NCBI GenBank assembly: GCA_024398055.1
Contig: CP073749.1
Span: 1,302,594-1,366,593 of the forward strand
Direction of reading: 5' to 3'
DNA from: a bacterium SCSIO 12741
GTDB taxonomy: Bacteria > Bacteroidota > Bacteroidia > Flavobacteriales_G > Salibacteraceae
Length of the DNA stretch: 64,000 nucleotides
Translations under genes and position numbers: made by a program
Part shown: piece after piece, positions 1-64,000 of the stretch
Layout of the letters: every line of letters begins with the position of its first letter
Numbering within the stretch: position 1 is the first letter of the stretch
The notes under the pieces: model-generated
Databases searched by the model: none
The model's input: only the letters and a program-made list of their open reading frames with translations
What the model was told of the DNA's origin: nothing

Positions 1-543
1 ATAGCGCCCCAAGGTAATCTTTGGATGGGCTGTATTAGAATAAACTCTGTCCTGAATCAGTTCGGTTTTAAAAGCCAGATGCTTCCAGGTATCGGATAAA
101 TAGTCTGGGTTGTACCACAAAGGAGAGGTAAAAAGCTCGCCGCTGGTGGCTACAAATGGGAAAATGGGGTGGCTAAACCGCGGCTCCTTTTCCAGAACTC
201 CTAAAACCAAATGCCTGACCTGATGCTTTTCCAACAGTCCCTTTACCACGGAATATTGAAAGTTTCTCCCCGTTCGACAATAACCGAGGTTAACCAAATT
301 CGGAACATTGAGCTCTGAGGCCAACAAGGAATCCTGAATACCACACATGACATGTGAGGCCCCTATAAAAACCCACTCTAAAGAATCGCTTTGATCAAAA
401 ACCTGATCGTAAAGCCAGGCTCCTCGCCCGGAGCAATCATCAACCACACTATTGTATTGCTGCTGTCGCTCAACGGGTAGAGCAACGAGCAAGAGAACTA
501 CAGGCAACGCAAACAATAGGGTATGGAACAAAATCTTTCGCAT
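1..543 (-). CDS. SGNH/AlgX-like secreted or anchored protein, 3' end cut by window edge
   Basis: The frame is open from the ATG at 543 to the left edge, giving 181 codons with no stop, so the C-terminus is missing. Residues 3-21 are strongly hydrophobic and act as a signal peptide or anchor. The segment IGASHVMCGI, with Ser63, resembles block I of SGNH-type esterases and of the DltD/AlgX/AlgJ partners of MBOAT acyltransferases. Its ATG overlaps the stop of the upstream MBOAT gene in a TGATG junction, so the two are translationally coupled. The likely role is the extracytoplasmic partner in O-acylation of a surface polysaccharide. The family call rests on one motif plus this pairing, and a lipase-like hydrolase is an alternative. 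Confidence 0.7.
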   Translation of the reverse strand, partial: MRKILFHTLLFALPVVLLLVALPVERQQQYNSVVDDCSGRGAWLYDQVFDQSDSLEWVFIGASHVMCGIQDSLLASELNVPNLVNLGYCRTGRNFQYSVVKGLLEKHQVRHLVLGVLEKEPRFSHPIFPFVATSGELFTSPLWYNPDYLSDTWKHLAFKTELIQDRVYSNTAHPKITLGRY

Positions 544-1967
544 CAAAACTGAAAATAGATAAAACTGGGTTTGACACTAAAGTTTCCTACTCCCAACAAA
601 ATCAGGATAACTGCATAATAAAAAGCCCACCGCCATGATCTCTGGGTAGAAGAAAGCCAGGAATCCAGGTTGCTATTCCTTAGTTTAAGCTCCACTGTCC
701 CGGTCAAACCCAGGACGGCTAAAAGCACCCCAAATCGGGTAAAGGAGAAGGCGGCAATTATTTCTGATAACTGACTCAGGTTGTATGCTGAAAATTGAAC
801 CAAGGAGGTCAGTAGCTGACTTAAATGTGACCACCCTTTGGCTCTGAAAGGAAGCCAAAGAAGCATAACCAATCCAAATACCACAGGAGCATATAAAACG
901 CTGCCCCGATGCCAAGCTAAGCGTCTCTCTACGGCGAGAAGGACTCCATGCATCCCTCCCCAAATCAAGAAGGTAATGTTGGCCCCATGCCATAGCCCGG
1001 AAAGTAAAAAAGTGATTATAAGGTTTACATAGGTTCGTCCCAATCCCTTACGGCTACCACCAAGCGGGATATACAGATAGTCTCGAAACCAAGTGGATAA
1101 TGAGATGTGCCACCTCTGCCAGAAATCACGAAAGGAAGTGGCCAAATAAGGAGTTTGAAAATTGGTCATTAACTGGAAGCCCAGCATTCGAGACAAGCCG
1201 ATGGCAATGCTGGAATACCCAGAAAAGTCGGCATAGATCTGTAGCCCAAAGAAAAAGGTTCCGACGAGGACGGTTAGGCCATTGGCCTCCATGGTAGAAT
1301 CAAAAATGGCATCGGCCAATACCCCAAAGTTGTCAGCTATGACTATTTTTTGAAAAAATCCCCAAAGCACCAATCGAAGCCCGGAAACATAATTGGATCG
1401 CTCGAATACTTTCTTCTCATAGAATTGAGGCAACAAGGAGGACGCTCGCTCAATGGGCCCGGCCACGAGTTGAGGAAAGAATGCCACAAAGGCGAAAAAG
1501 GATAACCAATCCTTCGCGGGTTTGATTTTCCTCTTATAAATATCCAGGGTGTAGCTCAGGGTCTGAAAGGTGTAAAAGGAAATACCAACGGGCAAAATGA
1601 TCTCTAAGGTGCTGGTAGGCACATCAACGCCCATTGCGTTCAATAGTTGGCTGAAGGACCCAACGAAAAAGTGGAAGTATTTAAAAAATCCCAGAATACC
1701 CAGGTTGACCATCAGGCTTGTCCCAACCAAAAGACGCCGCTGCCTTTCGGATTTGCTTTGAAAGATTCGTTGCCCAAGCATAAAATCTATCAGGGAGCTA
1801 AGAACAATGAGTCCTAAGAACCTCCAGTCCCAGGCCCCATAAAACCAGTAGCTGGCGAGCAGGATCAAAGCGTTGCGAAATGAAACAGACAAGCGCTTGT
1901 TTACGAACCAATACAGCAGGAAGAATGCCCCAAAAAAGAGAAGGAAATTGGCCGAGTTAAATACCAT
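543..1967 (-). CDS. MBOAT family O-acyltransferase (AlgI/DltB-like)
   Basis: This 474-residue polytopic membrane protein has the AlgI family length and the signature block DFWQRWHISLSTWFRDY, followed by YIPLGGSRKG. The conserved catalytic histidine lies in SGLWHGANITF, near residue 326, with a second in GGMHG about 13 residues later. Members move acyl groups, usually acetyl, across the membrane onto exported polysaccharides or teichoic acids. The next gene encodes an SGNH-like protein and overlaps the stop codon, the standard two-gene arrangement. No glycan synthesis genes are visible, so the substrate cannot be named. Confidence 0.92.
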   Translation of the reverse strand: MVFNSANFLLFFGAFFLLYWFVNKRLSVSFRNALILLASYWFYGAWDWRFLGLIVLSSLIDFMLGQRIFQSKSERQRRLLVGTSLMVNLGILGFFKYFHFFVGSFSQLLNAMGVDVPTSTLEIILPVGISFYTFQTLSYTLDIYKRKIKPAKDWLSFFAFVAFFPQLVAGPIERASSLLPQFYEKKVFERSNYVSGLRLVLWGFFQKIVIADNFGVLADAIFDSTMEANGLTVLVGTFFFGLQIYADFSGYSSIAIGLSRMLGFQLMTNFQTPYLATSFRDFWQRWHISLSTWFRDYLYIPLGGSRKGLGRTYVNLIITFLLSGLWHGANITFLIWGGMHGVLLAVERRLAWHRGSVLYAPVVFGLVMLLWLPFRAKGWSHLSQLLTSLVQFSAYNLSQLSEIIAAFSFTRFGVLLAVLGLTGTVELKLRNSNLDSWLSSTQRSWRWAFYYAVILILLGVGNFSVKPSFIYFQF

Positions 1968-2224
1968 ACTTTAGGTCGAATGGACAAATATAGCCATTCG
2001 GGTTTCCTATGATTCATGGAGGCTGAATTATGCATCTCTGCCTGGTATTACAATCGATGACTTGGTCGGTGTAGACTTAATCCAACAAAAAGACTCTGCT
2101 CTAAGTCCCCTTTTTAAACAAATACCCACCTCAAATTAGGTCCTCATGGTTAGGAATTTAGGCGTGAATCAATATTTCTAATTGATGTGCTGCCCAGCGA
2201 AAAAATAGTCCCTAATTTCGCGGC

Positions 2225-2533
2225 ATGGAAAAACTGAAAAAACGTTGGGGGATTACATCCAACCTACAGTTGGTTTTGATCCTTGTGGTATTTTCAATTA
2301 ATGGATCGTTTGCAGCTTGGGTAGCCAAACCTGTAACCGAGTTTTTCGGTGTCAATTCCGAATCCATGGGTATGCCTCTATACATCCTACTTCGGATATT
2401 GTTGATTTTTCCCATTTACCAAATCACCCTACCCATCGTGGGTTGGATGTTTGGCCAGTTTTCCTTCTTCTGGGATTTTGAAAAGAAAATGCTCTCTCGT
2501 TTAGGATTGGGATTTTTGTTCAAAGACAAGTAA
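2225..2533 (+). CDS. Small membrane protein, DUF6787-like
   Basis: This 102-residue protein starts MEKLKKRWGI and has two hydrophobic segments, about residues 14-34 and 52-78, flanked by charged ends, so it should be an integral membrane protein of the inner membrane. It resembles the short Bacteroidota proteins grouped as DUF6787, sometimes mislabelled as diacylglyceryl transferases. It lacks the length and motifs of Lgt, so that function is not supported. It is monocistronic, and the next gene starts 82 bases downstream. A TAATTTCG sequence lies five bases before the ATG, too close to be a normal -7 box for this start. Confidence 0.75.
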   Translation: MEKLKKRWGITSNLQLVLILVVFSINGSFAAWVAKPVTEFFGVNSESMGMPLYILLRILLIFPIYQITLPIVGWMFGQFSFFWDFEKKMLSRLGLGFLFKDK

Positions 2534-2615
2534 TATCATCCCGCCTAACATTTCCTTCAATCGTGTAAATTAGCCTCTCCAATAGGAGTGCTTAATACTC
2601 ACCAACAGGAATACC

Positions 2616-3356
2616 TTGAGTTCGGAAAAAGATATCCCCCTTTGCGATAAATGCGGCAGTGAGCTTACAGGGCCGTTCTGCGCTAACTGCGGGACACCTC
2701 AAGAACTTCGACGAATTGATTGGAAGTACATTTCGACAGAGATTGGAAGTGTATTACACTTTGACAAGGGAATTCTTTATTCCATTCGCGAATTATCAAT
2801 CAGGCCCGGAAAGAGTATCCGGCATTTTCTTTTGCATGACCGGCATCGGTTGGTAAAACCCATATTCTTTATCCTGGTTTGTTCCCTGATCTATTCAGTG
2901 GTGCAGCAGCTCGTTCATTTTGAAGATGGGTATGTTGGGTACAACTTCGATGACTGGAAAGGCCTGGCCATTGGCCACATCTTTACCTGGATTGGCGAGA
3001 ATTATGGTTATGCCAATATTCTAATGGCCCTATTTATTGGTTTTTGGATCAAAATTCTGTTTCGCAAATACGGTTATAACTTCTATGAAATTGTGGTATT
3101 GCTCTGCTTCGTCATGGGTATGACCATGTTGCTTTATACCCTCTTCGGATTAGTTGAAGTATTGACTGGATGGCCGGCTCTTCAGATTGGAGCCAATCTC
3201 AGTTTTATCTATTGCTCCTGGGCCATTGGTCAATTTTTTGATGGCCGCAAAAAACGAAACTACCTCAAAGGGCTTTTGAGTTATGTATTCGGCATGATTT
3301 CCTTCATCGTGGCTGCTGCCGCTTTGGGTCTATCCATTGATAAATTATTGGCTTAG
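2616..3356 (+). CDS. DUF3667 family zinc-ribbon membrane protein
   Basis: The protein has 246 residues. It opens with a zinc ribbon, Cys10/Cys13 and Cys22/Cys25 in CxxCG...CANCG, followed by an amphipathic stretch and about four transmembrane helices between residues 80 and 245. This order is typical of Bacteroidota DUF3667 proteins, whose function is unknown. The start is TTG at 2616, with AGGAA about seven bases upstream, and no in-frame ATG lies close before the zinc ribbon. The gene stands alone, between a small membrane protein and the secreted peptidase. Confidence 0.85.
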   Translation: MSSEKDIPLCDKCGSELTGPFCANCGTPQELRRIDWKYISTEIGSVLHFDKGILYSIRELSIRPGKSIRHFLLHDRHRLVKPIFFILVCSLIYSVVQQLVHFEDGYVGYNFDDWKGLAIGHIFTWIGENYGYANILMALFIGFWIKILFRKYGYNFYEIVVLLCFVMGMTMLLYTLFGLVEVLTGWPALQIGANLSFIYCSWAIGQFFDGRKKRNYLKGLLSYVFGMISFIVAAAALGLSIDKLLA

Positions 3357-3500
3357 CCTGAAGATTTCTTCGAACATCTTCCTCAAGCTACACTCACAGA
3401 AGTTTTCCAGCGCACTGCAAAGGATTTGATGTACTTCGCAAATTCGCATCCAACAATCCCCTCATTTCCAACTAATTTGTCTCAAACTAATTCTTTAGCT

Positions 3501-6500
3501 ATGAAAAAAATCCCACTATTAATCTTAGCCTTATTTGCAACTTTTGCAGTATTCGGTCAAGCTAAACTTGAACGCGACGAACTCATAAATTCGTCCCAAT
3601 CTTTTCCCGGATGGACTCAGTTTCAGAACAACACCAGTCTATCCCCAAATGAACTAATTGAAAATGCCCAGCTGGTTTTCGAACTTCCCGAAAAATCCAC
3701 CTTTCAGGTAAAATCTGAAGCGACTGATCCAGAAGGCAGGTTACACGTCAAATTGCAACAGTACCACGATGGTTTTGAGGTACAGTACGCCATTACAAAT
3801 CTGCACTACGATCAAGACGGCCACCTTCAATTGGCCAATGGCATGCAAGCGCTGAACCTCCTATCGGGCACTCCAGGTGCACCTTCTCTCCAAGACATTC
3901 AAAGTCTTGTGATTCAAAATCAGGATCACATTCACCGCCATCGATCTACGCCAATTGCGGAAGACAACATCCGAGTAGACTCTACGAGTGCCAAATTTAT
4001 CTGTGGCAATCCCGAGGCCCCACTTGGAGAAAGAACATTCATTCCAGGTTGTGAGGCTTTTGCAGAAATTGCAGGTGAGCACTATATCCTTAACTTATCC
4101 ATGAGCCATGGCGGGTTTATCTCCGCAGTTCCTTTGGAACATTACTGTTCAGGAAGCACACCTGCTCCTGCGGTCAACTCACCTGCTTCTTATGTCGGAA
4201 ACGTTAGTTCTCCGATGCATTTTCCGTTAGAAGACGACGGTACCAATTTTATTCTGGAAAATACCTGCGAACAAATCACGGCCTACCAAAACGGATTTGC
4301 CAACAAGGTGACCTACCCTAACTCAAGTACAGCCATTCCGTATCAATCTGGTTTGGCCTATTGGGCAATCAATACCATCCATGACTATGTAGAGGATGAA
4401 TATCACCACAACAGTTTGGGAGGATGGCCAATTGCCATTGAAAATGACTTTACCCAAGGTGCGTCAAATGCCTCCTACCGGGTTGATTTGATCAACAAGC
4501 GCAACAACATTTATATGTTTAATCCAAGCTCAACTGCGGTGATGGATATCGATGTTGCAGGTCACGAATATGGACACGGAGCTGCCTTCCATATGGCTCA
4601 GATTCCCTATTTGTCCTCAACGATTCAAGCCACCATTCACGAGTCCTATGCAGACATTTTTGGGGCCATTACTGAGCATCGGGTTCGAACTGATATCGGA
4701 GGCACGTCGCTTACCAACTTCACCTGGCAAATGAACACCGGATTAAACACTTTGGGAAGGAGGATCAACAACCCCGTTTCTCAGGGGAATCCGGATTCTT
4801 ACTTGAGTACTCAGTGGAACTCTACAAGCTTTGGGAATCCTCATGCCCGCTCCTCAGTTTTGAGTTACTGGTTCTATTTATTATCAGATGGTGGAACAGG
4901 TACCAACAATGCACCCACTACCTATAGCTATAATGTGGGTGGAATAGGCTTTGCCGAAGCTTCAGACATTGCCATTAGAAATCTTCTTTATTACATGCAC
5001 CCTTTGGCCGACTTTCAGGATATAAGAAATGGAGCCATCCAAGCAGCTACTGATATTTTTGGCATTTGTTCTCCCAATGTGTTCCAAACCATCGAAGCCT
5101 TCGATGCGGTTGGGATCTACGATCAAACCAATACTTGTAGCGTTGTAGTTTGCGCCGATGTTAATGATGCTAATTGCCAATCCAATGATGGTGTGATAGC
5201 CACTTCTATCCATTTCAAAGGCACCCCTTCAAGCGTTACTTATTCCTGGACAGGACCTAACGGGTTCACTGCAAATACACCTAACGCATCCAATTTGGCA
5301 CCAGGTTCCTATCAACTAACAGTCAGCTCTTCCTGCGGTAATCAGATCTTTGATTACACGGTAGGTAACAAGGAAATTACCAATAGCGTTTCTCAATCCC
5401 CTATTCCTGGAGGCGAACATTACGGAGAAGTGATCGCTGTTAACGCAAGGGGGGATATTTTCTTAGGGGGAACTTATGATATGGATATGATGCTTGCTGG
5501 GACTGCCTTTCCCAGCCTTACACCAGGAAACACTCATATGTACCTGTCTAAATACGATTCCTGTGGCACCTTTCAATGGGCGCTTTTTACGAGCAATGAA
5601 AACGCCAAACCTATTGTGATGGAGTATGATGAAAAATCTCAGCAATTAATACTTGCCTTTGACCAATCCTACTCCTCTGGAAATCTTGAATTTAACTACC
5701 TGGATGCCACAGGTTTTCCTACCATGAATGTCGCTTCGCACTCCAATTCAACGCCTCATGCCGTTATGGCCATTGACCCGATGGGCAATATCAATTGGTT
5801 TTATTCCCCAACGGCCACCCAGCTTATCCTAAATAACCCCGGATATCTCATGATTCAAGACCTGGCTATTGATTTGAATTCCGTCAATAATCCAGGCGGC
5901 TCTATGTATTACCTCGTAGGTGGTGGCCAGAAAAGCTCAAGTCAATCTCCAGGTGCTGTGGACGGCATGTTTCAGGTGATTGACCAAAACGGAAGTTTCC
6001 AATATGAACATCACAATCTGGCCACCTCCATCAATCCAATTTATAACTTCAAAAACTTACTCCACATTAAATCGGTCTGGGCCGAAAACGGTCAAGTATT
6101 TATGGCTGGAGACTACACTACTTTGGATTGGCAAATGCAGGGAGCTTCAAATGATGTTGGTTTGATTTCATTGCTTATGGAGCAGCCAGGTGGAGGGTAC
6201 TTGAACATGGCCAACAATTGGTTTAACTCCAAAGTTCATTGTAGTCTAGAGGATGTAGAACATGATCCAAACTCTGGATTGTTGCTGGTGTCGGGTGTAT
6301 TTCAAGAGGACGTGATCGAAAAGCACTATAACCAAACAGATTGGTATACTTACTATACCGGACACATTGAAGGTTCACCGGGGAATCAAAACGTCTTTTT
6401 CTTCAAATTAGACCCTCAGACCCTCGCCTTTGATAAAACCGCCGGAACCAACCATTACTTTGGAACCGTCGGAGAAATGAGAGTACCAACCCAGGTTTTA

Positions 6501-7304
6501 CCCGGGCAAAATGATGCCTCTTACTTCCATGGAAAAATTGTGTTGAAGCCCAGGTCCAGTTCATGGTTAGATGAATTCTACATCGTGACGCAAGGTGTTA
6601 TTGAAAACTCTGTGGTTAACTATATACCGGACGCTTTGTGTTCCAGCGGGACATTAGACATTAACAAGGTTCTAACCAAGCGGGAAACCTATGGAATCAA
6701 CAGCTATTTCATTGACAACTCCAGCCCTTGTCCGCTGCGTTTGGGCCGTTGGTTCCCTGGTCCTGTACCAAATGTCTATTTACCTGAGTATATCTATCCA
6801 ACTGATTTTAGGTATCTCGATAACCCCATGGTGCACTATGGCGGAGTAGCCAAGCAAGGTGATAAACTACTCATTACTGGCACCTATTCTGAGACCTTTT
6901 CCCTTCCCATTGTCGGAATCGTTGATACTCCCGAGGTTCATCACCGCATCTTTTTAACCAAACACACCATTGAATCGGGGCACACAAGCTCTGTGGTTCG
7001 AGAAGATGAAGAGGATGAGTTAGCAGATCCTTTAGTGACGTCGGTTGAATCAGCGGAGAGCGAAAACAACGCTCTATCCATTTACCCGAATCCAGTCCAT
7101 GGGGACCTCACCATCCAATCTTCGGGTGATGCCGTTATTGAATCCATCCGGGTCTATTCATCGGATGGTCGTTTGATGCTTGAAGAGTCCAATCTGGATG
7201 TATCTTCTTTTCAAATTTCCACCTCCGCATGGTCGGTAGGGCTTTATTCGATGCATGCCGTAACCGAAGGGCAAACCCAAGTCATTCGAATTGTAAAACA
7301 ATAA
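3501..7304 (+). CDS. Secreted M4-like zinc metallopeptidase with type IX sorting domain
   Basis: From the ATG at 3501 the product has 1267 residues and a signal peptide, MKKIPLLILALFATFAVFGQ, cleaved before about residue 21. An in-frame ATG at 3426 would bury this peptide and is not used here. A propeptide-like region is followed by the zinc site HEYGH (355-359), with the third ligand probably Glu381 in HESYADIFG, the thermolysin (M4) pattern. After it come an SprB/PKD-like repeat (about 550-620), a long beta-propeller-like region and a C-terminal type IX sorting domain starting near SIYPNP. It should be exported by the Sec system, moved across the outer membrane by T9SS and released or anchored. 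The likely role is extracellular protein digestion. M36 fungalysin is a less likely alternative. Confidence 0.9.
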   Translation: MKKIPLLILALFATFAVFGQAKLERDELINSSQSFPGWTQFQNNTSLSPNELIENAQLVFELPEKSTFQVKSEATDPEGRLHVKLQQYHDGFEVQYAITNLHYDQDGHLQLANGMQALNLLSGTPGAPSLQDIQSLVIQNQDHIHRHRSTPIAEDNIRVDSTSAKFICGNPEAPLGERTFIPGCEAFAEIAGEHYILNLSMSHGGFISAVPLEHYCSGSTPAPAVNSPASYVGNVSSPMHFPLEDDGTNFILENTCEQITAYQNGFANKVTYPNSSTAIPYQSGLAYWAINTIHDYVEDEYHHNSLGGWPIAIENDFTQGASNASYRVDLINKRNNIYMFNPSSTAVMDIDVAGHEYGHGAAFHMAQIPYLSSTIQATIHESYADIFGAITEHRVRTDIGGTSLTNFTWQMNTGLNTLGRRINNPVSQGNPDSYLSTQWNSTSFGNPHARSSVLSYWFYLLSDGGTGTNNAPTTYSYNVGGIGFAEASDIAIRNLLYYMHPLADFQDIRNGAIQAATDIFGICSPNVFQTIEAFDAVGIYDQTNTCSVVVCADVNDANCQSNDGVIATSIHFKGTPSSVTYSWTGPNGFTANTPNASNLAPGSYQLTVSSSCGNQIFDYTVGNKEITNSVSQSPIPGGEHYGEVIAVNARGDIFLGGTYDMDMMLAGTAFPSLTPGNTHMYLSKYDSCGTFQWALFTSNENAKPIVMEYDEKSQQLILAFDQSYSSGNLEFNYLDATGFPTMNVASHSNSTPHAVMAIDPMGNINWFYSPTATQLILNNPGYLMIQDLAIDLNSVNNPGGSMYYLVGGGQKSSSQSPGAVDGMFQVIDQNGSFQYEHHNLATSINPIYNFKNLLHIKSVWAENGQVFMAGDYTTLDWQMQGASNDVGLISLLMEQPGGGYLNMANNWFNSKVHCSLEDVEHDPNSGLLLVSGVFQEDVIEKHYNQTDWYTYYTGHIEGSPGNQNVFFFKLDPQTLAFDKTAGTNHYFGTVGEMRVPTQVLPGQNDASYFHGKIVLKPRSSSWLDEFYIVTQGVIENSVVNYIPDALCSSGTLDINKVLTKRETYGINSYFIDNSSPCPLRLGRWFPGPVPNVYLPEYIYPTDFRYLDNPMVHYGGVAKQGDKLLITGTYSETFSLPIVGIVDTPEVHHRIFLTKHTIESGHTSSVVREDEEDELADPLVTSVESAESENNALSIYPNPVHGDLTIQSSGDAVIESIRVYSSDGRLMLEESNLDVSSFQISTSAWSVGLYSMHAVTEGQTQVIRIVKQ

Positions 7305-7375
7305 ATAATCTTAACCTCAAGAGCGAGCTCATCGGATTCCGGTGGGCTCGTTTTCGTTTAAATCACACCTTTTGG

Positions 7376-7383
7376 TAGTTTTG
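7376..7383 (+). promoter_or_regulatory. Probable -7 promoter box for the TetR gene
   Basis: TAGTTTTG matches the Bacteroidota -7 consensus TAnnTTTG exactly and lies 30 bases before the ATG at 7414. No clear -33 box was identified. Confidence 0.5.
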
Positions 7384-7413
7384 TCCGCTTATACCTATAT
7401 CCATTTCCAAGGC

Positions 7414-8004
7414 ATGAAAAAAGCAGAGGCAACCCGAAAAATGATATTGCAGAAGGCATTCGAGTTGATCTATGCAAAGGGGTATCAAACCACCAGTATT
7501 GACGACATCATAGCAACCACCCAGGTAACAAAAGGAGCTTTTTATTACCACTTCAAAAACAAGGATGCCATGGGACTGGCCATCATTCAGGAAATTCTTA
7601 AACCCGCTTTATCCGGTTCGTTCAAGCAGATTTTGGATGAAAATGAGAATCCGATGGAGTCCATTTACCAACTGATGCACATGCTTCTCCTGGAAAATGA
7701 ATTTTTAAAAGCTGAATACGGTTGCCCAGCTTCCAATTTCACCCAGGAAATGAGCCCTTGGAACAACAAGTTCAACACCGTACTTAGTCAGCTCAATGAT
7801 CAATGGAATCAATCGATGGTAGATGCGATCAACCGAGGAAAGGAAAAGGGATTTATCCGTCTAGATGTTAACGCTGCACAGGTGACGCGCTTTGTGATAT
7901 CCGGGTATTGGGGCATTCGAATTTTTGGGAAACTGGAGGACAGTAAAAAGGCATATTCTTCTTATTTAGAGGAACTTAAAAACTATCTTCAGGGGCTTCA
8001 ATAA
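7414..8004 (+). CDS. TetR/AcrR family transcriptional regulator
   Basis: The start is the ATG at 7414 (MKKAEATRKMIL). A longer in-frame reading from 7342 covers the probable promoter and adds a non-conserved tail. The 196-residue protein has the TetR DNA-binding domain at residues 5-50, including the recognition segment TKGAFYYHFKNKDAM, and a helical ligand domain that contains an NFTQEMS segment. It faces a membrane-protein operon beginning 77 bases downstream on the same strand, and a perfect inverted repeat sits between them. It most likely represses that operon and perhaps itself. The effector is unknown. Confidence 0.92.
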   Translation: MKKAEATRKMILQKAFELIYAKGYQTTSIDDIIATTQVTKGAFYYHFKNKDAMGLAIIQEILKPALSGSFKQILDENENPMESIYQLMHMLLLENEFLKAEYGCPASNFTQEMSPWNNKFNTVLSQLNDQWNQSMVDAINRGKEKGFIRLDVNAAQVTRFVISGYWGIRIFGKLEDSKKAYSSYLEELKNYLQGLQ

Positions 8005-8018
8005 TTTTTTTCTCCAAT

Positions 8019-8038
8019 AACATACTGATTAGTATGTT
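8019..8038. promoter_or_regulatory. TetR-type operator palindrome
   Basis: The arms AACATACT and AGTATGTT form a perfect 8-base inverted repeat around GATT, the size and spacing expected for a TetR dimer site. It lies between the end of the TetR gene and a TACCTTCG -7-like box at 8046-8053 that would drive the gene at 8081. Confidence 0.72.
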
Positions 8039-8080
8039 TTAATTCTACCTTCGTCCAGTCATTGGATAATTAGACGAATC

Positions 8081-8545
8081 ATGTATTCCGAATTATTAAT
8101 TTTTCATTCGCTCACAAGATGGCTGGTGCTCTTTCTGATGGGTTACGCCATTTTTAGAGCTTGGACCGGGCACTTTCAAACCCGCCCCTTCACCAAAAGC
8201 GACAACTCCATCCGACATTGGACAGCAACCGTGGCTCATATCCAACTCGTTCTTGGTATCATCCTCTACACACAAAGCCCCTTCGTTAAGGCTTTTTGGT
8301 CCTCACCAGGAAGTGCACTAAAAAATCTACCCCTCTTTTTCTACGGAGCTTTTCACTTATTCCTGATGACGTCTGCCATCGTCATTCTAACTATTGGATC
8401 TGCATTGGCCAAGCGTCAATCCAGCGATCCCAAAAAGTTTAAAACCATGCTCATCTGGTTCCTCATATCATTCGCAATCATCTTGGTTGCCATTCCATGG
8501 CCATTCTCGCCCCTTTCGAGTAGGCCCTATTTCCGAACATTTTAG
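8081..8545 (+). CDS. Four-helix membrane protein, cytochrome b-like annotation possible
   Basis: This 154-residue protein has four transmembrane segments, about residues 8-27, 47-64, 83-106 and 121-140. Histidines His9, His53 and His92 fall in or next to the first three helices, so heme binding is possible but not shown. Related Bacteroidota proteins are often labelled cytochrome B without experimental support. It is the first gene of a probable TetR-controlled operon with a DUF3817 protein two bases downstream and a 70-residue protein after that. Confidence 0.72.
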   Translation: MYSELLIFHSLTRWLVLFLMGYAIFRAWTGHFQTRPFTKSDNSIRHWTATVAHIQLVLGIILYTQSPFVKAFWSSPGSALKNLPLFFYGAFHLFLMTSAIVILTIGSALAKRQSSDPKKFKTMLIWFLISFAIILVAIPWPFSPLSSRPYFRTF

Positions 8546-8547
8546 TC

Positions 8548-8862
8548 ATGATTCACTTTTTCACCACAAACATGGGACGCCTTCGACTTTTTGGATGGTT
8601 AGAGGGCTTATCTCTCCTTATTCTGGTATTTGTTGCGGTACCCCTCAAATACCTTTTGCATGAACCCAAGTGGGTGGCTCTTATGGGACCCATTCATGGT
8701 GGCTTATTCCTACTTTTCATCTTCAACACACTCCGAACTGGCATTGAGCAGCGCTGGAAATTCAGTGAAACAACTTGGAAGGTATTGATTGCTTGTCTTA
8801 TTCCATTTGGGACCTTCTACATCGACAACCGCATCCTAAGAAAAATGGACTCCAACTCATGA
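8548..8862 (+). CDS. DUF3817 family membrane protein
   Basis: This 104-residue protein contains the DUF3817 pattern: WLEGLSLLILVFVAVPLKY, then GPIHGGLFLLFIF, and a third helix near residues 77-95. A second possible start is the ATG at 8572 (MGRLRLFGWLEG), which matches many family members more closely. DUF3817 members are small integral membrane proteins of unknown role, found across bacteria. The gene starts two bases after the previous stop and overlaps the next gene in an ATGA junction, so all three are probably cotranscribed. Confidence 0.88.
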   Translation: MIHFFTTNMGRLRLFGWLEGLSLLILVFVAVPLKYLLHEPKWVALMGPIHGGLFLLFIFNTLRTGIEQRWKFSETTWKVLIACLIPFGTFYIDNRILRKMDSNS

Positions 8863-9071
8863 TATTTGTTTTCAAAACATCGGTAGAAGACCAACAAGAT
8901 GTACGCAAAATAGAACCCTTTTTGGGTGAATTGCCGGCTACTATCAAGTGGAATTTTGATCTGGAAGATTGCGACCATATTTTGCGCGTTGAATCAGAAA
9001 ATGAAATCTCTAAACTTGTCAAGGAGGTACTACAAAATCATGGTTTCTATTGCGAGGAACTCCCCGATTGA
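8859..9071 (+). CDS. 70-residue protein with DLEDCDxILRxES motif, paralogue of 21268-21480
   Basis: The ATG at 8859 overlaps the preceding TGA. An upstream in-frame start at 8775 would lie inside the DUF3817 gene and is rejected. The product is soluble, acidic and exactly 70 residues, with WNFDLEDCDHILRVES at 31-46 and a CEELPD end. The gene at 21268 encodes another 70-residue protein with the same core and ending, including cysteines at positions 38 and 65. I do not recognise a named family. The predicted beta-alpha alternation could suit a ferredoxin-like or HMA-type fold, but the CxxC of HMA domains is absent. Confidence 0.8.
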   Translation: MIFVFKTSVEDQQDVRKIEPFLGELPATIKWNFDLEDCDHILRVESENEISKLVKEVLQNHGFYCEELPD

Positions 9072-9141
9072 ATTCTCCCATACCCGTGTTCTGGATTCTT
9101 CCAGCAATAATTAGTAATTTGGATTCCATCAAACCTTTGCC

Positions 9142-9708
9142 ATGAATCGTTTCCTTGCCAAATACCAATCCAAGTCCAATAAAGAGCTGGAAAACATTGC
9201 CAACGATTCAGAGAATTACTTAGAAAATGCTCGACAAGCAGCCGCCCAAATTCTCCTTGAACGGCAAGAAAAACAAGTTGAAAAAGAGCGAGGTAATGCG
9301 GGAAAACTGGTCTTATCTCATGAAGGAGAAGAGCTCGTATTTGCTCCTGAAGAATTACGTTTGATCGGTGAAGTATGGTACCATACCGATTACCCAGACA
9401 GTCGTTCCATATTCCTTTACCTAAAGGAAACCAACTATGAAATATCAACCGAACTACCCGCATTTGAAGCATTTTGGGCAGAGCTGGAAGATGCCTTTGG
9501 GGAATCCATTCCCAGGGAGATAACTACCGCCCAAAACTGGCACCAGGTCCTTTGGCCCAAGGAAATTGCAGGATCCACCTACTTTCAGCTTACCAAGGTC
9601 AAGTCAAAAGGATTAATTGATCGATTGCTTAATGAAGATGAACACGAAGTTTGTGACATTCATCCGGACGTTTTGCGCTACTTGGAAGGTAAACCGAAGA
9701 TTCAGTAA
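9142..9708 (+). CDS. Hypothetical soluble protein
   Basis: This 188-residue protein has no signal peptide or membrane segment. Residues 1-55 are helical and charged (SKSNKELENIANDSENYLE and ARQAAAQILLERQEKQ), suggesting a short coiled coil. Residues 60-170 look like a mixed alpha/beta domain with several tryptophans. No family motif was recognised. It begins with ATG 70 bases after the three-gene membrane operon and has nothing else tying it to its neighbours. Confidence 0.75.
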   Translation: MNRFLAKYQSKSNKELENIANDSENYLENARQAAAQILLERQEKQVEKERGNAGKLVLSHEGEELVFAPEELRLIGEVWYHTDYPDSRSIFLYLKETNYEISTELPAFEAFWAELEDAFGESIPREITTAQNWHQVLWPKEIAGSTYFQLTKVKSKGLIDRLLNEDEHEVCDIHPDVLRYLEGKPKIQ

Positions 9709-9777
9709 TTCCCCAATAGTTAGCTACCATATCCCCTCAATTTCATTAATTTGAAATTCAAATTCACACCTATTAGA

Positions 9778-10383
9778 GTGCTTACACCTCAAGAAATAGA
9801 AGAAGAATTCAGAGCCTTTCTTTCCCACTTTCCCTTTCTCCAGGAAAACGAAGTGGACATTCTGGTTGAACACAGTGTCATCAAAGAGTTTAAAAAAGGC
9901 ACCGTCCTACTCCGTGAAGGAAGTATTTCCAAGGAGTGCTATGCTGTTATTCGCGGTTGCGTTCGCGAATACTACCTCAAGGAAGGCCAGGACAGATCCA
10001 CCGCTTTTTTTACGGAAGGTCAATCGGTCAATTCCTTTTCCAGTTACACCAATCAGCTTCCCTCCCGGCATTTTTTGGAATGCTCAGAAGATTGTTTGCT
10101 CACGGTTGGTTCCCAATCCCTGGTGGACGAGATGTGTGCTCGTATTCCCAGACTGGCTGAATTGATTCAAACCGAAGTGGAAAAAGATGCCGGTGCGCTG
10201 CAGGATAGAATGGCCTCCTTTATGACCTCCACTCCAGAAGAGCGCTTTACGGATTTGCTGGAATCCAATCCCGGGTTGATGAACCGTGTACCTCAACATC
10301 AAATTGCCAGCTATTTAGGTGTAACTCCTGAATCCTTGAGCCGCATAAAAAGAAGGTTCTTTCAGAAAAAAGATTCAGCTTAA
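9778..10383 (+). CDS. Crp/Fnr family transcriptional regulator
   Basis: A cyclic-nucleotide-binding-like beta-roll (about residues 30-120, containing FKKGTVLLREG) is followed by a long helix and a C-terminal winged helix ending IASYLGVTPESLSRIKRRF. The cAMP-contacting motif is not conserved, so the ligand is uncertain. The start is ambiguous: TTG at 9751 would add nine residues, but it overlaps a -7-like TTAATTTG, so the GTG at 9778 is preferred. The gene is convergent with the DUF4386 gene, and their ends overlap by nine bases. Confidence 0.85.
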   Translation: MLTPQEIEEEFRAFLSHFPFLQENEVDILVEHSVIKEFKKGTVLLREGSISKECYAVIRGCVREYYLKEGQDRSTAFFTEGQSVNSFSSYTNQLPSRHFLECSEDCLLTVGSQSLVDEMCARIPRLAELIQTEVEKDAGALQDRMASFMTSTPEERFTDLLESNPGLMNRVPQHQIASYLGVTPESLSRIKRRFFQKKDSA

Positions 10384-11082
10384 ATTCTTTGCTTTTCCGC
10401 CCTTTAGCAAAAGCCAGAAAGCAAACCAAAATTCACCTATTACCGCCGCTACGAGCAGTCCTACAAAGACCATGGACAAGGGCTCAAAAGAAATTCCAAG
10501 GAGCTGAATCAAACTATCTCCGCCATATCCCATTCCTCCAATAACCATCAACCGCCCGAGCCATTTATGAACTACCTGAGACTTTAACAGAGTATACCCA
10601 AGAGCGGGTAAATGAATCGCAAAGAAGATTTGCCAGATCAACTCACCATATTTATGGGCCTTGAGGAAGACCAAAACCAACCCTTCGAGTTGCTCTTTGC
10701 TGAATGCCTGAAGGTATTCAGGTTGCTCCACCAATATGGCGGGAATGAGGTAATTGATCAGGTTACAGCCCATAATAATGGCCATGGCAAACCGAGAATA
10801 GGTGGCAACGGTCATGGCCGTTTTTCCATAGGACTTGAACAGTTGAAACAAAAGAACGGTAAGCACAACCTCCATAATTAAGACCACAATATCACCGGCC
10901 ATTCCGAATCGGAACAGGAGCGAATGATCCATCAAATTCTGAAAAGTGGTAGCCGCATCGTCCATTTGAACAATTTTTTCGGGCACTGTACCAATACTAA
11001 ATCCACCAACAACGGCAATGATGAGGTACATCGCTCCGGCCCATTGAGAGGACCGTCTACTTAAGGGAGTCATTGAATTCAT
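10375..11082 (-). CDS. DUF4386 family membrane protein
   Basis: This 235-residue protein has about six transmembrane helices and the usual DUF4386 arrangement: an N-terminal helix after RRSSQWAGAMYLIIAVVGG, an extracytoplasmic loop, a KAHKYGELIWQIFF segment and the GYTLLKSQVVHKWLG region. The function is unknown. The ATG at 11082 overlaps the stop of a 55-residue gene upstream, so the two are coupled. The 3' end overlaps the convergent Crp-like gene by nine bases, so transcripts from the two strands could interfere. Confidence 0.88.
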   Translation of the reverse strand: MNSMTPLSRRSSQWAGAMYLIIAVVGGFSIGTVPEKIVQMDDAATTFQNLMDHSLLFRFGMAGDIVVLIMEVVLTVLLFQLFKSYGKTAMTVATYSRFAMAIIMGCNLINYLIPAILVEQPEYLQAFSKEQLEGLVLVFLKAHKYGELIWQIFFAIHLPALGYTLLKSQVVHKWLGRLMVIGGMGYGGDSLIQLLGISFEPLSMVFVGLLVAAVIGEFWFAFWLLLKGGKAKNLS

Positions 11083-11246
11083 AACTTGATTTTTTTGGTT
11101 CGTGAGCAACTGATACCTATTCCAAATCCCAAAGCCATACACCCTGTAATCCAAAGGGCCTCATTTCCGGCAAAGACGGCCAAAGTAGCCCCTATCACAG
11201 CACCCAGTCCGACCCCTAATCCAATACCTATTTCTTCGTTTTTCAT
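11079..11246 (-). CDS. 55-residue glycine-rich membrane protein upstream of DUF4386
   Basis: This short frame starts at the ATG at 11246 (MKNEEIGIGLGVGLGAVIGA) and ends with TGA overlapping the ATG of the DUF4386 gene. It has two hydrophobic segments, about residues 7-27 and 30-46, and a basic tail, SRTKKIKL. Coupling to a real gene and the clean membrane pattern support it as a true small protein. No family is recognised. A partner or assembly factor of the DUF4386 protein is a guess only. Confidence 0.65.
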   Translation of the reverse strand: MKNEEIGIGLGVGLGAVIGATLAVFAGNEALWITGCMALGFGIGISCSRTKKIKL

Positions 11247-11377
11247 CCTTCCATTATTTGATTGAAAAATTCAGCGCCAAAACTCTGAAGTCTCAAATTG
11301 CTGTGCATTGACTTATGGTAAGAAATGAATTGAATGCCTCCTCGCATTAAACCCAAAACAGACTGACAATCATTTAC

Positions 11378-11389
11378 TTATACGTATAA
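11378..11389. promoter_or_regulatory. 12-base palindrome in divergent intergenic region
   Basis: TTATACGTATAA is a perfect palindrome midway between the divergent small membrane gene (start 11246) and the gene at 11557. A dimeric regulator could bind here, but A/T-rich palindromes also arise by chance. Confidence 0.3.
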
Positions 11390-11488
11390 ATACGGTATGC
11401 CTCTGCTCAAATCACCGAGTGCATGGGGTAATTTCCCGTGATTTATGAATCAAGTAGAAGCGCTCTGTTAAAAATCAATTACCCCCAA

Positions 11489-11496
11489 TACATTTG
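11489..11496 (+). promoter_or_regulatory. Probable -7 promoter box
   Basis: TACATTTG fits TAnnTTTG and lies 60 bases before the ATG at 11557, implying a leader of about 50 bases. The rest of the 310-base gap (11247-11556) holds only the palindrome at 11378. Confidence 0.45.
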
Positions 11497-11556
11497 AGAG
11501 ACAGGTGAATTCCGAAAAACCTTTAACAGAGTAGGACAATCTAATCTTATCAAGTT

Positions 11557-11904
11557 ATGTCTGCAATTACTAATTCTTTCGAATGGAGCCTTGAGGCCTA
11601 CGAAAACAGAGGAAATGTTTGGCTCAGATGGAGCACTAACTCCCCTTTCAGAGCGCAACAAGGTCGCGTTTATTTGTACAACAGTGGATTCCCATCGGAC
11701 CCAACCAATGATTCCGCAGCCTGGAGTTGGGACAATGAAAACAACCAGAACTACGACACCGGCAAGCCCTGGGGAACAGGTTGGAACTTTGCCTATATCG
11801 CCGAAGCCAGTCCAAATGGCCCCTACGTCTATTTTATTCAAGGAACCACAACAGCCGAAAACGGTCCTGACGTGAGTAAAGAAGAAGCCATGGCCCACGC
11901 CTAA
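11557..11904 (+). CDS. Orphan 115-residue soluble protein, aromatic and beta-rich
   Basis: The product has no signal peptide or membrane helix. It is rich in Trp, Tyr, Asn and Gly, with segments such as GNVWLRWSTNSPF, GRVYLYNSGFPSDP and WGTGWNFAYIAEA, and it looks like a small beta-sandwich. I do not recognise the family. It has its own -7-like box 60 bases upstream and a strong terminator 33 bases downstream, so it is an independent transcription unit. Lectin-like or immunoglobulin-like folds are possible on composition alone, and no function is claimed. Confidence 0.75.
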   Translation: MSAITNSFEWSLEAYENRGNVWLRWSTNSPFRAQQGRVYLYNSGFPSDPTNDSAAWSWDNENNQNYDTGKPWGTGWNFAYIAEASPNGPYVYFIQGTTTAENGPDVSKEEAMAHA

Positions 11905-11936
11905 CGACAAATTCGAATTCATAGGAAACCATTCAT

Positions 11937-11969
11937 AAAAATCCGCTGACCCAGTGTCGCGGATTTTTT
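11937..11969 (+). terminator. Rho-independent terminator
   Basis: AAAATCCGC pairs with GCGGATTTT around a 12-base loop and ends in six T, 33 bases after the stop of the 115-residue protein gene. Confidence 0.8.
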
Positions 11970-12023
11970 GCTTTTATTCCAGCCAGAATTTACCCTTGAC
12001 AGAAGGTTGACACAAGAACCCTT

Positions 12024-12031
12024 TATTTTTG
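12024..12031 (+). promoter_or_regulatory. -7 promoter box for the DUF1801 gene
   Basis: TATTTTTG matches TAnnTTTG and lies 21 bases before the ATG at 12053. This argues against the in-frame TTG at 12029, which falls inside the box. Confidence 0.55.
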
Positions 12032-12052
12032 TCCTTCACCAAAACTCCAGAT

Positions 12053-12481
12053 ATGGCACAGCTGGTCATTAAAACAAATCCCGAAGTTGAGCAGGTGTTT
12101 GCCAAATACCCAGAACCTGCCCGCAGTAAAATGCTGTATTTGCGTGAACTGGTAAGGGAAACTGCCGAAGAAACGGAAGACATCGATGAGCTGGAAGAAA
12201 CCTTGAAATGGGGAGAGCCCAGTTTTGTCACCAAAAATGGCAGTACGCTTCGGATGGATTGGAAGTCAAGATCACCTGATGAATACGCCCTCTATTTCCA
12301 ATGCACCAGCCGATTGGTCGATACTTTTCGAATGGTTTTTGATCATGAATTTCATTTCGATGGTAAACGGGCCATCGTCTTTCACATGAATGAGGATATA
12401 CCCGTTGAGGCGCTAAAAGAATGCATCAAAGCCACCTTAAGGTATCACAAGGTAAAGCACCTGATGACCCTTGGGGTATAA
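12053..12481 (+). CDS. DUF1801 domain protein
   Basis: This 142-residue soluble protein has the DUF1801 pattern: an N-terminal helix with VFAKYPEPARSKMLYLRELV, then ELEETLKWGEPSF, a central beta sheet and a C-terminal helix. Family members adopt a YdhG-like fold. Their biochemical role is unsettled, and some were linked to metal or phosphate homeostasis without proof. The ATG at 12053 is chosen because it follows a good -7 box. The unit is monocistronic and closed by a terminator just after the stop. Confidence 0.85.
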   Translation: MAQLVIKTNPEVEQVFAKYPEPARSKMLYLRELVRETAEETEDIDELEETLKWGEPSFVTKNGSTLRMDWKSRSPDEYALYFQCTSRLVDTFRMVFDHEFHFDGKRAIVFHMNEDIPVEALKECIKATLRYHKVKHLMTLGV

Positions 12482-12483
12482 AA

Positions 12484-12513
12484 AAAGAGACCCCCAGGAT
12501 GAGGAGTCTCTTT
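12484..12513 (+). terminator. Rho-independent terminator
   Basis: AAAGAGAC pairs perfectly with GTCTCTTT around a 14-base loop, two bases after the DUF1801 stop codon. Confidence 0.75.
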
Positions 12514-12867
12514 AAAACTAACCAAAATAAAACCAAGTTCAGGTGGTTGAGTACGAAATACCAGGAAGGTTTCCCTGGCACTTGTTGAATCTTAGGCAGA
12601 CAAGATAGGAGCCTCTTTTCAGGTAAAAAGAGAAAAACTTTGTGGCCTGTAGATATTTGTTTGCGAGCAGTAGACAACCTTTACCCGTTTCCACGTTTTT
12701 ACCCTAAGACCCCAATTAAAAGGTCACCTCCAATTTCCACCCCACCTTAGAACCTGCTTGCGACAGAAGAATCGTCGATTATCAATGCAGGTGGTTTATT
12801 TTTTGAATCGAGCCAAGGAAATTGTAACTATGTTGCGTGTTCAAACCAATAATTACCTGGTATTAGT
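12514..12867. other. Intergenic stretch without a recognised gene
   Basis: No open frame here has coding character on either strand. The only structure noticed is a loose inverted repeat, ACCTGC and GCAGGT about 30 bases apart around 12752-12792. The region should hold the promoter of the LytS-type kinase, but no clear -7 box was found. Confidence 0.5.
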
Positions 12868-15735
12868 TTGCACCTTATTCGACTACTTGTCTGCTTTGCC
12901 CTGGCCCTCTCGCTGATGCCCGTTAGTCAGTTATTCGGCCAAGGAATCCCCTATCAAAACCTAAACTTGGATGATGGTTTACGGGATCAAAAATGCTATG
13001 ACCTTCATCAGGATGAACTGGGCTACCTGTGGATAGGCACCAATACTGGCCTGCAGCGATACGACGGAAAGAACTTCAAAAACTTCCCAACCCAACAGAA
13101 TTTCGTCAACGAGATATATAGACTAATCATGATCTATGGGCGAACCTATTTGTTATCGAGCACCTATGAGATCTTGCTGTTAACCGGCGATTCTATCATC
13201 CATCCACCAGAATTTCATTCCCTTGATTCTTTTTTGCTGGCCACCAATCAACACGTACATAATTGGGGAATTAACGATTCCAATTACCTGGAAATAGGCC
13301 TACGGTCGCGTGGCAAAAAAGAAATCAACAACATTATCATCCATCCAGACCATTCCTGGGATCTTCATTCCTATACCCCAAAAGAAGGGGAGTATGCCTT
13401 GGTCAAATGCTACAAGCGGGGAACTATTGTCAGCTGTCACAACAGATTGACAAGTCATCTTTGGGCCATTATTCAAAAAGGAAATTCTCAATCCAAATTA
13501 TTCCTCAATAGCCAGCATATTCGTTATCAAAATTTCTTGAGCGAATCAGATGTTTCTCCTCAAGGAAATGTGGCCACAGCCTTTAGCCATCGAGTGATTG
13601 CCCTCATTGACCAAAAGGAATACTATTTTGAGTTTGATCATGTAGTTAATTCCGGCTCGCTGTGGTTTCAGAATGATACCACCTTGTGGTTAGGCGTTAA
13701 TGATGGGGACGCAATAAGGGTCCAGTTTTCCACTATTGACAGTAGCAGAACGCGGTTGGAGAGGTTTCCCGAATTTCAGCACGTCACCAAGTTTTATCCA
13801 ACAAAATCGGGTGGGCTTTTTATCGCTTCTTTTGGAAATGGTCTTTACTACCTCCCCCGTCTTGATTTGAGTTATGAATACAAGAAAAGCAAGGTAAAAG
13901 GAATCGCTCAATTCAAAAATAAATTGGCATTACTCACTCATGACCAAACGGTGGTATATCAAACTAATCAGAGTTACGACACCTTGTGTGCTGAAAATGT
14001 CCGGATTGATCAGATTGTTGGCATGCCGGAACGCCTGTTGATTTTTGGAAATTTTGATGGACAAAGAAAGGAGTCTAATCACTACTACATGCCTTGGTTC
14101 GGACATACCGAGATATGGGCCGACTCCAATCAGCTACTGACCTTTCAGAAAAAAGGCTTTTTCCGGCTTATGGACTCTCTGGAAGTAAACGCGCCACATG
14201 CCATGCATTTTCATCAGTGCTTAGGGATAGACAAATCATACTATTATGGGCTTAGAGAACATCATCTCTATGTGGCCTCTACGGAGAATCCTAAGTCCAT
14301 TCAAAAAATCGACTGGCCTGTTCCCCTCCACAGTCTGTGTAGCAGCAACGGTCGCGTTTTTGTCATTGATCACTCCGGCACCTTGTTCGAAATCGTAGAC
14401 ACGACCCAATTCATTCCCATCTATCAGGATTCCAGCCTGCTCATGAATCCCGTATTGAAAATAGAAGCTCAACCGGAATCGTACACTCTTCTTTTTAAGG
14501 ATTTACTGCTACAGATTAGTCAATCAGACACCGGATTTACCCGCACTTCCCTCCCCCGTTATTCAGAAATGTTTCAAGGTCAATTTAAAAGCTTTGAACG
14601 CATCGCAGATACTTTGTATTTGCTGGACGAAAGTTTTGTTTACCGCATCCCGTTTCCTTTGCGGAACCAACCCATTGTCCATAAGCCCATCATCCAATTT
14701 TCGGGAAAAACGTTTGCTGGAGAAAACTCCGGAAATGTCTCGTCCGATGGAAGCCCATCCAAAATCGAGATTTCCACTTTTAACTTCGCTCAAAATCCTT
14801 TTATCCTGAACTCACTCCATTTGTACGGAAGCGAATCTGAATCCAATTTCAACCTTACCAGTCCAACATTCATCCTACCCAAACTTCCTCCCGGAGACCA
14901 CGAAATGTCGATTAAAACGGTCAACCTGGCTAATGAGACCGAATCGCCCAAAACCAATCTGGCTCTCATTGTTCCCACGCCCATTTGGCAACGTTGGTGG
15001 TTTATACCTTCTGCCATGCTGGCTTTTTTCCTGCCCCTTGGATTTTCAGCCACGTTGTATTTCCGCTCGAAGATAAAGGCCAATGAGCTCGCCCATCGAC
15101 TCAATGTATTGAGGTCAAAATCTGTTTCTGCCCAGCTGAAGCCCCATTTTACTTTCAACGCAATGGCGAGCATTCAATTTCTGATTACAGAAGGACGGTT
15201 GGAAGAAGCCGAAGAGTATCTGTCCAAATTTGCCAACTTGCTGCGATCGGTTTTGGCCAATATGAACCGAAGCTGGTATTCTTTCGATTTGGAAAAAGGG
15301 ATGTTGGAAAACTACCTGGCCATCGAGAACCTAAGGTTTCAACGATCTACGGAATTGGAATTTATCAACCAGACGCAAAGGGAGTATTTTGAGTTCTGCG
15401 TTCCCCCGCTGTTTTTACAAGTACTCATTGAAAATTCTATTCATCACGGAATTGCACCATCATCCAAAACCGGTAAAATTCAAGTGATCATTTCTCTCCA
15501 GCCCAACCAACTCCTCCAATTTGTAGTGCGTGATAATGGTGTAGGCATTCATCCGGATCGGTTGAAATTACTGCAAGCGGAAATCTACGAATCCACTGGC
15601 CTCAAAACACTATCGGATCGATTGAAACTCATTGCCCAAACTGAAAAGGTGTCGTGTTCTATGGAATACCACCTCCTTGATCAGGACGACTATCAAACTG
15701 AAATAAGAATTCTAATCCCAATCAAATCATGCTAA
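12868..15735 (+). CDS. LytS-type sensor histidine kinase with periplasmic propeller
   Basis: The product has 955 residues. A signal peptide (about 1-28, ending LFGQG) leads into a large periplasmic sensor that begins with a two-component propeller repeat (YLWIGTNTGLQRYDG) and probably ends with a Y_Y_Y-like beta domain. One transmembrane helix lies near 710-733. The cytoplasmic His_kinase domain has LKPHFTFN (His about 760), an N-box LIENSIHHG and DNGVGI. It lacks most of the usual QMNPHFIFN wording but keeps the key residues. The start is TTG at 12868, since a stop lies 18 bases upstream in frame. It overlaps the LytTR regulator gene by seven bases and should phosphorylate it. The signal is unknown. 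Confidence 0.88.
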   Translation: MHLIRLLVCFALALSLMPVSQLFGQGIPYQNLNLDDGLRDQKCYDLHQDELGYLWIGTNTGLQRYDGKNFKNFPTQQNFVNEIYRLIMIYGRTYLLSSTYEILLLTGDSIIHPPEFHSLDSFLLATNQHVHNWGINDSNYLEIGLRSRGKKEINNIIIHPDHSWDLHSYTPKEGEYALVKCYKRGTIVSCHNRLTSHLWAIIQKGNSQSKLFLNSQHIRYQNFLSESDVSPQGNVATAFSHRVIALIDQKEYYFEFDHVVNSGSLWFQNDTTLWLGVNDGDAIRVQFSTIDSSRTRLERFPEFQHVTKFYPTKSGGLFIASFGNGLYYLPRLDLSYEYKKSKVKGIAQFKNKLALLTHDQTVVYQTNQSYDTLCAENVRIDQIVGMPERLLIFGNFDGQRKESNHYYMPWFGHTEIWADSNQLLTFQKKGFFRLMDSLEVNAPHAMHFHQCLGIDKSYYYGLREHHLYVASTENPKSIQKIDWPVPLHSLCSSNGRVFVIDHSGTLFEIVDTTQFIPIYQDSSLLMNPVLKIEAQPESYTLLFKDLLLQISQSDTGFTRTSLPRYSEMFQGQFKSFERIADTLYLLDESFVYRIPFPLRNQPIVHKPIIQFSGKTFAGENSGNVSSDGSPSKIEISTFNFAQNPFILNSLHLYGSESESNFNLTSPTFILPKLPPGDHEMSIKTVNLANETESPKTNLALIVPTPIWQRWWFIPSAMLAFFLPLGFSATLYFRSKIKANELAHRLNVLRSKSVSAQLKPHFTFNAMASIQFLITEGRLEEAEEYLSKFANLLRSVLANMNRSWYSFDLEKGMLENYLAIENLRFQRSTELEFINQTQREYFEFCVPPLFLQVLIENSIHHGIAPSSKTGKIQVIISLQPNQLLQFVVRDNGVGIHPDRLKLLQAEIYESTGLKTLSDRLKLIAQTEKVSCSMEYHLLDQDDYQTEIRILIPIKSC

Positions 15736-16481
15736 ATCAGAAAATTCGAATTGCCTTGGTGGACGACGAACCCACTGCAACCGGCCTTATTGGAAACTAC
15801 CTGAAACGTTTTTTTGAAGAGGATATAGAAGTTGTGTTCACTTGCAACTCTCCTATCGAAGCGCTATCCTACCTCCGGCATCAAGCCGAAATAGATTTGC
15901 TTTTGGTCGACATTAATATGCCGGAAGTTTCTGGCCTGGAGTTGGTTGAACTCATTGCCGAACGAAAATTTGAAGTAGTGTTTATCACGGCTCATGCTGA
16001 TCATGCCTTGAAAGCTTTTCAAGTACAAGCCCTGGACTATATCCTCAAGCCCATTGACAAGTCGGCTTTTGTGAAATCGATGACCAAGGTGATTGAACGA
16101 GTAAGAGGATTGAATGGTCTGCCTGATCTTGAAGCGACCAAAACATCTTCGGGAAAACTTCCCATTATTAAGAATGGAATGACCCTACTCCTCGATTTGG
16201 GCAAAATCATGTACCTGAAAGCCGAAGGAAGTTACACCCGAATTGTGACAGCTGATGAGAGCCATGTTTTGTCCAAAAATTTGAAAACAGTGCTCGAACT
16301 CCTGTCCAATGATAAGCTGATTCGAGTCAACCGCTCCTACGCTTTGAACGCAGATCACATCAAAGGTTTTAGCCTGTCTAAGGATGGAATGGTGGTTCTA
16401 AACAACGGAAAAGAGGTGAGCATAAGTCGGGATTTGAAGAAAAAAGTAATTGCCCAACTGAAGGCACTACCCGGCCAATAA
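15729..16481 (+). CDS. LytTR-family response regulator
   Basis: This 250-residue protein has a receiver domain with acidic pocket DDE (12-14) and phospho-acceptor Asp61 in LLLVDINMPEVSG. It then has a LytTR DNA-binding domain (about 145-245) containing YLKAEGSYTRIV and IRVNRSYALN. Its start overlaps the kinase gene, so the pair is one operon. The family binds short direct repeats near promoters. No target site was identified nearby. Members often control envelope or exopolysaccharide genes, but the sequence does not say which here. Confidence 0.92.
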   Translation: MLNQKIRIALVDDEPTATGLIGNYLKRFFEEDIEVVFTCNSPIEALSYLRHQAEIDLLLVDINMPEVSGLELVELIAERKFEVVFITAHADHALKAFQVQALDYILKPIDKSAFVKSMTKVIERVRGLNGLPDLEATKTSSGKLPIIKNGMTLLLDLGKIMYLKAEGSYTRIVTADESHVLSKNLKTVLELLSNDKLIRVNRSYALNADHIKGFSLSKDGMVVLNNGKEVSISRDLKKKVIAQLKALPGQ

Positions 16482-16603
16482 ACTACTACAAAGCACTCAT
16501 TTTCAAGCAACAACTCCCTAAATCAGCCTCACTAAAGTGATACTCTTCTCGGTTGCAAAGTCTTAATTTTTTGCGAAAAGGGGTGGGAGTTAATAATCCT
16601 TCA

Positions 16604-16623
16604 TATATTTGTACCTACAAATA
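16604..16623 (+). promoter_or_regulatory. marR promoter with overlapping operator palindrome
   Basis: TATATTTG at 16604-16611 matches the -7 consensus TAnnTTTG. It overlaps a perfect 8-base inverted repeat, TATTTGTA and TACAAATA, around CC at 16606-16623. A repressor bound here would block transcription, which fits MarR autorepression. A half site, ACCTACAA, repeats just before the ATG at 16635. Confidence 0.7.
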
Positions 16624-16634
16624 ATTTACCTACA

Positions 16635-17063
16635 ATGAAAAGTGAGTATCATAACGCGGTGTTTCAAATCATCAAAACCGGTCACTGGATTACCGATATG
16701 GTTTCTCGGGAGCTTAAGGAATATGGAATTTACGAGCCCCAGTTCAACGTACTCCGCATCCTACAAGGAGCCAAGGGAAAGCCGGTTTCTGTAAATCGCA
16801 TATTAGAAAGTATGATTCAACGGTCGAGCAACATTACCCGCATTATTGATAAGCTGGAGGCCAAGGGTTTGGTGGAGCGCACATTGTGTTCAACAGACCG
16901 GCGCAAAATGGATATTGTGATAACTCCGGAAGGCAGTGCGCTACTGAAAAAGCTAAACAAAAAGGTAGATGAATTTCATAAACCAATGATGAACAACCTG
17001 ACTCCGGATGAAGCAAGAACATTAACTGAATTAATAATAAAACTCAAACAAAACGTAACATGA
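16635..17063 (+). CDS. MarR family transcriptional regulator
   Basis: This 142-residue winged-helix protein has the MarR layout: helices around FQIIKTGHWITDMV, a recognition helix in MIQRSSNITRIIDKLEAKGLV, and the wing with STDRRKMDIVITPEG. It lies directly behind a promoter-operator palindrome and overlaps the FMN reductase gene in ATGA. This is the usual arrangement for a regulator sensing electrophiles, quinones or oxidants and controlling detoxifying reductases. There is one cysteine, in the wing (CSTDRRK), so thiol sensing is possible but not shown. Confidence 0.93.
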   Translation: MKSEYHNAVFQIIKTGHWITDMVSRELKEYGIYEPQFNVLRILQGAKGKPVSVNRILESMIQRSSNITRIIDKLEAKGLVERTLCSTDRRKMDIVITPEGSALLKKLNKKVDEFHKPMMNNLTPDEARTLTELIIKLKQNVT

Positions 17064-17590
17064 AAAAGATTGTAGCCCTAGGTGGAAGCACAAGCAAAAC
17101 ATCCATCAACAAGAAGTTTGCGACTTATGTGGCCCATCAACTGGAAAACACCGAGACCGAAGTCGTGGATCTCAACGATTATGAACTACCCCTATTCAGC
17201 GTAGATCTGGAAGCGGAAATAGGATCTCCGGAAAATGCACAACGACTAAATGACGTGCTCGATTCTGCAGATGCCATTGTGCTTTCTCTTGCCGAACACA
17301 ACGGATCTTTTCCAGCTGCCTTCAAAAATGCCATGGATTGGGTGTCTCGAATTGAAATGAAGCTATGGAGAAAAAAGCCCATGCTGTTGCTCTCTACTTC
17401 TCCAGGAGGTCGCGGTGGAGCTTCTGTGTTAGCCACGGCTAAAACGCTATTCCCCCATGCAGGAGCCAACATTATAGCAGACTTCTCCCTTCCTTCTTTC
17501 CACAGTAATTTTAGTAAAAACGGTATCCAGGATGAGCAACTACGTGGCGCACTGGAAGATAAGATTCGGCAATTTCAGCAGGCTCTTTGA
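17060..17590 (+). CDS. NADPH-dependent FMN reductase family protein
   Basis: This 176-residue flavodoxin-like protein has the phosphate-binding start ALGGSTSKTSINKK and the signature AEHNGSFPAAFKNAMDWVSR, followed by LLSTSPGGRGG, all typical of the SsuE/AzoR-like NAD(P)H:FMN reductases. It should be a cytoplasmic flavoenzyme reducing FMN, quinones, azo dyes or chromate-like oxidants. Its ATG overlaps the marR stop, so the two are cotranscribed and probably autorepressed. The pirin gene starts 71 bases downstream from its own promoter region. Confidence 0.9.
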   Translation: MKKIVALGGSTSKTSINKKFATYVAHQLENTETEVVDLNDYELPLFSVDLEAEIGSPENAQRLNDVLDSADAIVLSLAEHNGSFPAAFKNAMDWVSRIEMKLWRKKPMLLLSTSPGGRGGASVLATAKTLFPHAGANIIADFSLPSFHSNFSKNGIQDEQLRGALEDKIRQFQQAL

Positions 17591-17622
17591 TCCTGCGAGT
17601 TGACCTTTTTTTACCCAAATAG

Positions 17623-17634
17623 ATGTATATACAT
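17623..17634 (+). promoter_or_regulatory. Operator-like palindrome before the pirin gene
   Basis: ATGTATATACAT is a perfect 12-base palindrome with the core TGTA-N2-TACA, also found in the marR operator. It is followed by ATTATTTG, a near match to the -7 box, 22 bases before the pirin ATG. Confidence 0.6.
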
Positions 17635-17661
17635 TATTTGTACTAACAAAAAAATAAAGTC

Positions 17662-18516
17662 ATGCAAAAACAAGTCAAATCTATCTACGGATATTCCAGT
17701 ATCGACAACCTGGTACCCGGAGTTCGCGGGCAGCGAGCCTTTCCCACCCGAGCCTTTCGGGAGTCGGATCCTTTTTTGATGCTCGACCACATTGGCCCTG
17801 AAAAAGTGGGGGCCAATTACTTCTTAAATGGAGAGGGTCACGACCATCCACACAAAGGGTTCGAAACGTTGAGCTTCCTGCTGGAAGGCACCTTATATCA
17901 CCGCGATTCATTGGGCAATGAGGAAACCTTGACTTCTGGATCAGTTCAACGCATGAATGCCGGATCGGGAATTATTCATGGTGGTGATATGGCCTCTGAT
18001 TCGGATACCGGACGATTTCACAGCGTACAACTTTGGGTAAACAACCCGTCCAACGAAAAGAATTCGAAACCTGGCATTCACAATGTGACTAACCAGGAGA
18101 TTCCTTTTTTGCTGGAAGGTGGCGCAAAACTCCGAGTAATTGCTGGCACCTTGAATGGTTTAAAAGGAAAAATAAAAACCAAGGCCACCACGCAAATTGG
18201 GCATTTGATTGCGGAGGGAAAAAGTAGCCTGGAAATAGGCACCTTCCCGAATGGTTACACCGTGATGGTGTATGTATTGGAAGGAGAGGCCGAAGTAGGA
18301 AATCGGGTTCTACGAGAACATCAATTGGCCACCTTGGAGCAAGAAGGAGATTCGTTAAGGATATCAACGTCTAAGCAGGCACAGCTTCTCATCCTTTCCG
18401 GAGCTCCTTTGAACGAACCCATTGCATTTGGAGGACCCTTTGTCATGAACACCCAGGAAGAAATTCGTCAGGCCCAGGTAGACTACGAATTAGGACGATT
18501 TGGAATCATTCAATAG
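17662..18516 (+). CDS. Pirin family bicupin protein
   Basis: The 284-residue product has the two-cupin pirin fold. The N-terminal cupin carries His62 and His64 in DHPHKGFETLSF and a third histidine at 106 in GSGIIHGGDM. In classical pirins the fourth ligand is a glutamate two residues after that histidine. Here the position is Gly108, with Asp109 next to it, so metal binding may differ. Some pirins act as quercetinases or redox-dependent regulators. The gene follows marR and FMN reductase, carries a related operator, and is two bases ahead of an outer-membrane protein gene, suggesting a stress-response unit. Confidence 0.9.
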   Translation: MQKQVKSIYGYSSIDNLVPGVRGQRAFPTRAFRESDPFLMLDHIGPEKVGANYFLNGEGHDHPHKGFETLSFLLEGTLYHRDSLGNEETLTSGSVQRMNAGSGIIHGGDMASDSDTGRFHSVQLWVNNPSNEKNSKPGIHNVTNQEIPFLLEGGAKLRVIAGTLNGLKGKIKTKATTQIGHLIAEGKSSLEIGTFPNGYTVMVYVLEGEAEVGNRVLREHQLATLEQEGDSLRISTSKQAQLLILSGAPLNEPIAFGGPFVMNTQEEIRQAQVDYELGRFGIIQ

Positions 18517-18518
18517 CC

Positions 18519-19259
18519 ATGAAAACCGTTCTTCTTTTCTTGTTGATTAGCCTTGGGACAATACCCTTATTCGCCCAACAAAGTGATTCCCTGGAAACGG
18601 ATAGCCTCCAATGGGAAATTCGAGCAGGCATGATGGGGCAATGGCAAAAGGGAAATCTAAACCAATGGAGCGTCATGCCAAATGCTCTGATTCGGGCGTA
18701 TAAAAAGACCTTTTTGGTAGAACTAATGGCCAAGTATTCCTACGTGCAAGTAGAAGGGATAACCCCAATCAATGACTTTTGGACCAAGGCTATTTTTCAG
18801 TACCGACCGACTCAAAGGCTCTATCCCGTGGCACACAGCATTAATGGATTTGCTAAATCCTTTGGAATCGACCATTCGTTTGTCAATGGTGTTGGCGGGG
18901 GAGTTAACCTCATCAAAAACAACAGCAGTTATTTGCAACTCCATGCCTTGGGTACTTACCTAAACCTGCAATTTAGTAACTCATCGCCCCACTCTTCTTT
19001 TGCCTTGGGAAGCCTCATCAGGGCCCGACTTCCCATTTCCAAAAACCTTTCCTTTCTTTGGGAACTGTCAACCTATCACTCCACTCGACAGAGCGCGTTT
19101 TGGGGAGGTGGAAATGAGGTTTCACTGGAGTTTAAAATCACACGTCGGTTTTTCGCCTTGATCAATCACCAGCTCTTTTACAACAATATTGCTGCGGAAG
19201 GCGTTGAGAAGCTGAATACACAAACCCTGCTTGAGCTAAGTTACCAGTTTAGAAACTGA
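18519..19259 (+). CDS. DUF481-like outer membrane beta-barrel protein
   Basis: The 246-residue product has a signal peptide (residues 1-20, ending LFAQ) and then alternating aromatic strands typical of a small outer-membrane barrel. The closing segment TQTLLELSYQFRN resembles a barrel end with a near-terminal aromatic residue. Similarity to DUF481 is by pattern, not a full motif match. It starts two bases after the pirin stop and is probably cotranscribed with it. The function is unknown. Confidence 0.75.
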   Translation: MKTVLLFLLISLGTIPLFAQQSDSLETDSLQWEIRAGMMGQWQKGNLNQWSVMPNALIRAYKKTFLVELMAKYSYVQVEGITPINDFWTKAIFQYRPTQRLYPVAHSINGFAKSFGIDHSFVNGVGGGVNLIKNNSSYLQLHALGTYLNLQFSNSSPHSSFALGSLIRARLPISKNLSFLWELSTYHSTRQSAFWGGGNEVSLEFKITRRFFALINHQLFYNNIAAEGVEKLNTQTLLELSYQFRN

Positions 19260-19353
19260 TAGATCAGGGGAGGCTTTCTTCAACAGGTTTTAACCGTTTT
19301 AATTCACGCTTAGGAATCAAGATATTCTTATTTTGCTTCCGGGTATTGGCATT

Positions 19354-19935
19354 ATGAAAGACCGTTTGGAAGAATACATCAGGAACTGGGTCCCTTCTCC
19401 GCTTGATTCGGAGGTGGAGGAAATTCTTGACTTATTTAGCCCTAAATCCTTTAAAAAAGGAGAGTTCTTTAAAAAACCCTTTACCAAAGGATTGGAGATT
19501 GCCTTTATTCCCGAGGGCGCCATTCGGACGATTATTTATGATGATCAAGGGGAAGAAACCACCTTTCGGATTCGGGAGAAGAATGTCCTGCTCATCGACC
19601 CCATAAGGCTAATGGATCCGAATGACAGTGCACCCCGGGAAGCAGGTGCGGAATGCCTGGAGGATCTCTCCATGCTCGTTTGTGACTTTAAACCTTTCGA
19701 GGATCTCTTAATGACCAATTTGGCGCTCAATGTGGTGGTTCGTAAACACGCTACCCAGCAAATGATCGATATCGGACGGCAGCAACTCCTATTTCTTACG
19801 GGATCTGCCTCAGACCGGTACAACTACATTATGGAGCATCATCCTTCCTTGATTCAAAAATTTCCACTTCGACTGATTGCTTCCATGATCGGAGTTACCC
19901 CTACCCAGTTAAGTCGGGTGCGCAACAAAAAGTAG
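19354..19935 (+). CDS. Crp/Fnr family transcriptional regulator, second copy
   Basis: The ATG at 19354 (MKDRLEEYIRNW) is chosen; an in-frame TTG at 19333 adds only seven residues. The 193-residue protein has a beta-roll effector domain beginning near FKKGEFFKKPFTKG, a dimer helix and a winged helix ending IGVTPTQLSRVRNKK. Cyclic nucleotide contacts are not conserved. It is monocistronic, and the next gene is separated by a clear -7 box. It is a distant paralogue of the regulator at 9778. Confidence 0.85.
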   Translation: MKDRLEEYIRNWVPSPLDSEVEEILDLFSPKSFKKGEFFKKPFTKGLEIAFIPEGAIRTIIYDDQGEETTFRIREKNVLLIDPIRLMDPNDSAPREAGAECLEDLSMLVCDFKPFEDLLMTNLALNVVVRKHATQQMIDIGRQQLLFLTGSASDRYNYIMEHHPSLIQKFPLRLIASMIGVTPTQLSRVRNKK

Positions 19936-19986
19936 CGACCTTCCATTTTTCAACATTTGTTGAGGATTTTCAGATTTGACCACTCC

Positions 19987-19994
19987 TACTTTTG
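19987..19994 (+). promoter_or_regulatory. -7 promoter box for the DUF2147 gene
   Basis: TACTTTTG matches TAnnTTTG exactly and sits 32 bases before the ATG at 20026. Confidence 0.5.
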
Positions 19995-20025
19995 CTTTTC
20001 TGAATTTAAATCCAAAACAAATTAT

Positions 20026-20376
20026 ATGCGAAGTATCCTAATAATCTCCTTGATGCTCTTCAGCTTTGTGGCAAGTGCTCAATCTTCCATTCAAGGTCTG
20101 TGGGCCACTGGTGACAACAATACCGTGATAGAAATAACCCAGGTTCAAAGCCATTGTGAAGGAAAAATTAAAAGCACCGATAACGAAGATGTTCAAAAGG
20201 GAACCTTGATTCTAAAGGATCTCGAAAAAAGCGGTGACACCTGGGAAGGGAAAATTTACGCCCCAAAACGGGAGTCGTGGTACGACGTTGAAATCACTCC
20301 TGAAGCGAACCAATTAATCGTGGAAGTGAGTGTCGGCTTTTTGAGTCGTACGCTGGAGTGGAGCCGGAGTAAGTGA
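20026..20376 (+). CDS. DUF2147-like secreted protein
   Basis: The ATG at 20026 gives a signal peptide, MRSILIISLMLFSFVASAQ, that a longer in-frame start at 19957 would mask. The 116-residue product then matches the DUF2147 outline: GLWATGDNNTVIEI, a GKIKS strand and a closing strand with LEWSR. Members are small periplasmic proteins of unknown role with a lipocalin-like barrel. The TGA overlaps the next ATG by one base, so the two genes are coupled. Confidence 0.82.
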   Translation: MRSILIISLMLFSFVASAQSSIQGLWATGDNNTVIEITQVQSHCEGKIKSTDNEDVQKGTLILKDLEKSGDTWEGKIYAPKRESWYDVEITPEANQLIVEVSVGFLSRTLEWSRSK

Positions 20377-21254
20377 TGAAATTCACCCTCCCTCTTATTG
20401 GGTTATTCCTTATCCTGTCGCTTACTTCACAAAGCCAGGATTTGGAATTGGCCGGCATTCGATACTTCAATTACCCCAGTTCGAGTACACGTCCACACAA
20501 CGATCAATATTCGATTCAGGAGACCGGAGGATTCTTTAACCTCCCTACCCGACTGAAAAATCAGAAAACCATTCTCATTAATGGCATTGCCTATGGGTTA
20601 GTTCATGTGGATTATCAGCAAAACAGTTTGCTTCCTGAGGCGGGAAAAATCAATTTACATACAGCGAGCTACAACTTTTCCATAATCCAAAAGTTGCCTA
20701 AAAAGTGGATAATCATGGCCTCTTTTGTCCCCACGCTGGCCTCCAATCTAAAGGGTTCACTAAGCACCGACGACTTCGTGATTCAAACCATGGCTTTTGC
20801 CTTAAAAGAAGTTGGACCCAATCTAAAATTGGGTGGTGGTCTCGCCTATACTACCCGACTGGGTGAACCCCTGGTCGTACCGGTGGTCCCTTTGTTCCTC
20901 AAAAGCAAAAAACACCGTATCAATGCCATTCTGCCTATCAAATTCATGTATGCCTATCGCTTCAAACCCAATTTGGATATCGGTTTTAAGGCCGTTGTGA
21001 ACGGTGGAAACTTTAACATCACGGACATTTCCTACCACGATATCGAAATCAACAAGTTCCACTACACTCGAGCTAACCTGGGCCCCATTATTCACTTTAG
21101 ACCCAGAAAACTGATTACACTTGAACTGACCGGAGGAATCAGTACCGGACGTAATTCTCGTCTGTTGGATCTAAATGATCAAACTTTTACCAATTCCTCC
21201 ACTACCGCTGCTTTTATAAGTGTGGGTTTCATCATCAAACCCTCCCTGGATTAA
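20376..21254 (+). CDS. DUF6268-like outer membrane beta-barrel protein
   Basis: From the ATG at 20376 the 292-residue product has a signal peptide ending near SLTSQSQD and a series of amphipathic strands to the C-terminus, typical of a Bacteroidota outer-membrane barrel. The family assignment to DUF6268 is by pattern (YFNYPSS near the N-terminus, GGLAYTTRLG, PIIHFRPRK). It may be a porin or an assembly factor. The start is coupled to the DUF2147-like gene, and the 70-residue gene follows 13 bases later. Confidence 0.8.
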   Translation: MKFTLPLIGLFLILSLTSQSQDLELAGIRYFNYPSSSTRPHNDQYSIQETGGFFNLPTRLKNQKTILINGIAYGLVHVDYQQNSLLPEAGKINLHTASYNFSIIQKLPKKWIIMASFVPTLASNLKGSLSTDDFVIQTMAFALKEVGPNLKLGGGLAYTTRLGEPLVVPVVPLFLKSKKHRINAILPIKFMYAYRFKPNLDIGFKAVVNGGNFNITDISYHDIEINKFHYTRANLGPIIHFRPRKLITLELTGGISTGRNSRLLDLNDQTFTNSSTTAAFISVGFIIKPSLD

Positions 21255-21267
21255 ATCTTTTTGAAGT

Positions 21268-21480
21268 ATGATAGTTTCTGTTTTTAAAACCAATATTTCA
21301 GCATATGACCTCAGCCGAATCACTCCCGTTTTAAACGACTACAAATCGGTTTTGCGATGGAGTACTGACTTGGAAGACTGTGATAACATCCTGAGAATTG
21401 AAAGTCAGGAAATCGTGTCTCAGGCAATCGTTAAAATACTTGGCGACTTGGGCCTTTTCTGCGAGGAATTAATGGACTGA
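21268..21480 (+). CDS. 70-residue protein, paralogue of 8859-9071
   Basis: This 70-residue soluble protein shares the core WSTDLEDCDNILRIES and the ending CEELMD with the gene at 8859, at the same positions apart from a one-residue shift at the N-terminal FKT. Cysteines 38 and 65 are kept. Both copies sit at the 3' end of membrane or envelope gene clusters. No family was recognised. The repeated context suggests a conserved role, perhaps binding or redox, which is inference only. Confidence 0.8.
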   Translation: MIVSVFKTNISAYDLSRITPVLNDYKSVLRWSTDLEDCDNILRIESQEIVSQAIVKILGDLGLFCEELMD

Positions 21481-21582
21481 TAAACCTTATTCAACTGCCA
21501 TGTAAGGGCATTATCCCGAAAATACGGGTAGCCATGAATTTTCTACTTTAGGTGGATAAACTAAACCATTATCCACCTGGTC

Positions 21583-22914
21583 ATGAAAACCCGACTTCTC
21601 ATCCTACTTCCGATTTATGGAATTCTCATCTTGTCCTGGGTCCTTAAATACACCACCTATCCGGGCTGGGCATTTTCAACGCTGGTTGCCTATTCGGGTT
21701 TGGCACTATGGTATTTTGGGCAGGGAGTTGCGACTATCATTAAAAACAAAAAGTTTGATTTTAGCGGCTACTTCAATCTACTCCTGTCTTTGACCGCGAC
21801 CGTTTTAGGTTTTAAATATCTCCATTATCCATTCTCTGATTATTACGCCCCTTTGGTAGTTATCCTGCTCGTGGGAAGTACCCTTTACCTCATAATCGGA
21901 AAGAACAATTGGTTCCCCCTAAGTGGCTTCGAAAAACTGAACGGACTTTTATTCATTCTCCTTCTTATACCAACTTTCCTCACCTTCAATGGAGCTCCCA
22001 GGCCCATGATATTGGATGAGTGGCTTGGAGAATCTTTTGATTACCCTGCAAAAAGAAACACGAACTGGTCGTGGGTGGTAATGGACGGAGCGGAAAAAGG
22101 AAAGTGGCTCCACCGAGGAAATGGTAAAATGATTGAATCGGGGCAATTCACCAATTTTTATTCGACTGGGCAGGTGTATGAAAGCGGGCGGATTAAAAAT
22201 TACGAGCGTAACGATTCTTGTTTCTTTTTTGATACTGCAGGTACGATCATTCAAATTCTGGTTTATGGCGAAGGGGACCCGGATCAATACTTTCCAATCA
22301 ATGGTCCGTTTGAAAGGCATTATGATAACGGAGAATTGTTCCAAAAGGGACGAGTAGAAAATCATCAACGAAGCGCTGACTGGAAGGAGTTCTACTCGAA
22401 TGGAAATATCAAGTATAATTTTTATACCAAGGTCGACTCCTCGGTACAGGAACAATACTTCATGTCTGGACAGTTGAGTGACATAGCCACCTACTATTCA
22501 GATAAACTGACTGGCATTCGAAGGACTTACTACGAAAATGGCAAGCTAAGACAGCTTGTCAAATACCACCGTGGAAACCTCGTTGGGCCCAGTTTACATT
22601 GGTATGAGAATGGGCAACTCAAACAACAACTAAACTACCAAAATGGTGATCTTCAAGGAGAGGCAAGAGAATGGTATGAAAATGGACAAACCCAATTTAT
22701 CGGCAGTTACCTTGACGGCAAAAAAGAAGGCCCCTGGTTAGTCTATTATGAAGACGGAAGCCCAAAGCAACATTGTGTTTACGTTCGGGGAAGAGCCCAT
22801 GGCAAAGTAACTACCCATGACGAAGATGGCTCACTTCACATCGACTTCTTTGAGCATGGAAAAAAAGTGGAAAGCCTTGACGATTATAAAGCCATTGAAC
22901 CCCCAAAGGAATAA
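21583..22914 (+). CDS. Membrane-anchored MORN-variant (YwqK-like) repeat protein
   Basis: The first 140 of 443 residues contain about four transmembrane helices. The rest is a run of MORN_2-type repeats with consensus YxNGxLxxxxxYxxGxxxG, for example TYYENGKLRQLVKY, HWYENGQLKQQLNY and EWYENGQTQFIGSY. Proteins with these repeats are widely labelled antitoxin YwqK, but no toxin gene is present and the label is not supported here. The repeat face is probably extracytoplasmic or peripheral. A -7-like TACTTTAG at 21544 could be its promoter. Confidence 0.85.
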   Translation: MKTRLLILLPIYGILILSWVLKYTTYPGWAFSTLVAYSGLALWYFGQGVATIIKNKKFDFSGYFNLLLSLTATVLGFKYLHYPFSDYYAPLVVILLVGSTLYLIIGKNNWFPLSGFEKLNGLLFILLLIPTFLTFNGAPRPMILDEWLGESFDYPAKRNTNWSWVVMDGAEKGKWLHRGNGKMIESGQFTNFYSTGQVYESGRIKNYERNDSCFFFDTAGTIIQILVYGEGDPDQYFPINGPFERHYDNGELFQKGRVENHQRSADWKEFYSNGNIKYNFYTKVDSSVQEQYFMSGQLSDIATYYSDKLTGIRRTYYENGKLRQLVKYHRGNLVGPSLHWYENGQLKQQLNYQNGDLQGEAREWYENGQTQFIGSYLDGKKEGPWLVYYEDGSPKQHCVYVRGRAHGKVTTHDEDGSLHIDFFEHGKKVESLDDYKAIEPPKE

Positions 22915-23091
22915 CTAAAAGGCTCCGTTTAACTCCAATCGCTCAATCAAGTAAAAATATCGGTTTTAAAAATCGAGTAGAATTACGTATTCCGAACATT
23001 CAAACTTGCCCTAACTTCACTACCATCCAGTACTGAATAATCACTTGAAACGAACACTAATTATATACCCTTAAACTAAACTTTATTTCCC

Positions 23092-24402
23092 ATGAACGGC
23101 AACACTACCTCCGAAAACGGTGCAGCGGTATTGAACACAAACCACTATGCCACCGTCGTAAGACACCTGGCAATCCTTCTGGATTCTAATCCTGGAATGA
23201 AAGCGGATTTGGAAATCTCTTTGGCCAACGCTCAGATTTCGGCTTACCGAAGTTTGAATCGGGATTTGTACTATGCCATCAACGACGTTTTTGAGGGCAA
23301 TGGCTGGCCCCTTACTATCTCCAACTACCTGGACTACCTCAACATGTATGTTCAGTTGATTCCCGATGAATCGGATGACCCGAACTATCCCAATGCCTGG
23401 AAAAGTAGCAACGAGCAAAATGGTTATAACCAAAAGGTATACGACCTGCTCTGCCAATTCTACTGGTTGGTGGATCAACCTCTAAATGGTGCATTTCCTA
23501 CTATGCAGGCCTATCCTGACTTTGCTCGATGGCTGGTCGATTTTGCCTCTGCCTGGGGCGAATTTTTGGATACCACTGAATCCCTTACCCCCAAAACCCT
23601 GGATTCCTTCAAGCAGGATCCGATGTACAACTTCCCGCTCTACTCGAAAGATGAGCCCAACTGGACGACCTTCAATCAATTCTTTTACCGGGAATTCAAC
23701 GATGCAGCCCCAGTAACCAAAATCTCACCCCTTCGGCCCATTGCTGCACCAAAGGACAACAACACCATTACCTCTCCAGCGGATTGCACCTATAAAATGG
23801 ACTATGCCATTGATGGAACAGGAAACGTGATCGACTCCAAGGGCAACCCGGCCAAAATCACGTTAAAAAACACCCACTCCATTGGTACGGTTAATGAATT
23901 GCTGGATGGCTCTCCTTTCGCAGAAGATTTTTACAACGGTACCTTCGTTCACTATTTCCTCAGCCCCTTCGATTATCACCGTTTCCATACTCCGATTGAA
24001 GGTGAAGTATTGGAAATTCGTGCCATTCAAGGGCAGGTTTACCTGGACGTTAACCTTACCGATGGCCAATGGGATGCTCCCGATAGTGCTCAGGACGGTT
24101 ATGAGTTTAACCAAGCAAGAGGGCTCATCATTATTGAAGGTGGAGAATCCGTCGGAAAGGTGGCTATTCTCCCCATAGGCATGGCCCAGGTATCCGGCGT
24201 AGAAATGAATTCTCACTTAGGAGGAACCGACGTGGTAAAGGGTCAGGAATTTGGCAAGTTTAAATTTGGCGGCTCCGATATCATTATGTTGTTCCAAAAA
24301 GCCCCCAATCTCTATCTCTTTAAAAATGACCCGGCACTCGAACCCATTCATTTTCAATATGGTCAGGTAGCTGCCTATTTTGATGTAACAAAGAACCAAT
24401 AA
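23092..24402 (+). CDS. Phosphatidylserine decarboxylase family pyruvoyl enzyme, PsiD-like architecture
   Basis: The 436-residue protein has an N-terminal domain (about 15-180) of the PF12588 type and a C-terminal PSD catalytic domain with YFLSPFDYHRFHTPIEG and the cleavage site FGGSD, where Ser395 would become the pyruvoyl group. No membrane helix or signal peptide is present, unlike Psd of phospholipid synthesis. The same two-domain layout occurs in fungal PsiD tryptophan decarboxylase, so an amino-acid or phosphatidylserine substrate are both possible. It is monocistronic and closed by a strong terminator. Confidence 0.85.
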   Translation: MNGNTTSENGAAVLNTNHYATVVRHLAILLDSNPGMKADLEISLANAQISAYRSLNRDLYYAINDVFEGNGWPLTISNYLDYLNMYVQLIPDESDDPNYPNAWKSSNEQNGYNQKVYDLLCQFYWLVDQPLNGAFPTMQAYPDFARWLVDFASAWGEFLDTTESLTPKTLDSFKQDPMYNFPLYSKDEPNWTTFNQFFYREFNDAAPVTKISPLRPIAAPKDNNTITSPADCTYKMDYAIDGTGNVIDSKGNPAKITLKNTHSIGTVNELLDGSPFAEDFYNGTFVHYFLSPFDYHRFHTPIEGEVLEIRAIQGQVYLDVNLTDGQWDAPDSAQDGYEFNQARGLIIIEGGESVGKVAILPIGMAQVSGVEMNSHLGGTDVVKGQEFGKFKFGGSDIIMLFQKAPNLYLFKNDPALEPIHFQYGQVAAYFDVTKNQ

Positions 24403-24416
24403 TCCCGTTTCACTTC

Positions 24417-24456
24417 AAAAAAGTCTCTGTTGCTTCCGGGCACAGGGGCTTTTTTG
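24417..24456 (+). terminator. Rho-independent terminator
   Basis: AAAAAAGTCTCTGT pairs with ACAGGGGCTTTTTT, with two G-T wobbles, and ends in a T run just after the decarboxylase-like gene. Confidence 0.8.
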
Positions 24457-24545
24457 TTTTTGAAGGTTGAAGGTCATGGAGAAAAGTGTTCTAAAATTTC
24501 GGATATTGCCCCTCCAATTCCATCCAGAGATTGGAGTACATGACC

Positions 24546-25046
24546 ATGATCGAACTCAAGCCCTTTACCGAATCCGACTTTGAAACCTTCAAATCCTGGG
24601 CTTCCAGCGCCGAAGAATTGTTTCAGTTTGCCGGACCCATTTTCACCTATCCTTTGGATGATGAGCAGTTAGGAAACTACCTCAACATGGCGGATAAAAA
24701 GCCCTATAAAGTGGTTCTGACTTCTACCCAGGAAACCATTGGACATTGTGAACTCAACCATGAAAATGGGAACAATCGACTCTCCCGTATCGTGGTAGGA
24801 AAAAAGGAATTACGAGGCCAAAAGATCGGGGAGCAAATCGTTCGTCAAATGGTTGAGCTCCTGTTTCAAAACCCGGCTATTAAGGAGGTAGACTTAAACA
24901 CCTTTGACTGGAACAAAGGAGCCATCCGTTGTTATGAAAAAGTTGGATTTAGGATCATTCCTGAAAACTCAGATAAAATGAACGTAAATGGCCAGGAATG
25001 GACTCGAATAAACATGGTGCTTAAAAGGAGTCAATGGGAAACTTGA
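24546..25046 (+). CDS. GNAT family N-acetyltransferase
   Basis: This protein of about 166 residues has the acetyl-CoA binding motif RIVVGKKELRGQKIGEQIV and the C-terminal NKGAIRCYEKVGFR, both typical of RimI-like GNAT enzymes. Two in-frame ATGs, 24540 and 24546, are possible, and the second matches the family start MIELKPF. The substrate is unknown. The frameshifted alpha/beta hydrolase starts 30 bases downstream. Confidence 0.9.
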   Translation: MIELKPFTESDFETFKSWASSAEELFQFAGPIFTYPLDDEQLGNYLNMADKKPYKVVLTSTQETIGHCELNHENGNNRLSRIVVGKKELRGQKIGEQIVRQMVELLFQNPAIKEVDLNTFDWNKGAIRCYEKVGFRIIPENSDKMNVNGQEWTRINMVLKRSQWET

Positions 25047-25075
25047 ATTCACCTCATCCACAACACCACTGATCT

Positions 25076-26049
25076 ATGAAACACCTACTCATTCTCACAG
25101 CGCTCCTCCTTCTTCTAAGCTCATGTAATACCCAGCAACCCAAGGAAGACAAGGCCAAATCTTATTTTCTCCCCCTCCAACTACCTATCACTATACCCAG
25201 GTAAACGGACATCAGATGTTTTACCGAGAGGCCGGGGACAAATCCAAACCGACTCTATTGTTGTTGCATGGCTACCCCTCTTCTTCTCATTCCTATCGTA
25301 ATCTGATTCCCATGTTGGCCACCCATTACCACGTAGTGGCTCCGGATAACCTCGGTTCCGGATTTAGTGCTCATCCGAACCCAGATTCCATTACCTACAC
25401 CTTCGACCTTTTGGCCGATCAGATCAATGGACTATTGGACCAGCTGAACATCCAAAATCTTATCCTCTATATGCAGGATTTTGGAGCACCGGTGGGTTAT
25501 CGAATGATGATGCAAAACCCTAAGCGGGTTGATGCGCTCATCGTTCAAAATGCCAATGCCTACCTGGATGGGTTAACTCCTAAAAGGCAAACGTTTTTCC
25601 GTACCGCACAAACCGATACTTCTCAGGAGAAATATGAATTTCTGTACGGACTAACCAGTGAAGAAGCCGTCATCCATAAGCAATACCGGTTCGATCTGGA
25701 TTCCAGCAATTACCACATTCAAAGTCCTGATGCTTGGGTGCATGATCTGGCCTTTCTCCATTCCGATAGCGACCGCCGGATTCAAGTACAGTTGTTTCAG
25801 GACTACAACACCAATCTGATCCGTTACCCTGAATGGCAAAAAATGCTACGCGAAACACAGCCCAAAACCCTGATTGTGTGGGGCGCCAAGGATCTAAAAT
25901 TTAATGCCGACGGAGCCAAAGCTTATTTACGCGATTTGCCGAACGCCGAATTACATCTTTTGGATGCTGGGCATTTTGCAGCTGAAGAAAAGACAGTGGA
26001 GATTGCTGAGTTGATTTTGAGGTTTTTGGATAAAAGTGAAGATGACTGA
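25076..26049 (+). CDS. Lipoprotein alpha/beta hydrolase, apparent 1-base frameshift near 25171-25175
   Basis: The first frame, ATG 25076, encodes a lipoprotein signal (LLLLLSSC, Cys20) and stops after about 42 codons. The second frame runs from about 25171 to the stop at 26049 and continues with YHYTQVNGHQMFYREAG, oxyanion segment HGYPSSSHSYRN, a nucleophile-elbow region YMQDFGAPVGYR with Asp as nucleophile, and His in LDAGHFAAEE. One extra C in the CCCCC run at 25171-25175 joins them cleanly. The pattern fits epoxide hydrolase or haloalkane dehalogenase relatives. If the shift is real, translation from the internal ATG at 25216 would give a cytoplasmic 277-residue enzyme without export. Confidence 0.8.
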
Positions 26050-26054
26050 TAGTT

Positions 26055-26615
26055 ATGATGACAAAGAGAATACTTGGAATGTGCTTTTTTTTGATCCTTG
26101 GAAAACTACTGATTGGACAAATTAAGAATGAAATAGATTCTTTAGGACGTAAGCAAGGGACTTGGAATATTTTTTACGGCCTTGATAGTCTTGGATACTA
26201 TCTCCCCAACGCTGAAATCAACTATAGGAATGATACTTTGCATGGAGATTTCAAGATTTTTGATGGTGAAGATTTAAGGTTAAAGGTTGTTTTCATAAAT
26301 GGAAAAAAAGAGGGCATTGAGCGTGTTTTTGATTCGCAAAATGCCATTCGAGAAATATTATTCTACTCGAACGGTATTGCCGAGTATCGGATGGTCTTTG
26401 ATGAAAAGGGAAGAGCTTTCGTAGATTATGAATTAAAGGGTGATTCTTTAGAAGGAGTTTCCATACGCTACGGTAAAAATGGGCAAAAGATTTCCTGGAC
26501 GGAATATGAAAATAACTTGTTAAATGGATTCGAGTACCATTACAATAAAAAAGGAATACCCGAAACAATTTTCGAATGGCGTAATGATACCCTTAAAAAT
26601 ACGATAAGGAACTAA
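26055..26615 (+). CDS. Short MORN-variant repeat protein with signal peptide
   Basis: The 186-residue product begins with a hydrophobic leader (MTKRILGMCFFLILGKLLIGQ) consistent with a secretory signal. It then has several MORN_2-like repeats, such as INYRNDTLHGDFKIF and IRYGKNGQKISW. It is related in type to the larger protein at 21583 but is exported and much smaller. It begins six bases after the hydrolase gene, so they may be cotranscribed. The function is unknown. Confidence 0.8.
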   Translation: MMTKRILGMCFFLILGKLLIGQIKNEIDSLGRKQGTWNIFYGLDSLGYYLPNAEINYRNDTLHGDFKIFDGEDLRLKVVFINGKKEGIERVFDSQNAIREILFYSNGIAEYRMVFDEKGRAFVDYELKGDSLEGVSIRYGKNGQKISWTEYENNLLNGFEYHYNKKGIPETIFEWRNDTLKNTIRN

Positions 26616-26651
26616 ACAGCACGTGGAAACTCTTTGGTATCTCCCCACACT

Positions 26652-26674
26652 CGCCGTAGTTTAAAACTACGGCG
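26652..26674. terminator. Perfect 11-base hairpin after the MORN gene
   Basis: CGCCGTAGTTT and AAACTACGGCG form a perfect stem around one A, 36 bases past the stop. There is no T run, so it could be a terminator, an RNA end or another structural element. Confidence 0.5.
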
Positions 26675-26798
26675 AAAGTTATCCTCTCTATTTTCAAAAT
26701 AGATTCGAGCTTTATCTTCTATTGACAAGATCGGATTTAAAAGGATTTGAGGTTACCAACCTCCGCTTCGCTCCGGCTGGTGATCGGTAGAGGGCCTT

Positions 26799-26924
26799 CA
26801 CTACAAAAGCGTTCAACCTTTGGTTGGCTCTTTTCAGTTCCTCGTACTCTATGAAGCCTTCGGCTTCTCTCGCACTCAAAACTGAAAAAGCCTCACCTGC
26901 TATGCAGATGAGGCTTTTGTAGTG
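26799..26924. repeat. Nested inverted repeats beside tRNA-Val
   Basis: Three nested arm pairs share one axis: CACTACAAAAGC (26799-26810) with GCTTTTGTAGTG (26913-26924), TTTTCAGTT (26831-26839) with AACTGAAAA (26880-26888), and GAAGCC (26853-26858) with GGCTTC (26862-26867). The outer arm touches the 3' end of the tRNA gene. Together they could form one large cruciform or RNA stem of about 126 bases. No gene is visible in 26616-26922. Confidence 0.6.
26886..26918 (-). terminator. tRNA-Val terminator hairpin
   Basis: AAAAGCCTCA-C-CTGC pairs with GCAG-A-TGAGGCTTTT with one internal mismatch. It lies just 3' of the minus-strand tRNA and gives a U run on that strand. Confidence 0.7.
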
Positions 26925-26997
26925 GGCGATGAGAGATTCGAACTCCCGACCCCCTGGGTGTAAACCAGGTGCTCTGAACCAACTGAGCTAATCGCCC
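26923..26997 (-). tRNA. tRNA-Val (anticodon TAC)
   Basis: Read on the minus strand, the acceptor arms GGGCGAT and ATCGCCC pair, the D-loop is TAGCTCAGTTGG-like, and the TTCGAATC T-loop is present. The anticodon stem CCTGG/CCAGG holds the loop TTTACAC, giving anticodon TAC, which reads GTA/GTG valine codons. CCA is not encoded. The spacer on the 3' side is palindrome-rich, with no integrase or duplicated tRNA end, so it is not a known integration site. Confidence 0.92.
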
Positions 26998-27061
26998 GTT
27001 TCCCGAATGGGGCTGCAAATATAGTCCTTTTCTTTATTGTTGCAAGAACTTCTAAAAAAAA

Positions 27062-29548
27062 TTACAGCCCGTACTTTTCTTCTTCCTCCGGAGTGAAACT
27101 TCGGATATCTCCAAAGATCTTTTCGTCACGTACCAATCGAATGATTTCTTCCGGTGTTGTCGGGAAGAACAACAACTGATCATCATCCAAACATAGTAGG
27201 CGACAAGTACCTGGCAAACAGCGAGCATTTCGCGTAGATTTCCGGTACCACAGTTTCTTTTCAGGACTTACTATCCCGGCATAAAAACTTCCGTCCTGCA
27301 GGTAGCTAACCAAGTAGCCGTTTTTGTGTTTTTCCAAGTTCACCAAATCCTCCACCTCTGCTTTGTAAGGCTCTCCATCTGGATGATAACCCTGACCAAA
27401 GGAAGGATAGCGTACATGCAATTGCTCTTTGCGATCTTCTACAAAATAATCGGCTTGAATGAAATCAACTTCGGCGACATAAATGAGATCTTCATCCGGG
27501 AATTGGGTGTAGTTGGACTTGCCTGATACTTCGAAGGAGTAATCTTCACTGCCGGATTCACTTAAAACCACCATGGTTTTCCCTTCTCCTGTTTTCTCCA
27601 GGCAGGCCAAACGGTCTTTTCCACCGGCCAGGTATTCCACCGGACCTTTGGTTTCTTCCTCCTCTAATTCACCTCCGGAACCTCGATAAAGATTCCCCGA
27701 ACCGTCGGTAGCAAAAAGAGTCTCTCCTACCCGATCGATCAATTTTAGATCCTGTTTGGCTCCTTCCAAGGAAGCCGTTTTGCGGCCGGTAAAATCATAC
27801 TGCTGAATTTCACGGGGCACATTGCTTGACACGAAAAAGAGGGCCTCATCAGAATAGGTAACCGCACTATTTAATGATCGATCTAAGCTGTTGATGGACT
27901 CTTGCAGCAGGATCTGACCCGAAGCATCCCACAGGGTCATCAACTTTTGCGGGGTAATGGTCAATATTCGCTGGCCATCGTCCAAAAACCGAGCGAAAAA
28001 GAAAGGTCCCTTTCCGGCTTTAATTTCTTGAATAAGTTCTCCTTTATTGTTGAGGATGCGCAGCATATTGCGGTCATCGGTGGCCAATATCAACTCCCCA
28101 TTTCGAGCTACGTCCAGTTGAATGGGATGAAAATCATTTCTAAACAGGGGCTGTAGACGTAAATCACGCTCGTAGTTGAAGGAAGCCAACTTCACTTGAT
28201 TCATCCAACGTTCTTCATCATTGGAGCGGGTTTCACCGGCCAGGTATTGACCTCCCAGTAATCCGGCTTCATAGAAGGGAGCATCAATTTTGCGGATAAG
28301 CTCTCCTCTGGAGGTGAACAAGCGGGTAACAAACTTTTGCTGCAAGAGAAGATTACCCGAGGTTTGATCTACAAAAGACAACTTGCCCTGCATCCGATTG
28401 ATCAACCGACCATTGTAGTCGCTGGTGGCGGATTCCTGGCCATCAACGGATTCAAAAATCAAAATCTTCTGCTCCGACAAGCCTTCCCGAAAGAACCAGT
28501 TTTGGGGAACCTCTCCCAAGGGCGCATAACTGCCTTTGGAATTGTGAAACAAGTAATACTTGGATCCCACTTGAAACACGGCCCGAGAAAAGTCGGTGAA
28601 ATTTCGAAAGTTGTAGCGCCCTTTTCCTGCTTCAATGGCTTCGCTCTCCAGATCGGGTAGGTGAATCATGACCAATCGGTTGGAATAAGGCGAAGAGGAT
28701 TCTGCCAGGCGATTGGAAAATACAACACGATCGTCGGTCACAAAACTGAATGCATCGCCCCGGTTGATCGTTGTGGTGAAAACGGTTTCCAGATCACTGT
28801 TTAATATCCGAAGACTATTTCCGGATCGGCCGTTGGCAATTTTATCGGGCTGGAGCTCAATTTTTACAAATTTTCCGGAGGGAGAAAGGCTGGAAAAGCG
28901 AGTCAGGTAAAACCCATCGATGCCTACTTTTTGTTCCGATTCGTCAGACAAGTCATATAGGCGAACGGTGTGGGTTTTTAGATCAGACAACAAGAAACGC
29001 ATTCCGTTGTATGCGAAGTTCATTTCGAAGCGCTGGCCACCTTCTGAGGCGGGTGGGAGTCCCATGGCACCAAAGGAGTTTCCCATAAAATCATGGAAGC
29101 TGATTTGATCGGCCTCCACCAGGGCAAAGTACTCACCATTGGGTGAAAGTTCCAGAATTTGGGCTCCAAATTCTGCGGGTTCAAACTCAATGACCTCAAC
29201 GGCCTCAAAGTTTTCGTCCCAGAGGGTTATTTCGTTGCGGGCTGTGCGGGTCACGAAGTGTTTTCCATCGCCGGCAATGCAGAGGTTACCGCCTGGAATC
29301 ATCCGGTAAAAGGGTCCGCGATCGTAAGCTTCAAACAGCATTCTGGCCGCCTGCAAACCGGGATCACTTTCGTAGGCTTTTTCGGCCAACAAATAAGCTA
29401 AAGTAGGGTCCTGTTTGAGCACAGTTTCAGCATAGGCCGACCATTCTCGAGATTGAGAACGTTTCCCTTGACGGTACAAATAAAACACCACCGCCAGGAG
29501 CAGCACTCCTGCAGCTACCCCGATCCATATGCCCTTGGTTTTCTTCAT
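27062..29548 (-). CDS. Membrane-anchored WD40/beta-propeller-like protein
   Basis: From the ATG at 29548 (MKKTKGIWIG) the 828-residue product has one N-terminal transmembrane segment (about 5-24), a short helical-repeat-like part (AYLLAEKAYESDPGLQAARM) and a long series of WD40-like repeats with signatures such as ITLWDE, LRILNNKGELIQEI and LMTLWDASGQI. GAGGAA lies just before the start. It follows the ABCG-like transporter gene on the same strand with 61 bases between them, so a shared operon is likely. The propeller may bind a partner in the periplasm or cytoplasm. Its function is unknown. Confidence 0.8.
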   Translation of the reverse strand: MKKTKGIWIGVAAGVLLLAVVFYLYRQGKRSQSREWSAYAETVLKQDPTLAYLLAEKAYESDPGLQAARMLFEAYDRGPFYRMIPGGNLCIAGDGKHFVTRTARNEITLWDENFEAVEVIEFEPAEFGAQILELSPNGEYFALVEADQISFHDFMGNSFGAMGLPPASEGGQRFEMNFAYNGMRFLLSDLKTHTVRLYDLSDESEQKVGIDGFYLTRFSSLSPSGKFVKIELQPDKIANGRSGNSLRILNSDLETVFTTTINRGDAFSFVTDDRVVFSNRLAESSSPYSNRLVMIHLPDLESEAIEAGKGRYNFRNFTDFSRAVFQVGSKYYLFHNSKGSYAPLGEVPQNWFFREGLSEQKILIFESVDGQESATSDYNGRLINRMQGKLSFVDQTSGNLLLQQKFVTRLFTSRGELIRKIDAPFYEAGLLGGQYLAGETRSNDEERWMNQVKLASFNYERDLRLQPLFRNDFHPIQLDVARNGELILATDDRNMLRILNNKGELIQEIKAGKGPFFFARFLDDGQRILTITPQKLMTLWDASGQILLQESINSLDRSLNSAVTYSDEALFFVSSNVPREIQQYDFTGRKTASLEGAKQDLKLIDRVGETLFATDGSGNLYRGSGGELEEEETKGPVEYLAGGKDRLACLEKTGEGKTMVVLSESGSEDYSFEVSGKSNYTQFPDEDLIYVAEVDFIQADYFVEDRKEQLHVRYPSFGQGYHPDGEPYKAEVEDLVNLEKHKNGYLVSYLQDGSFYAGIVSPEKKLWYRKSTRNARCLPGTCRLLCLDDDQLLFFPTTPEEIIRLVRDEKIFGDIRSFTPEEEEKYGL

Positions 29549-29609
29549 TCCTCGCCCGTTATCCCTGAAGATCTTGAGATTGGAAAGGTGCAAATGTACT
29601 CTTTTCGGT

Positions 29610-32600
29610 TTACCGTTTGCGCCACTGTCCTGATCCCCAACTGATCAACCCCGGTAAAAGGTCGAAATAAAGAGCTAACATGAGGATTAGGGTTACCAGC
29701 CATATAACGGAGATATTGTAGTAATAGGTGGGGTAATATTCGCCCATGAACAGTTTTTGAGAAGCATAATAGTGGCTTCTGAAATGGCGTGGGTCTTCGT
29801 ACAGTTTATTTTCTTTCCGGATGATGTGATCATTGACTTCTACTAATCGCTTTAGATCGTTTTTGTTATTAATGAATTCAGCTAACTGCTGATTTTCGTA
29901 TTGGTCTCGAAACTTCCGATACCCCTCATCTCCACCATGGCGAGATTTGAGTTTTTCGGTAATGGCATCTTGACGGCTTTCGGATTTTTTGAGCAATCGA
30001 ACGTAGTATCCTTCCAAAACCTGAATAAAGATTTTCAGAGTATTTAGTTCATCGATGGATACATCTCCTGTATGAAAATGTATCAGGGTTCCTTTGTAAT
30101 GGGTCCTTTCCTTCTCGGGCAATTTGCTCATCTCATTGTAGATAAGCTTAGCCGACCGTTTCCATATGGCTCCGGTCGTTTCGGTTTTGTTCTGCTCCAT
30201 TCTGGAAATGGCTGATTCAATGGCAGGAATCCAATAGTTTCTGCGGTAGTTGGCGTAATATAATTTCTTTCTGAGCTTAAAATATTCAGCTTCAAACCGG
30301 TTGTTCTTTACCTGATGAACGGCCAAGGCCTCAAAAATCCAACGTGATGCCATCATCTCCCCCACAAAAGGCACATAGTGATGTGATGCCAACATCGGGT
30401 TGAGCTTTTCATACTTCACGATAACTCCGCTAAACAGAATCTGCGGAATGATGATAAAGGGAATAAGAATGTAGACGGTAACGGTTTTTCGGAAGGCAGA
30501 GGATAGATTTAGTCCCAACACATTGGCAAAGGCCGCCGCTGAGAAAAGCACAATCCAATAGTCGAGGTACATGTCCTGAATACCAAGTAAGAAATTACCA
30601 ATCCACACGTAAGTCAAAATCTGTATGGCTGACAATCCAAACAGGATTAGCACCTTGGAGAGTAGATACCCTCCCTTACTCAGGTTCAAAAAGGATTCTC
30701 TACGCCGAATCTTACGGTCTTTTATGATTTCCTCAGCACTTACCGAAAGTCCTAAAAACAAAGCGACCACCACGGAGATAAACAGGTAGGCCAAAATATT
30801 GTCATTCTCCCGGTAGATGTACCCCTGCCCATCCCAACCGAGGGAGGTATGGTAGCGCAAAAAGCCAGCAATGATCAGCGCCAGTACCGGAGCTTCCAAC
30901 AAATTGATGAACAAGTATTGCCGGTTAGACAACTTGGACAACAAGTCACGAATGGTAAAGATCCGAAACTGCTTAACCCATCCGGGGATAGAAAAATCCA
31001 TGGACGGTATCTTCTTGGGAATGTTTGGGATTTTGATGTAAGGCTCCAAGTGCTCTTTATAGAGGCGGTTCCAATCCAAAGGACTTTTCCGACGTTCTTC
31101 GGTGAAGGATCCAAATTCATCAATAACCCGTGCTTCCAGCACATCAAATATTTGTTCAGGGTTCACCTGCTCAGTTCCATGATATCCATGCCCTGAAGGA
31201 ACCTGATTACTCTGATTCTTAAAGTAAGCGACTCCATCCAATGGATTGCCCTGATAGACCAAATACCCACCCCGATCAAGAATCAGCAAGCGATCAAACA
31301 ACTTGAAGATTTCGGAAGAAGGTTGGTGAATGACCACAAATATGAGTTTACCTTTTAAAGACAACTCCTTCAAAAGGTCCATGATGTTTTCTGAATCACG
31401 GGAAGACAAACCTGAAGTGGGTTCGTCCACAAACAAGATCGGAGGCTCCCGAATTAACTCAAGGGCTATGTTCAACCGCTTCCGTTGGCCACCACTAATC
31501 GTTTTTTCTAAGGGCGAGCCTACTTTCAAATCCTTTACCTCATAAAGCCCAAGAGACTTAAGCAGCACTTTTACCCGCCGAACGATTTCCTCATTACTCT
31601 CTTTTCCAAAACTCAAATGAGCATTGTAAAACAGGTTTTGATAAACGGTTAAGTCCTCCATGAGTAAATCATCCTGAGGCACATATCCCACAAAACCTTG
31701 AAGATCTTTCGGATTTTCGTACAGGTCCAGGCCATTTACTTCAATGTACCCGGTTGTGGGAGGATAGTTCCCATTTAGCACATTAAGCAATGTAGATTTT
31801 CCGGTTCCGCTTCCGCCCATAATTCCAACCACTTCTCCACTGGAAGCAGAAAAACTCAAGGGGTGAAGTCCAATTTGCCCGGGCCTAAAGGAATAACTAA
31901 TCTCATGGGCTGATAACACCACGGGTGTTTCCAGGTGATCGTGGGTATACCGGGAAAGAATATCACTGTGGTAAATCGGAGTAATTAAAGGACTACGAAT
32001 GGAGTCACCCTGACGGAAGAAATAAAGTTTGCCTTCACGAATCAGTTGACCATTGTGAAACAACTCTTGCTGGCCAAGCATTCGAAAAGCAATGGTTTTG
32101 GAATGCTGTAAACGAACAAAAAGAAGTTCTGCCTGAAGGTGATCGTTTTTATACACCCGTTGGTCGCAGCGTTCTATGGGACCTAATCCTAAGAAGGTCT
32201 CACTTTCAATGCAATCTCCCTGATCGAGACCAATGAACTTACAAAGCAACTTAAACTCTCCCTCGTCGATGTGAAAGGAATCCGAAATCGTTTGTAGAAA
32301 TTCATCGTTTTGCTCCGTCTGAATATTTTGAACATGTAGGTACTCGATCAAGCGAATGAGCACTACAAGTTTTTGAGTTTTGACTAAACTCTCATTAATT
32401 TCTTTGGCAATTCGAAGGATTTTAACCGAGTTTCTGGAAGTTCGCTTAATCCGGCCATCTTTCTTGGTCCTTCTAAAATGGTGATGTTGGATGTATTCGT
32501 CGTAACGCGCCAGGTACTTCTCTACCCAGGAGGCAGCAAGCTCTTCTTCGAGAAAAGACTTTACAGTCGAGCGACTATTGTCGTTGAGGCCATCTACCTC

Positions 32601-32651
32601 AGCTACAATAGCAAACAACTGCATCAAAGCATCGAGTAAAGATTCACTCAT
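29610..32651 (-). CDS. ABCG-like ABC transporter with fused TerB-like N-terminus and permease
   Basis: This 1013-residue chain combines an N-terminal helical domain (about 1-150, TerB-like), a short beta segment, an ATPase domain and a permease. The ATPase has Walker A GGSGTGKST near 280, signature SGGQRKR near 385, Walker B ILFVDEPTSGL near 407, and IHQPS with the H-loop. The permease half has about six helices, with an unusual insertion of roughly 240 charged, helical residues before the last helix. The ABC2/ABCG order is that of white-family exporters. The substrate is unknown. A beta-propeller gene follows in the same operon. Confidence 0.88.
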   Translation of the reverse strand: MSESLLDALMQLFAIVAEVDGLNDNSRSTVKSFLEEELAASWVEKYLARYDEYIQHHHFRRTKKDGRIKRTSRNSVKILRIAKEINESLVKTQKLVVLIRLIEYLHVQNIQTEQNDEFLQTISDSFHIDEGEFKLLCKFIGLDQGDCIESETFLGLGPIERCDQRVYKNDHLQAELLFVRLQHSKTIAFRMLGQQELFHNGQLIREGKLYFFRQGDSIRSPLITPIYHSDILSRYTHDHLETPVVLSAHEISYSFRPGQIGLHPLSFSASSGEVVGIMGGSGTGKSTLLNVLNGNYPPTTGYIEVNGLDLYENPKDLQGFVGYVPQDDLLMEDLTVYQNLFYNAHLSFGKESNEEIVRRVKVLLKSLGLYEVKDLKVGSPLEKTISGGQRKRLNIALELIREPPILFVDEPTSGLSSRDSENIMDLLKELSLKGKLIFVVIHQPSSEIFKLFDRLLILDRGGYLVYQGNPLDGVAYFKNQSNQVPSGHGYHGTEQVNPEQIFDVLEARVIDEFGSFTEERRKSPLDWNRLYKEHLEPYIKIPNIPKKIPSMDFSIPGWVKQFRIFTIRDLLSKLSNRQYLFINLLEAPVLALIIAGFLRYHTSLGWDGQGYIYRENDNILAYLFISVVVALFLGLSVSAEEIIKDRKIRRRESFLNLSKGGYLLSKVLILFGLSAIQILTYVWIGNFLLGIQDMYLDYWIVLFSAAAFANVLGLNLSSAFRKTVTVYILIPFIIIPQILFSGVIVKYEKLNPMLASHHYVPFVGEMMASRWIFEALAVHQVKNNRFEAEYFKLRKKLYYANYRRNYWIPAIESAISRMEQNKTETTGAIWKRSAKLIYNEMSKLPEKERTHYKGTLIHFHTGDVSIDELNTLKIFIQVLEGYYVRLLKKSESRQDAITEKLKSRHGGDEGYRKFRDQYENQQLAEFINNKNDLKRLVEVNDHIIRKENKLYEDPRHFRSHYYASQKLFMGEYYPTYYYNISVIWLVTLILMLALYFDLLPGLISWGSGQWRKR

Positions 32652-32740
32652 TCATCAGGCGTTTAGAATCATCCAGTTCCTATCGGTAAAGATGATTTAC
32701 GAGAAAACGCCCTAAAAGTTTACCTGATATTTATCAGTAC

Positions 32741-33145
32741 CTAATCTTGGCAGCCGTCAAGCTGGTTTTGTACGTCCTGAATGGTAACCGGTTGAATTTG
32801 TGTGTCAATCTCTCTGGAGAGGTAATTGATCACGTTGTGGATGTCGATATCGGAGAGCACAGGGATGGGAGTCATGCCCATGTTAAACTCAACTCCATTT
32901 ACTTGAATCGTATCATGAAGACCGTAGCGGATAATGCATGCCAACTGATCCTGATGAGAAAGTAAATAATCCGAATTCTTTAATGGTGGATAAAGCTCCT
33001 GTAGACCATCTCCCTCTATGCCGTGGCAATTGGAACAATGGGTCATGTACATTTCCTTGCCGTATTCCCGGGTACCGTTAAAACAAGAACCTAACATGAG
33101 CCCGAGAGATGTAACAACCGCTAAGAGGATTGAAATTCTTTTCAT
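32741..33145 (-). CDS. Lipoprotein cytochrome c
   Basis: The 134-residue product has a lipobox with Cys21 (LMLGSC), heme motif CSNCH (37-41) and a probable axial methionine at Met89 or Met91 in FNMGMTPIP. It is thus a membrane-tethered monoheme cytochrome c on the periplasmic side. It overlaps the SCO gene by four bases, in an operon that also encodes a helical lipoprotein. The likely role is electron transfer or copper-linked respiratory assembly. Confidence 0.9.
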   Translation of the reverse strand: MKRISILLAVVTSLGLMLGSCFNGTREYGKEMYMTHCSNCHGIEGDGLQELYPPLKNSDYLLSHQDQLACIIRYGLHDTIQVNGVEFNMGMTPIPVLSDIDIHNVINYLSREIDTQIQPVTIQDVQNQLDGCQD

Positions 33146-33768
33146 TTCAAAAGACGTTTAATATCGCGTTCAACTTCAGGAATGTCCTCATCCTTGGTGC
33201 CATCGTAGTAAGCCCGGATATGACCTTCGGCATCCACCAGAATGAATGCCCCACTGTGCGCATATCCTCCCGGAGCTCTTGAGTCTTCCATAGCGCTTAC
33301 CATATAGGCCTCAGCCAAATCGAAAATACCATCCTTTTCGCCGGTTACAAAATGCCAGTTTGGATTTTGCACCTGAAGCTTCTCTGAATATTTTTTCAAA
33401 GTAGGAACGGAGTCATGAATCGGGTCGATGCTCACGGATAAAAAAGCCACCTGATCGTTTCCCTTAAAGGTCTCGCTCAGGGCCAGCATGTTTTTCGACA
33501 TAATAGGGCAAATGGAAGGGCAAGACGTGAAAAAGAAATCGGCTACGTAGACTTTTCCTTTTAAATCACTTTGACTGATGGTAGATCCACGATGACCATC
33601 CAATTCAAAGTCAGGCAACTTGTAGTAAATGGTGTCAATTGACGGAATGCCATTTTCCATTTTCGTTTCATAGAGGTGTCTCCCAAGGATGGGAAGGGGC
33701 TCATCACCGCCAAGATCACAGGCAGCAAAAAATGGGATAAGGGCAAAAAGTAAACTACTCCACTTCAT
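33142..33768 (-). CDS. SCO1/SenC family copper chaperone-like lipoprotein
   Basis: This 208-residue thioredoxin-like protein has lipobox Cys17 (FFAAC), the copper-binding pair Cys83/Cys87 in FFFTSCPSICPIM, and the distal His171 in GGYAHSGAF, all three expected ligands. SCO proteins help deliver copper to cytochrome c oxidase or act in thiol redox. Its gene overlaps the upstream lipoprotein gene by 14 bases and the cytochrome gene by four, so the three are one operon. Confidence 0.93.
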   Translation of the reverse strand: MKWSSLLFALIPFFAACDLGGDEPLPILGRHLYETKMENGIPSIDTIYYKLPDFELDGHRGSTISQSDLKGKVYVADFFFTSCPSICPIMSKNMLALSETFKGNDQVAFLSVSIDPIHDSVPTLKKYSEKLQVQNPNWHFVTGEKDGIFDLAEAYMVSAMEDSRAPGGYAHSGAFILVDAEGHIRAYYDGTKDEDIPEVERDIKRLLK

Positions 33769-34213
33769 GGTTCAAGGATTTGAGCAATTCAGAAGCTTCA
33801 CTAATGCTCTTTTTCATTTGCTCGTCTACTTCTTTTATCTTCTTCTCTTCCTGATTCAAATAGGCAATGGCTTTTTCAAAACTCACCGTATCTCTCGGCT
33901 CGCGGTAACTTCTCATCCACTGCATCATGGCTTCATCGGCCACTTCCAAAGCTTTCACCTTGTTTTCAATCACCTGCAGCAAGGAATCTCCTGCACTGCT
34001 ATCCACACGTTGAATCAAGTTCACCTTAAGCTGATGAATCTCTCCCATCCTCATCATCGAACGATCGTGGGCAGCCATCACGGAATCTACGCTTACTTTT
34101 TTCGTACGCATTTGATCTTCGGTCCAGCTGGATTCTTCTTGTCCTGTTCCACCTCCGCAAGCAATCATCAGAAATAGAACGGCGGCTACAATGGTGGAAT
34201 TCAATACTCTCAT
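33755..34213 (-). CDS. Helical lipoprotein of the SCO operon
   Basis: The 152-residue product has a lipoprotein signal ending LMIACGGG, then a mostly helical, charged sequence with three long helices (MGEIHQLKVNLIQRV, AIAYLNQEEKKIKEVDEQM). Such Bacteroidota proteins have been labelled viral A-type inclusion protein, which has no functional value. It is first in the operon with SCO and cytochrome c and may assist that pathway. No specific family motif was recognised. Confidence 0.78.
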   Translation of the reverse strand: MRVLNSTIVAAVLFLMIACGGGTGQEESSWTEDQMRTKKVSVDSVMAAHDRSMMRMGEIHQLKVNLIQRVDSSAGDSLLQVIENKVKALEVADEAMMQWMRSYREPRDTVSFEKAIAYLNQEEKKIKEVDEQMKKSISEASELLKSLNHEVE

Positions 34214-34279
34214 GTACTCAAATAATTTGCCGGCAAAGTTAAGTCAACAATTGCTCCGGTATACCAATCTTTGTATGCA

Positions 34280-35320
34280 ATGCAACGGCTGTTTTCAAAA
34301 TTTAAGAGGCGTTATATCATCCTCACAACCGTCACCCTCTTTTTTGCCCTCTTTTGGAGCGAATGGGGCAGCTACTGGTGGATGCAGGGCAAAGGACAGT
34401 TAAACGTTTTATGGAATGCCGAACCGATGGAAGAATGGGTACTTAAGCCCCACGTTACTGAGAAGCAGCGAAGCAAGGCCTTGCTCATCGAGAAGATTAA
34501 ACAATTTGCAATCGACTCGCTGGGGATAAGCCCATCCGAGAGCTATAACAAAGTATTTGACCAGGAAGGCAAACCCATTTTATGGACCCTGACGGCTTGT
34601 GATCCTTATGCTCTGGAACCCTATAAATGGACCTATCCGCTTATCGGCGAAGCAGGGTATCGCGGCTATTTCAACAAAGAGCGGGGACAAAAGGACCTTC
34701 AAAAAATGAAAGAGGAGGGTTTTGACGTTTCGCTCGATCCCGTTTCAGCCTGGTCGACTCTGGGCTGGTTCGATGATCCTATTCTGAGTAAAATGCTGGA
34801 CTATAGTGAAGGCGAATTGGCCCGACTGATTATTCACGAAATGACCCATGGAACGGTGTTTATTGAGAGTGACGCCGTATTCAACGAAAACCTGGCAACC
34901 TTCATAGGTGATTCCGGAGCTTATCTTTTTTTGATCCATCAATACGGAAACGGCAGCGAACCCCATACCTACTATTCAAATCGCATGCAGGATTTGAGGC
35001 TGTATAAAGAGCACATGCACCATTTTGCCCTGGAACTAAAAGACCATTACGAAATACACCAGGATGCAGAACAAGAGCTTAAGCAACACCTAAAGGACTC
35101 CATGATAACCCAATTCAAGAAAGACCTTAGCCAATTGTCCTTTCGGCAGCCCGATCGATTCAAACGAATCTGGGCAGATTCCAATGAAATCAACAATACT
35201 TACTTTACGGGTTACCTCATGTACAACAACCAGCAAGATTCCATTCGGGACTTGTTCTTAAAGGAATACGGGGGGGATTTTGAGGCTTGGTTACAAGCGT
35301 TAAAAGAAGAGAACGACTAA
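34280..35320 (+). CDS. Putative zinc aminopeptidase (PF10023 type), membrane anchored
   Basis: The start is the ATG at 34280; an in-frame TTG at 34271 adds three residues. An N-terminal helix (about 10-30) anchors the 346-residue protein. The zinc site is HEMTHGT near 195, with a second glutamate in NENLATFIG about 20 residues later, the PF10023 predicted aminopeptidase pattern. It lies opposite the SCO operon and overlaps the convergent SPOR gene by four bases. The substrate is unknown. Confidence 0.88.
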   Translation: MQRLFSKFKRRYIILTTVTLFFALFWSEWGSYWWMQGKGQLNVLWNAEPMEEWVLKPHVTEKQRSKALLIEKIKQFAIDSLGISPSESYNKVFDQEGKPILWTLTACDPYALEPYKWTYPLIGEAGYRGYFNKERGQKDLQKMKEEGFDVSLDPVSAWSTLGWFDDPILSKMLDYSEGELARLIIHEMTHGTVFIESDAVFNENLATFIGDSGAYLFLIHQYGNGSEPHTYYSNRMQDLRLYKEHMHHFALELKDHYEIHQDAEQELKQHLKDSMITQFKKDLSQLSFRQPDRFKRIWADSNEINNTYFTGYLMYNNQQDSIRDLFLKEYGGDFEAWLQALKEEND

Positions 35321-36732
35321 TTCTTTTTCTTCTTTTTCTTCTTGCCTTCTTTTTCCTCTTCTTCGCGACCAATTTCTGAAGCAGCCTCACGCATCCTATC
35401 GATGTATTCATTGGCCTCATCGATCGAGATTTTACGTTTGCCATTGTACGCCACTACGAAGGCATCGGGAACACCATTGTCGCGAATATTGGCACAAAAG
35501 GCACTGGCAATTTCATAGGTTCCATAGGTACCAATGGTAAACACGGTCAGGTCGCCTTGGTAGTTTTCTTTAATGTCATCAAACTTGAGGTAAATCTGCA
35601 TGATGTCATCCGGAATTTCCGCCTGAAAAGCTCCTACCTGAACGCGAAAATCAACCTCGCCGGAAATCTCCCGCTTGATGGATTGGTTGTTTACCCGGAG
35701 AACTTCGTTGCTGTAGTTTTCACCCGAGTTAATGTCCACAATAAAGGCATCCTGATAGCCTACGTCCTTCACATATGCGAGTAACTTCTCGGCTTGCTGG
35801 CGAAAAACAAATCGACCAATAACATAACGGAACACCCCATAGTTGTCAATGTAAACCTCTACGTTTTTGAGGTCCTTAAAATCTTTGGAATACCGGGGCT
35901 TAATAAAAGCTCCAACCTGAACTCCAAACAAGGAACTTCGAGCCGTGTAATTCACCTCTCTGGTCATCACCTCCGGGCCACCCGACTCCCCTACTCTTCG
36001 CAATCGCTCATGGTAAGGAACCACCGGTCCACTAGGAGCGGGAGGAGCCACTTCTACCACTTCAGGGGCTGGAACCGTCGTATCTTCAACAGGCGGATCA
36101 CCTTCGGTATAAATTCTCAATTTCCCATCCAGGGTATCTGGCAATTCAGGTTGTTCTGGTTGTCCCTCCTCGATTTGAATGGCCAATTTTCCATCCATCA
36201 CCACAGGCAAGGTGTCACTTGGCTCTACAAGGGAGTCATTCTCATCTTTCCAATTGTGCATTCCGCATTCGCGGTGCCACTTCTGTCCGTCAATCAGGTA
36301 CCACTCATCTTCGTAGGAGTATATCTTGTAAAAACGGTTCAGGGTTTTGATGGTCTTCTTGCAATCGCCTTTTAAAGAGTAGGCCACAATGAGGTAGTAG
36401 TATACGTATTCTGAAACTCCGCGCTCGGTAATGGACGTCTTGTCGTAAAAGCGGGTATACTCCTCTGAAGCCTTTTCCAGAAGGTCGATAGCCCGGGGAA
36501 TTTTTTGGTAGGATTTCACGTAGCACAAACCCAACAGGTAAGCCACGTTGGCATTGTCCTTATCCCGGCTATAAAGTTCTTCTAACAAAGGAATGGCGTC
36601 GGACTCTTTGTGGCTGGCGATAAGTAGCTTGGTTTCCTGAAATAGCTCTGAATAGCTTTTATCCTTAAAGTCGTTGGCCGACAAGGACAAACTGGTTGCA
36701 ATAAGCACAATCAAAAGGGCAATCCGATGCAT
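35317..36732 (-). CDS. SPOR-domain protein with TPR-like N-terminus
   Basis: From the ATG at 36732 the 471-residue product has a signal peptide (MHRIALLIVLIATSLSLSA), tetratricopeptide-like helices (about 25-140), a proline-rich linker (VEVAPPAPSGPVVPYHERL) and two SPOR-like modules (about 270-340 and 365-440). The C-terminus is a lysine-rich tail after EREEEEKE. SPOR domains bind denuded peptidoglycan at division sites. An in-frame start at 36786 is unlikely because it would mask the signal peptide. The gene is convergent with the aminopeptidase. Confidence 0.85.
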   Translation of the reverse strand: MHRIALLIVLIATSLSLSANDFKDKSYSELFQETKLLIASHKESDAIPLLEELYSRDKDNANVAYLLGLCYVKSYQKIPRAIDLLEKASEEYTRFYDKTSITERGVSEYVYYYLIVAYSLKGDCKKTIKTLNRFYKIYSYEDEWYLIDGQKWHRECGMHNWKDENDSLVEPSDTLPVVMDGKLAIQIEEGQPEQPELPDTLDGKLRIYTEGDPPVEDTTVPAPEVVEVAPPAPSGPVVPYHERLRRVGESGGPEVMTREVNYTARSSLFGVQVGAFIKPRYSKDFKDLKNVEVYIDNYGVFRYVIGRFVFRQQAEKLLAYVKDVGYQDAFIVDINSGENYSNEVLRVNNQSIKREISGEVDFRVQVGAFQAEIPDDIMQIYLKFDDIKENYQGDLTVFTIGTYGTYEIASAFCANIRDNGVPDAFVVAYNGKRKISIDEANEYIDRMREAASEIGREEEEKEGKKKKKKKN

Positions 36733-36935
36733 AACAAGCTCTTTATACAAACCTAACTGCTCCGGCAATAAATCCTTTTTGCCCATTCGAAACTTCCTAA
36801 CAATCGGACATTGAAAAGCACTTATGCAGCTTAAATGATCGTTCTCGAATGAAAACTTAACGAAGGAGAATACTGATAACTGGTGGGGGATGTTTTGATG
36901 GTTTTGGGGTGGTCTTTCAGGGTGGCTAAAAAAGA

Positions 36936-36972
36936 AATTGGGGCAAGATCTAATGTGAGACTTGCCCCAATT
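36936..36972 (-). terminator. Strong terminator hairpin
   Basis: AATTGGGGCAAG and CTTGCCCCAATT form a perfect 12-base stem, four bases beyond the stop of the acidic lipoprotein gene. The T run after the stem is weak on the minus strand. Confidence 0.7.
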
Positions 36973-36975
36973 GAA

Positions 36976-37284
36976 TTATTCTTTTTTGTCTGATTCGCCA
37001 TCGACCATTTCTTCTACTTCGGCCTCTAACTTTTCAGCTTCCTCTTTTACTTCTTCGCCAACCGCTTTGGCATCGGCTTCCATGTCTTCTAACATCTCTT
37101 CAGGGGCCTTCTCCAGGTCTGAACCTATTGTTTTGCTTCCCTCTTCAACGCCTTTACCAATTTCCTCAACTCCTTGCTCAACCTGATTCAGGTTTGAATT
37201 TTCATTTTCCTGCTTCTCTCCCGATCCGCCACATGAGGCGAGCACCATGGCCAAAGCCGCTACTAATACCGATGTATATTTCAT
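36976..37284 (-). CDS. Small acidic lipoprotein
   Basis: The 102-residue product has a lipoprotein signal, MKYTSVLVAALAMVLASCGG, with Cys18. The mature part is strongly acidic, with many Glu and Lys, and has heptad-like spacing, suggesting a helical, surface or periplasmic lipoprotein. No family is recognised. The gene starts 31 bases after the TauE-like gene, and its own stem-loop closes the unit. Confidence 0.72.
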   Translation of the reverse strand: MKYTSVLVAALAMVLASCGGSGEKQENENSNLNQVEQGVEEIGKGVEEGSKTIGSDLEKAPEEMLEDMEADAKAVGEEVKEEAEKLEAEVEEMVDGESDKKE

Positions 37285-37315
37285 AATAATCCTGTTTTCG
37301 TGGTCCTCAAATATA

Positions 37316-37687
37316 TTATTTGTCGAGGAAGATGATCTTTAAGGCTACGAGTAGCATGAAGAATCCGAATATTTTTTTCAGCATTCCTTCAGCCATTCCC
37401 AAAGAAACCTTAGATCCCAAATAACCACCGATAACAAAGGCAGCAGCGATAATGAGGCTGTATTTGATATTAATACTGCCGGCCTGGTAGTAGTTAATCA
37501 CTGCCAGAATTCCAACGGGTAACAGAATCATTCCGAGGCTCGTGCCTTGAGCACTATGTTGGTTCATGGCCAGAAACCATACCAGGGCAGGCACCACAAT
37601 CAATCCACCGCCAACACCAAACATACCGCTGAGGATACCGGCCGCCAGACCGATACAAATTAGGATGATTAACTCCTGCATTTTCAT
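37316..37687 (-). CDS. Half-size TauE/SafE family membrane protein
   Basis: This 123-residue protein has four transmembrane helices and the TauE/SafE motif GMFGVGGGLIVVPAL, but only one of the two repeats found in full-length members of about 250 residues. Half-length forms are common in Bacteroidota and probably work as dimers. Members export sulfite or other anions. It starts six bases from the TolB-like gene stop and precedes the small lipoprotein gene. Confidence 0.88.
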   Translation of the reverse strand: MKMQELIILICIGLAAGILSGMFGVGGGLIVVPALVWFLAMNQHSAQGTSLGMILLPVGILAVINYYQAGSINIKYSLIIAAAFVIGGYLGSKVSLGMAEGMLKKIFGFFMLLVALKIIFLDK

Positions 37688-37693
37688 TGTTTT

Positions 37694-40600
37694 TTAGAAA
37701 TCGAAGCCCATAGAAATATGGGTGATAGGGTCTTGGATAATACCATCATCCACTCCATAAGCCAAATCAAACTTAAGGAAATAACCGAGTAACTTGGTGC
37801 GGATACCAGCTCCATAACTTCCGATAATTGGGAAGCGTTTGTTGTCCAATTTAACGGTCACTGGACCATCTACGGTTGTAATGGTATTAAACTCGTTGTC
37901 GTCGCTAAATGGGGTTTGACCATTCCAGGCTGTTCCCACATCTCCAAAAGCTACCACCTGGAAGTTGGCCGTAAAATCGGATTTTAATGGACGGCGAGCG
38001 AAGTATTTGAAAAGTGGGAATCTTAATTCATTATTGATTACCACAAAAGAGTTTCCATTCCGGGCATTCTGAATAAATCCACGCATCGGACTGGCCAGAG
38101 CCTGGAAGGTGTAGTTCTGATCTTGTGCAATTGGAGTTTGGCGATTAAATCTTTCGCGATCCGGACTCAACACGATCCAGTCATCCACAGACCCCAGGTA
38201 GTATACAATCTTACGATTTCCAAAGGTGGTACTGGCAGCTACACGTCCTGCGTAAATGAAGTCTCTCGAGATTTTCTGGTAGTGACGGAAATCCAGTCCT
38301 ACCACATTCAAATCGCTTTGCCAATCATCGGTCAATTGGTAGCGCTCACCAAAAATCTTGAACCGGGTACCGTAGTACAAATTCAATCCTCGCTTACGGG
38401 TATTATCAAAGACCAATTCCAGCTTCAATCCCGCCTGGCTCATGATGTCATCCGGCTGCACCAAGCTGGCATCGCTAATGCTGGCATGAACCGTACGGTC
38501 GTTACGGTAACTTAATTCCCCGCGTACGGCCATTACTTCAGAGAATGGGTAATTCAAACCATATTCTCCTTTGTAAATAATCACCTTGGTCACCTCTGCG
38601 TCGCTCACATACTTAAGACTCTGACGTTTCAGGGTATAGCGCTTGTCCAATCTTCTGGAGCGGTCATGCAGGGACAAGAAGAATTCAATATTGCTGTTGC
38701 TAAATCCGTAGCGGAAACCACCTTCCAACTTGTAATTTTGGAACAGATCAAGCATGCCCACTTTCATCAACAGACCCAGCCCTGGATTCGTATAGGGCCC
38801 ACCATTAAAAGGCTGATAGAGCTGATCTGCAAAATTGAAATCAAGGGTAGATACAATCTTGGTGTAAGAAAAATTGAGGTTGTAGTTCCGCTTTTGTGGC
38901 ATCGCGAAAAGATCCTCAACAGAACTGTCGGCGGCCTGTTTTCCAGAAACCAGGGTGGTAAATTGACCCGCACCAATCTTTTGGTATTCATCCTTACGCT
39001 CTTCGCCGAGGAAGGTGTAATCGTGAATATTGATCAGCGATTCGTCCTGCGTAGAATCCGGCTCAGCCTCTTCTACAATACGAATATCCAACTCGACTTT
39101 TTTCTCGGGGACTTCAAAAGGATCTTCGGGGTTTTCAGCATCACTTCGTTCCTTTTCCTTAAACGAGGTTTCTTTCATTCCAAGTGCGCTGGAATTCTGG
39201 TTATCTGAAATACCCATGGAATAAATCTGGTAACGATGATCTTTAAAAACCAAGTCAATCGATTTACCGGTTTCAGGATTGATTTGATGCTCCAGAATAC
39301 TCCTCGAATAATTAGTCAATGGATAGGACTCTGTCACATAGCGGTAATGAATCAGGGTATCGATATGGCTGACCACACTATCGAGTTTGGTCATCCAGCG
39401 ATTCTTGATTCCATTTTCATCTGAGAGGTAGACATACTCAAGTGGCTTGTAGTAGTACGGAGCACTTTCATCGGCCAAAGGAGTATTGGTTAACCGAGTC
39501 AGACTTAGGTCTTTTTTGTTGCGTTTGAGCAGGTAAATATCTTTTTGCTTCATCAAATCATCCAGGTAGCCCCGGTATTTGATAAGCGTGTCAGTTGGAC
39601 GGTTACTGGCAAATACAATATGATCATTATCGTTGGCATAGGCCGGGTCCAGGTCATCATACATGTCCTTGGTCAACTGCTTTACCGTATTCGCTCTCAG
39701 GTTATACTCCCAAAGGTCCGTTTGCCCTTGAAGCATGGCTGACAGAATCATTCGCGAACCATCCGGAGAAAAACTTGCGGACAGCACCTTGTCTACCCGG
39801 AAAACCGGTCGCTTGAATTTCTTCTTCTCGTTGACGTCGTACATAAACATATTGGGCTCGGCCTTCTTTTCGGAGAACACCGCCAATACACTTCCATCGT
39901 CGCGCCAAGCCAAAAGAGGGTAAGTATAGTCGGGCAAACGGTCCAACTTAATTCCGCCCTTCAACAAGGTTTTGCGTTTCTTCTTTTCAATGTCGTACAA
40001 AATGACTTTGTACTTACCCAGTTTATTGGTTGCATAAGCGAGGTAGCGTCCGTCAGGACTTCGTTTCACCTCAAAATATTCTCTTTTCTTGCGGGTCTTG
40101 GAATACACCAAATTATCTTCCGTAAAGCTGGCCCCTTCGTCATCCATCTCATACTTGATCTGGTAGAACATCCAGGTATCCTTGGTCAAATCGATGAGGT
40201 TGGTACCCAGCACAAACATGAACCCACTCTCAATGCTTCGGCTTACCCGAGCCATATAGAGCACATTCGGGATCACTTCGGGACCATATACCTCCGCGAT
40301 ATAATTCCAGATGGCATGTCCGGCATAGGTCTTGTCCGGCTCATCCAGGTGATTAAAATGCTTGTAGCGATTGGTTAGTACACCATCCTTTACCCGGTTA
40401 TCAATTTCAACCGACCAGGGATGTGCCACATAAGAAACCAAACCTTGGGTATACCATTCGGGCACCGTGAGCAGCGTGGCATTTTTGATGACTTCCTTCC
40501 AGTTGTCACCAAACATCATTCGATTGACGAGCATTTCGGCCAGACCCTTTCTGAGCTGGTAGTAGAACTTGGTATAGTCACCTTCGAAATAGAGGAACAC

Positions 40601-40977
40601 ATTAGAACTGGCAATTTCGGTTACACCACCCGTTCCGTTGTAATCGTCATCGTAATCGATGTTGCTCTGCTCAAATTCGTTTTGCTTGTTGTAAATGATG
40701 AAGTTGATGTGCAGGTTGGTAGAATAACCCAGCCTTCGTTCCAGGTCTTTGAGAATATTCTGAGCGTTTCGAGCCGTGTATTCGGCAAGCATATCTCCCC
40801 CATCATACTGGTAAATGGTAAACCGGGAAAACTTGTAGTAAGTCCAGAACAAATCCTTGTGCTGAACCCGGTTTTTTCCATAGGCATGGCGCATCCCATT
40901 GTTGAATTGGGCCATCACCCCAAAGTGGGCAGGAGTAAACCAATGATCAATAAATATGTTTTCCAATAGGACCGCAT
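37694..40977 (-). CDS. TolB-like propeller plus outer-membrane barrel, apparent frameshift at 40918-40921
   Basis: The long frame, 37694-40966, has no signal peptide of its own. A signal peptide, MRSYWKTYLLIIGLLLPTLG, starts at 40977 in another frame and stops at once. One extra G in the GGGG run (CCCC at 40918-40921) joins them as LLLPTLGVMAQFNNG, a good cleavage site. The body has a peptidase-MA-like N-terminal part (about 20-290), a TolB/PD40 beta-propeller (DGRYLAYATN, DGSVLAVFSE, DGSRMILSA) and a C-terminal barrel resembling bacterial surface antigen (BamA-type). It should be an outer-membrane protein. No substrate or complex is identified. Confidence 0.82.
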
Positions 40978-41019
40978 GCAGCTATTCCCGTAAAGGGCGC
41001 TAAAGGTACGCATTAATTG

Positions 41020-41027
41020 TATTTTTG
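41020..41027 (+). promoter_or_regulatory. -7 promoter box for the MBL gene
   Basis: TATTTTTG fits TAnnTTTG and lies 56 bases before the ATG at 41083. Confidence 0.45.
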
Positions 41028-41082
41028 GCGCCGCGAAAAACCGGGTATCCAGTAAGTGGTACAACGGCATAATTAAGCGATT

Positions 41083-41730
41083 ATGATGCAGATTAAAGGA
41101 TTTGTTTTTAATCCCTTTTTTGAGAACACCTATGTGGTTTGGGATGAGACTTTGGAATGTGTAATTATTGACCCCGGTTGCCTGGAACGTCATGAAAAGG
41201 AAGAACTTAAAGAATTCATTGATTCCAAGGAACTTAAGCCTGTTCGTTTGCTCAATACCCACAGTCACCTGGATCATGTTTTTGGCAATGACTTCGTTCA
41301 CAAAACCTGGGGCCTAACTCCAGAACTTCACCCAAGCGATGAGCGGGTGTATGTAAGTTATGCCAATACGGCATCCATTTATGGATTTCACCATGCCGAT
41401 CCTCTTCCAGAACCCTCTTATAACCTGGAAGAAGGGCAAACGATCTCATTTGGTCAGTCGAAATTGGACATTCTATTTCTTCCGGGACACTGCCCTGGTC
41501 ATGTGGCATTTCTTTCCCAGGAGCAAAAGTTTATGATCTCCGGAGATGTTTTGTTTCAAGGCAGCATCGGACGAACGGATCTTCCTGGCGGAGACATGCA
41601 AACTTTGCTGGACTCCATTCAAACCAAAGTACTTCCCTTGGAGGATGACGTGGTAGTATACAGCGGACATGGTCCTGAAACAACAGTTGGACAGGAAAGG
41701 AGAACAAATCCTTTTCTCAATTTCCAATAA
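41083..41730 (+). CDS. MBL-fold metallo-hydrolase (glyoxalase II-like)
   Basis: This 215-residue protein has the metallo-beta-lactamase metal site THSHLDH near residues 60-66, plus GHCPGHVAF and the closing SGHGPETT, the full glyoxalase II-like pattern for two zinc or iron ions. It has no signal peptide and should act in the cytoplasm. It faces the TolB-like gene divergently and is convergent with the LytTR gene. It could hydrolyse S-acylglutathione-like thioesters or related esters. Confidence 0.9.
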   Translation: MMQIKGFVFNPFFENTYVVWDETLECVIIDPGCLERHEKEELKEFIDSKELKPVRLLNTHSHLDHVFGNDFVHKTWGLTPELHPSDERVYVSYANTASIYGFHHADPLPEPSYNLEEGQTISFGQSKLDILFLPGHCPGHVAFLSQEQKFMISGDVLFQGSIGRTDLPGGDMQTLLDSIQTKVLPLEDDVVVYSGHGPETTVGQERRTNPFLNFQ

Positions 41731-41749
41731 ATCTAAAGAACATATTCCC

Positions 41750-42490
41750 CTATAACCTGGAAGAATTAGGGTAATTGGACTTTCGGATAAAATCGCGACG
41801 ATAGGTTTTACTTACCGGGATTTTTGAGCCCTTTATCACGACTTCCGAAGGACTCCTTTCTTCTATCTGATCAAGCCGAACCACGTAGGAACGATGAATG
41901 CGCATAAACGCATTGGGATCTGGCAATAGTGTTCGGTATTCCTTTATTCGGGCCCGTATCAAATGAACGTGATCCTCGGTGTGAACTTCGAGGTAATTTC
42001 CTGCTGATTGGATATATTTTATCTCTCTCGTTGGGATCTTTACCGTTCGGCCGTGGTTTTTGAAAAATAAGAAGTGCTCTCTGTTCCTTTCATTCCGAAA
42101 CATGCGCTGTTTTATGGCCAACAAAAAATCTTTGTCTTGGGCCAGAATTCGGTAAGTCAGGTAAACGGGCAGCAGCCCCATGGCCAGCATAATCAATGGA
42201 AACCACCATCGGGTGAAAGTGGATTCACTCCAGGTCTCTGTGCCTTGGGGAGGGGTTGTTTGCTCCTGCGGTTTCGGGTAGACCACTTTGGATGTTGAAC
42301 CCCGGGAAAACTCACCTGAAGTTTCTAAATAAATGTCCTGTTGCCCTGACTCTGCATGGGTAATATTTCCGGACTTCGACCTGCTTAAACTTATCGAAGC
42401 TTCATCTTGACGGCCGAAAGCGGGTGTCGTTATTTGAAGTGCTGTTACTAAGCTGAAAAGTATTAATGGGCTGATCCACAAGTTGAACAT
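41750..42490 (-). CDS. Membrane-anchored LytTR DNA-binding protein
   Basis: The 246-residue product has a signal-type N-terminus (MFNLWISPLILFSLVTALQ), an exposed region of about 65 residues rich in Ser, Thr, Gln and Pro, a transmembrane helix near 93-115 (WFPLIMLAMGLLPVYLTYRIL) and a cytoplasmic LytTR domain (about 145-240, YIQSAGNYLEVH, MRIHRSYVVRLD). There is no receiver domain, so it is a one-component membrane regulator, in which the outside segment could sense a signal directly. The TolB-like and MBL genes lie on its 3' side. Confidence 0.85.
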   Translation of the reverse strand: MFNLWISPLILFSLVTALQITTPAFGRQDEASISLSRSKSGNITHAESGQQDIYLETSGEFSRGSTSKVVYPKPQEQTTPPQGTETWSESTFTRWWFPLIMLAMGLLPVYLTYRILAQDKDFLLAIKQRMFRNERNREHFLFFKNHGRTVKIPTREIKYIQSAGNYLEVHTEDHVHLIRARIKEYRTLLPDPNAFMRIHRSYVVRLDQIEERSPSEVVIKGSKIPVSKTYRRDFIRKSNYPNSSRL

Positions 42491-43125
42491 AGAAATAGAA
42501 TAAGGCTATGGGTTTGAGGTGTAGTACCTGAACGAATTACCGATTCTTCAGCAGAAAAAATCCTGCACAAAGGAAGATTTTCCTTTACCCCGATTCCCTA
42601 ATAAGACAAAGACTTTAACGCACAACTATCAGCAATAACAAGGCCGAATCAATTGACGAATCCCTATAAGTAACTTTGACTCTTCTGCTAAAATTCCACG
42701 CTGAGCACAACTGAACTAACCCGTAAAGAAGCTTATTCCAGATTCTCCAATCATCCATTTACCAAAGACAGAGGACTGCCCGATTGGGTTAGAAACTATG
42801 GCCGTCATTTGGAAGCTGACTCCCGTCGTCATCAATACATTCTTCATAGTTGTTAAGGATAAAATTGACCTACTCTGATATGGCTTTTCGGCTACCGCCT
42901 TTGTTTCAGGAGCGCATCCATTTCACCGAATTACAACAGTGTATTGACCAACCCCTTCAGAAGAACAATATTATTTGGTCGGTAAAAAAAATATCTCGCA
43001 AACAGGGACATTGTGACGAATGAACCCGAAAATGTGACGAAAAAATGGGCTGGGACGAATGGATTTGAGCACTACTGATTCAAAATTCAAAAAATCAGCT
43101 TCGGAATTAACTTAATGGCTCGGTA
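42491..43125. other. 635-base intergenic region with imperfect direct repeats
   Basis: No gene is supported here. Features seen: inverted repeat AAAGGAA (42569-42575) with TTCCTTT (42580-42586) 79 bases before the LytTR gene, and TGTGACGAA at 43012 and 43033 (21 bases apart) plus a variant TGGGACGAA at 43051. Two short open frames, about 42705-42856 and 42850-43023, lack good starts or family signals. Confidence 0.55.
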
Positions 43126-43965
43126 TTATTCACCTCCGGGATCAAATCCATCGGGAACACCAATGGCATCAACAGGGGGACAATTTTTCATTCGGTAAGG
43201 CCTTGCCAGAAGAATTCTAACACTTAGAGTCCATGGCCAGTATTGGCTATTGAAGTAAGGCGTCTCCATTCGACCGTTGTTCCAGTTGGCAATATTCAAC
43301 AGGGGAATCTCCAAACTTGGAATGATAATAGACTTCTTATTGACCTTATAGCCCCACCCTAATTTGTAGTACAAATAAGAATGAAATCGACCATTGGTAG
43401 TTTCCGTTAATCCTGGAAGATGATCGCTATAAGTTCGTTTAGAACCAATGGCATATCCGGCCGTTGCCCCCAAGGTATGCTGAAGGAAGGCGTAGTCAGA
43501 CAGTTTGTTGATCCCTGAAATCTCCACATGAGCATTGATAAAGTGATCCGAAAAACTATTCTCCCCCGTTCCAATGGTTGTATTTTCTCCACTGGCAGTC
43601 ATTCGATCGGTGTACCTTTCTTTGGCCTGTATCCAGCGGTAATTGACACCGTAGTTCCAATACCGGAAGAAGTACAATTTATTGATTAGGTGGTAGCGAC
43701 CAAATTCCGCTGCCAATCCGATTCTCGCCTGTTGAGAGAGGTCAGAATGAAACGAAGTGTCGGGAACGCTGGTACCATCAACTGTTTTCTTGCTAAAGGG
43801 CGACCAGGTATAGGTAACCCCAGGACCAAAATACCAATGTGACTTTTCGTAAGTAGGTTGCGGAGGAAAGGCATCCTTCTTTTTCCTATGGTAGCCTTGA
43901 GACGCTACAGAGAGAGTTAAACCCAATAAAGCTACCAAGAGCCCCAGTCTACGAATAACGCCCAT
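43126..43965 (-). CDS. Hypothetical outer-membrane beta-barrel protein
   Basis: This 279-residue protein has a signal peptide ending near SVASQG and then aromatic strands typical of a small outer-membrane barrel (HWYFGPGVTYTWSP, YWNYGVNYRW, WGYKVNKKSIIIPSLEIPL). It begins 11 bases downstream of the kynurenine monooxygenase stop. It may ride in that transcript, but its function need not be linked. Confidence 0.75.
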   Translation of the reverse strand: MGVIRRLGLLVALLGLTLSVASQGYHRKKKDAFPPQPTYEKSHWYFGPGVTYTWSPFSKKTVDGTSVPDTSFHSDLSQQARIGLAAEFGRYHLINKLYFFRYWNYGVNYRWIQAKERYTDRMTASGENTTIGTGENSFSDHFINAHVEISGINKLSDYAFLQHTLGATAGYAIGSKRTYSDHLPGLTETTNGRFHSYLYYKLGWGYKVNKKSIIIPSLEIPLLNIANWNNGRMETPYFNSQYWPWTLSVRILLARPYRMKNCPPVDAIGVPDGFDPGGE

Positions 43966-43976
43966 TTTTATTCCCT

Positions 43977-45311
43977 TTACAACTTAGACAGGATCATCGA
44001 CTCGACTTCCTGTGACTCCCAAATTTCGTGAATATTTGGCAACTGCATCACCTCATCCATGATTTCTTCCTGCTTCTTACCAATGCTCAGTGCATCGGCA
44101 TAAGGTGTATGGGTAAATGTTACCATTGAATAGAGAGGCACCCATTTGTCTGGATGATTGGCGTATACTCTTTTTTCAATCTTTTTGCGAAGTAGGAATT
44201 CAGGGTCACCTACCAGGTCGCGCATTTCGATGTAGTTTTTCAAGGCGAGATCAGCAATGGCATCTCCGTTCGGTTTGCGGACTTCAGCATACTCCTGGAA
44301 GACCTTAGGCCAATCTTCACCATTCTCTTCAACCAATCTCCACCATTCGGAGCAGTCTTCGAACCCGGCGTTCATTCCTTGGCCATAAAATGGAACGATG
44401 GCATGAGCGGCATCTCCCATCAATAGGATTTGATCTTTGTAATTCCAGGGAGCACAACGAATAATGCACAAAGAGGATGTTGGATTCTCGTGGTAATCTT
44501 CAATCAGAGTGGGCATAACGTCCAAAGCATCCGGGAAAGTCTTTTTGAAAAAGTCAATCACCTTATCGTCTGTGTCCAGGCTTTCAAAAGAAGTTTCCCC
44601 TTCAAACGGGAAAAAGAGCGTTACCGTAAAGCTACCATCCAAATTGGCCAAGGCAATCAGCATAAACTGACCTCGTGGCCAAATGTGCAGGGCGTTTTTG
44701 TCCAACTTATGGCTACCGTCAGCATTGGCCGGAATCACCAATTCCTTGTAGCCATGCTTCATATACGTTTGCGAATAATCAAAACGATCGGTGCGGTGAA
44801 GTCTCTGGCGAACGGCCGAAAAAGCCCCATCCGTTCCATAGATTCGATCAGCCTTGTCGGTTACTTTTTCTCCGGTAGTTGTATTTAGAAAAGTAATTTC
44901 ATTCGTCTCCAGATTTACGTCTAGGCATTTCATGTCGAAATGAAAATTCACCTGCTCGTATTCCGAAGCTTTCAATAACAATTTGCGGTTTAACTCACCT
45001 CTCGAAACGGAGTAAATTGCCTGCCCATCCTTGCCGTAAGGCTGGTAAGAGATCTCACCATCTACCGAATGCATTTTGCGACCATACATCGGAATGGAAA
45101 TTTCCTCAATGTCCTTAGACACACCGGCAATTTCAAGAGCCTTCCAACCCCGGGTAGAGAGCGCCAGGTTGATCGATTTTCCACCGATAAACTCGACTTC
45201 ACGAATATCACCACGACGCTCATACACGTCTACCTGATATCCCTTTTTAGCCAACAATACAGCCTGCAAACTACCGACCAGGCCGGCTCCAACCACAATT
45301 ACTTTTTCCAT
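43977..45311 (-). CDS. kmo: Kynurenine 3-monooxygenase
   Basis: The ATG at 45311 (MEKVIVVGAGLVGS) is chosen over an in-frame ATG four residues upstream. The 444-residue flavoprotein has the FAD Rossmann motif VVGAGLVGSLQAVLLA and VYERRGDIR at the N-terminus, GDAAHAIVPFYGQGMNAGFED at the FAD site, and the class A hydroxylase layout. It converts kynurenine to 3-hydroxykynurenine using NADPH and oxygen, in the tryptophan to NAD route. It follows kynU with a tiny ORF between them. Confidence 0.95.
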   Translation of the reverse strand: MEKVIVVGAGLVGSLQAVLLAKKGYQVDVYERRGDIREVEFIGGKSINLALSTRGWKALEIAGVSKDIEEISIPMYGRKMHSVDGEISYQPYGKDGQAIYSVSRGELNRKLLLKASEYEQVNFHFDMKCLDVNLETNEITFLNTTTGEKVTDKADRIYGTDGAFSAVRQRLHRTDRFDYSQTYMKHGYKELVIPANADGSHKLDKNALHIWPRGQFMLIALANLDGSFTVTLFFPFEGETSFESLDTDDKVIDFFKKTFPDALDVMPTLIEDYHENPTSSLCIIRCAPWNYKDQILLMGDAAHAIVPFYGQGMNAGFEDCSEWWRLVEENGEDWPKVFQEYAEVRKPNGDAIADLALKNYIEMRDLVGDPEFLLRKKIEKRVYANHPDKWVPLYSMVTFTHTPYADALSIGKKQEEIMDEVMQLPNIHEIWESQEVESMILSKL

Positions 45312-45312
45312 G

Positions 45313-45429
45313 TTAGTTATCAAATTTCCTTTTAAAACGATCGCTTCCTCTGGGTCGCTGTTGCGTACCCCGGGAGAACAATCGAACGATGATTATTCCA
45401 GCGAGCAATATGCCGAGGATCTCCATCAT
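45313..45429 (-). CDS. 38-codon membrane ORF between kynU and kmo
   Basis: ATG at 45429 (a second ATG follows at 45426) begins one base past the kynU TGA, and the frame ends TAA two bases before the kmo ATG. The product, MMEILGILLAGIIIVRLFSRG followed by a basic tail, is a single-helix membrane peptide. Perfect fit between two coding regions suggests a real gene, or a translational bridge, but no homologue is known to me. Confidence 0.5.
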   Translation of the reverse strand: MMEILGILLAGIIIVRLFSRGTQQRPRGSDRFKRKFDN

Positions 45430-45430
45430 A

Positions 45431-46702
45431 TCAGATGGCCTCCTCCAAAATCTGCCCGAATCGGTAGATATCTTCAAATGAATTGTACAAAGGCACCGGG
45501 GCTATGCGAATCACGTGAGGTTCACGCCAATCAGCCACCACACCTCTTTCCGTCAACCGATCAAACATGGTTTTACCATAACCATGAGCCAAAATCGACA
45601 ATTGACATCCTCGTTGGTTCGTATCCTTGGGGGTGATTATTTCAAAATCGGCCTTTTCGTGCTTTTCGTTGATTTGATTGATCACATACTCCAGGTAACC
45701 GGTCAGCCTTAAAGACTTTTCGCGAAGGTTATCCATTCCAGCTTGCTCGAAAATATCGAGTGAAACTTTGTGGACAGCCATGGCCAATACAGGAGCATTG
45801 CTCAGCTGCCACGCTTCGGCACTGAGCATAGGCTTAAACCCTTTTTCCATGAGGAAGCGGGTTTCTTTTTCATAACCCCACCAGCCGGCAAAACGCGGTA
45901 AATCTGGGTTATCACAATGCTGTTCGTGAACAAAAACGCCGGAAATACTTCCCGGCCCTGAGTTCATGTATTTGTAAGAACACCAACAAGCGAAGTCAAC
46001 GTTCCAATCGTGCAATTTCAAAGGGATGTTACCTGCACCGTGGGCCAGGTCCCACCCCACATAGGCACCTGCTTTATGACCTGCGGCGGTAATCTTCTCC
46101 ATATCGAATACCTGACCGGTGTAGTAGTTCACTCCACCAATCATAACCAAGGCCAGTGAATCGCCCGCTTCTTCAATCGCTTGGAGAATATCTTCTTCTC
46201 GGATCAAGTGCTCTCCTTCTCGGGGTGCAATTTCGATCAAGGCCTCATCCGGATTCAACCCATGGTGACGAACCTGGCTTTCCAAGGCATATTGATCCGA
46301 TGGAAAGGCCTTTGCCTCGCAAACAATCTTGTAGCGCTCCGCAGTCGGACGGTAAAAAGAAACCATCATCAAATGCAGATTGGTGGTCAATCCATTCATG
46401 GCCACTACCTCTTTAGGCTTGGCACCAACGATTTTCGAAAGAGGCTCAGCAAACATCTCATGGTAAGAGAACCAAGGATTTTTGGCATCAAAATGCCCTT
46501 CGACCCCATAGGTGGCCCAATCCTTCAATTCTTGTTTCAAAGCTGCTTCGGCCTGACGTGGCTGAAGTCCCAAACTATTACCGGTGAAATAAACTACATC
46601 ATTCCCCTCATGCTGCGGAAATAGGAATTCTTTTCTCCAGGGCGCTAAAACATCCTGGTCGTCCATTTTCCGGGCAAAATCCAAACTGTATTCAAAATCC
46701 AT
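45431..46702 (-). CDS. kynU: Kynureninase
   Basis: From the ATG at 46702 the 423-residue PLP enzyme has the family features: GNSLGLQPRQAEAAL, the WATYGVEGHF segment, and the Schiff-base lysine in CSYKYMNSGPGS. It hydrolyses 3-hydroxykynurenine (or kynurenine) to 3-hydroxyanthranilate (or anthranilate) and alanine, toward NAD. It is divergent from hemL, with 91 bases between, and heads an operon with the micro-ORF and kmo. An upstream in-frame start at 46795 runs into the hemL leader and is rejected. Confidence 0.95.
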   Translation of the reverse strand: MDFEYSLDFARKMDDQDVLAPWRKEFLFPQHEGNDVVYFTGNSLGLQPRQAEAALKQELKDWATYGVEGHFDAKNPWFSYHEMFAEPLSKIVGAKPKEVVAMNGLTTNLHLMMVSFYRPTAERYKIVCEAKAFPSDQYALESQVRHHGLNPDEALIEIAPREGEHLIREEDILQAIEEAGDSLALVMIGGVNYYTGQVFDMEKITAAGHKAGAYVGWDLAHGAGNIPLKLHDWNVDFACWCSYKYMNSGPGSISGVFVHEQHCDNPDLPRFAGWWGYEKETRFLMEKGFKPMLSAEAWQLSNAPVLAMAVHKVSLDIFEQAGMDNLREKSLRLTGYLEYVINQINEKHEKADFEIITPKDTNQRGCQLSILAHGYGKTMFDRLTERGVVADWREPHVIRIAPVPLYNSFEDIYRFGQILEEAI

Positions 46703-46713
46703 TTTACGGCTCG

Positions 46714-46742
46714 TTTGTCTGCGTGATAAACATTTACATTTG
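46714..46742 (+). promoter_or_regulatory. hemL promoter
   Basis: TTTG at 46714-46717 and TACATTTG at 46735-46742 are 17 bases apart, matching the TTTG-N(17-23)-TAnnTTTG Bacteroidota promoter pattern. The ATG is 51 bases downstream. Confidence 0.65.
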
Positions 46743-46793
46743 CGCGGCCTCAAAGGTAAAAAAGCGGCATTAATCAAAACACGTACAAAAGTC

Positions 46794-48092
46794 ATGAAAA
46801 GAGAAGTATCCGATAAACTGTATCAAGACGCCAAAAACCTGTTTCCCGGAGGAGTTAATTCTCCCGTAAGAGCCTTTCGCTCAGTGAAAGGTGAGCCTGT
46901 GTTCATGGACTCTGGTGACGGTGCCATTATTCGCGATGTGGACGGTAATGAATACATTGATTTTTGTTGTTCTTGGGGGCCCTTGATTCTGGGGCACAAC
47001 GACTCAGACGTTCGCGAAAAGGTAACCAAGACCATCGCTAAGGGAACTTCCTTTGGAGCTCCAACTGCTTTGGAAAACGAACTGGGCGACTTGATTGTAA
47101 GCAACAACCGCTTTATCGACAAGATCCGTTTTGTGAGTTCAGGAACCGAAGCAGTTATGTCTGCCATCCGATTGGCCCGTGGCGTAACTGGAAAAAATAA
47201 GGTCCTCAAATTTGATGGCTGTTACCACGGTCACGTTGACTCGCTTCTGGTAAATGCCGGTTCAGGTCTGGTCACTTTTGGAATTTCTTCTTCGGCAGGT
47301 ATTCCCGATTCATTTGTGAACGAAACACTCGTTGCACCATTGAACGATCGTGATGCCGTAAAACAAGCCATTGCCGATCACGGTGACGACTTGGCTTGTA
47401 TTATTATTGAGCCCATTCCTGCCAACAACGGCCTATTGGTTCAGGAAAAAGAATACCTCGAATTCTTAAGAGAGATTACCCAAGAGAACAACATCCTCTT
47501 GATTTTTGACGAAGTAATTTCCGGTTTCCGCGTAGGATTCGAAGGTGCCGCTGGCCTCTATGATATTCAGCCCGACATTGTAACCTATGGAAAAATCATT
47601 GGTGGTGGTATGCCAGTAGGAGCTTACGGAGCTAAATTGGACATTATGAGCCAGGTAGCACCTGATGGCCCGGTTTATCAAGCCGGAACCCTTTCCGGAA
47701 ATCCAGTAGCCATGTCAGCTGGTTTGGCCGCACTTCGCAAATGCCTGGAGCCTGGATTCTACGATGAGTTGGAAATGAAAACCACGGCCTTCGTTCAGGA
47801 AATGTGCGATGGCTTGGGTGAAGATCACCCCTTCCATGTTCAACAGATCGGATCCATCTTCTGGTTGGCCTTTGACAACAGCAAAGCCATTCGTGCCGCT
47901 TCAGAAATCGATGCTGATAGCATGAAATTCTTCAAAGACCTGTACTCCTATTTACTGGAGAATGGGGTGTATATGGGTCCATCCGGATACGAAGTTGGAT
48001 TTATCTCAGCTGCTCACACCGAAGATCAGTTATTGCAGGCTGCACAAATCCTTAATAAAGGGATCATGCAAGCTCTTGAAAATCAAGGCTAA
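46794..48092 (+). CDS. hemL: Glutamate-1-semialdehyde 2,1-aminomutase
   Basis: The 432-residue enzyme has the family start LFPGGVNSPVRAFRSV, the SSGTEAVMSAIRLARG block and the PLP lysine near 266 in TYGKIIGGGMPVGAYG. It converts glutamate-1-semialdehyde to 5-aminolevulinate in the C5 heme pathway, in the cytoplasm. The ATG at 46794 follows a clear promoter. It is divergent from kynU, but there is no sign that the two pathways are coregulated beyond sharing the intergenic region. Confidence 0.96.
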   Translation: MKREVSDKLYQDAKNLFPGGVNSPVRAFRSVKGEPVFMDSGDGAIIRDVDGNEYIDFCCSWGPLILGHNDSDVREKVTKTIAKGTSFGAPTALENELGDLIVSNNRFIDKIRFVSSGTEAVMSAIRLARGVTGKNKVLKFDGCYHGHVDSLLVNAGSGLVTFGISSSAGIPDSFVNETLVAPLNDRDAVKQAIADHGDDLACIIIEPIPANNGLLVQEKEYLEFLREITQENNILLIFDEVISGFRVGFEGAAGLYDIQPDIVTYGKIIGGGMPVGAYGAKLDIMSQVAPDGPVYQAGTLSGNPVAMSAGLAALRKCLEPGFYDELEMKTTAFVQEMCDGLGEDHPFHVQQIGSIFWLAFDNSKAIRAASEIDADSMKFFKDLYSYLLENGVYMGPSGYEVGFISAAHTEDQLLQAAQILNKGIMQALENQG

Positions 48093-48106
48093 AAACCGTA
48101 CTTTTG
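48076..48106 (+). promoter_or_regulatory. Promoter at the 3' end of hemL
   Basis: TTG at 48076-48078 and TACTTTTG at 48099-48106 are 20 bases apart, a full Bacteroidota promoter pattern overlapping the hemL stop. It would drive the small gene at 48119 with a very short leader. Confidence 0.6.
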
Positions 48107-48118
48107 CAGCAAGTTCAA

Positions 48119-48295
48119 ATGACGATGAATACGAGAAGTATACATAAGTGGAATTTGCGCAGAAAGTCCCGTAACCGGGGAGCTTTGAAGACTCTTTCGC
48201 TGGTAAAAAACCAATCTTTTAGATATGCTCGCGAAGCTGAACTGAAAGAGAAATACCGCTATTCGAAAGACGATTTGGAGCATTTGTTTGTGTAA
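48119..48295 (+). CDS. Small basic protein of 58 residues
   Basis: Starting at ATG 48119 the product is very basic (MTMNTRSIHKWNLRRKSRNRG), then amphipathic (KNQSFRYAREAELKEKYRYSKDD), without signal or membrane segment. A strong promoter precedes it and the methyltransferase gene starts 14 bases after it. The composition could suit RNA or DNA binding. No family was recognised. Confidence 0.55.
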   Translation: MTMNTRSIHKWNLRRKSRNRGALKTLSLVKNQSFRYAREAELKEKYRYSKDDLEHLFV

Positions 48296-48309
48296 AACCA
48301 GATTAGAGG

Positions 48310-48984
48310 TTGTTAAAAAAGTCTAAGATCGCTTCGGGATTCGACCGGTTAGCTCCTGGCTATTTCCTCTTGTCGAAAGTTTTTTTTGGCCGGAAACTCA
48401 TCCAGGCCCAGGCGGATCATTTTATCCATACCCCACCTATTTCACGCCTTTTGGTTTTAGGCGGTGGCACGGGTCATTTTCTTCCTGATTTCTTTCCATT
48501 GCATCCAGATGCCCGGGTGGAATTTGTGGACCTATCGGATGGTATGCTGAAACAAGCTCGGCAAAATCTGGCTGGTGAATGTCCTCATCATTTTGATCAG
48601 GTATTTTTCCAGAAGCTGGATATTGAGCACGAACTCAAATACCTCACAGGAAATTATGATGCGGTTTTATTGCCCTTTGTACTGGATTGCTTATCATTGG
48701 ATCAAATAAGACGAGTCTTGCACGATTTAAGGGGGTTAATTGCTCCTGGCGGCACCGTTTACCTCACCGACTTCTCCATACCCGACACTCCGGGATTTCA
48801 ACAAACGAGCTACCAGGCCCTGGTTCAGGCCATGTACCTCTTTTTTCATGTGGTTACGGATATCCCGTTTCAGGATCTCCCGGACTTTAAGGCCTTATTT
48901 ACCGAATGTGGTTATCATTTGGTAGAAGATCATTCCAGCGATCGGGAATTGATCATGCGGCAAACCTACCGGCTTAATCCATAA
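48310..48984 (+). CDS. Class I SAM-dependent methyltransferase
   Basis: This 224-residue protein has motif I LLVLGGGTGHFLPDFF, motif II VEFVDLSDGMLKQARQ and a later GGTVYLTDFSI, typical of UbiE-like class I methyltransferases. The start is TTG at 48310, near a purine-rich stretch. The substrate cannot be inferred. Its end overlaps the convergent YqaA gene by 11 bases. Confidence 0.88.
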   Translation: MLKKSKIASGFDRLAPGYFLLSKVFFGRKLIQAQADHFIHTPPISRLLVLGGGTGHFLPDFFPLHPDARVEFVDLSDGMLKQARQNLAGECPHHFDQVFFQKLDIEHELKYLTGNYDAVLLPFVLDCLSLDQIRRVLHDLRGLIAPGGTVYLTDFSIPDTPGFQQTSYQALVQAMYLFFHVVTDIPFQDLPDFKALFTECGYHLVEDHSSDRELIMRQTYRLNP

Positions 48985-49416
48985 GCTCGATACTGGCATA
49001 TACCAAAAAGGCATAGCGCGCCATTTTGCCCACCGTCATTCCAGGCAATACCCGCCAGGGACTCACCTTGAAAAAACCCAGAGCAACTGCCAGTGGATCG
49101 CCCAGAAACGGTGTCCAGGTTAGCCAAGCCAGCCAAGCCCCCCAACGATCCACACGAGATTGAAAACTCTCCAGCTTTTTGCGGCTAATACGGAGGTATT
49201 TCTCAATCCAACTAAGCTTGCCCAACCAGCCCAATCCAAAAGAGCTCATTCCCCTAATGTATTTCCCAACGTGGCCACCAAGATGCAAGCCACAGGATTT
49301 GCCCCACCAGCCACCATGTACAGCAGAAAAAACTCCGAGGAAACAGGCAAGACCGTAGCCGCCAAAAATGACCAGCCAAACAAAGTCCACCATTCAGGAT
49401 TGAGCAAAACATCCAT
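48974..49416 (-). CDS. YqaA/DedA-like membrane protein, apparent frameshift at 49251-49254
   Basis: Two frames are needed. ATG 49416 encodes MDVLLNPEWWTLFGW, a hydrophobic segment with LPVSSEFFLLYMVAG and ATLGNTLG before a stop. The second frame continues GMSSFGLGWLGK, then the conserved WLAWLTWTPFLGDPLAVALG and a closing helix. Adding one G to the GGGG run (CCCC at 49251-49254) gives the YqaA signature GNTLGGMSSFGLGWL without a gap, for a protein of about 147 residues. Intact members are inner-membrane proteins of the VTT/DedA type. The gene is probably real, and the shift is in the data or very recent. Confidence 0.8.
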
Positions 49417-49426
49417 GGCCGCAAAA

Positions 49427-49451
49427 TAAAAAAGCCCCGATACCCGGAGCT
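49427..49451 (-). terminator. Terminator upstream of the YqaA gene
   Basis: AGCTCCG pairs with CGGGGCT, with one G-T wobble, and on the minus strand is followed by a T run. It ends transcription coming from the lipoprotein gene region. Confidence 0.55.
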
Positions 49452-49475
49452 CATTTCTTTCGAAAATTAAGGCAT

Positions 49476-49516
49476 AAAAAAAGGGCGGTCCGATTAAATC
49501 GGAACCACCCTTTTTT
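49476..49516 (-). terminator. Terminator of the TonB receptor/lipoprotein unit
   Basis: AAAAAAGGGCGGTCCGATT and the matching CGGAACCACCCTTTTTT form a stem with one or two mismatches around a short loop, 26 bases past the lipoprotein stop. With the next hairpin it makes a tandem pair. Confidence 0.75.
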
Positions 49517-49541
49517 ATTCCATTGAGGAAATTGTAGAATC

Positions 49542-50807
49542 TTATAGACTTTTAGTCCATCCGTCAGTCCATCCAGTACCAGCACCTGAAGCAGTACCAA
49601 CTTGGCTATCCCAAACGTTCTCATCAAATCCATTTGGAAGTGGACCACGGTCACCGTTAGCGTCTTTAGACATTTTGAACTTGAAGTTTCCTTCAACACA
49701 GTTCTCAATCTGTACAGTAGTTACGTTAACGCTTCCGTCCATTACGTTGTTTACAGTTTGATCATCTTCAACTTCGATAGCGTATCCAGAGAAGTTTTTG
49801 ATCAAAGCGTTTTTCAAAGTACACTTAGTACCTCTTCTCCACTTGATACCGTCGATAGCATCACCAGAACCTTTAGTTCTTCCGTTACCGATCAAAGTAA
49901 GGTTTTCCAAAGTTGGGTTAGAGAAAGGAGCAGCAGCGTTGTTGTCTTCTTGGTTATCAGCCTCAATTCCGCGGTCTCCAGCGTCAGAAGCTTGCTCAGC
50001 GATCCAGTATTTGTTAGATCCAGTCCATCCGAAAGTCCAGTCGAAGCTATCATCTTTAGAACCAGTAGATACCAAGTACTCAGTGTTTACAGTACCACCG
50101 AACCACTCAAATCCGTCATCACCGCCCATGTAGGCTTGCAAGTGGTGAAGAGTAGTTCCAGAACCAACACCGTTGAAGGTAAATCCGTTGTGCTCTTTTT
50201 CAGCGTTAATAGCGTTACCAGTGTACTCAACACGTACGTAAGCCATAACACCTGAGTTGTCAGAAGCATCAGTACCACCGTACTTAACACCACCTACTTC
50301 AGCTTCAGCTTCAGAACCGTTGTTGATAGGAGCTTTTCCACAGATGATGATACCACCCCAGTCACCTCTTTCAGGTGAAGATTTACCAGAAGTGAAAACG
50401 ATAGGAGCATCAGAAGTTCCTTCAGCCATAATCTTAGCACCTCTTTCAACCAATAGGTAAGCTACTGTTTCATTTGGATCAGCAGTAATAGTACATCCAG
50501 CAGGAATAGTCAAAGTAGCACCTTCTTTTACGTGGATACCACCTTGAAGAGTATATGCAGTTTTTGGAAGAGTTACGTTAGCAGTAATATCAGCGTTCAA
50601 AGTCTGAGTAGAACCTTCGTTCAATTTCTCGATGTAAGACTTAGAAGCGTAAGTACAAGAACCGTCGTCATCTTTAGCGTCGGCATCGTAGTTAGTAGCA
50701 GTTGAATCTGTACAACCTTCTTTCTTACAAGAGGTCATTCCACCTACCATACCAAGTGCTAGTACGGCAATCATCAAAGATTTAGCGGGTTTTTTAATTG
50801 TTTTCAT
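49542..50807 (-). CDS. Beta-helix lipoprotein partner of the TonB receptor
   Basis: The 421-residue lipoprotein has Cys27 in the lipobox (GGMTSCKK), then the Bacteroidota cysteine motif CTDSTATNYDADA with DDDGSC (31-51). The remainder is a repetitive, glycine-rich fold consistent with a right-handed parallel beta-helix (IHVKEGATLTIPAG, GGDDGFEWFGGTV). It starts 104 bases after the TonB receptor gene on the same strand. The pair resembles SusC/SusD-style units, but this protein is not SusD-like. Its substrate is unknown. Confidence 0.85.
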   Translation of the reverse strand: MKTIKKPAKSLMIAVLALGMVGGMTSCKKEGCTDSTATNYDADAKDDDGSCTYASKSYIEKLNEGSTQTLNADITANVTLPKTAYTLQGGIHVKEGATLTIPAGCTITADPNETVAYLLVERGAKIMAEGTSDAPIVFTSGKSSPERGDWGGIIICGKAPINNGSEAEAEVGGVKYGGTDASDNSGVMAYVRVEYTGNAINAEKEHNGFTFNGVGSGTTLHHLQAYMGGDDGFEWFGGTVNTEYLVSTGSKDDSFDWTFGWTGSNKYWIAEQASDAGDRGIEADNQEDNNAAAPFSNPTLENLTLIGNGRTKGSGDAIDGIKWRRGTKCTLKNALIKNFSGYAIEVEDDQTVNNVMDGSVNVTTVQIENCVEGNFKFKMSKDANGDRGPLPNGFDENVWDSQVGTASGAGTGWTDGWTKSL

Positions 50808-50910
50808 TTCGTGTGTTTTATCCTTTTTATTTGATGCGAAGAACGTGTGGTTATTTTATTCGTTATTTAGTCTGCTTTTAAGCAATTGTTACGAATAATA
50901 TTGGCAATGT

Positions 50911-53757
50911 TTAGAAATTGTAAACCGCCTTAACTGCGAAGTCAACTCCTCTTTTGTAACGATTAACCAGGATGTCGCCAGCCTCTGTGTTCTGCTCCTG
51001 ACGGATGTAAGGATTCAAAATATTCATCACTTTAAAGTCAATTGACCAATGCTCGTCAATCTTGTTCTTACAGATGAAGTCCAGGGTATTTACAGAAAGT
51101 TCGTAGATGTCACCCATTCCGTTTACACCGGCCGCAGCGATACGCTTACCGAAAACATTGTAAGCCAGAGTAAAGTCCGTTTTAGCACCCACTTCCTGGT
51201 TCTTTTTGTGGCGCAAACGGTAAGTTACGTCAGCGTTAACCAAGAGCGGAGTAGCTCCCTGAAGTGGACGAGTAGGATTCGTAACGTTGATAGATCCTGA
51301 TGCACTTGTGTCGATAGAAATCTCAGAATACATCAAAGACAAGTTAGCTCCCAAAAAGATGTTTCGCATAATGCTGCTGTCGGCTGACTTCAACATAGCT
51401 CCCAAGTTTCTGGTGTACTCCACTTCCAATCCTACGATGTAGGCCTTATCAGTATTGAAGTAAGTCTGCAAAGGAGTAGAAGAAGAAACACGAACACGCT
51501 CAATTGGGTTGTCCAGGTATTTGAAGAATGGGTTGAAAGCAATCAACTCTCCCGGATTAGGGAACAATTCGTACTTCACATCTACATTGTAGTTGTAAGC
51601 ATTTTTCAAGTCAGGGTTACCTTGGTTCTGAACATCACCAAATTTCTCTTCGTACTGGAAGCGGGCAACTTCACGGAATCTTGGGCGAGTAATGGTTTTA
51701 CTTGCAGCGAAACGTAAATTGCTCTTCTTGTTAATGGTCCATTTGGCACCTGCCATTGGGAAAAGGTTCACCGTATCCAAAACAGCTCTTCTCAAAGGAT
51801 CAGAGAATTTGTCACCCAATTCCTTGTAGCGGGTCAACTGGTAAGACTGCTCAACACGAGCTCCCAAAGACACTTTAATTTTTTGCGGAACTACGTCGTA
51901 ATCAACTGCTAAGTAACCAGCGTTGATATCCAAAGAAGCATCGTAAAATGAAGTGGCATCCAATTGCTCTTTAAAACGGAAGTACTTAGAATCAAAGTTT
52001 TCCTGGTTGAAGTAAGCATCAGGATTGTCCACGTCCATTTCTTCGGTCAATGGATTGTCAGGAGTAGAGGTCAAAATCTCATAGTTTACCTGACGCCAGT
52101 CAAACTCACGAGACTTGCTGTAGAAGTTGTATCCAACCTGCAACACACCACGGTTTGAATCGTCGTTCTTTTCTGAGATGTAGTTAAACTTGAACTGAAC
52201 ATCTGCTTTGGCATTCAAAATGTTTTCCTGCAAGTCAGAGTAGAAACGGTGGTTACTTGCTACATCCAAATCGTTGATCGCATAGCCACCTGTGTTTTCA
52301 TTCAACAACCAAACCAACTGGTTACGATCTTTTTCACCGCTGGAAGCGATACCGTAGCTACCACCCCAAGTCAGAATCAAACGATCGTTTTTCATCATCT
52401 TGTTGGTTACGGTCAACTGGTGGTTCACCAAGTTGTTTACGAAGTAGGTATTTCTACGAGTAAAAAGATCCTGTCCCTGGTCACCGTTAAATCCGGTATA
52501 CTCATCTGAGCGTTGCTCGGTAGACTGAATCGCCATCAAGTTGTAAGCGATGTCGTGCTTCTTGTTAATACGGTAGTTGGCATTCAAGAATCCAACTTTG
52601 TCGGTATTGTAACGGTACTTCTGAAAGTTGTAGTCGTTTTTCACCGCACCTTGAGCGATCAACAGCTTGTCGTAACCTTCGGTGTACTGGTAATCGTTTT
52701 CGATACCGGCAGAAGCGAAGAATCCAAATCCACCTTCTTTACCAATCTTGTAGTAGTTACCACCGGAAGCAGCAAAATTCATTGCTGGCATAGCGGTGTT
52801 GGTTGGAGAGTTAAATCCGTTTTTAAATCCTTCCGGATAAATAGGAGTTTCTTGAAGAGAGGTATTAAAGTTTCTGCTATTCTCTACTTCAGTAGGAAGA
52901 TCACGGTTTCCACCATCGATTCCAAAAAAGTCAGCGCTTCCTGAATTCTGAGCTTGAAAATCCTGGAAGGTAGTAATGCTGTTTCCTGACAGACCCAATT
53001 CGATTTTGAAGGTAGGATCATCTGGATAGTCACGGGTTTTAATATCGATAGATGCACCAGCATAATCAGCAAAGTTGTCTACCTTAAATGTTTTATCGAT
53101 CGAGATGTTTTGAACGATGTCGGTAGGAATCAAGCTCAAAGGAATCACCTTCAAGTCTGGATCCGGAGAGGGAACCGGGTTGTCGTTCATCATCGCCAGG
53201 TTGTAACGGTCACCCAATCCACGAACAAAAAGGTCGCTTCCGGTTACTACAGTTACCCCAGTCACTTTGGTCAAACCAGCTTCTACATCACTGGCACCTT
53301 TTTTCGACATTTCTGCCGCGCCAATGGTCTGCTCAATGCTGGATGCATTTTTCTGATCCATCAAAAGAATGGCCTCACTTTCACGAGACACCTTCGTTTC
53401 AATTTCAAAAGCCTTCAACACCTTAGCATCTTTACCAAGGGTTACACTCTTCACAACCTCCTGCCCTGCGGCAACGGTAATTTTAGATGAGTCAGCTTTT
53501 AGACCAATAAAGGAAATAACCAAGGTGTAATCCCCTGGCTTTACATTTTCTACGCGATACTTTCCATCGAAGTCTGTTGTTCCTCCAAGTGGAGCGCCAC
53601 CTGCAACTGAAAACAACGCTACGTTGGCAAATGGAGCAGGTTGCAAATTTCCGTCAACCTCTTCCGTTACCGTTCCTGTCACAACCCCATTCTGTGCCCA
53701 AACGTTGAAGGATAGGGCCATGATTGTTAGGGTGGTAAGTACTTTCAAAATCTTCAT
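50911..53757 (-). CDS. TonB-dependent outer-membrane receptor
   Basis: From the ATG at 53757 (MKILKVLTTLTIMALSFNVWAQ) the 948-residue protein has a signal peptide, a carboxypeptidase-regulatory-like domain (about 25-105, GVVTGTVTEEVDGN and DFDGKYRVENVKPGDY), a plug (about 125-240, GVTVVTGSDLFVRGLGDRYN) and a 22-strand-type barrel ending KRGVDFAVKAVYNF. It imports a ligand across the outer membrane with TonB energy. The cognate lipoprotein follows. An in-frame ATG at 53784 adds nine residues before the signal peptide and is rejected. Confidence 0.93.
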   Translation of the reverse strand: MKILKVLTTLTIMALSFNVWAQNGVVTGTVTEEVDGNLQPAPFANVALFSVAGGAPLGGTTDFDGKYRVENVKPGDYTLVISFIGLKADSSKITVAAGQEVVKSVTLGKDAKVLKAFEIETKVSRESEAILLMDQKNASSIEQTIGAAEMSKKGASDVEAGLTKVTGVTVVTGSDLFVRGLGDRYNLAMMNDNPVPSPDPDLKVIPLSLIPTDIVQNISIDKTFKVDNFADYAGASIDIKTRDYPDDPTFKIELGLSGNSITTFQDFQAQNSGSADFFGIDGGNRDLPTEVENSRNFNTSLQETPIYPEGFKNGFNSPTNTAMPAMNFAASGGNYYKIGKEGGFGFFASAGIENDYQYTEGYDKLLIAQGAVKNDYNFQKYRYNTDKVGFLNANYRINKKHDIAYNLMAIQSTEQRSDEYTGFNGDQGQDLFTRRNTYFVNNLVNHQLTVTNKMMKNDRLILTWGGSYGIASSGEKDRNQLVWLLNENTGGYAINDLDVASNHRFYSDLQENILNAKADVQFKFNYISEKNDDSNRGVLQVGYNFYSKSREFDWRQVNYEILTSTPDNPLTEEMDVDNPDAYFNQENFDSKYFRFKEQLDATSFYDASLDINAGYLAVDYDVVPQKIKVSLGARVEQSYQLTRYKELGDKFSDPLRRAVLDTVNLFPMAGAKWTINKKSNLRFAASKTITRPRFREVARFQYEEKFGDVQNQGNPDLKNAYNYNVDVKYELFPNPGELIAFNPFFKYLDNPIERVRVSSSTPLQTYFNTDKAYIVGLEVEYTRNLGAMLKSADSSIMRNIFLGANLSLMYSEISIDTSASGSINVTNPTRPLQGATPLLVNADVTYRLRHKKNQEVGAKTDFTLAYNVFGKRIAAAGVNGMGDIYELSVNTLDFICKNKIDEHWSIDFKVMNILNPYIRQEQNTEAGDILVNRYKRGVDFAVKAVYNF

Positions 53758-53960
53758 TTCTCTACAATTTCCAATTTTTTGCAAAGGAACGGGAGCAATC
53801 CGCGGTGGGCAAGTAAATCCGTTTAATCAATTATTAATAAATGAACCCCCTTACCGGAATTGGAATAACTTTATATAATTTTTAGTTAACATTTAATTAA
53901 GGTAACATGGGTGGCGATAAACTCAAATTTGGGAAAGAGAAAAAGAAGAATAAAAAGAAA

Positions 53961-54638
53961 ATGGACGAAAAGAAATACAAGATCCTTCTCGTAGACGATG
54001 AGCCAGATATTGTAGAAGTATTGCAATACAACCTCGAAAAAGAAGGATTTGAAGTCCATGGATCCAACAACGGATTGGAATCCATTGAGATCGCCCAAAA
54101 AATCATACCCGATTTGATTTTACTTGATGTAATGATGCCCGAAATGGACGGTATGGAAACTTGCATCGAGCTCCGAAAAATTGACAAACTAAAGAATACC
54201 TACATCGCCTTTTTGACGGCTCGGGGAGAAGATTATTCTCAAATTGCCGGGTTCGATGCGGGCGCTGATGACTACATTTCAAAGCCGGTTAAGCCCCGAG
54301 TTTTGATTTCACGGATTAAGGCAATGTTAAGGCGAGGAGGCACGAGTCCACAAAAAGTTCAGCAGGTAAATGGCATCGCTATCGACCGGGACAAGTATTT
54401 GGTTTCTGTGGATGGTCAGGATTTAAATCTGCCTAAAAAGGAATTCGAATTACTAGGACTTCTTATCTCTCAGCCTGGTAAAGTATTTACCCGGGAGGTT
54501 ATTCTTTCTACCGTTTGGGGAGATGACGTGGTGGTAGGCGATCGCACCATCGATGTTCACATCCGTAAGCTTCGTGAAAAAATTGGTGATCAATACATAA
54601 AGACGGTTAAGGGAGTTGGCTATAAATTTGGGAAGTAA
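53961..54638 (+). CDS. PhoB/OmpR-type response regulator
   Basis: The ATG at 53961 (MDEKKYKILLVDDEPD) gives the usual family start; a longer in-frame reading from 53907 adds a lysine-rich tail, MGGDKLKFGKEKK. The receiver domain has Asp56 in LILLDVMMPEMDG and the C-terminal winged helix has TVWGDDVVVGDRTIDVHIRKLR. The kinase gene follows with no gap, so the two form a pair. The regulated genes cannot be named. Confidence 0.93.
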   Translation: MDEKKYKILLVDDEPDIVEVLQYNLEKEGFEVHGSNNGLESIEIAQKIIPDLILLDVMMPEMDGMETCIELRKIDKLKNTYIAFLTARGEDYSQIAGFDAGADDYISKPVKPRVLISRIKAMLRRGGTSPQKVQQVNGIAIDRDKYLVSVDGQDLNLPKKEFELLGLLISQPGKVFTREVILSTVWGDDVVVGDRTIDVHIRKLREKIGDQYIKTVKGVGYKFGK

Positions 54639-55688
54639 ATGAAAACCCTTACTCCCAGGCGCATCGCTTTTCGCGCTGCGCTCATGTCCTCTTCTGCATT
54701 AGCTGGTCTGGTGTTGATTGTTTACCTCATCCTATTCAGGGATTCGATGGGGTTAATTCTATTTGCCCTCCCTCCTATTTTCTATGGGGTTACCTATTGG
54801 GTCTACTACTTCCTTATGGAGAAGTTTATCGACCAAAAGATCAAGCTGATCTACCGGACTATTCATCATGAAAAAATAGGCCGCCCGCTTAGCTCTATGA
54901 AAATCGATATGGGCCGCGATGTATTTCGTGAGGTCAACCGGGATGTGGAGCACTGGGCAGAAGATTCCAGAAAGGAAATCGAAACACTTAAGGATCAGGC
55001 TCAATACCGAAGAGAATTTATCGGAAACCTATCCCACGAGTTAAAAACCCCTCTTACCATTATTCAAGGGAATATTTTAACCCTTTTAGAAGGTGCTGTT
55101 GAGGACAAAGCGTTCCGTGAGAAGTTCCTGCTAAAGGCAGCCGAAAACGTTGAACGCTTGGAAGCTTTGACGAACGATCTGGACCACATCACCAAATTGG
55201 AATCCGGAAAAGACATTCTGAATCTGGAGCGATTTGATTTGGTCAACCTGGTTTATAAGGTAGCTGACAACCTGGAGGACAAAGCCAAAGAGCACGGTAT
55301 CGACATTAAAATCGACACCAAAAAGAATACGGAGCTTTGGGTGTACGCCGATAAGGAAAAAATCTATCAGGTAGTCACCAACCTCATCGTCAATTCCATT
55401 AAGTATGGAAAGAAAAAGGGCGAAACAAGCATTTCATTTGAAGACTTAGGTGATAATGTGATGATCGAAATTTCGGACGATGGAATCGGTATTGGCGCCA
55501 AACACATTCCAAGATTGTTCGAACGCTTCTATCGGGTAGACAAGAGCCGTGCAAGGCACGCAGGTGGATCCGGATTAGGACTCGCTATTGTGAAGCACAT
55601 TATCGATGGGCACAATCAATCCATTACCGTTAGAAGTACTGAGGGGAAAGGAAGTACCTTTTCTTTTACCCTGAAAAAAGACAAATAG
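54639..55688 (+). CDS. PhoR-type sensor histidine kinase
   Basis: The 349-residue kinase has two transmembrane helices near 14-55, a HAMP-like/coiled segment, the phospho-acceptor His133 in NLSHELKTPLTIIQG, N-box VVTNLIVNSIKYGK, DDGIGI and a GGSGLGLAIVKH G-box. It has no large periplasmic sensor and may sense membrane or cytoplasmic conditions. It is directly adjacent to the response regulator gene. Confidence 0.92.
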   Translation: MKTLTPRRIAFRAALMSSSALAGLVLIVYLILFRDSMGLILFALPPIFYGVTYWVYYFLMEKFIDQKIKLIYRTIHHEKIGRPLSSMKIDMGRDVFREVNRDVEHWAEDSRKEIETLKDQAQYRREFIGNLSHELKTPLTIIQGNILTLLEGAVEDKAFREKFLLKAAENVERLEALTNDLDHITKLESGKDILNLERFDLVNLVYKVADNLEDKAKEHGIDIKIDTKKNTELWVYADKEKIYQVVTNLIVNSIKYGKKKGETSISFEDLGDNVMIEISDDGIGIGAKHIPRLFERFYRVDKSRARHAGGSGLGLAIVKHIIDGHNQSITVRSTEGKGSTFSFTLKKDK

Positions 55689-55690
55689 AC

Positions 55691-57145
55691 TTAGTATTCC
55701 ACCACACGAACGGTGTCCATATTAAGCCTTACCTGAAGCCATTGCCCCAATTTTTCTGACTCTGCGTTTTTCTCTCTTCGCGGAGTTCTGGACTTCCAAT
55801 GAACGAAAACGGTTGGGATTGTATCCTGTGATCCATCTTTCAGGTTTACCTCTACTACCGCGAAGTAACTACTCTCAATTTTGGGATATTGGATATGAAC
55901 TTCCCGACGCAAAACATAATTGGGCACCGAATCTCCCATTAAGCGGTGAAGTTGACCTTCCAAATCGCGAATCCGGGACTGTTGATCAGCCATCAACTGC
56001 TGATTCTTTTCATACATATCCTGAATAATACCCGTTTTAACTTCGGTTCCTAAACGCTCCAGATTACGCTCATTTTCCTGGCGCTCTTCCTCATCCATCC
56101 GAGCTTCATAATCGCCCGATTGGCGAAGAATTAGACGGCAATTCTCCAAGCCAAGCTCCAGCATTTTAGCTTCCATCTCATGTTGTTCGTCTGCTGTGAT
56201 GCGAGGCCCCATCAAGGTGACCACAATTCTACTGTCACCTCGGTTATACTTGGGTTCGTGGGAAATTACAATGAGTTCGTCCTTGTTGAAATTTTGCTCT
56301 ACAAATACAAGTGCCTGCTGATCGAATATGGATTTCTTAATCACATGATAGAACAGGTAACCACTTGGAATCAAAACGATGGCAACTGCCAGGTAGATAA
56401 AGCGCTTAACTTTTCTTTCCCGCTCTTTACTCACAAAGCTTACCCGTGGAAATCCAACATACCGAACCACCAAGGCGGTAGCTAAACTGATGAATAAAGA
56501 ATTGAGTACGAACAAGTAGAAAGCCCCAAAGAAAAAAGCCCAATTTCCAGTCGCTATTCCAAAACCAGCGGTACATAATGGAGGCATCAGGGCGGTAGCA
56601 ATCGCTACGCCAGGGATCACATTTCCTCGCTCACTTCGCGAACTGGCCATAATACCAGCAAAGCCACCAAAAAGGGCAACTAATGCATCAGCAATGGTAG
56701 GTGTTGTTCGAGCCAAAAGCTCATGGTTTTGATTGTGAATCGGGGTAATCCAAAAATAAAGGGCCGCTGTTAGCACCGAAAAGATCACCGTAACGCTAAT
56801 GTTGCGCAACGATTTTCGGAATAAGGCAATGTCCGCAATCCCCACAGATAGCCCCAAACCAACAATGGGTCCCATTAACGGGGATATAAGCATTGCACCA
56901 ATAATGACCGGAGCCGAATTAAAATTCAATCCTACCGAAGCGATGAAAATGGAAAAGATGAGAATGTAGATGTTGTGGCCTTTAAACTCCACATCCTTTT
57001 TAATGGCTTCCACCGTTTCATTAACATCTACCCCTTCTCGAATATTCAAGTAGTGCTTAAAGCTCTTCAGGAAATCCAGGAAGGACTCCATGGGTTTTGA
57101 ATTCTCTTCAGATCGGGGGTTGTTGCGTTCCTCTTTTGTTGCCAT
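55691..57145 (-). CDS. DUF389/TIGR00341 family membrane protein
   Basis: The 484-residue protein has a cytoplasmic N-terminus, about six transmembrane helices (about 57-255) including NSAPVIIGAMLISPLMGPIVG, and a C-terminal soluble region (about 300-480) with coiled-coil stretches. This matches the DUF389 (TIGR00341) family of unknown function. The gene ends three bases from the stop of the histidine kinase on the other strand. Confidence 0.88.
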   Translation of the reverse strand: MATKEERNNPRSEENSKPMESFLDFLKSFKHYLNIREGVDVNETVEAIKKDVEFKGHNIYILIFSIFIASVGLNFNSAPVIIGAMLISPLMGPIVGLGLSVGIADIALFRKSLRNISVTVIFSVLTAALYFWITPIHNQNHELLARTTPTIADALVALFGGFAGIMASSRSERGNVIPGVAIATALMPPLCTAGFGIATGNWAFFFGAFYLFVLNSLFISLATALVVRYVGFPRVSFVSKERERKVKRFIYLAVAIVLIPSGYLFYHVIKKSIFDQQALVFVEQNFNKDELIVISHEPKYNRGDSRIVVTLMGPRITADEQHEMEAKMLELGLENCRLILRQSGDYEARMDEEERQENERNLERLGTEVKTGIIQDMYEKNQQLMADQQSRIRDLEGQLHRLMGDSVPNYVLRREVHIQYPKIESSYFAVVEVNLKDGSQDTIPTVFVHWKSRTPRREKNAESEKLGQWLQVRLNMDTVRVVEY

Positions 57146-57174
57146 AGAATAATGGGTACTGTGCCTGGTATTCC

Positions 57175-57540
57175 TTATTGGGGAAGCTTGAATTCAGGAT
57201 TGTAGATCAAGCCAATAACATTGTCCCAGGGATCTTTTACAGCGGCCACCACAATTTCCCCACCTACGTTCTGAGGCTCTTCGTGAGGGGTCGCTCCTAA
57301 ATCCAAAAATCGTTGATACTCCTTTTCGAGATCATCCACTCCCCAATAGGATAGCACATTTGCCGATTTATTTGGGTCTCCCGATTTATCCGGAGAAAGG
57401 CCCAATTCATATCCCCCAATGTCAAAACCCATGTAAAAAGGTTCATCAAAGTAAGGAGCTGTTCCAAAAACCTCGGTATACCAAGCTTTGGCCTTTTCCA
57501 TATCAGGCACCAGATAAATGGTCGTGCGTAATCCAAGCAT
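57175..57540 (-). CDS. VOC family protein
   Basis: This 121-residue protein has the vicinal oxygen chelate fold pattern: MEKAKAWYTEVFGTAPYFDEP at the start and VKDPWDNVIGLIYNPEF at the end. A single VOC domain may be a glyoxalase, a dioxygenase-like enzyme or a binding protein. It is 29 bases from the DUF389 start and probably leads that short unit. The substrate is unknown. Confidence 0.87.
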   Translation of the reverse strand: MLGLRTTIYLVPDMEKAKAWYTEVFGTAPYFDEPFYMGFDIGGYELGLSPDKSGDPNKSANVLSYWGVDDLEKEYQRFLDLGATPHEEPQNVGGEIVVAAVKDPWDNVIGLIYNPEFKLPQ

Positions 57541-57662
57541 GCTTCGCGATTTGACTCGAAATTGAAATTTAATAATACAAAAACCGCAAGAATTACGGCG
57601 TATAGCAACAAAATCAGACGGAAGTCACAAACGATTTGACGCAAAAGTCGAATTTTGCCGCC

Positions 57663-58661
57663 ATGAATTCCAAGTCAAGTTCTGACTTCTTTCTTTCCCT
57701 GGATCCTCCTCAGTGGAATTGGAAATTGAATCACAAGGATCCCGTATTTCTACTGGGCAGCTGTTTTTCCGATTCCATTGGCGATCGATTTGTCAAGTAC
57801 AAATTTCAAACGCTTATCAATCCGTACGGGACGCTCTATCACCCCCTGGCATTGGCCCAGTGCCTAAAGGATTTGTTAAACAACCAAAGCTACCAGTACG
57901 ACGACCTCACTCAAAAAGATGATCAATGGTTTTCCTGGAATCATCACGGTCAGTTCAACTCCACCGATCCCGATCTGGTCTTAAAGGACATCCAACGAAA
58001 TGTTGAAGAGGGACACGCCTTCTTAAAAAAGGCCCAATTACTGGTAATAACCTTCGGCACTGCTTGGACCTATCGGCTCAATTCTACCGGAAACCGAGTA
58101 GCTAACTGCCACAAAGTACCGGCTTCTGAATTTACCAAGGAGCTTTTAACTCCTGAAGAAATCGAGAAGGAATGGACCCCGTTATTAAAAGATCTTCAAG
58201 CCTTCAATCCAGGCCTAAAAATTATATTCACCGTTAGTCCTATCCGGCACATACGAGATGGGATAATCGAAAATAACCGAAGCAAAGCGGCCTTAATCCA
58301 GGCCACGCACCAATTGGTGGATCAGAACCCAAATAGGGAGTACTTCCCGGCTTATGAATGGATCATTGACGTGTTGAGGGATTATCGCTTTTTTCAAACC
58401 GATCGGGTACACCCCAGTGAAGAAGCGGTACAGTTTATTTGGGAGCAGCTCACCCAATCTCTTTTCAATCAGGAAACTCAGGCCTGGAACCAAATCATCG
58501 ATCAAATCCTACAGGGCCTTAATCACCGGACCAACAATCCTGATTCACGAGCCCATCAGTTGTTTTTAGAAAAATTGAAGCAAAAAATGGTCGCCTTTCA
58601 GCATTCCTCCGGCCTTTCATTTGAGAAAGAACTGAAACGACTGAAACATCAAAAGGCCTAA
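57663..58661 (+). CDS. GSCFA family protein
   Basis: The ATG at 57663 gives a 332-residue protein with the family-naming motif GSCFSDS at 32-38, followed by NPYGTLYHPLAL and TFGTAWTYR. GSCFA proteins have an SGNH-like hydrolase fold and often occur near polysaccharide genes. It has no signal peptide. It is divergent from the VOC gene, and the oxidoreductase follows 28 bases later. Confidence 0.88.
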   Translation: MNSKSSSDFFLSLDPPQWNWKLNHKDPVFLLGSCFSDSIGDRFVKYKFQTLINPYGTLYHPLALAQCLKDLLNNQSYQYDDLTQKDDQWFSWNHHGQFNSTDPDLVLKDIQRNVEEGHAFLKKAQLLVITFGTAWTYRLNSTGNRVANCHKVPASEFTKELLTPEEIEKEWTPLLKDLQAFNPGLKIIFTVSPIRHIRDGIIENNRSKAALIQATHQLVDQNPNREYFPAYEWIIDVLRDYRFFQTDRVHPSEEAVQFIWEQLTQSLFNQETQAWNQIIDQILQGLNHRTNNPDSRAHQLFLEKLKQKMVAFQHSSGLSFEKELKRLKHQKA

Positions 58662-58689
58662 TATTTACCTTGCGCAAAATACCTTGAAA

Positions 58690-59712
58690 ATGAAAGCTAT
58701 TTACCTCACCCAATACGGAGCCGCCGATCAAGCCTTTGAAGTAAGAGAAACCGAAGCTCCGGGAGTTTCTTCCACTGAGGTGCTTATTGCCGTGGACGCC
58801 TTTGGCTTAAACTACGCTGATGTTATTGCTCGAAACGGCATGTATAAAGACGCGCCCGATTTACCCGGAATTTTGGGGTATGAATGCGTAGGTCGTGTTG
58901 AGGAAGTAGGTGAAGAAGTGAAGGGCCTTCAAGTAGGTCAGCGTGTGGCTGCATTTACCCGATTTGGTGCTTATGCCGAAAAGGTAAAAACTGATCACAG
59001 GGCAGTGGTTGCCATTCCAGACGATATGCCAAACGGGGTGGCTGTTGCATTGGCCACTCAATACTGTACAGCTTGGTATTCGGCTATGGAGGTAATGAAT
59101 CTGTATCCGGGCAATCAGGTATTGATTCACGCTGCTGCGGGTGGCGTGGGAACGGCTTTGGTGCAAATTTGTAAATGGAAAGGATGCACCATTTTCGGAA
59201 CTGCCGGCTCACCAGAAAAACTGACCTACCTAAAAGATTTAGGAGTTGACTATCCCATCAATTACCGGAAAAGTAATTTCGTAAAAGAAGTGCTCAAAAT
59301 CACCAAGAAGCCAGTTTTGGATGCCGTATTTGACCCGATTGGAGGAAAGGTATTCAAGCGAAGCACCAAGCTTTTAGGACATGGCGGAAAAGCCGTCATA
59401 TTTGGAGCCTCTTCCCGAGAGAAAAAGGGAATGATGGCCGTCTTGAAATTGGTCTTCGGTTATGGCTTTCACACCCCCATTGCGCTCCTCATGAAATCAC
59501 AAAGTTGGCTCGGAGTCAATATGCTGCGGGTTGCAGATTACAAACCTGAACTCATCCAAAAAGGCATGTTGGAAGTACTTCAAATGTACAAGGAAGGAAT
59601 TGCCAAACCACATGTTGGTGGTGTATTCAAGGCCAGCGAAATTGCGTCCGCCCATCATCTATTAGAAAGCCGAAACTCCATGGGAAAAATTGTGGTGGAG
59701 TGGGAAAAGTAG
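58690..59712 (+). CDS. NADPH:quinone oxidoreductase, MDR family
   Basis: This protein of about 340 residues has the medium-chain dehydrogenase layout: GROES-like domain with AFGLNYADVIARNG and the nucleotide site HAAAGGVGTALVQICKWKG. Catalytic zinc ligands are not present, which fits the quinone oxidoreductase branch. An in-frame TTG at 58684 would add two residues. It follows the GSCFA gene and may share its transcript. Confidence 0.9.
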   Translation: MKAIYLTQYGAADQAFEVRETEAPGVSSTEVLIAVDAFGLNYADVIARNGMYKDAPDLPGILGYECVGRVEEVGEEVKGLQVGQRVAAFTRFGAYAEKVKTDHRAVVAIPDDMPNGVAVALATQYCTAWYSAMEVMNLYPGNQVLIHAAAGGVGTALVQICKWKGCTIFGTAGSPEKLTYLKDLGVDYPINYRKSNFVKEVLKITKKPVLDAVFDPIGGKVFKRSTKLLGHGGKAVIFGASSREKKGMMAVLKLVFGYGFHTPIALLMKSQSWLGVNMLRVADYKPELIQKGMLEVLQMYKEGIAKPHVGGVFKASEIASAHHLLESRNSMGKIVVEWEK

Positions 59713-59748
59713 GCTTCAAAACGGCGCCCTAATTTTTTTTTCATTTTT

Positions 59749-59771
59749 AGGTAAAGAGATACTCTTTACCT
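59749..59771. promoter_or_regulatory. Perfect hairpin in the leader of the exonuclease gene
   Basis: AGGTAAAGAG and CTCTTTACCT form a perfect 10-base stem around ATA, following T-rich sequence. There is no T run after the stem, so an operator or RNA structure is as likely as a terminator. Confidence 0.4.
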
Positions 59772-59866
59772 GTATTTGCAGGTCTCAAACAAAGCTTTGA
59801 AACTTGTTTTTATATCCCTAATATTGACCCAACAAAACCATTTTACCACACCTAAAACTAACGAAC

Positions 59867-60586
59867 ATGAAGACCAACATCCCTCTGGAGAATATTCTAT
59901 TTATAGATATAGAAACCGTCCCCGCAGAATCCCATTACGAGCACCTTTCAGAAACCTGGAAAAACCTTTGGAACCAAAAAGCTCAGTACCTGTCCCGAGA
60001 CAATGAAAGCCCCGAATCCCTGTATGAGCGCGCCGGGATTTATGCCGAATTCGGTAAAGTCATTTGCATTTCTGTAGGTCGCATCCGTTTTGGCAAACTC
60101 AGAATTCGGTCCTATTTCGGCCATGACGAACGCAAACTGCTTCAGGATTTTTGCCACTCCCTAAATCGCTATTACGCCAATCCCAAATACCGGCTCTGCG
60201 CCCACAATGGAAAGGAGTTTGACTTTCCCTACCTGGCCAGACGAATTTTGATCAATCGCCTAACGCTGCCAGAAACACTCGACCTGGCCGGTAAAAAACC
60301 TTGGGAGGTAAAACACCTGGATACGCTCCATTTGTGGAAGTTTGGCGACTTCAAACACTATACTTCTTTGACGCTTTTGGCTGAACTATTTGGACTCAAA
60401 TCTTCCAAATCAACCCTGGACGGCAGTCAGGTACGCGCCACCTATTACGAGGAAAAGGATCTTCGGAAAATTGTACACTATTGCGAAGATGATGTACGGC
60501 TGCTCACGGAAATCTATCAGAACCTGAGGCCCGAAAAGCAAAAAACCGCGGACGAATCTCAAGTGCAACTTCGCTTTACCGCTTAA
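59867..60586 (+). CDS. Predicted 3'-5' exonuclease, DEDD superfamily (PF10108-like)
   Basis: This 239-residue protein has the DEDD metal residues: Asp14/Glu16 in FIDIETVPAE, HNGKEFDFPYL, and the closing YCEDDVRLL with the expected aspartate. It has no polymerase domain, so it is a stand-alone exonuclease resembling the exonuclease domain of family B polymerases. It may act in DNA repair or RNA processing. It ends overlapping the convergent kinase gene by four bases. Confidence 0.88.
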   Translation: MKTNIPLENILFIDIETVPAESHYEHLSETWKNLWNQKAQYLSRDNESPESLYERAGIYAEFGKVICISVGRIRFGKLRIRSYFGHDERKLLQDFCHSLNRYYANPKYRLCAHNGKEFDFPYLARRILINRLTLPETLDLAGKKPWEVKHLDTLHLWKFGDFKHYTSLTLLAELFGLKSSKSTLDGSQVRATYYEEKDLRKIVHYCEDDVRLLTEIYQNLRPEKQKTADESQVQLRFTA

Positions 60587-61911
60587 GCCATCGGAAATTC
60601 CATGCGAAAGGTCGTGCCTGGTTGGTCGGACTTTAACCACGCAATTTTTCCGCCGTTGGTATTAACCAGTTGCTTGACCATACTCAAGCCAATTCCGGAT
60701 CCCTCTCTTTTGGTGGTAAAGAATGGAGTAAACAAATCTTCCTCGATTTCAGATTTTATTCCCGGACCGTTGTCCTGTACCAAAAACACTACTTTTTCCC
60801 GTTCCAAAAAGGCAGATAACTCAATTCTTGGCTCTTCTGATTGGGCTTCTTTCAAGGCTTCTCTACTATTCTTCACCAGGTTGATTAAGGCCTGCTCCAG
60901 CATTTCAAAATCACCGACTAACCGACAACCAGGACGAGCTTGCCAAGTGAGAATAATGTTCTCTTGTTCGAGTTCCGGTTTTAGTAGTTCCTCCAGACGT
61001 TGGTACAATTCTCGAACGGCAAATTCCCTCATTAAGGGTTGATTTAGACGGGCAAAATCTCGGTAGGACTTAACGAAACGCATCAAGCCCTGTCCTCTTC
61101 TGCGAATGGCAGCAACCGCTTGAATGGCCTCTTCCTTGTCTGTGGCTGATTGCCCATTGGTTTCCACCCACTCCTCAAGGTAGGAGGAAAGACTAAGCAT
61201 GGGTTGCAGCGAATTGGTAATTTCATGGGTGAGGATTCGGATCATTCGTTTCCAATTTTCAATGGATTCGGTCTCCAAAATTTGCTCCACTTCTTGAAAA
61301 AGTAAAAGTCCAAGGGGCTCACCTGAAACCTTGACCATTTCCCAACGAATCCACCATTTAGTTTTCCATCCCTGTCGATCCCATTCCACCACTTGCTCCC
61401 ATTCCTGAGAATCTTTCGGAAGATGCTGCACCAGCAATTCATGGTCGCTAAGTGTTCTTAATTGAGGCATTTCCAACAACTCTGAAGCAGCTGGATTCAT
61501 CCATCGAATGCGACGTTCTCCATCGGTTATGACCACCCCAGCCTGCAGAGCTTGCAATCCATGACGAAGCAACCAATATTCTCCGGACTCCTTCCCCTTT
61601 AATTGGGCAAAGGCATCAATCACCTGATTTCCCTCCTCAGCAAAGGAGTCAAGGGAATTTTCTGAAAATTGGGATTTGAGTTTTTGATTAAACTCCCCTC
61701 CCCGAAGAATCGTAAGTAATCGCCCCCAGTCTTTTCGATTGTTCTCAAAAATCCGCAACAGAGACCATACGGTTGCAATCAGTAAAAAGAAGAACAGCAG
61801 TCCCGTTAACCATAGGCCTGCAACCGCCCAGCACCAGGCAATTCCCATCGACCAAGCAACGAGCAACGAAGTGAGTAGAAGGACCTTTAACCTAAAGGAC
61901 CTGAATGCCAT
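60583..61911 (-). CDS. NtrB/AtoS-like sensor histidine kinase
   Basis: From the ATG at 61911 the 442-residue kinase has two N-terminal transmembrane helices, a PAS-like domain (about 100-210), His229 in RILTHEITNSLQPML, the N-box ALINLVKNSREALKE, DNGPGI and GSGIGLSMVKQLV. It overlaps the frameshifted NtrC-like gene by 20 bases. The pair is divergent from an HlyD-type adaptor gene and probably controls it. Confidence 0.92.
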   Translation of the reverse strand: MAFRSFRLKVLLLTSLLVAWSMGIAWCWAVAGLWLTGLLFFFLLIATVWSLLRIFENNRKDWGRLLTILRGGEFNQKLKSQFSENSLDSFAEEGNQVIDAFAQLKGKESGEYWLLRHGLQALQAGVVITDGERRIRWMNPAASELLEMPQLRTLSDHELLVQHLPKDSQEWEQVVEWDRQGWKTKWWIRWEMVKVSGEPLGLLLFQEVEQILETESIENWKRMIRILTHEITNSLQPMLSLSSYLEEWVETNGQSATDKEEAIQAVAAIRRRGQGLMRFVKSYRDFARLNQPLMREFAVRELYQRLEELLKPELEQENIILTWQARPGCRLVGDFEMLEQALINLVKNSREALKEAQSEEPRIELSAFLEREKVVFLVQDNGPGIKSEIEEDLFTPFFTTKREGSGIGLSMVKQLVNTNGGKIAWLKSDQPGTTFRMEFPMA

Positions 61912-63222
61912 ATTTCTCGATTTTGCGGTACAAGGTAGTTCGACCCATACCAAGAGCTTGAGCCGTTTTGGACAAGTTACCCTGATTCATTCGAATAGCC
62001 TGAATAATGGTCTGTTTTTCTACGTCATCCATTCGGGTAGAAACAGATACACTTTCGGCTACGGGGGCTGACAAGCTAAAATCTTCTCCCGTTAAAACTT
62101 CTCCTTCTCCCAAAATCACTGCCCGCTCAATTTTATGAGCCAATTCTCGGAGGTTTCCTGGCCAGTGGTAAGCCTTCAAAGCAGAAAAAACGGAAGTATC
62201 AAACCGAAGAGATTTGCCGTATTCCTGGTTGTAGTGCTCCAGGTATTGATCTGCAAACAACTCCAAGTCTTCGGGCGCTCCCGAAGGGGTGGGATCTCAA
62301 TTTCAATCGTGTTAATCCGGTAGAGTAAATCCTGTCGAAACCTTCCTGATTGCACCCATTCTTCCAGGGAAACATTGGTCGCTGCAATTAATCTAAAATC
62401 GACCGACTTCCAGGTGTTTGAACCTAAGCGACAAATCTGTCTGTCCTGTAAAATGGTTAGCAACTTGGCTTGTACCGGAAGAGTCATGTTTCCCAATTCA
62501 TCAAGGAATAGGGTTCCAGAGTCAGCCTCCTCAATTTTTCCTTTTTTGTCCTGTCGGGCATCGGTAAAGGCACCCTTTACATAACCCAAAAGCTCCGACT
62601 CCATTAAGGACTCAGGTATCGCTCCCAGATCCAGGCTAATGAGCGATTGATCCTTTCTATCCGACAGGCGATGTAAGTGACGGGCCAGTTGAGATTTTCC
62701 GGTTCCGTTTTCACCAGTAATCAATACGTTGGCTCGGGTAGCTGCTACCTTATCCACTAACTTTTGCAACTTTTGAGCCTCTGGGGAACACCCAAGTGTA
62801 AACCCAGAATTGGACTTAAGAGGTTCGGGTTTCTTCTGCTTTTTACTCAAGCACTGCTCTGTTTTTTGCAACACCTCTTCCTCTGAAAAAGGCTTAACCA
62901 CAAAATCACAGGCACCTTTTTTCATGCCTTCCACAGCGGTGTTAACGTCCGCATAAGCGGTCATCAAAACAACGGAAGTTTCGGGTGACCAATTCTTGAT
63001 TTTTTCCAGGTAGGCCATACCTTCTTTACCCGTGGTGTATCCACGCTGGTAGTTCATATCCAACAACACCAAGTCCACCTTCTCCTGCTTCAATCGTTTT
63101 TTAACTTCAGCTGGATGCCTTGCTGTGTGCACTGACTCAAAATGCTTTCCAAGCAGAAGTTTTAACGAAAACAGAATGTCCGGTTCGTCGTCTATTATTA
63201 ATAAGGTATAACCCTCTGGCAT
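61892..63222 (-). CDS. NtrC-like sigma-54 response regulator, apparent frameshift at 62273-62275
   Basis: The first frame (ATG 63222) has the receiver with Asp55, AAA+ Walker A GENGTGKS (170-177), the sigma-54 loop GAFTDA (217-222, usually GAFTGA), Walker B TLFLDELG (237-244) and ends in a wrong frame after IPPLRERP. The second frame resumes EDLELFADQYLEHYNQEYGKS and finishes with a Fis-type helix-turn-helix (NLSKTAQALGMGRTTLYRKI). One extra C in the CCC run (GGG at 62273-62275) restores RERPEDLELFADQYL, the standard family sequence. The intact product would have about 443 residues. It should activate a sigma-54 promoter nearby. Confidence 0.88.
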
Positions 63223-63550
63223 AGAACAAAGGAACATAGGGCATGGCGGAATTGGAATCAAATCTTGATAAGCGGCAGGATTGACCCAATTAGACCAAAA
63301 GACCAGGATAGTCCCCTCTGTACCAAAGTGTTTCATTCTGGAACAACTTCTGTGTCATTTCGATACAGGCAAACAACTCACATGCAAGCACCAATTCGCA
63401 CAAGCGCTTAGCTAACAGCAAGTTACTTGTTTGGCTCGTCGATTGCCATATTACTTCCCGAAAACGCGAATAACGTAAATCCCGGAAAGGTCGAATCGGT
63501 ACGCCCCCTGGTACCAACGGCCTTTCCTTCGGGATTTTTAGCCCAAAACA
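63223..63550. other. Divergent regulatory region of the NtrC-like and HlyD genes
   Basis: No gene is visible. The region holds the sigma-54 site at 63431, a palindrome AAGCGCTT at 63402-63409 about 24 bases upstream of it that could serve as an activator site, and an inverted repeat GGTAC (63498-63502) with GTACC (63511-63515) in the leader. Confidence 0.6.
63431..63447 (+). promoter_or_regulatory. Sigma-54 promoter for the efflux adaptor gene
   Basis: TTGGCTCG-TCGA-TTGCC fits the -24/-12 consensus TGGCACG-N4-TTGC with one mismatch. GG (63433-63434) and GC (63445-63446) are exactly 10 bases apart. Transcription would start near 63458, 90-odd bases before the ATG at 63551. Confidence 0.68.
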
Positions 63551-64000
63551 ATGGATAGAATCATTCCCAGAAAAAAATGGTACCGACGAGGTATTTACTG
63601 GATCGGCTTCGGATCAGGAACCTTGATCCTGCTTTTGATTCTACTCAGCAATCGCTCCAATGGTTCGTCACTCAAGGTCAATTCCACCACACTGACATTG
63701 GCAACAGTGGATCAAGGACCATTTCGCGAATTTGTTCCTGTAACTGGGGTTTTCATTCCGATACACACGGTACAAATTGATGCTTCCAACAGCGGCATCA
63801 TCGAAGAGTTGTTTGTGGAAGATGGTGCTCAGGTAAACCAGGGGGATCCGTTGATCCGGTTGAGTAATACCACGTTGCAAATGACCTACATGAGTCAAGA
63901 GGCACAATTGCTGGATCAGCTCAACAACCTGAACAATACTCGGCTGAGAATGGAAGAACAAAGCCTCAACCTCCGCGATCAGTTTCTTGACATCGAGTAT
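63551..64000 (+). CDS. HlyD/MFP-type efflux adaptor, 3' end cut by window edge
   Basis: The frame is open from the ATG at 63551 to the right edge, 150 codons. The product has an N-terminal transmembrane helix (about 13-33) and the biotinyl/lipoyl-like half-motif of membrane-fusion proteins, VTGVFIPIHTVQIDASNSG and VEDGAQVNQGDPLIRL, followed by the start of the helical hairpin (MSQEAQLLDQLNNLN). It should be the periplasmic adaptor of an ABC or RND exporter encoded beyond the window. The sigma-54 site and divergent NtrB/NtrC pair suggest dedicated control. Confidence 0.85.
   Translation, partial: MDRIIPRKKWYRRGIYWIGFGSGTLILLLILLSNRSNGSSLKVNSTTLTLATVDQGPFREFVPVTGVFIPIHTVQIDASNSGIIEELFVEDGAQVNQGDPLIRLSNTTLQMTYMSQEAQLLDQLNNLNNTRLRMEEQSLNLRDQFLDIEY

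Follow-up and report, generated by a model that had tools for sequence, protein, structure and literature searches.

A predicted MarR regulon with tandem TGTA-N2-TACA operators next to flavin reductase and pirin genes in the Bacteroidota bacterium SCSIO 12741

Introduction

Autorepression by MarR proteins bound at palindromic operators is a textbook kind of transcription control. The operators of Escherichia coli MarR and of SlyA-type regulators are short inverted repeats used for autorepression at the promoter, as predicted for the locus described here, but their half-site and their target genes differ from those of the present locus. To our knowledge, few mapped MarR operators come from the phylum Bacteroidota.

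A MarR-type quinone-sensing repressor, MhqR, is present in Bacillus subtilis and Staphylococcus aureus, and S. aureus MhqR is described as a non-thiol quinone sensor, with F11, F39, E43 and H111 forming the quinone-binding pocket of MhqR and the pocket His located in helix 5 (PMC6798810, PMC12893000). Its targets, as given there, include quinone reductases, ring-cleavage dioxygenases and, in B. subtilis, also nitroreductases. The locus analyzed here resembles that system in having a MarR-type regulator, a palindrome over the start region and a predicted reductase target. In contrast to MhqR as described in those sources, the pirin gene takes the place of the ring-cleavage dioxygenases, and tandem sites with a 15-bp spacing are found at two places. 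The operators are also different: that of MhqR reads TATCTCGAA-aTCGAaATA (9-9 bp), whereas TTTGTA-N2-TACAAA is found here, and the regulator is thus set apart from MhqR by its operator. HpaR (TIGR02337) gave the best NCBIfam match of the regulator, and the two have the MarR-family fold in common, but the match (54 bits) stayed below the HpaR cut-off of 121.2 bits.

As judged from titles and the first parts of abstracts, a literature search found no paper that describes this regulon. The predicted system would then represent a further case of known MarR control, with an unusually clear conservation footprint.

Results

Organization of the marR locus

The window, that is, the whole 64-kb stretch of DNA analyzed, carries on its plus strand the marR gene (16635-17063) for a winged-helix regulator of 142 amino acids, referred to as MarR-A. 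Both Pfam matches of MarR-A, PF01047 (41.6 bits) and PF12802 (41.0 bits), are above the cut-offs, placing it among proteins with the MarR winged-helix domain, and its close orthologs are 61-76% identical. On the same strand, the next gene (17060-17590; PF03358), of which the start overlaps the marR stop (17060 versus 17063), encodes an NADPH-dependent FMN reductase or azoreductase-like flavoprotein, with FMN reductase, the azoreductase YhdA and quinone and chromate reductases as the closest solved structures. After a gap of 71 bp follows, again on the plus strand, the gene for a bicupin protein of the pirin family (17662-18516; PF02678 and PF05726), the closest solved structures of which are YhaK and other pirins. 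The DUF481 gene for an outer-membrane-type protein (18519-19259, plus strand; PF04338) begins 2 bp further downstream and is probably co-transcribed with the pirin gene, as judged from this spacing. Upstream of marR, Pfam identified a pair of histidine kinase and LytTR response regulator; for the downstream neighbor, it gave only a weak, sub-cut-off match to a cNMP-binding domain.

The window pirin shows HGGD where aligned pirins carry H-x-E, at positions which we take to be the later metal ligands. HGGD is also present in the pirin ortholog of locus L224, and the pirins with this sequence may form a distinct subgroup.

Predicted operators in the window

The -7-like box of the marR promoter, TATATTTG (16604-16611, plus strand), fits TAnnTTTG, the -7 box consensus given in one report (PMC9723704). 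It is overlapped by the palindrome TATTTGTA-CC-TACAAATA at 16606-16623, with perfect 8-bp arms and a 2-bp spacer, which contains an exact copy of TGTANNTACA (TGTA-N2-TACA) with its core starting at 16610. The first-pass annotation had pointed to this overlap and to a related palindrome of 12 bp before the pirin gene, and both were confirmed: ATGTATATACAT (17623-17634) is a perfect palindrome, carries the exact motif with its core starting at 17624, and ends 27 bp 5' of the pirin ATG (17662). As that annotation had also noted, TGTA-N2-TACA is common to the two palindromes, and these are the only two exact copies within the 64-kb window. The first is the main site of predicted operator 1, and the second belongs to predicted operator 2.

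Overlooked at that time was a degenerate partner exactly 15 bp downstream of each exact site. The partner in operator 1, the secondary site TTTACCTACA (16625-16634), has one mismatch and abuts the marR ATG; the one in operator 2, TGTACTAACA at 17639, likewise has one mismatch and belongs to the sequence ATTTGTACTAACAAAA (17636-17651, around 17639-17648). It is ATTTGTACTAACAAAA, and not the perfect palindrome ATGTATATACAT, that occupies the position of the downstream operator in orthologous loci (site start 23 bp before the ATG).

Conservation of operator 1 among close MarR-A orthologs

Close orthologs (61-76% identical) were found as L046, L047, G124 and, within the family f56, as 12 loci from 11 of its 397 genomes; one genome, G443, carries two copies, G521 is the genome of L046, and L225, the same stretch as L046, was not counted. 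L047 provided the promoter only, as its contig ends early. One more f56 locus, L229, is a more distant relative (47% identical) and is included for comparison, so that the alignment of promoters has 16 rows, the window plus 14 close orthologs plus L229.

Exact TGTANNTACA precedes marR in 15 of the 16 rows, or, besides the window, in 13 of the 14 close orthologs; the exception, L221, carries TGTATCAACA instead. Its distance to the marR ATG is 25 bp in 13/16 rows, L221 included (12/14 close orthologs), and 24, 18 and 28 bp for L227, L165 and L229. All marR promoters but that of L165 (15/16) have TAnnTTTG at one and the same position, overlapping the site. A common form of the ortholog operator is TATATTTGTACCTACAAATAATGTAYRTGTTATG, with the conserved core TTTGTA-N2-TACAAA, and most orthologs show AATAATGTA or a near form at the position of the secondary site, whereas the sequence further upstream is far less conserved. 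A palindromic operator at its own promoter, as expected for the MarR family, is thus predicted for MarR-A from both sequence and conservation.

MarR-A itself is unevenly distributed: none of 34 genomes of the same family yielded an ortholog above 45% identity, yet orthologs of 64-76% identity are present in f56 genomes. G124 is the sole ortholog of 61-76% identity, besides the window's own, among 395 genomes of the class, and 385 of the 397 f56 genomes gave no match at the ortholog cut-off. Such a pattern might reflect horizontal transfer of the region 16635-17590.

Taken with the second site described below, we consider it quite probable that the two tandem operators are bound by the neighboring MarR-A and form with it a local, autorepressed regulon.

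Operator 2 and the downstream unit

The downstream side could be read in 13 orthologous loci (L046, L165, L217-L224 and L226-L228), and the FMN reductase gene adjoins marR in all of them except L228. A further exact copy of the motif is located before the next transcription unit in seven of the 13. L222 and L224 have at this place a pirin with 60-61% identity to that of the window, and L046, L217 and L226 have DUF481. In L220 the copy stands before the gene of an isochorismatase-like protein, and in L228 before those of a small protein and an isochorismatase-like protein; for the isochorismatase-like family, the assignment is based on Pfam in the case of the L046 member and on resemblance for the others. 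The order marR-FMN reductase-pirin was thus found in two other loci, both with exact TGTANNTACA before the pirin gene, and DUF481 homologs are present within the operon also in L046, L217, L222 and L226. Of the other six loci, L219, L221 and L223 have a convergent gene next, and in L165, L218 and L227 the gene that follows matches none of the window genes.

Further genes of the L046 run encode an isochorismatase-family hydrolase and a MATE exporter. A small protein with the string ILARGCDP (L046 6756-7160; also in L228 and L220) is located beside the isochorismatase-family protein, and its L046 copy gave no Pfam match.

Predicted operators of paralogous MarR proteins

We compared these operators with those of relatives nearer to another MarR of the same genome, encoded in a MarR-DoxX-YceI operon and referred to as type B. 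The promoter counts omit L066 (start codon not found) and L042 (less than 60 bp upstream), and duplicates were counted once. Type-B promoters carry the exact motif in 36 of 70 cases (0.51 expected by shuffling; one for the reversed-motif control) and the motif with up to one mismatch in 50 of 70 (7.72 expected), leaving 34 without an exact and 20 without even a one-mismatch site. In the same survey, the five rows labeled marR include L024, which is 40% identical, is not a close ortholog and has no motif. Around the 37 type-B promoters that show an exact site when 12 bp of coding sequence are included, 8 of the 15 neighboring second sites are located at +/-15 bp. A further copy of the motif occurs no more than 200 bp downstream of the marR stop in 11 of 71 type-B loci, in five of these at +22. 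In the window genome, the MarR-B, DoxX and YceI operon (L058 2634-4145) has operators before marR and between marR and doxX, the same layout as in the window.

The pirin operator could then belong to the paralog. ATGTATATACAT may be mainly the operator of MarR-B, or one common to MarR-A and MarR-B, making the window a node between two regulons; we regard this as a serious but tentative possibility. Exact type-B sites prefer A before the core (25/38), T after it (30/38) and TA in the center (16/38), and ATGTATATACAT shows all three of these preferences, resembling type-B operators in both flanks and center. The regions of the recognition helix are also similar (SSN-TR for type A, SNASR for type B), and beyond the window the motif precedes in the same genome two further marR genes including marR-B, doxX-yceI, yceI and a second pirin gene.

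The composite operator gave further information. A 19-mer of the orthologs, TGTACCTACAAATAATGTA, when searched with up to three mismatches in the window genome of 5.1 Mb, matched only at the marR operator and on the minus strand at 17648-17630, the pirin operator, with three mismatches there and with the AATAA spacer included; the reversed 19-mer likewise gave two matches. In 14 genomes, the 19-mer gave 72 matches, 21 within the marR-A operon and 51 outside. Among the 24 of these 51 that were inspected, 17 are inside ORFs, three are between ORFs with no related neighbor (L240 and L258 by eye, L272 by tblastn), and four directly precede a type-B-like marR gene (L260, L261, L262 and L268; 37-44% identity with A or B) that is followed by YceI or nitroreductase genes. 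These four matches, all in genomes with MarR-A, indicate that the predicted composite operator itself, not the core alone, is common to MarR paralogs, and they raise the likelihood that MarR-B also acts on the pirin operator. Against control by the paralog, however, operator 2 is found within the MarR-A loci themselves, and the partner at 17639 in the window shares its T and A flanks with operator 1 and is placed like operator 2 in orthologs. The flanks of ortholog operator 2 are mixed (A before in 6/7, A after in 6/7), and the paralogs are not cleanly told apart by them. Flanking bases failed as a clean discriminator between A and B also for another reason: T before TGTA in operator 1 doubles as part of the -7 box.

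The single MarR regulon of flavin reductase, pirin and outer-membrane protein (here DUF481) proposed in the first-pass annotation finds good support in the conservation of both operators, with one qualification: since the motif precedes at least three marR genes of the window genome and the composite operator precedes other marR genes in relatives, a paralog may bind the pirin sites too, or instead.

The type-C MarR proteins, relatives of a third paralog accompanied by nitroreductase and DoxX-like genes, had the exact motif in none of 7 promoters. In the window genome the third paralog heads a nitroreductase/DoxX-like operon (L059 4116-5633) with a different palindrome, TTTACATGTAAA, recognized by eye, and TTACCATGGTAA was recognized likewise in the type-C promoters of L072 and L074. 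For a fourth, distant MarR gene of this genome (L153 601-1029), GTTGTATATACAAC is located some 21 bp upstream of the start.

Putative promoter and terminator-like elements at operator 2

A terminator-like hairpin (17568-17605) followed by seven T residues (17606-17612) overlaps the 3' end of the reductase gene on the plus strand (17568-17612 in total; MFE -14 kcal/mol, z -2.8), although it was not called by a terminator pattern scan of the window. As the marR and pirin units are co-directional and close to each other, the pirin unit might be transcribed from the marR promoter, with MarR at operator 2 only tuning read-through. This reading, which we consider less likely than not, gains weight from the lack of TAnnTTTG at operator 2 in all nine aligned rows, the window included. 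Two observations argue against it. A clear hairpin with T-run before operator 2 is present not only in the window but also in L222 (z -2.4), L217 (z -2.5) and L224 (z -3.9), while the hairpin of L226 is weak (z -0.8) and plain folds of L046, L220 and L228 showed no convincing one. Moreover, in 5 of 7 orthologs the spacing between the second copy and an ATG is 25 bp, copying the arrangement at marR; these distances refer to the ATG that fits the alignment, longest-start ORFs placing some of the sites (for instance in L224) inside the ORF. With the missing TAnnTTTG and the uneven hairpin support, a separate pirin promoter at operator 2 is putative, though plausible, and our confidence in local control by MarR-A at both operators is slightly lowered by the lack of this box.

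Frequency of the motif

The two exact sites compare with 0.42 expected by chance in the window, a count reached in 6 of 100 shuffles, and sites with up to one mismatch are not enriched in number (21 versus 16.4 expected). In a genome-wide search, as suggested with the first-pass annotation, the bare motif was not over-represented (51 exact sites versus 96 for the reversed control). Of 12 intergenic exact sites, 7 precede genes of the MarR (3), pirin (2), YceI (1) and DoxX (1) families. The remaining five comprise L135, which directly follows a YceI gene, and L138, L141, L148 and L164. Of the 51 sites, 50 were listed, and they comprise 46 inspected singly (38 inside ORFs, 8 intergenic), two of the window and two of the paralog-B locus. 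By family, the motif was found with 2 of 4 pirin, 1 of 8 YceI and 3 of 15 MarR_2 members (3 of 13 over the cut-off) and directly upstream of none of the 3 FMN_red genes, the window reductase being reached through marR. A binomial estimate for the motif before 6 of 25 family genes gave about 1e-9 to 2e-12, a value that is indicative only, as the families were picked after the hits were seen and a uniform rate was assumed.

Motif counting in window and genome as the sole test did not decide; function is argued here from conservation and not from frequency, and the window count alone is weak. That the sites are two functionless AT-rich palindromes in adjacent intergenic gaps, as the only mildly raised window count and the commoner reversed motif in the genome would allow, is hardly credible in view of their position-exact conservation across genera and the family-wide enrichment.

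Reductase loci without MarR served as the control. The best FMN_red match of each of 30 genomes was taken, and MarR was sought by tblastn in flanks of about 1.5 kb. In the 25 loci without MarR, the motif was detected within 200 bp upstream of neither FMN_red nor the 12 adjoining pirin matches, and three loci with a type-C MarR had no motif either. Within this control sample, the motif as a predicted operator is associated with MarR-A/B genes and not with the reductase or pirin.

Mode of sensing

The sole Cys of the window MarR is kept in 8 of 14 type-A proteins and replaced by Ser in the other six; all 14 share a His within the C-terminal helical region. A thiol switch of the YodB/QsrR or OhrR type was rejected for MarR-A, as the Cys is conserved in 8/14 only. 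The unconserved Cys together with the conserved His favors, at the level of protein sequence, ligand binding over a thiol electrophile switch. This His can be compared with the pocket His of MhqR by region only. For the quinone or electrophile stress proposed in the first-pass annotation, the pointer is the kinship of the reductase, and a thiol electrophile switch is opposed by the Cys pattern. A small molecule, perhaps a quinone or a phenolic, would act as the inducer of MarR-A. Kinship of the reductase, together with the hydrolase and MATE exporter of L046, would fit detoxification of aromatic or redox-active compounds.

Discussion

As the predicted operator pair is closely conserved in relatives, one repressor probably controls through it a small set of redox and detoxification genes. 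For local control by MarR-A we propose the following sequence of events. A MarR dimer on TTTGTA-N2-TACAAA would cover the -7 box and the probable transcription start of marR, and from this position it would exclude RNA polymerase, shutting off marR and the FMN reductase gene. A second dimer would probably occupy the weaker copy 15 bp downstream, roughly on the opposite face of the helix, and might bind cooperatively. The terminator-like hairpin would end the first transcription unit, and the second tandem operator, located just after this hairpin, would repress the pirin-DUF481 unit likewise from a putative promoter there. Release of MarR-A by a small ligand would then induce flavin reductase, pirin and the envelope protein together.

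On a wider scale, we tentatively suggest a MarR network widespread among Bacteroidia, in which several paralogs would have in common the TGTA-N2-TACA core and even the composite tandem operator, have a further operator copy downstream of the regulator gene, and be subject to cross-talk, the pirin gene reading both MarR-A and MarR-B via neighboring sites. If this is the case, flavin reductase, pirin, DoxX, YceI and nitroreductase would be joined in one stress response.

The combination of a strongly conserved motif, a regulator and target genes makes this a directly testable regulon. Related operators tie together pirin, YceI, DoxX, DUF481 and FMN reductase, and the predicted regulon may help to find the inducer and to learn what bacterial pirins do.
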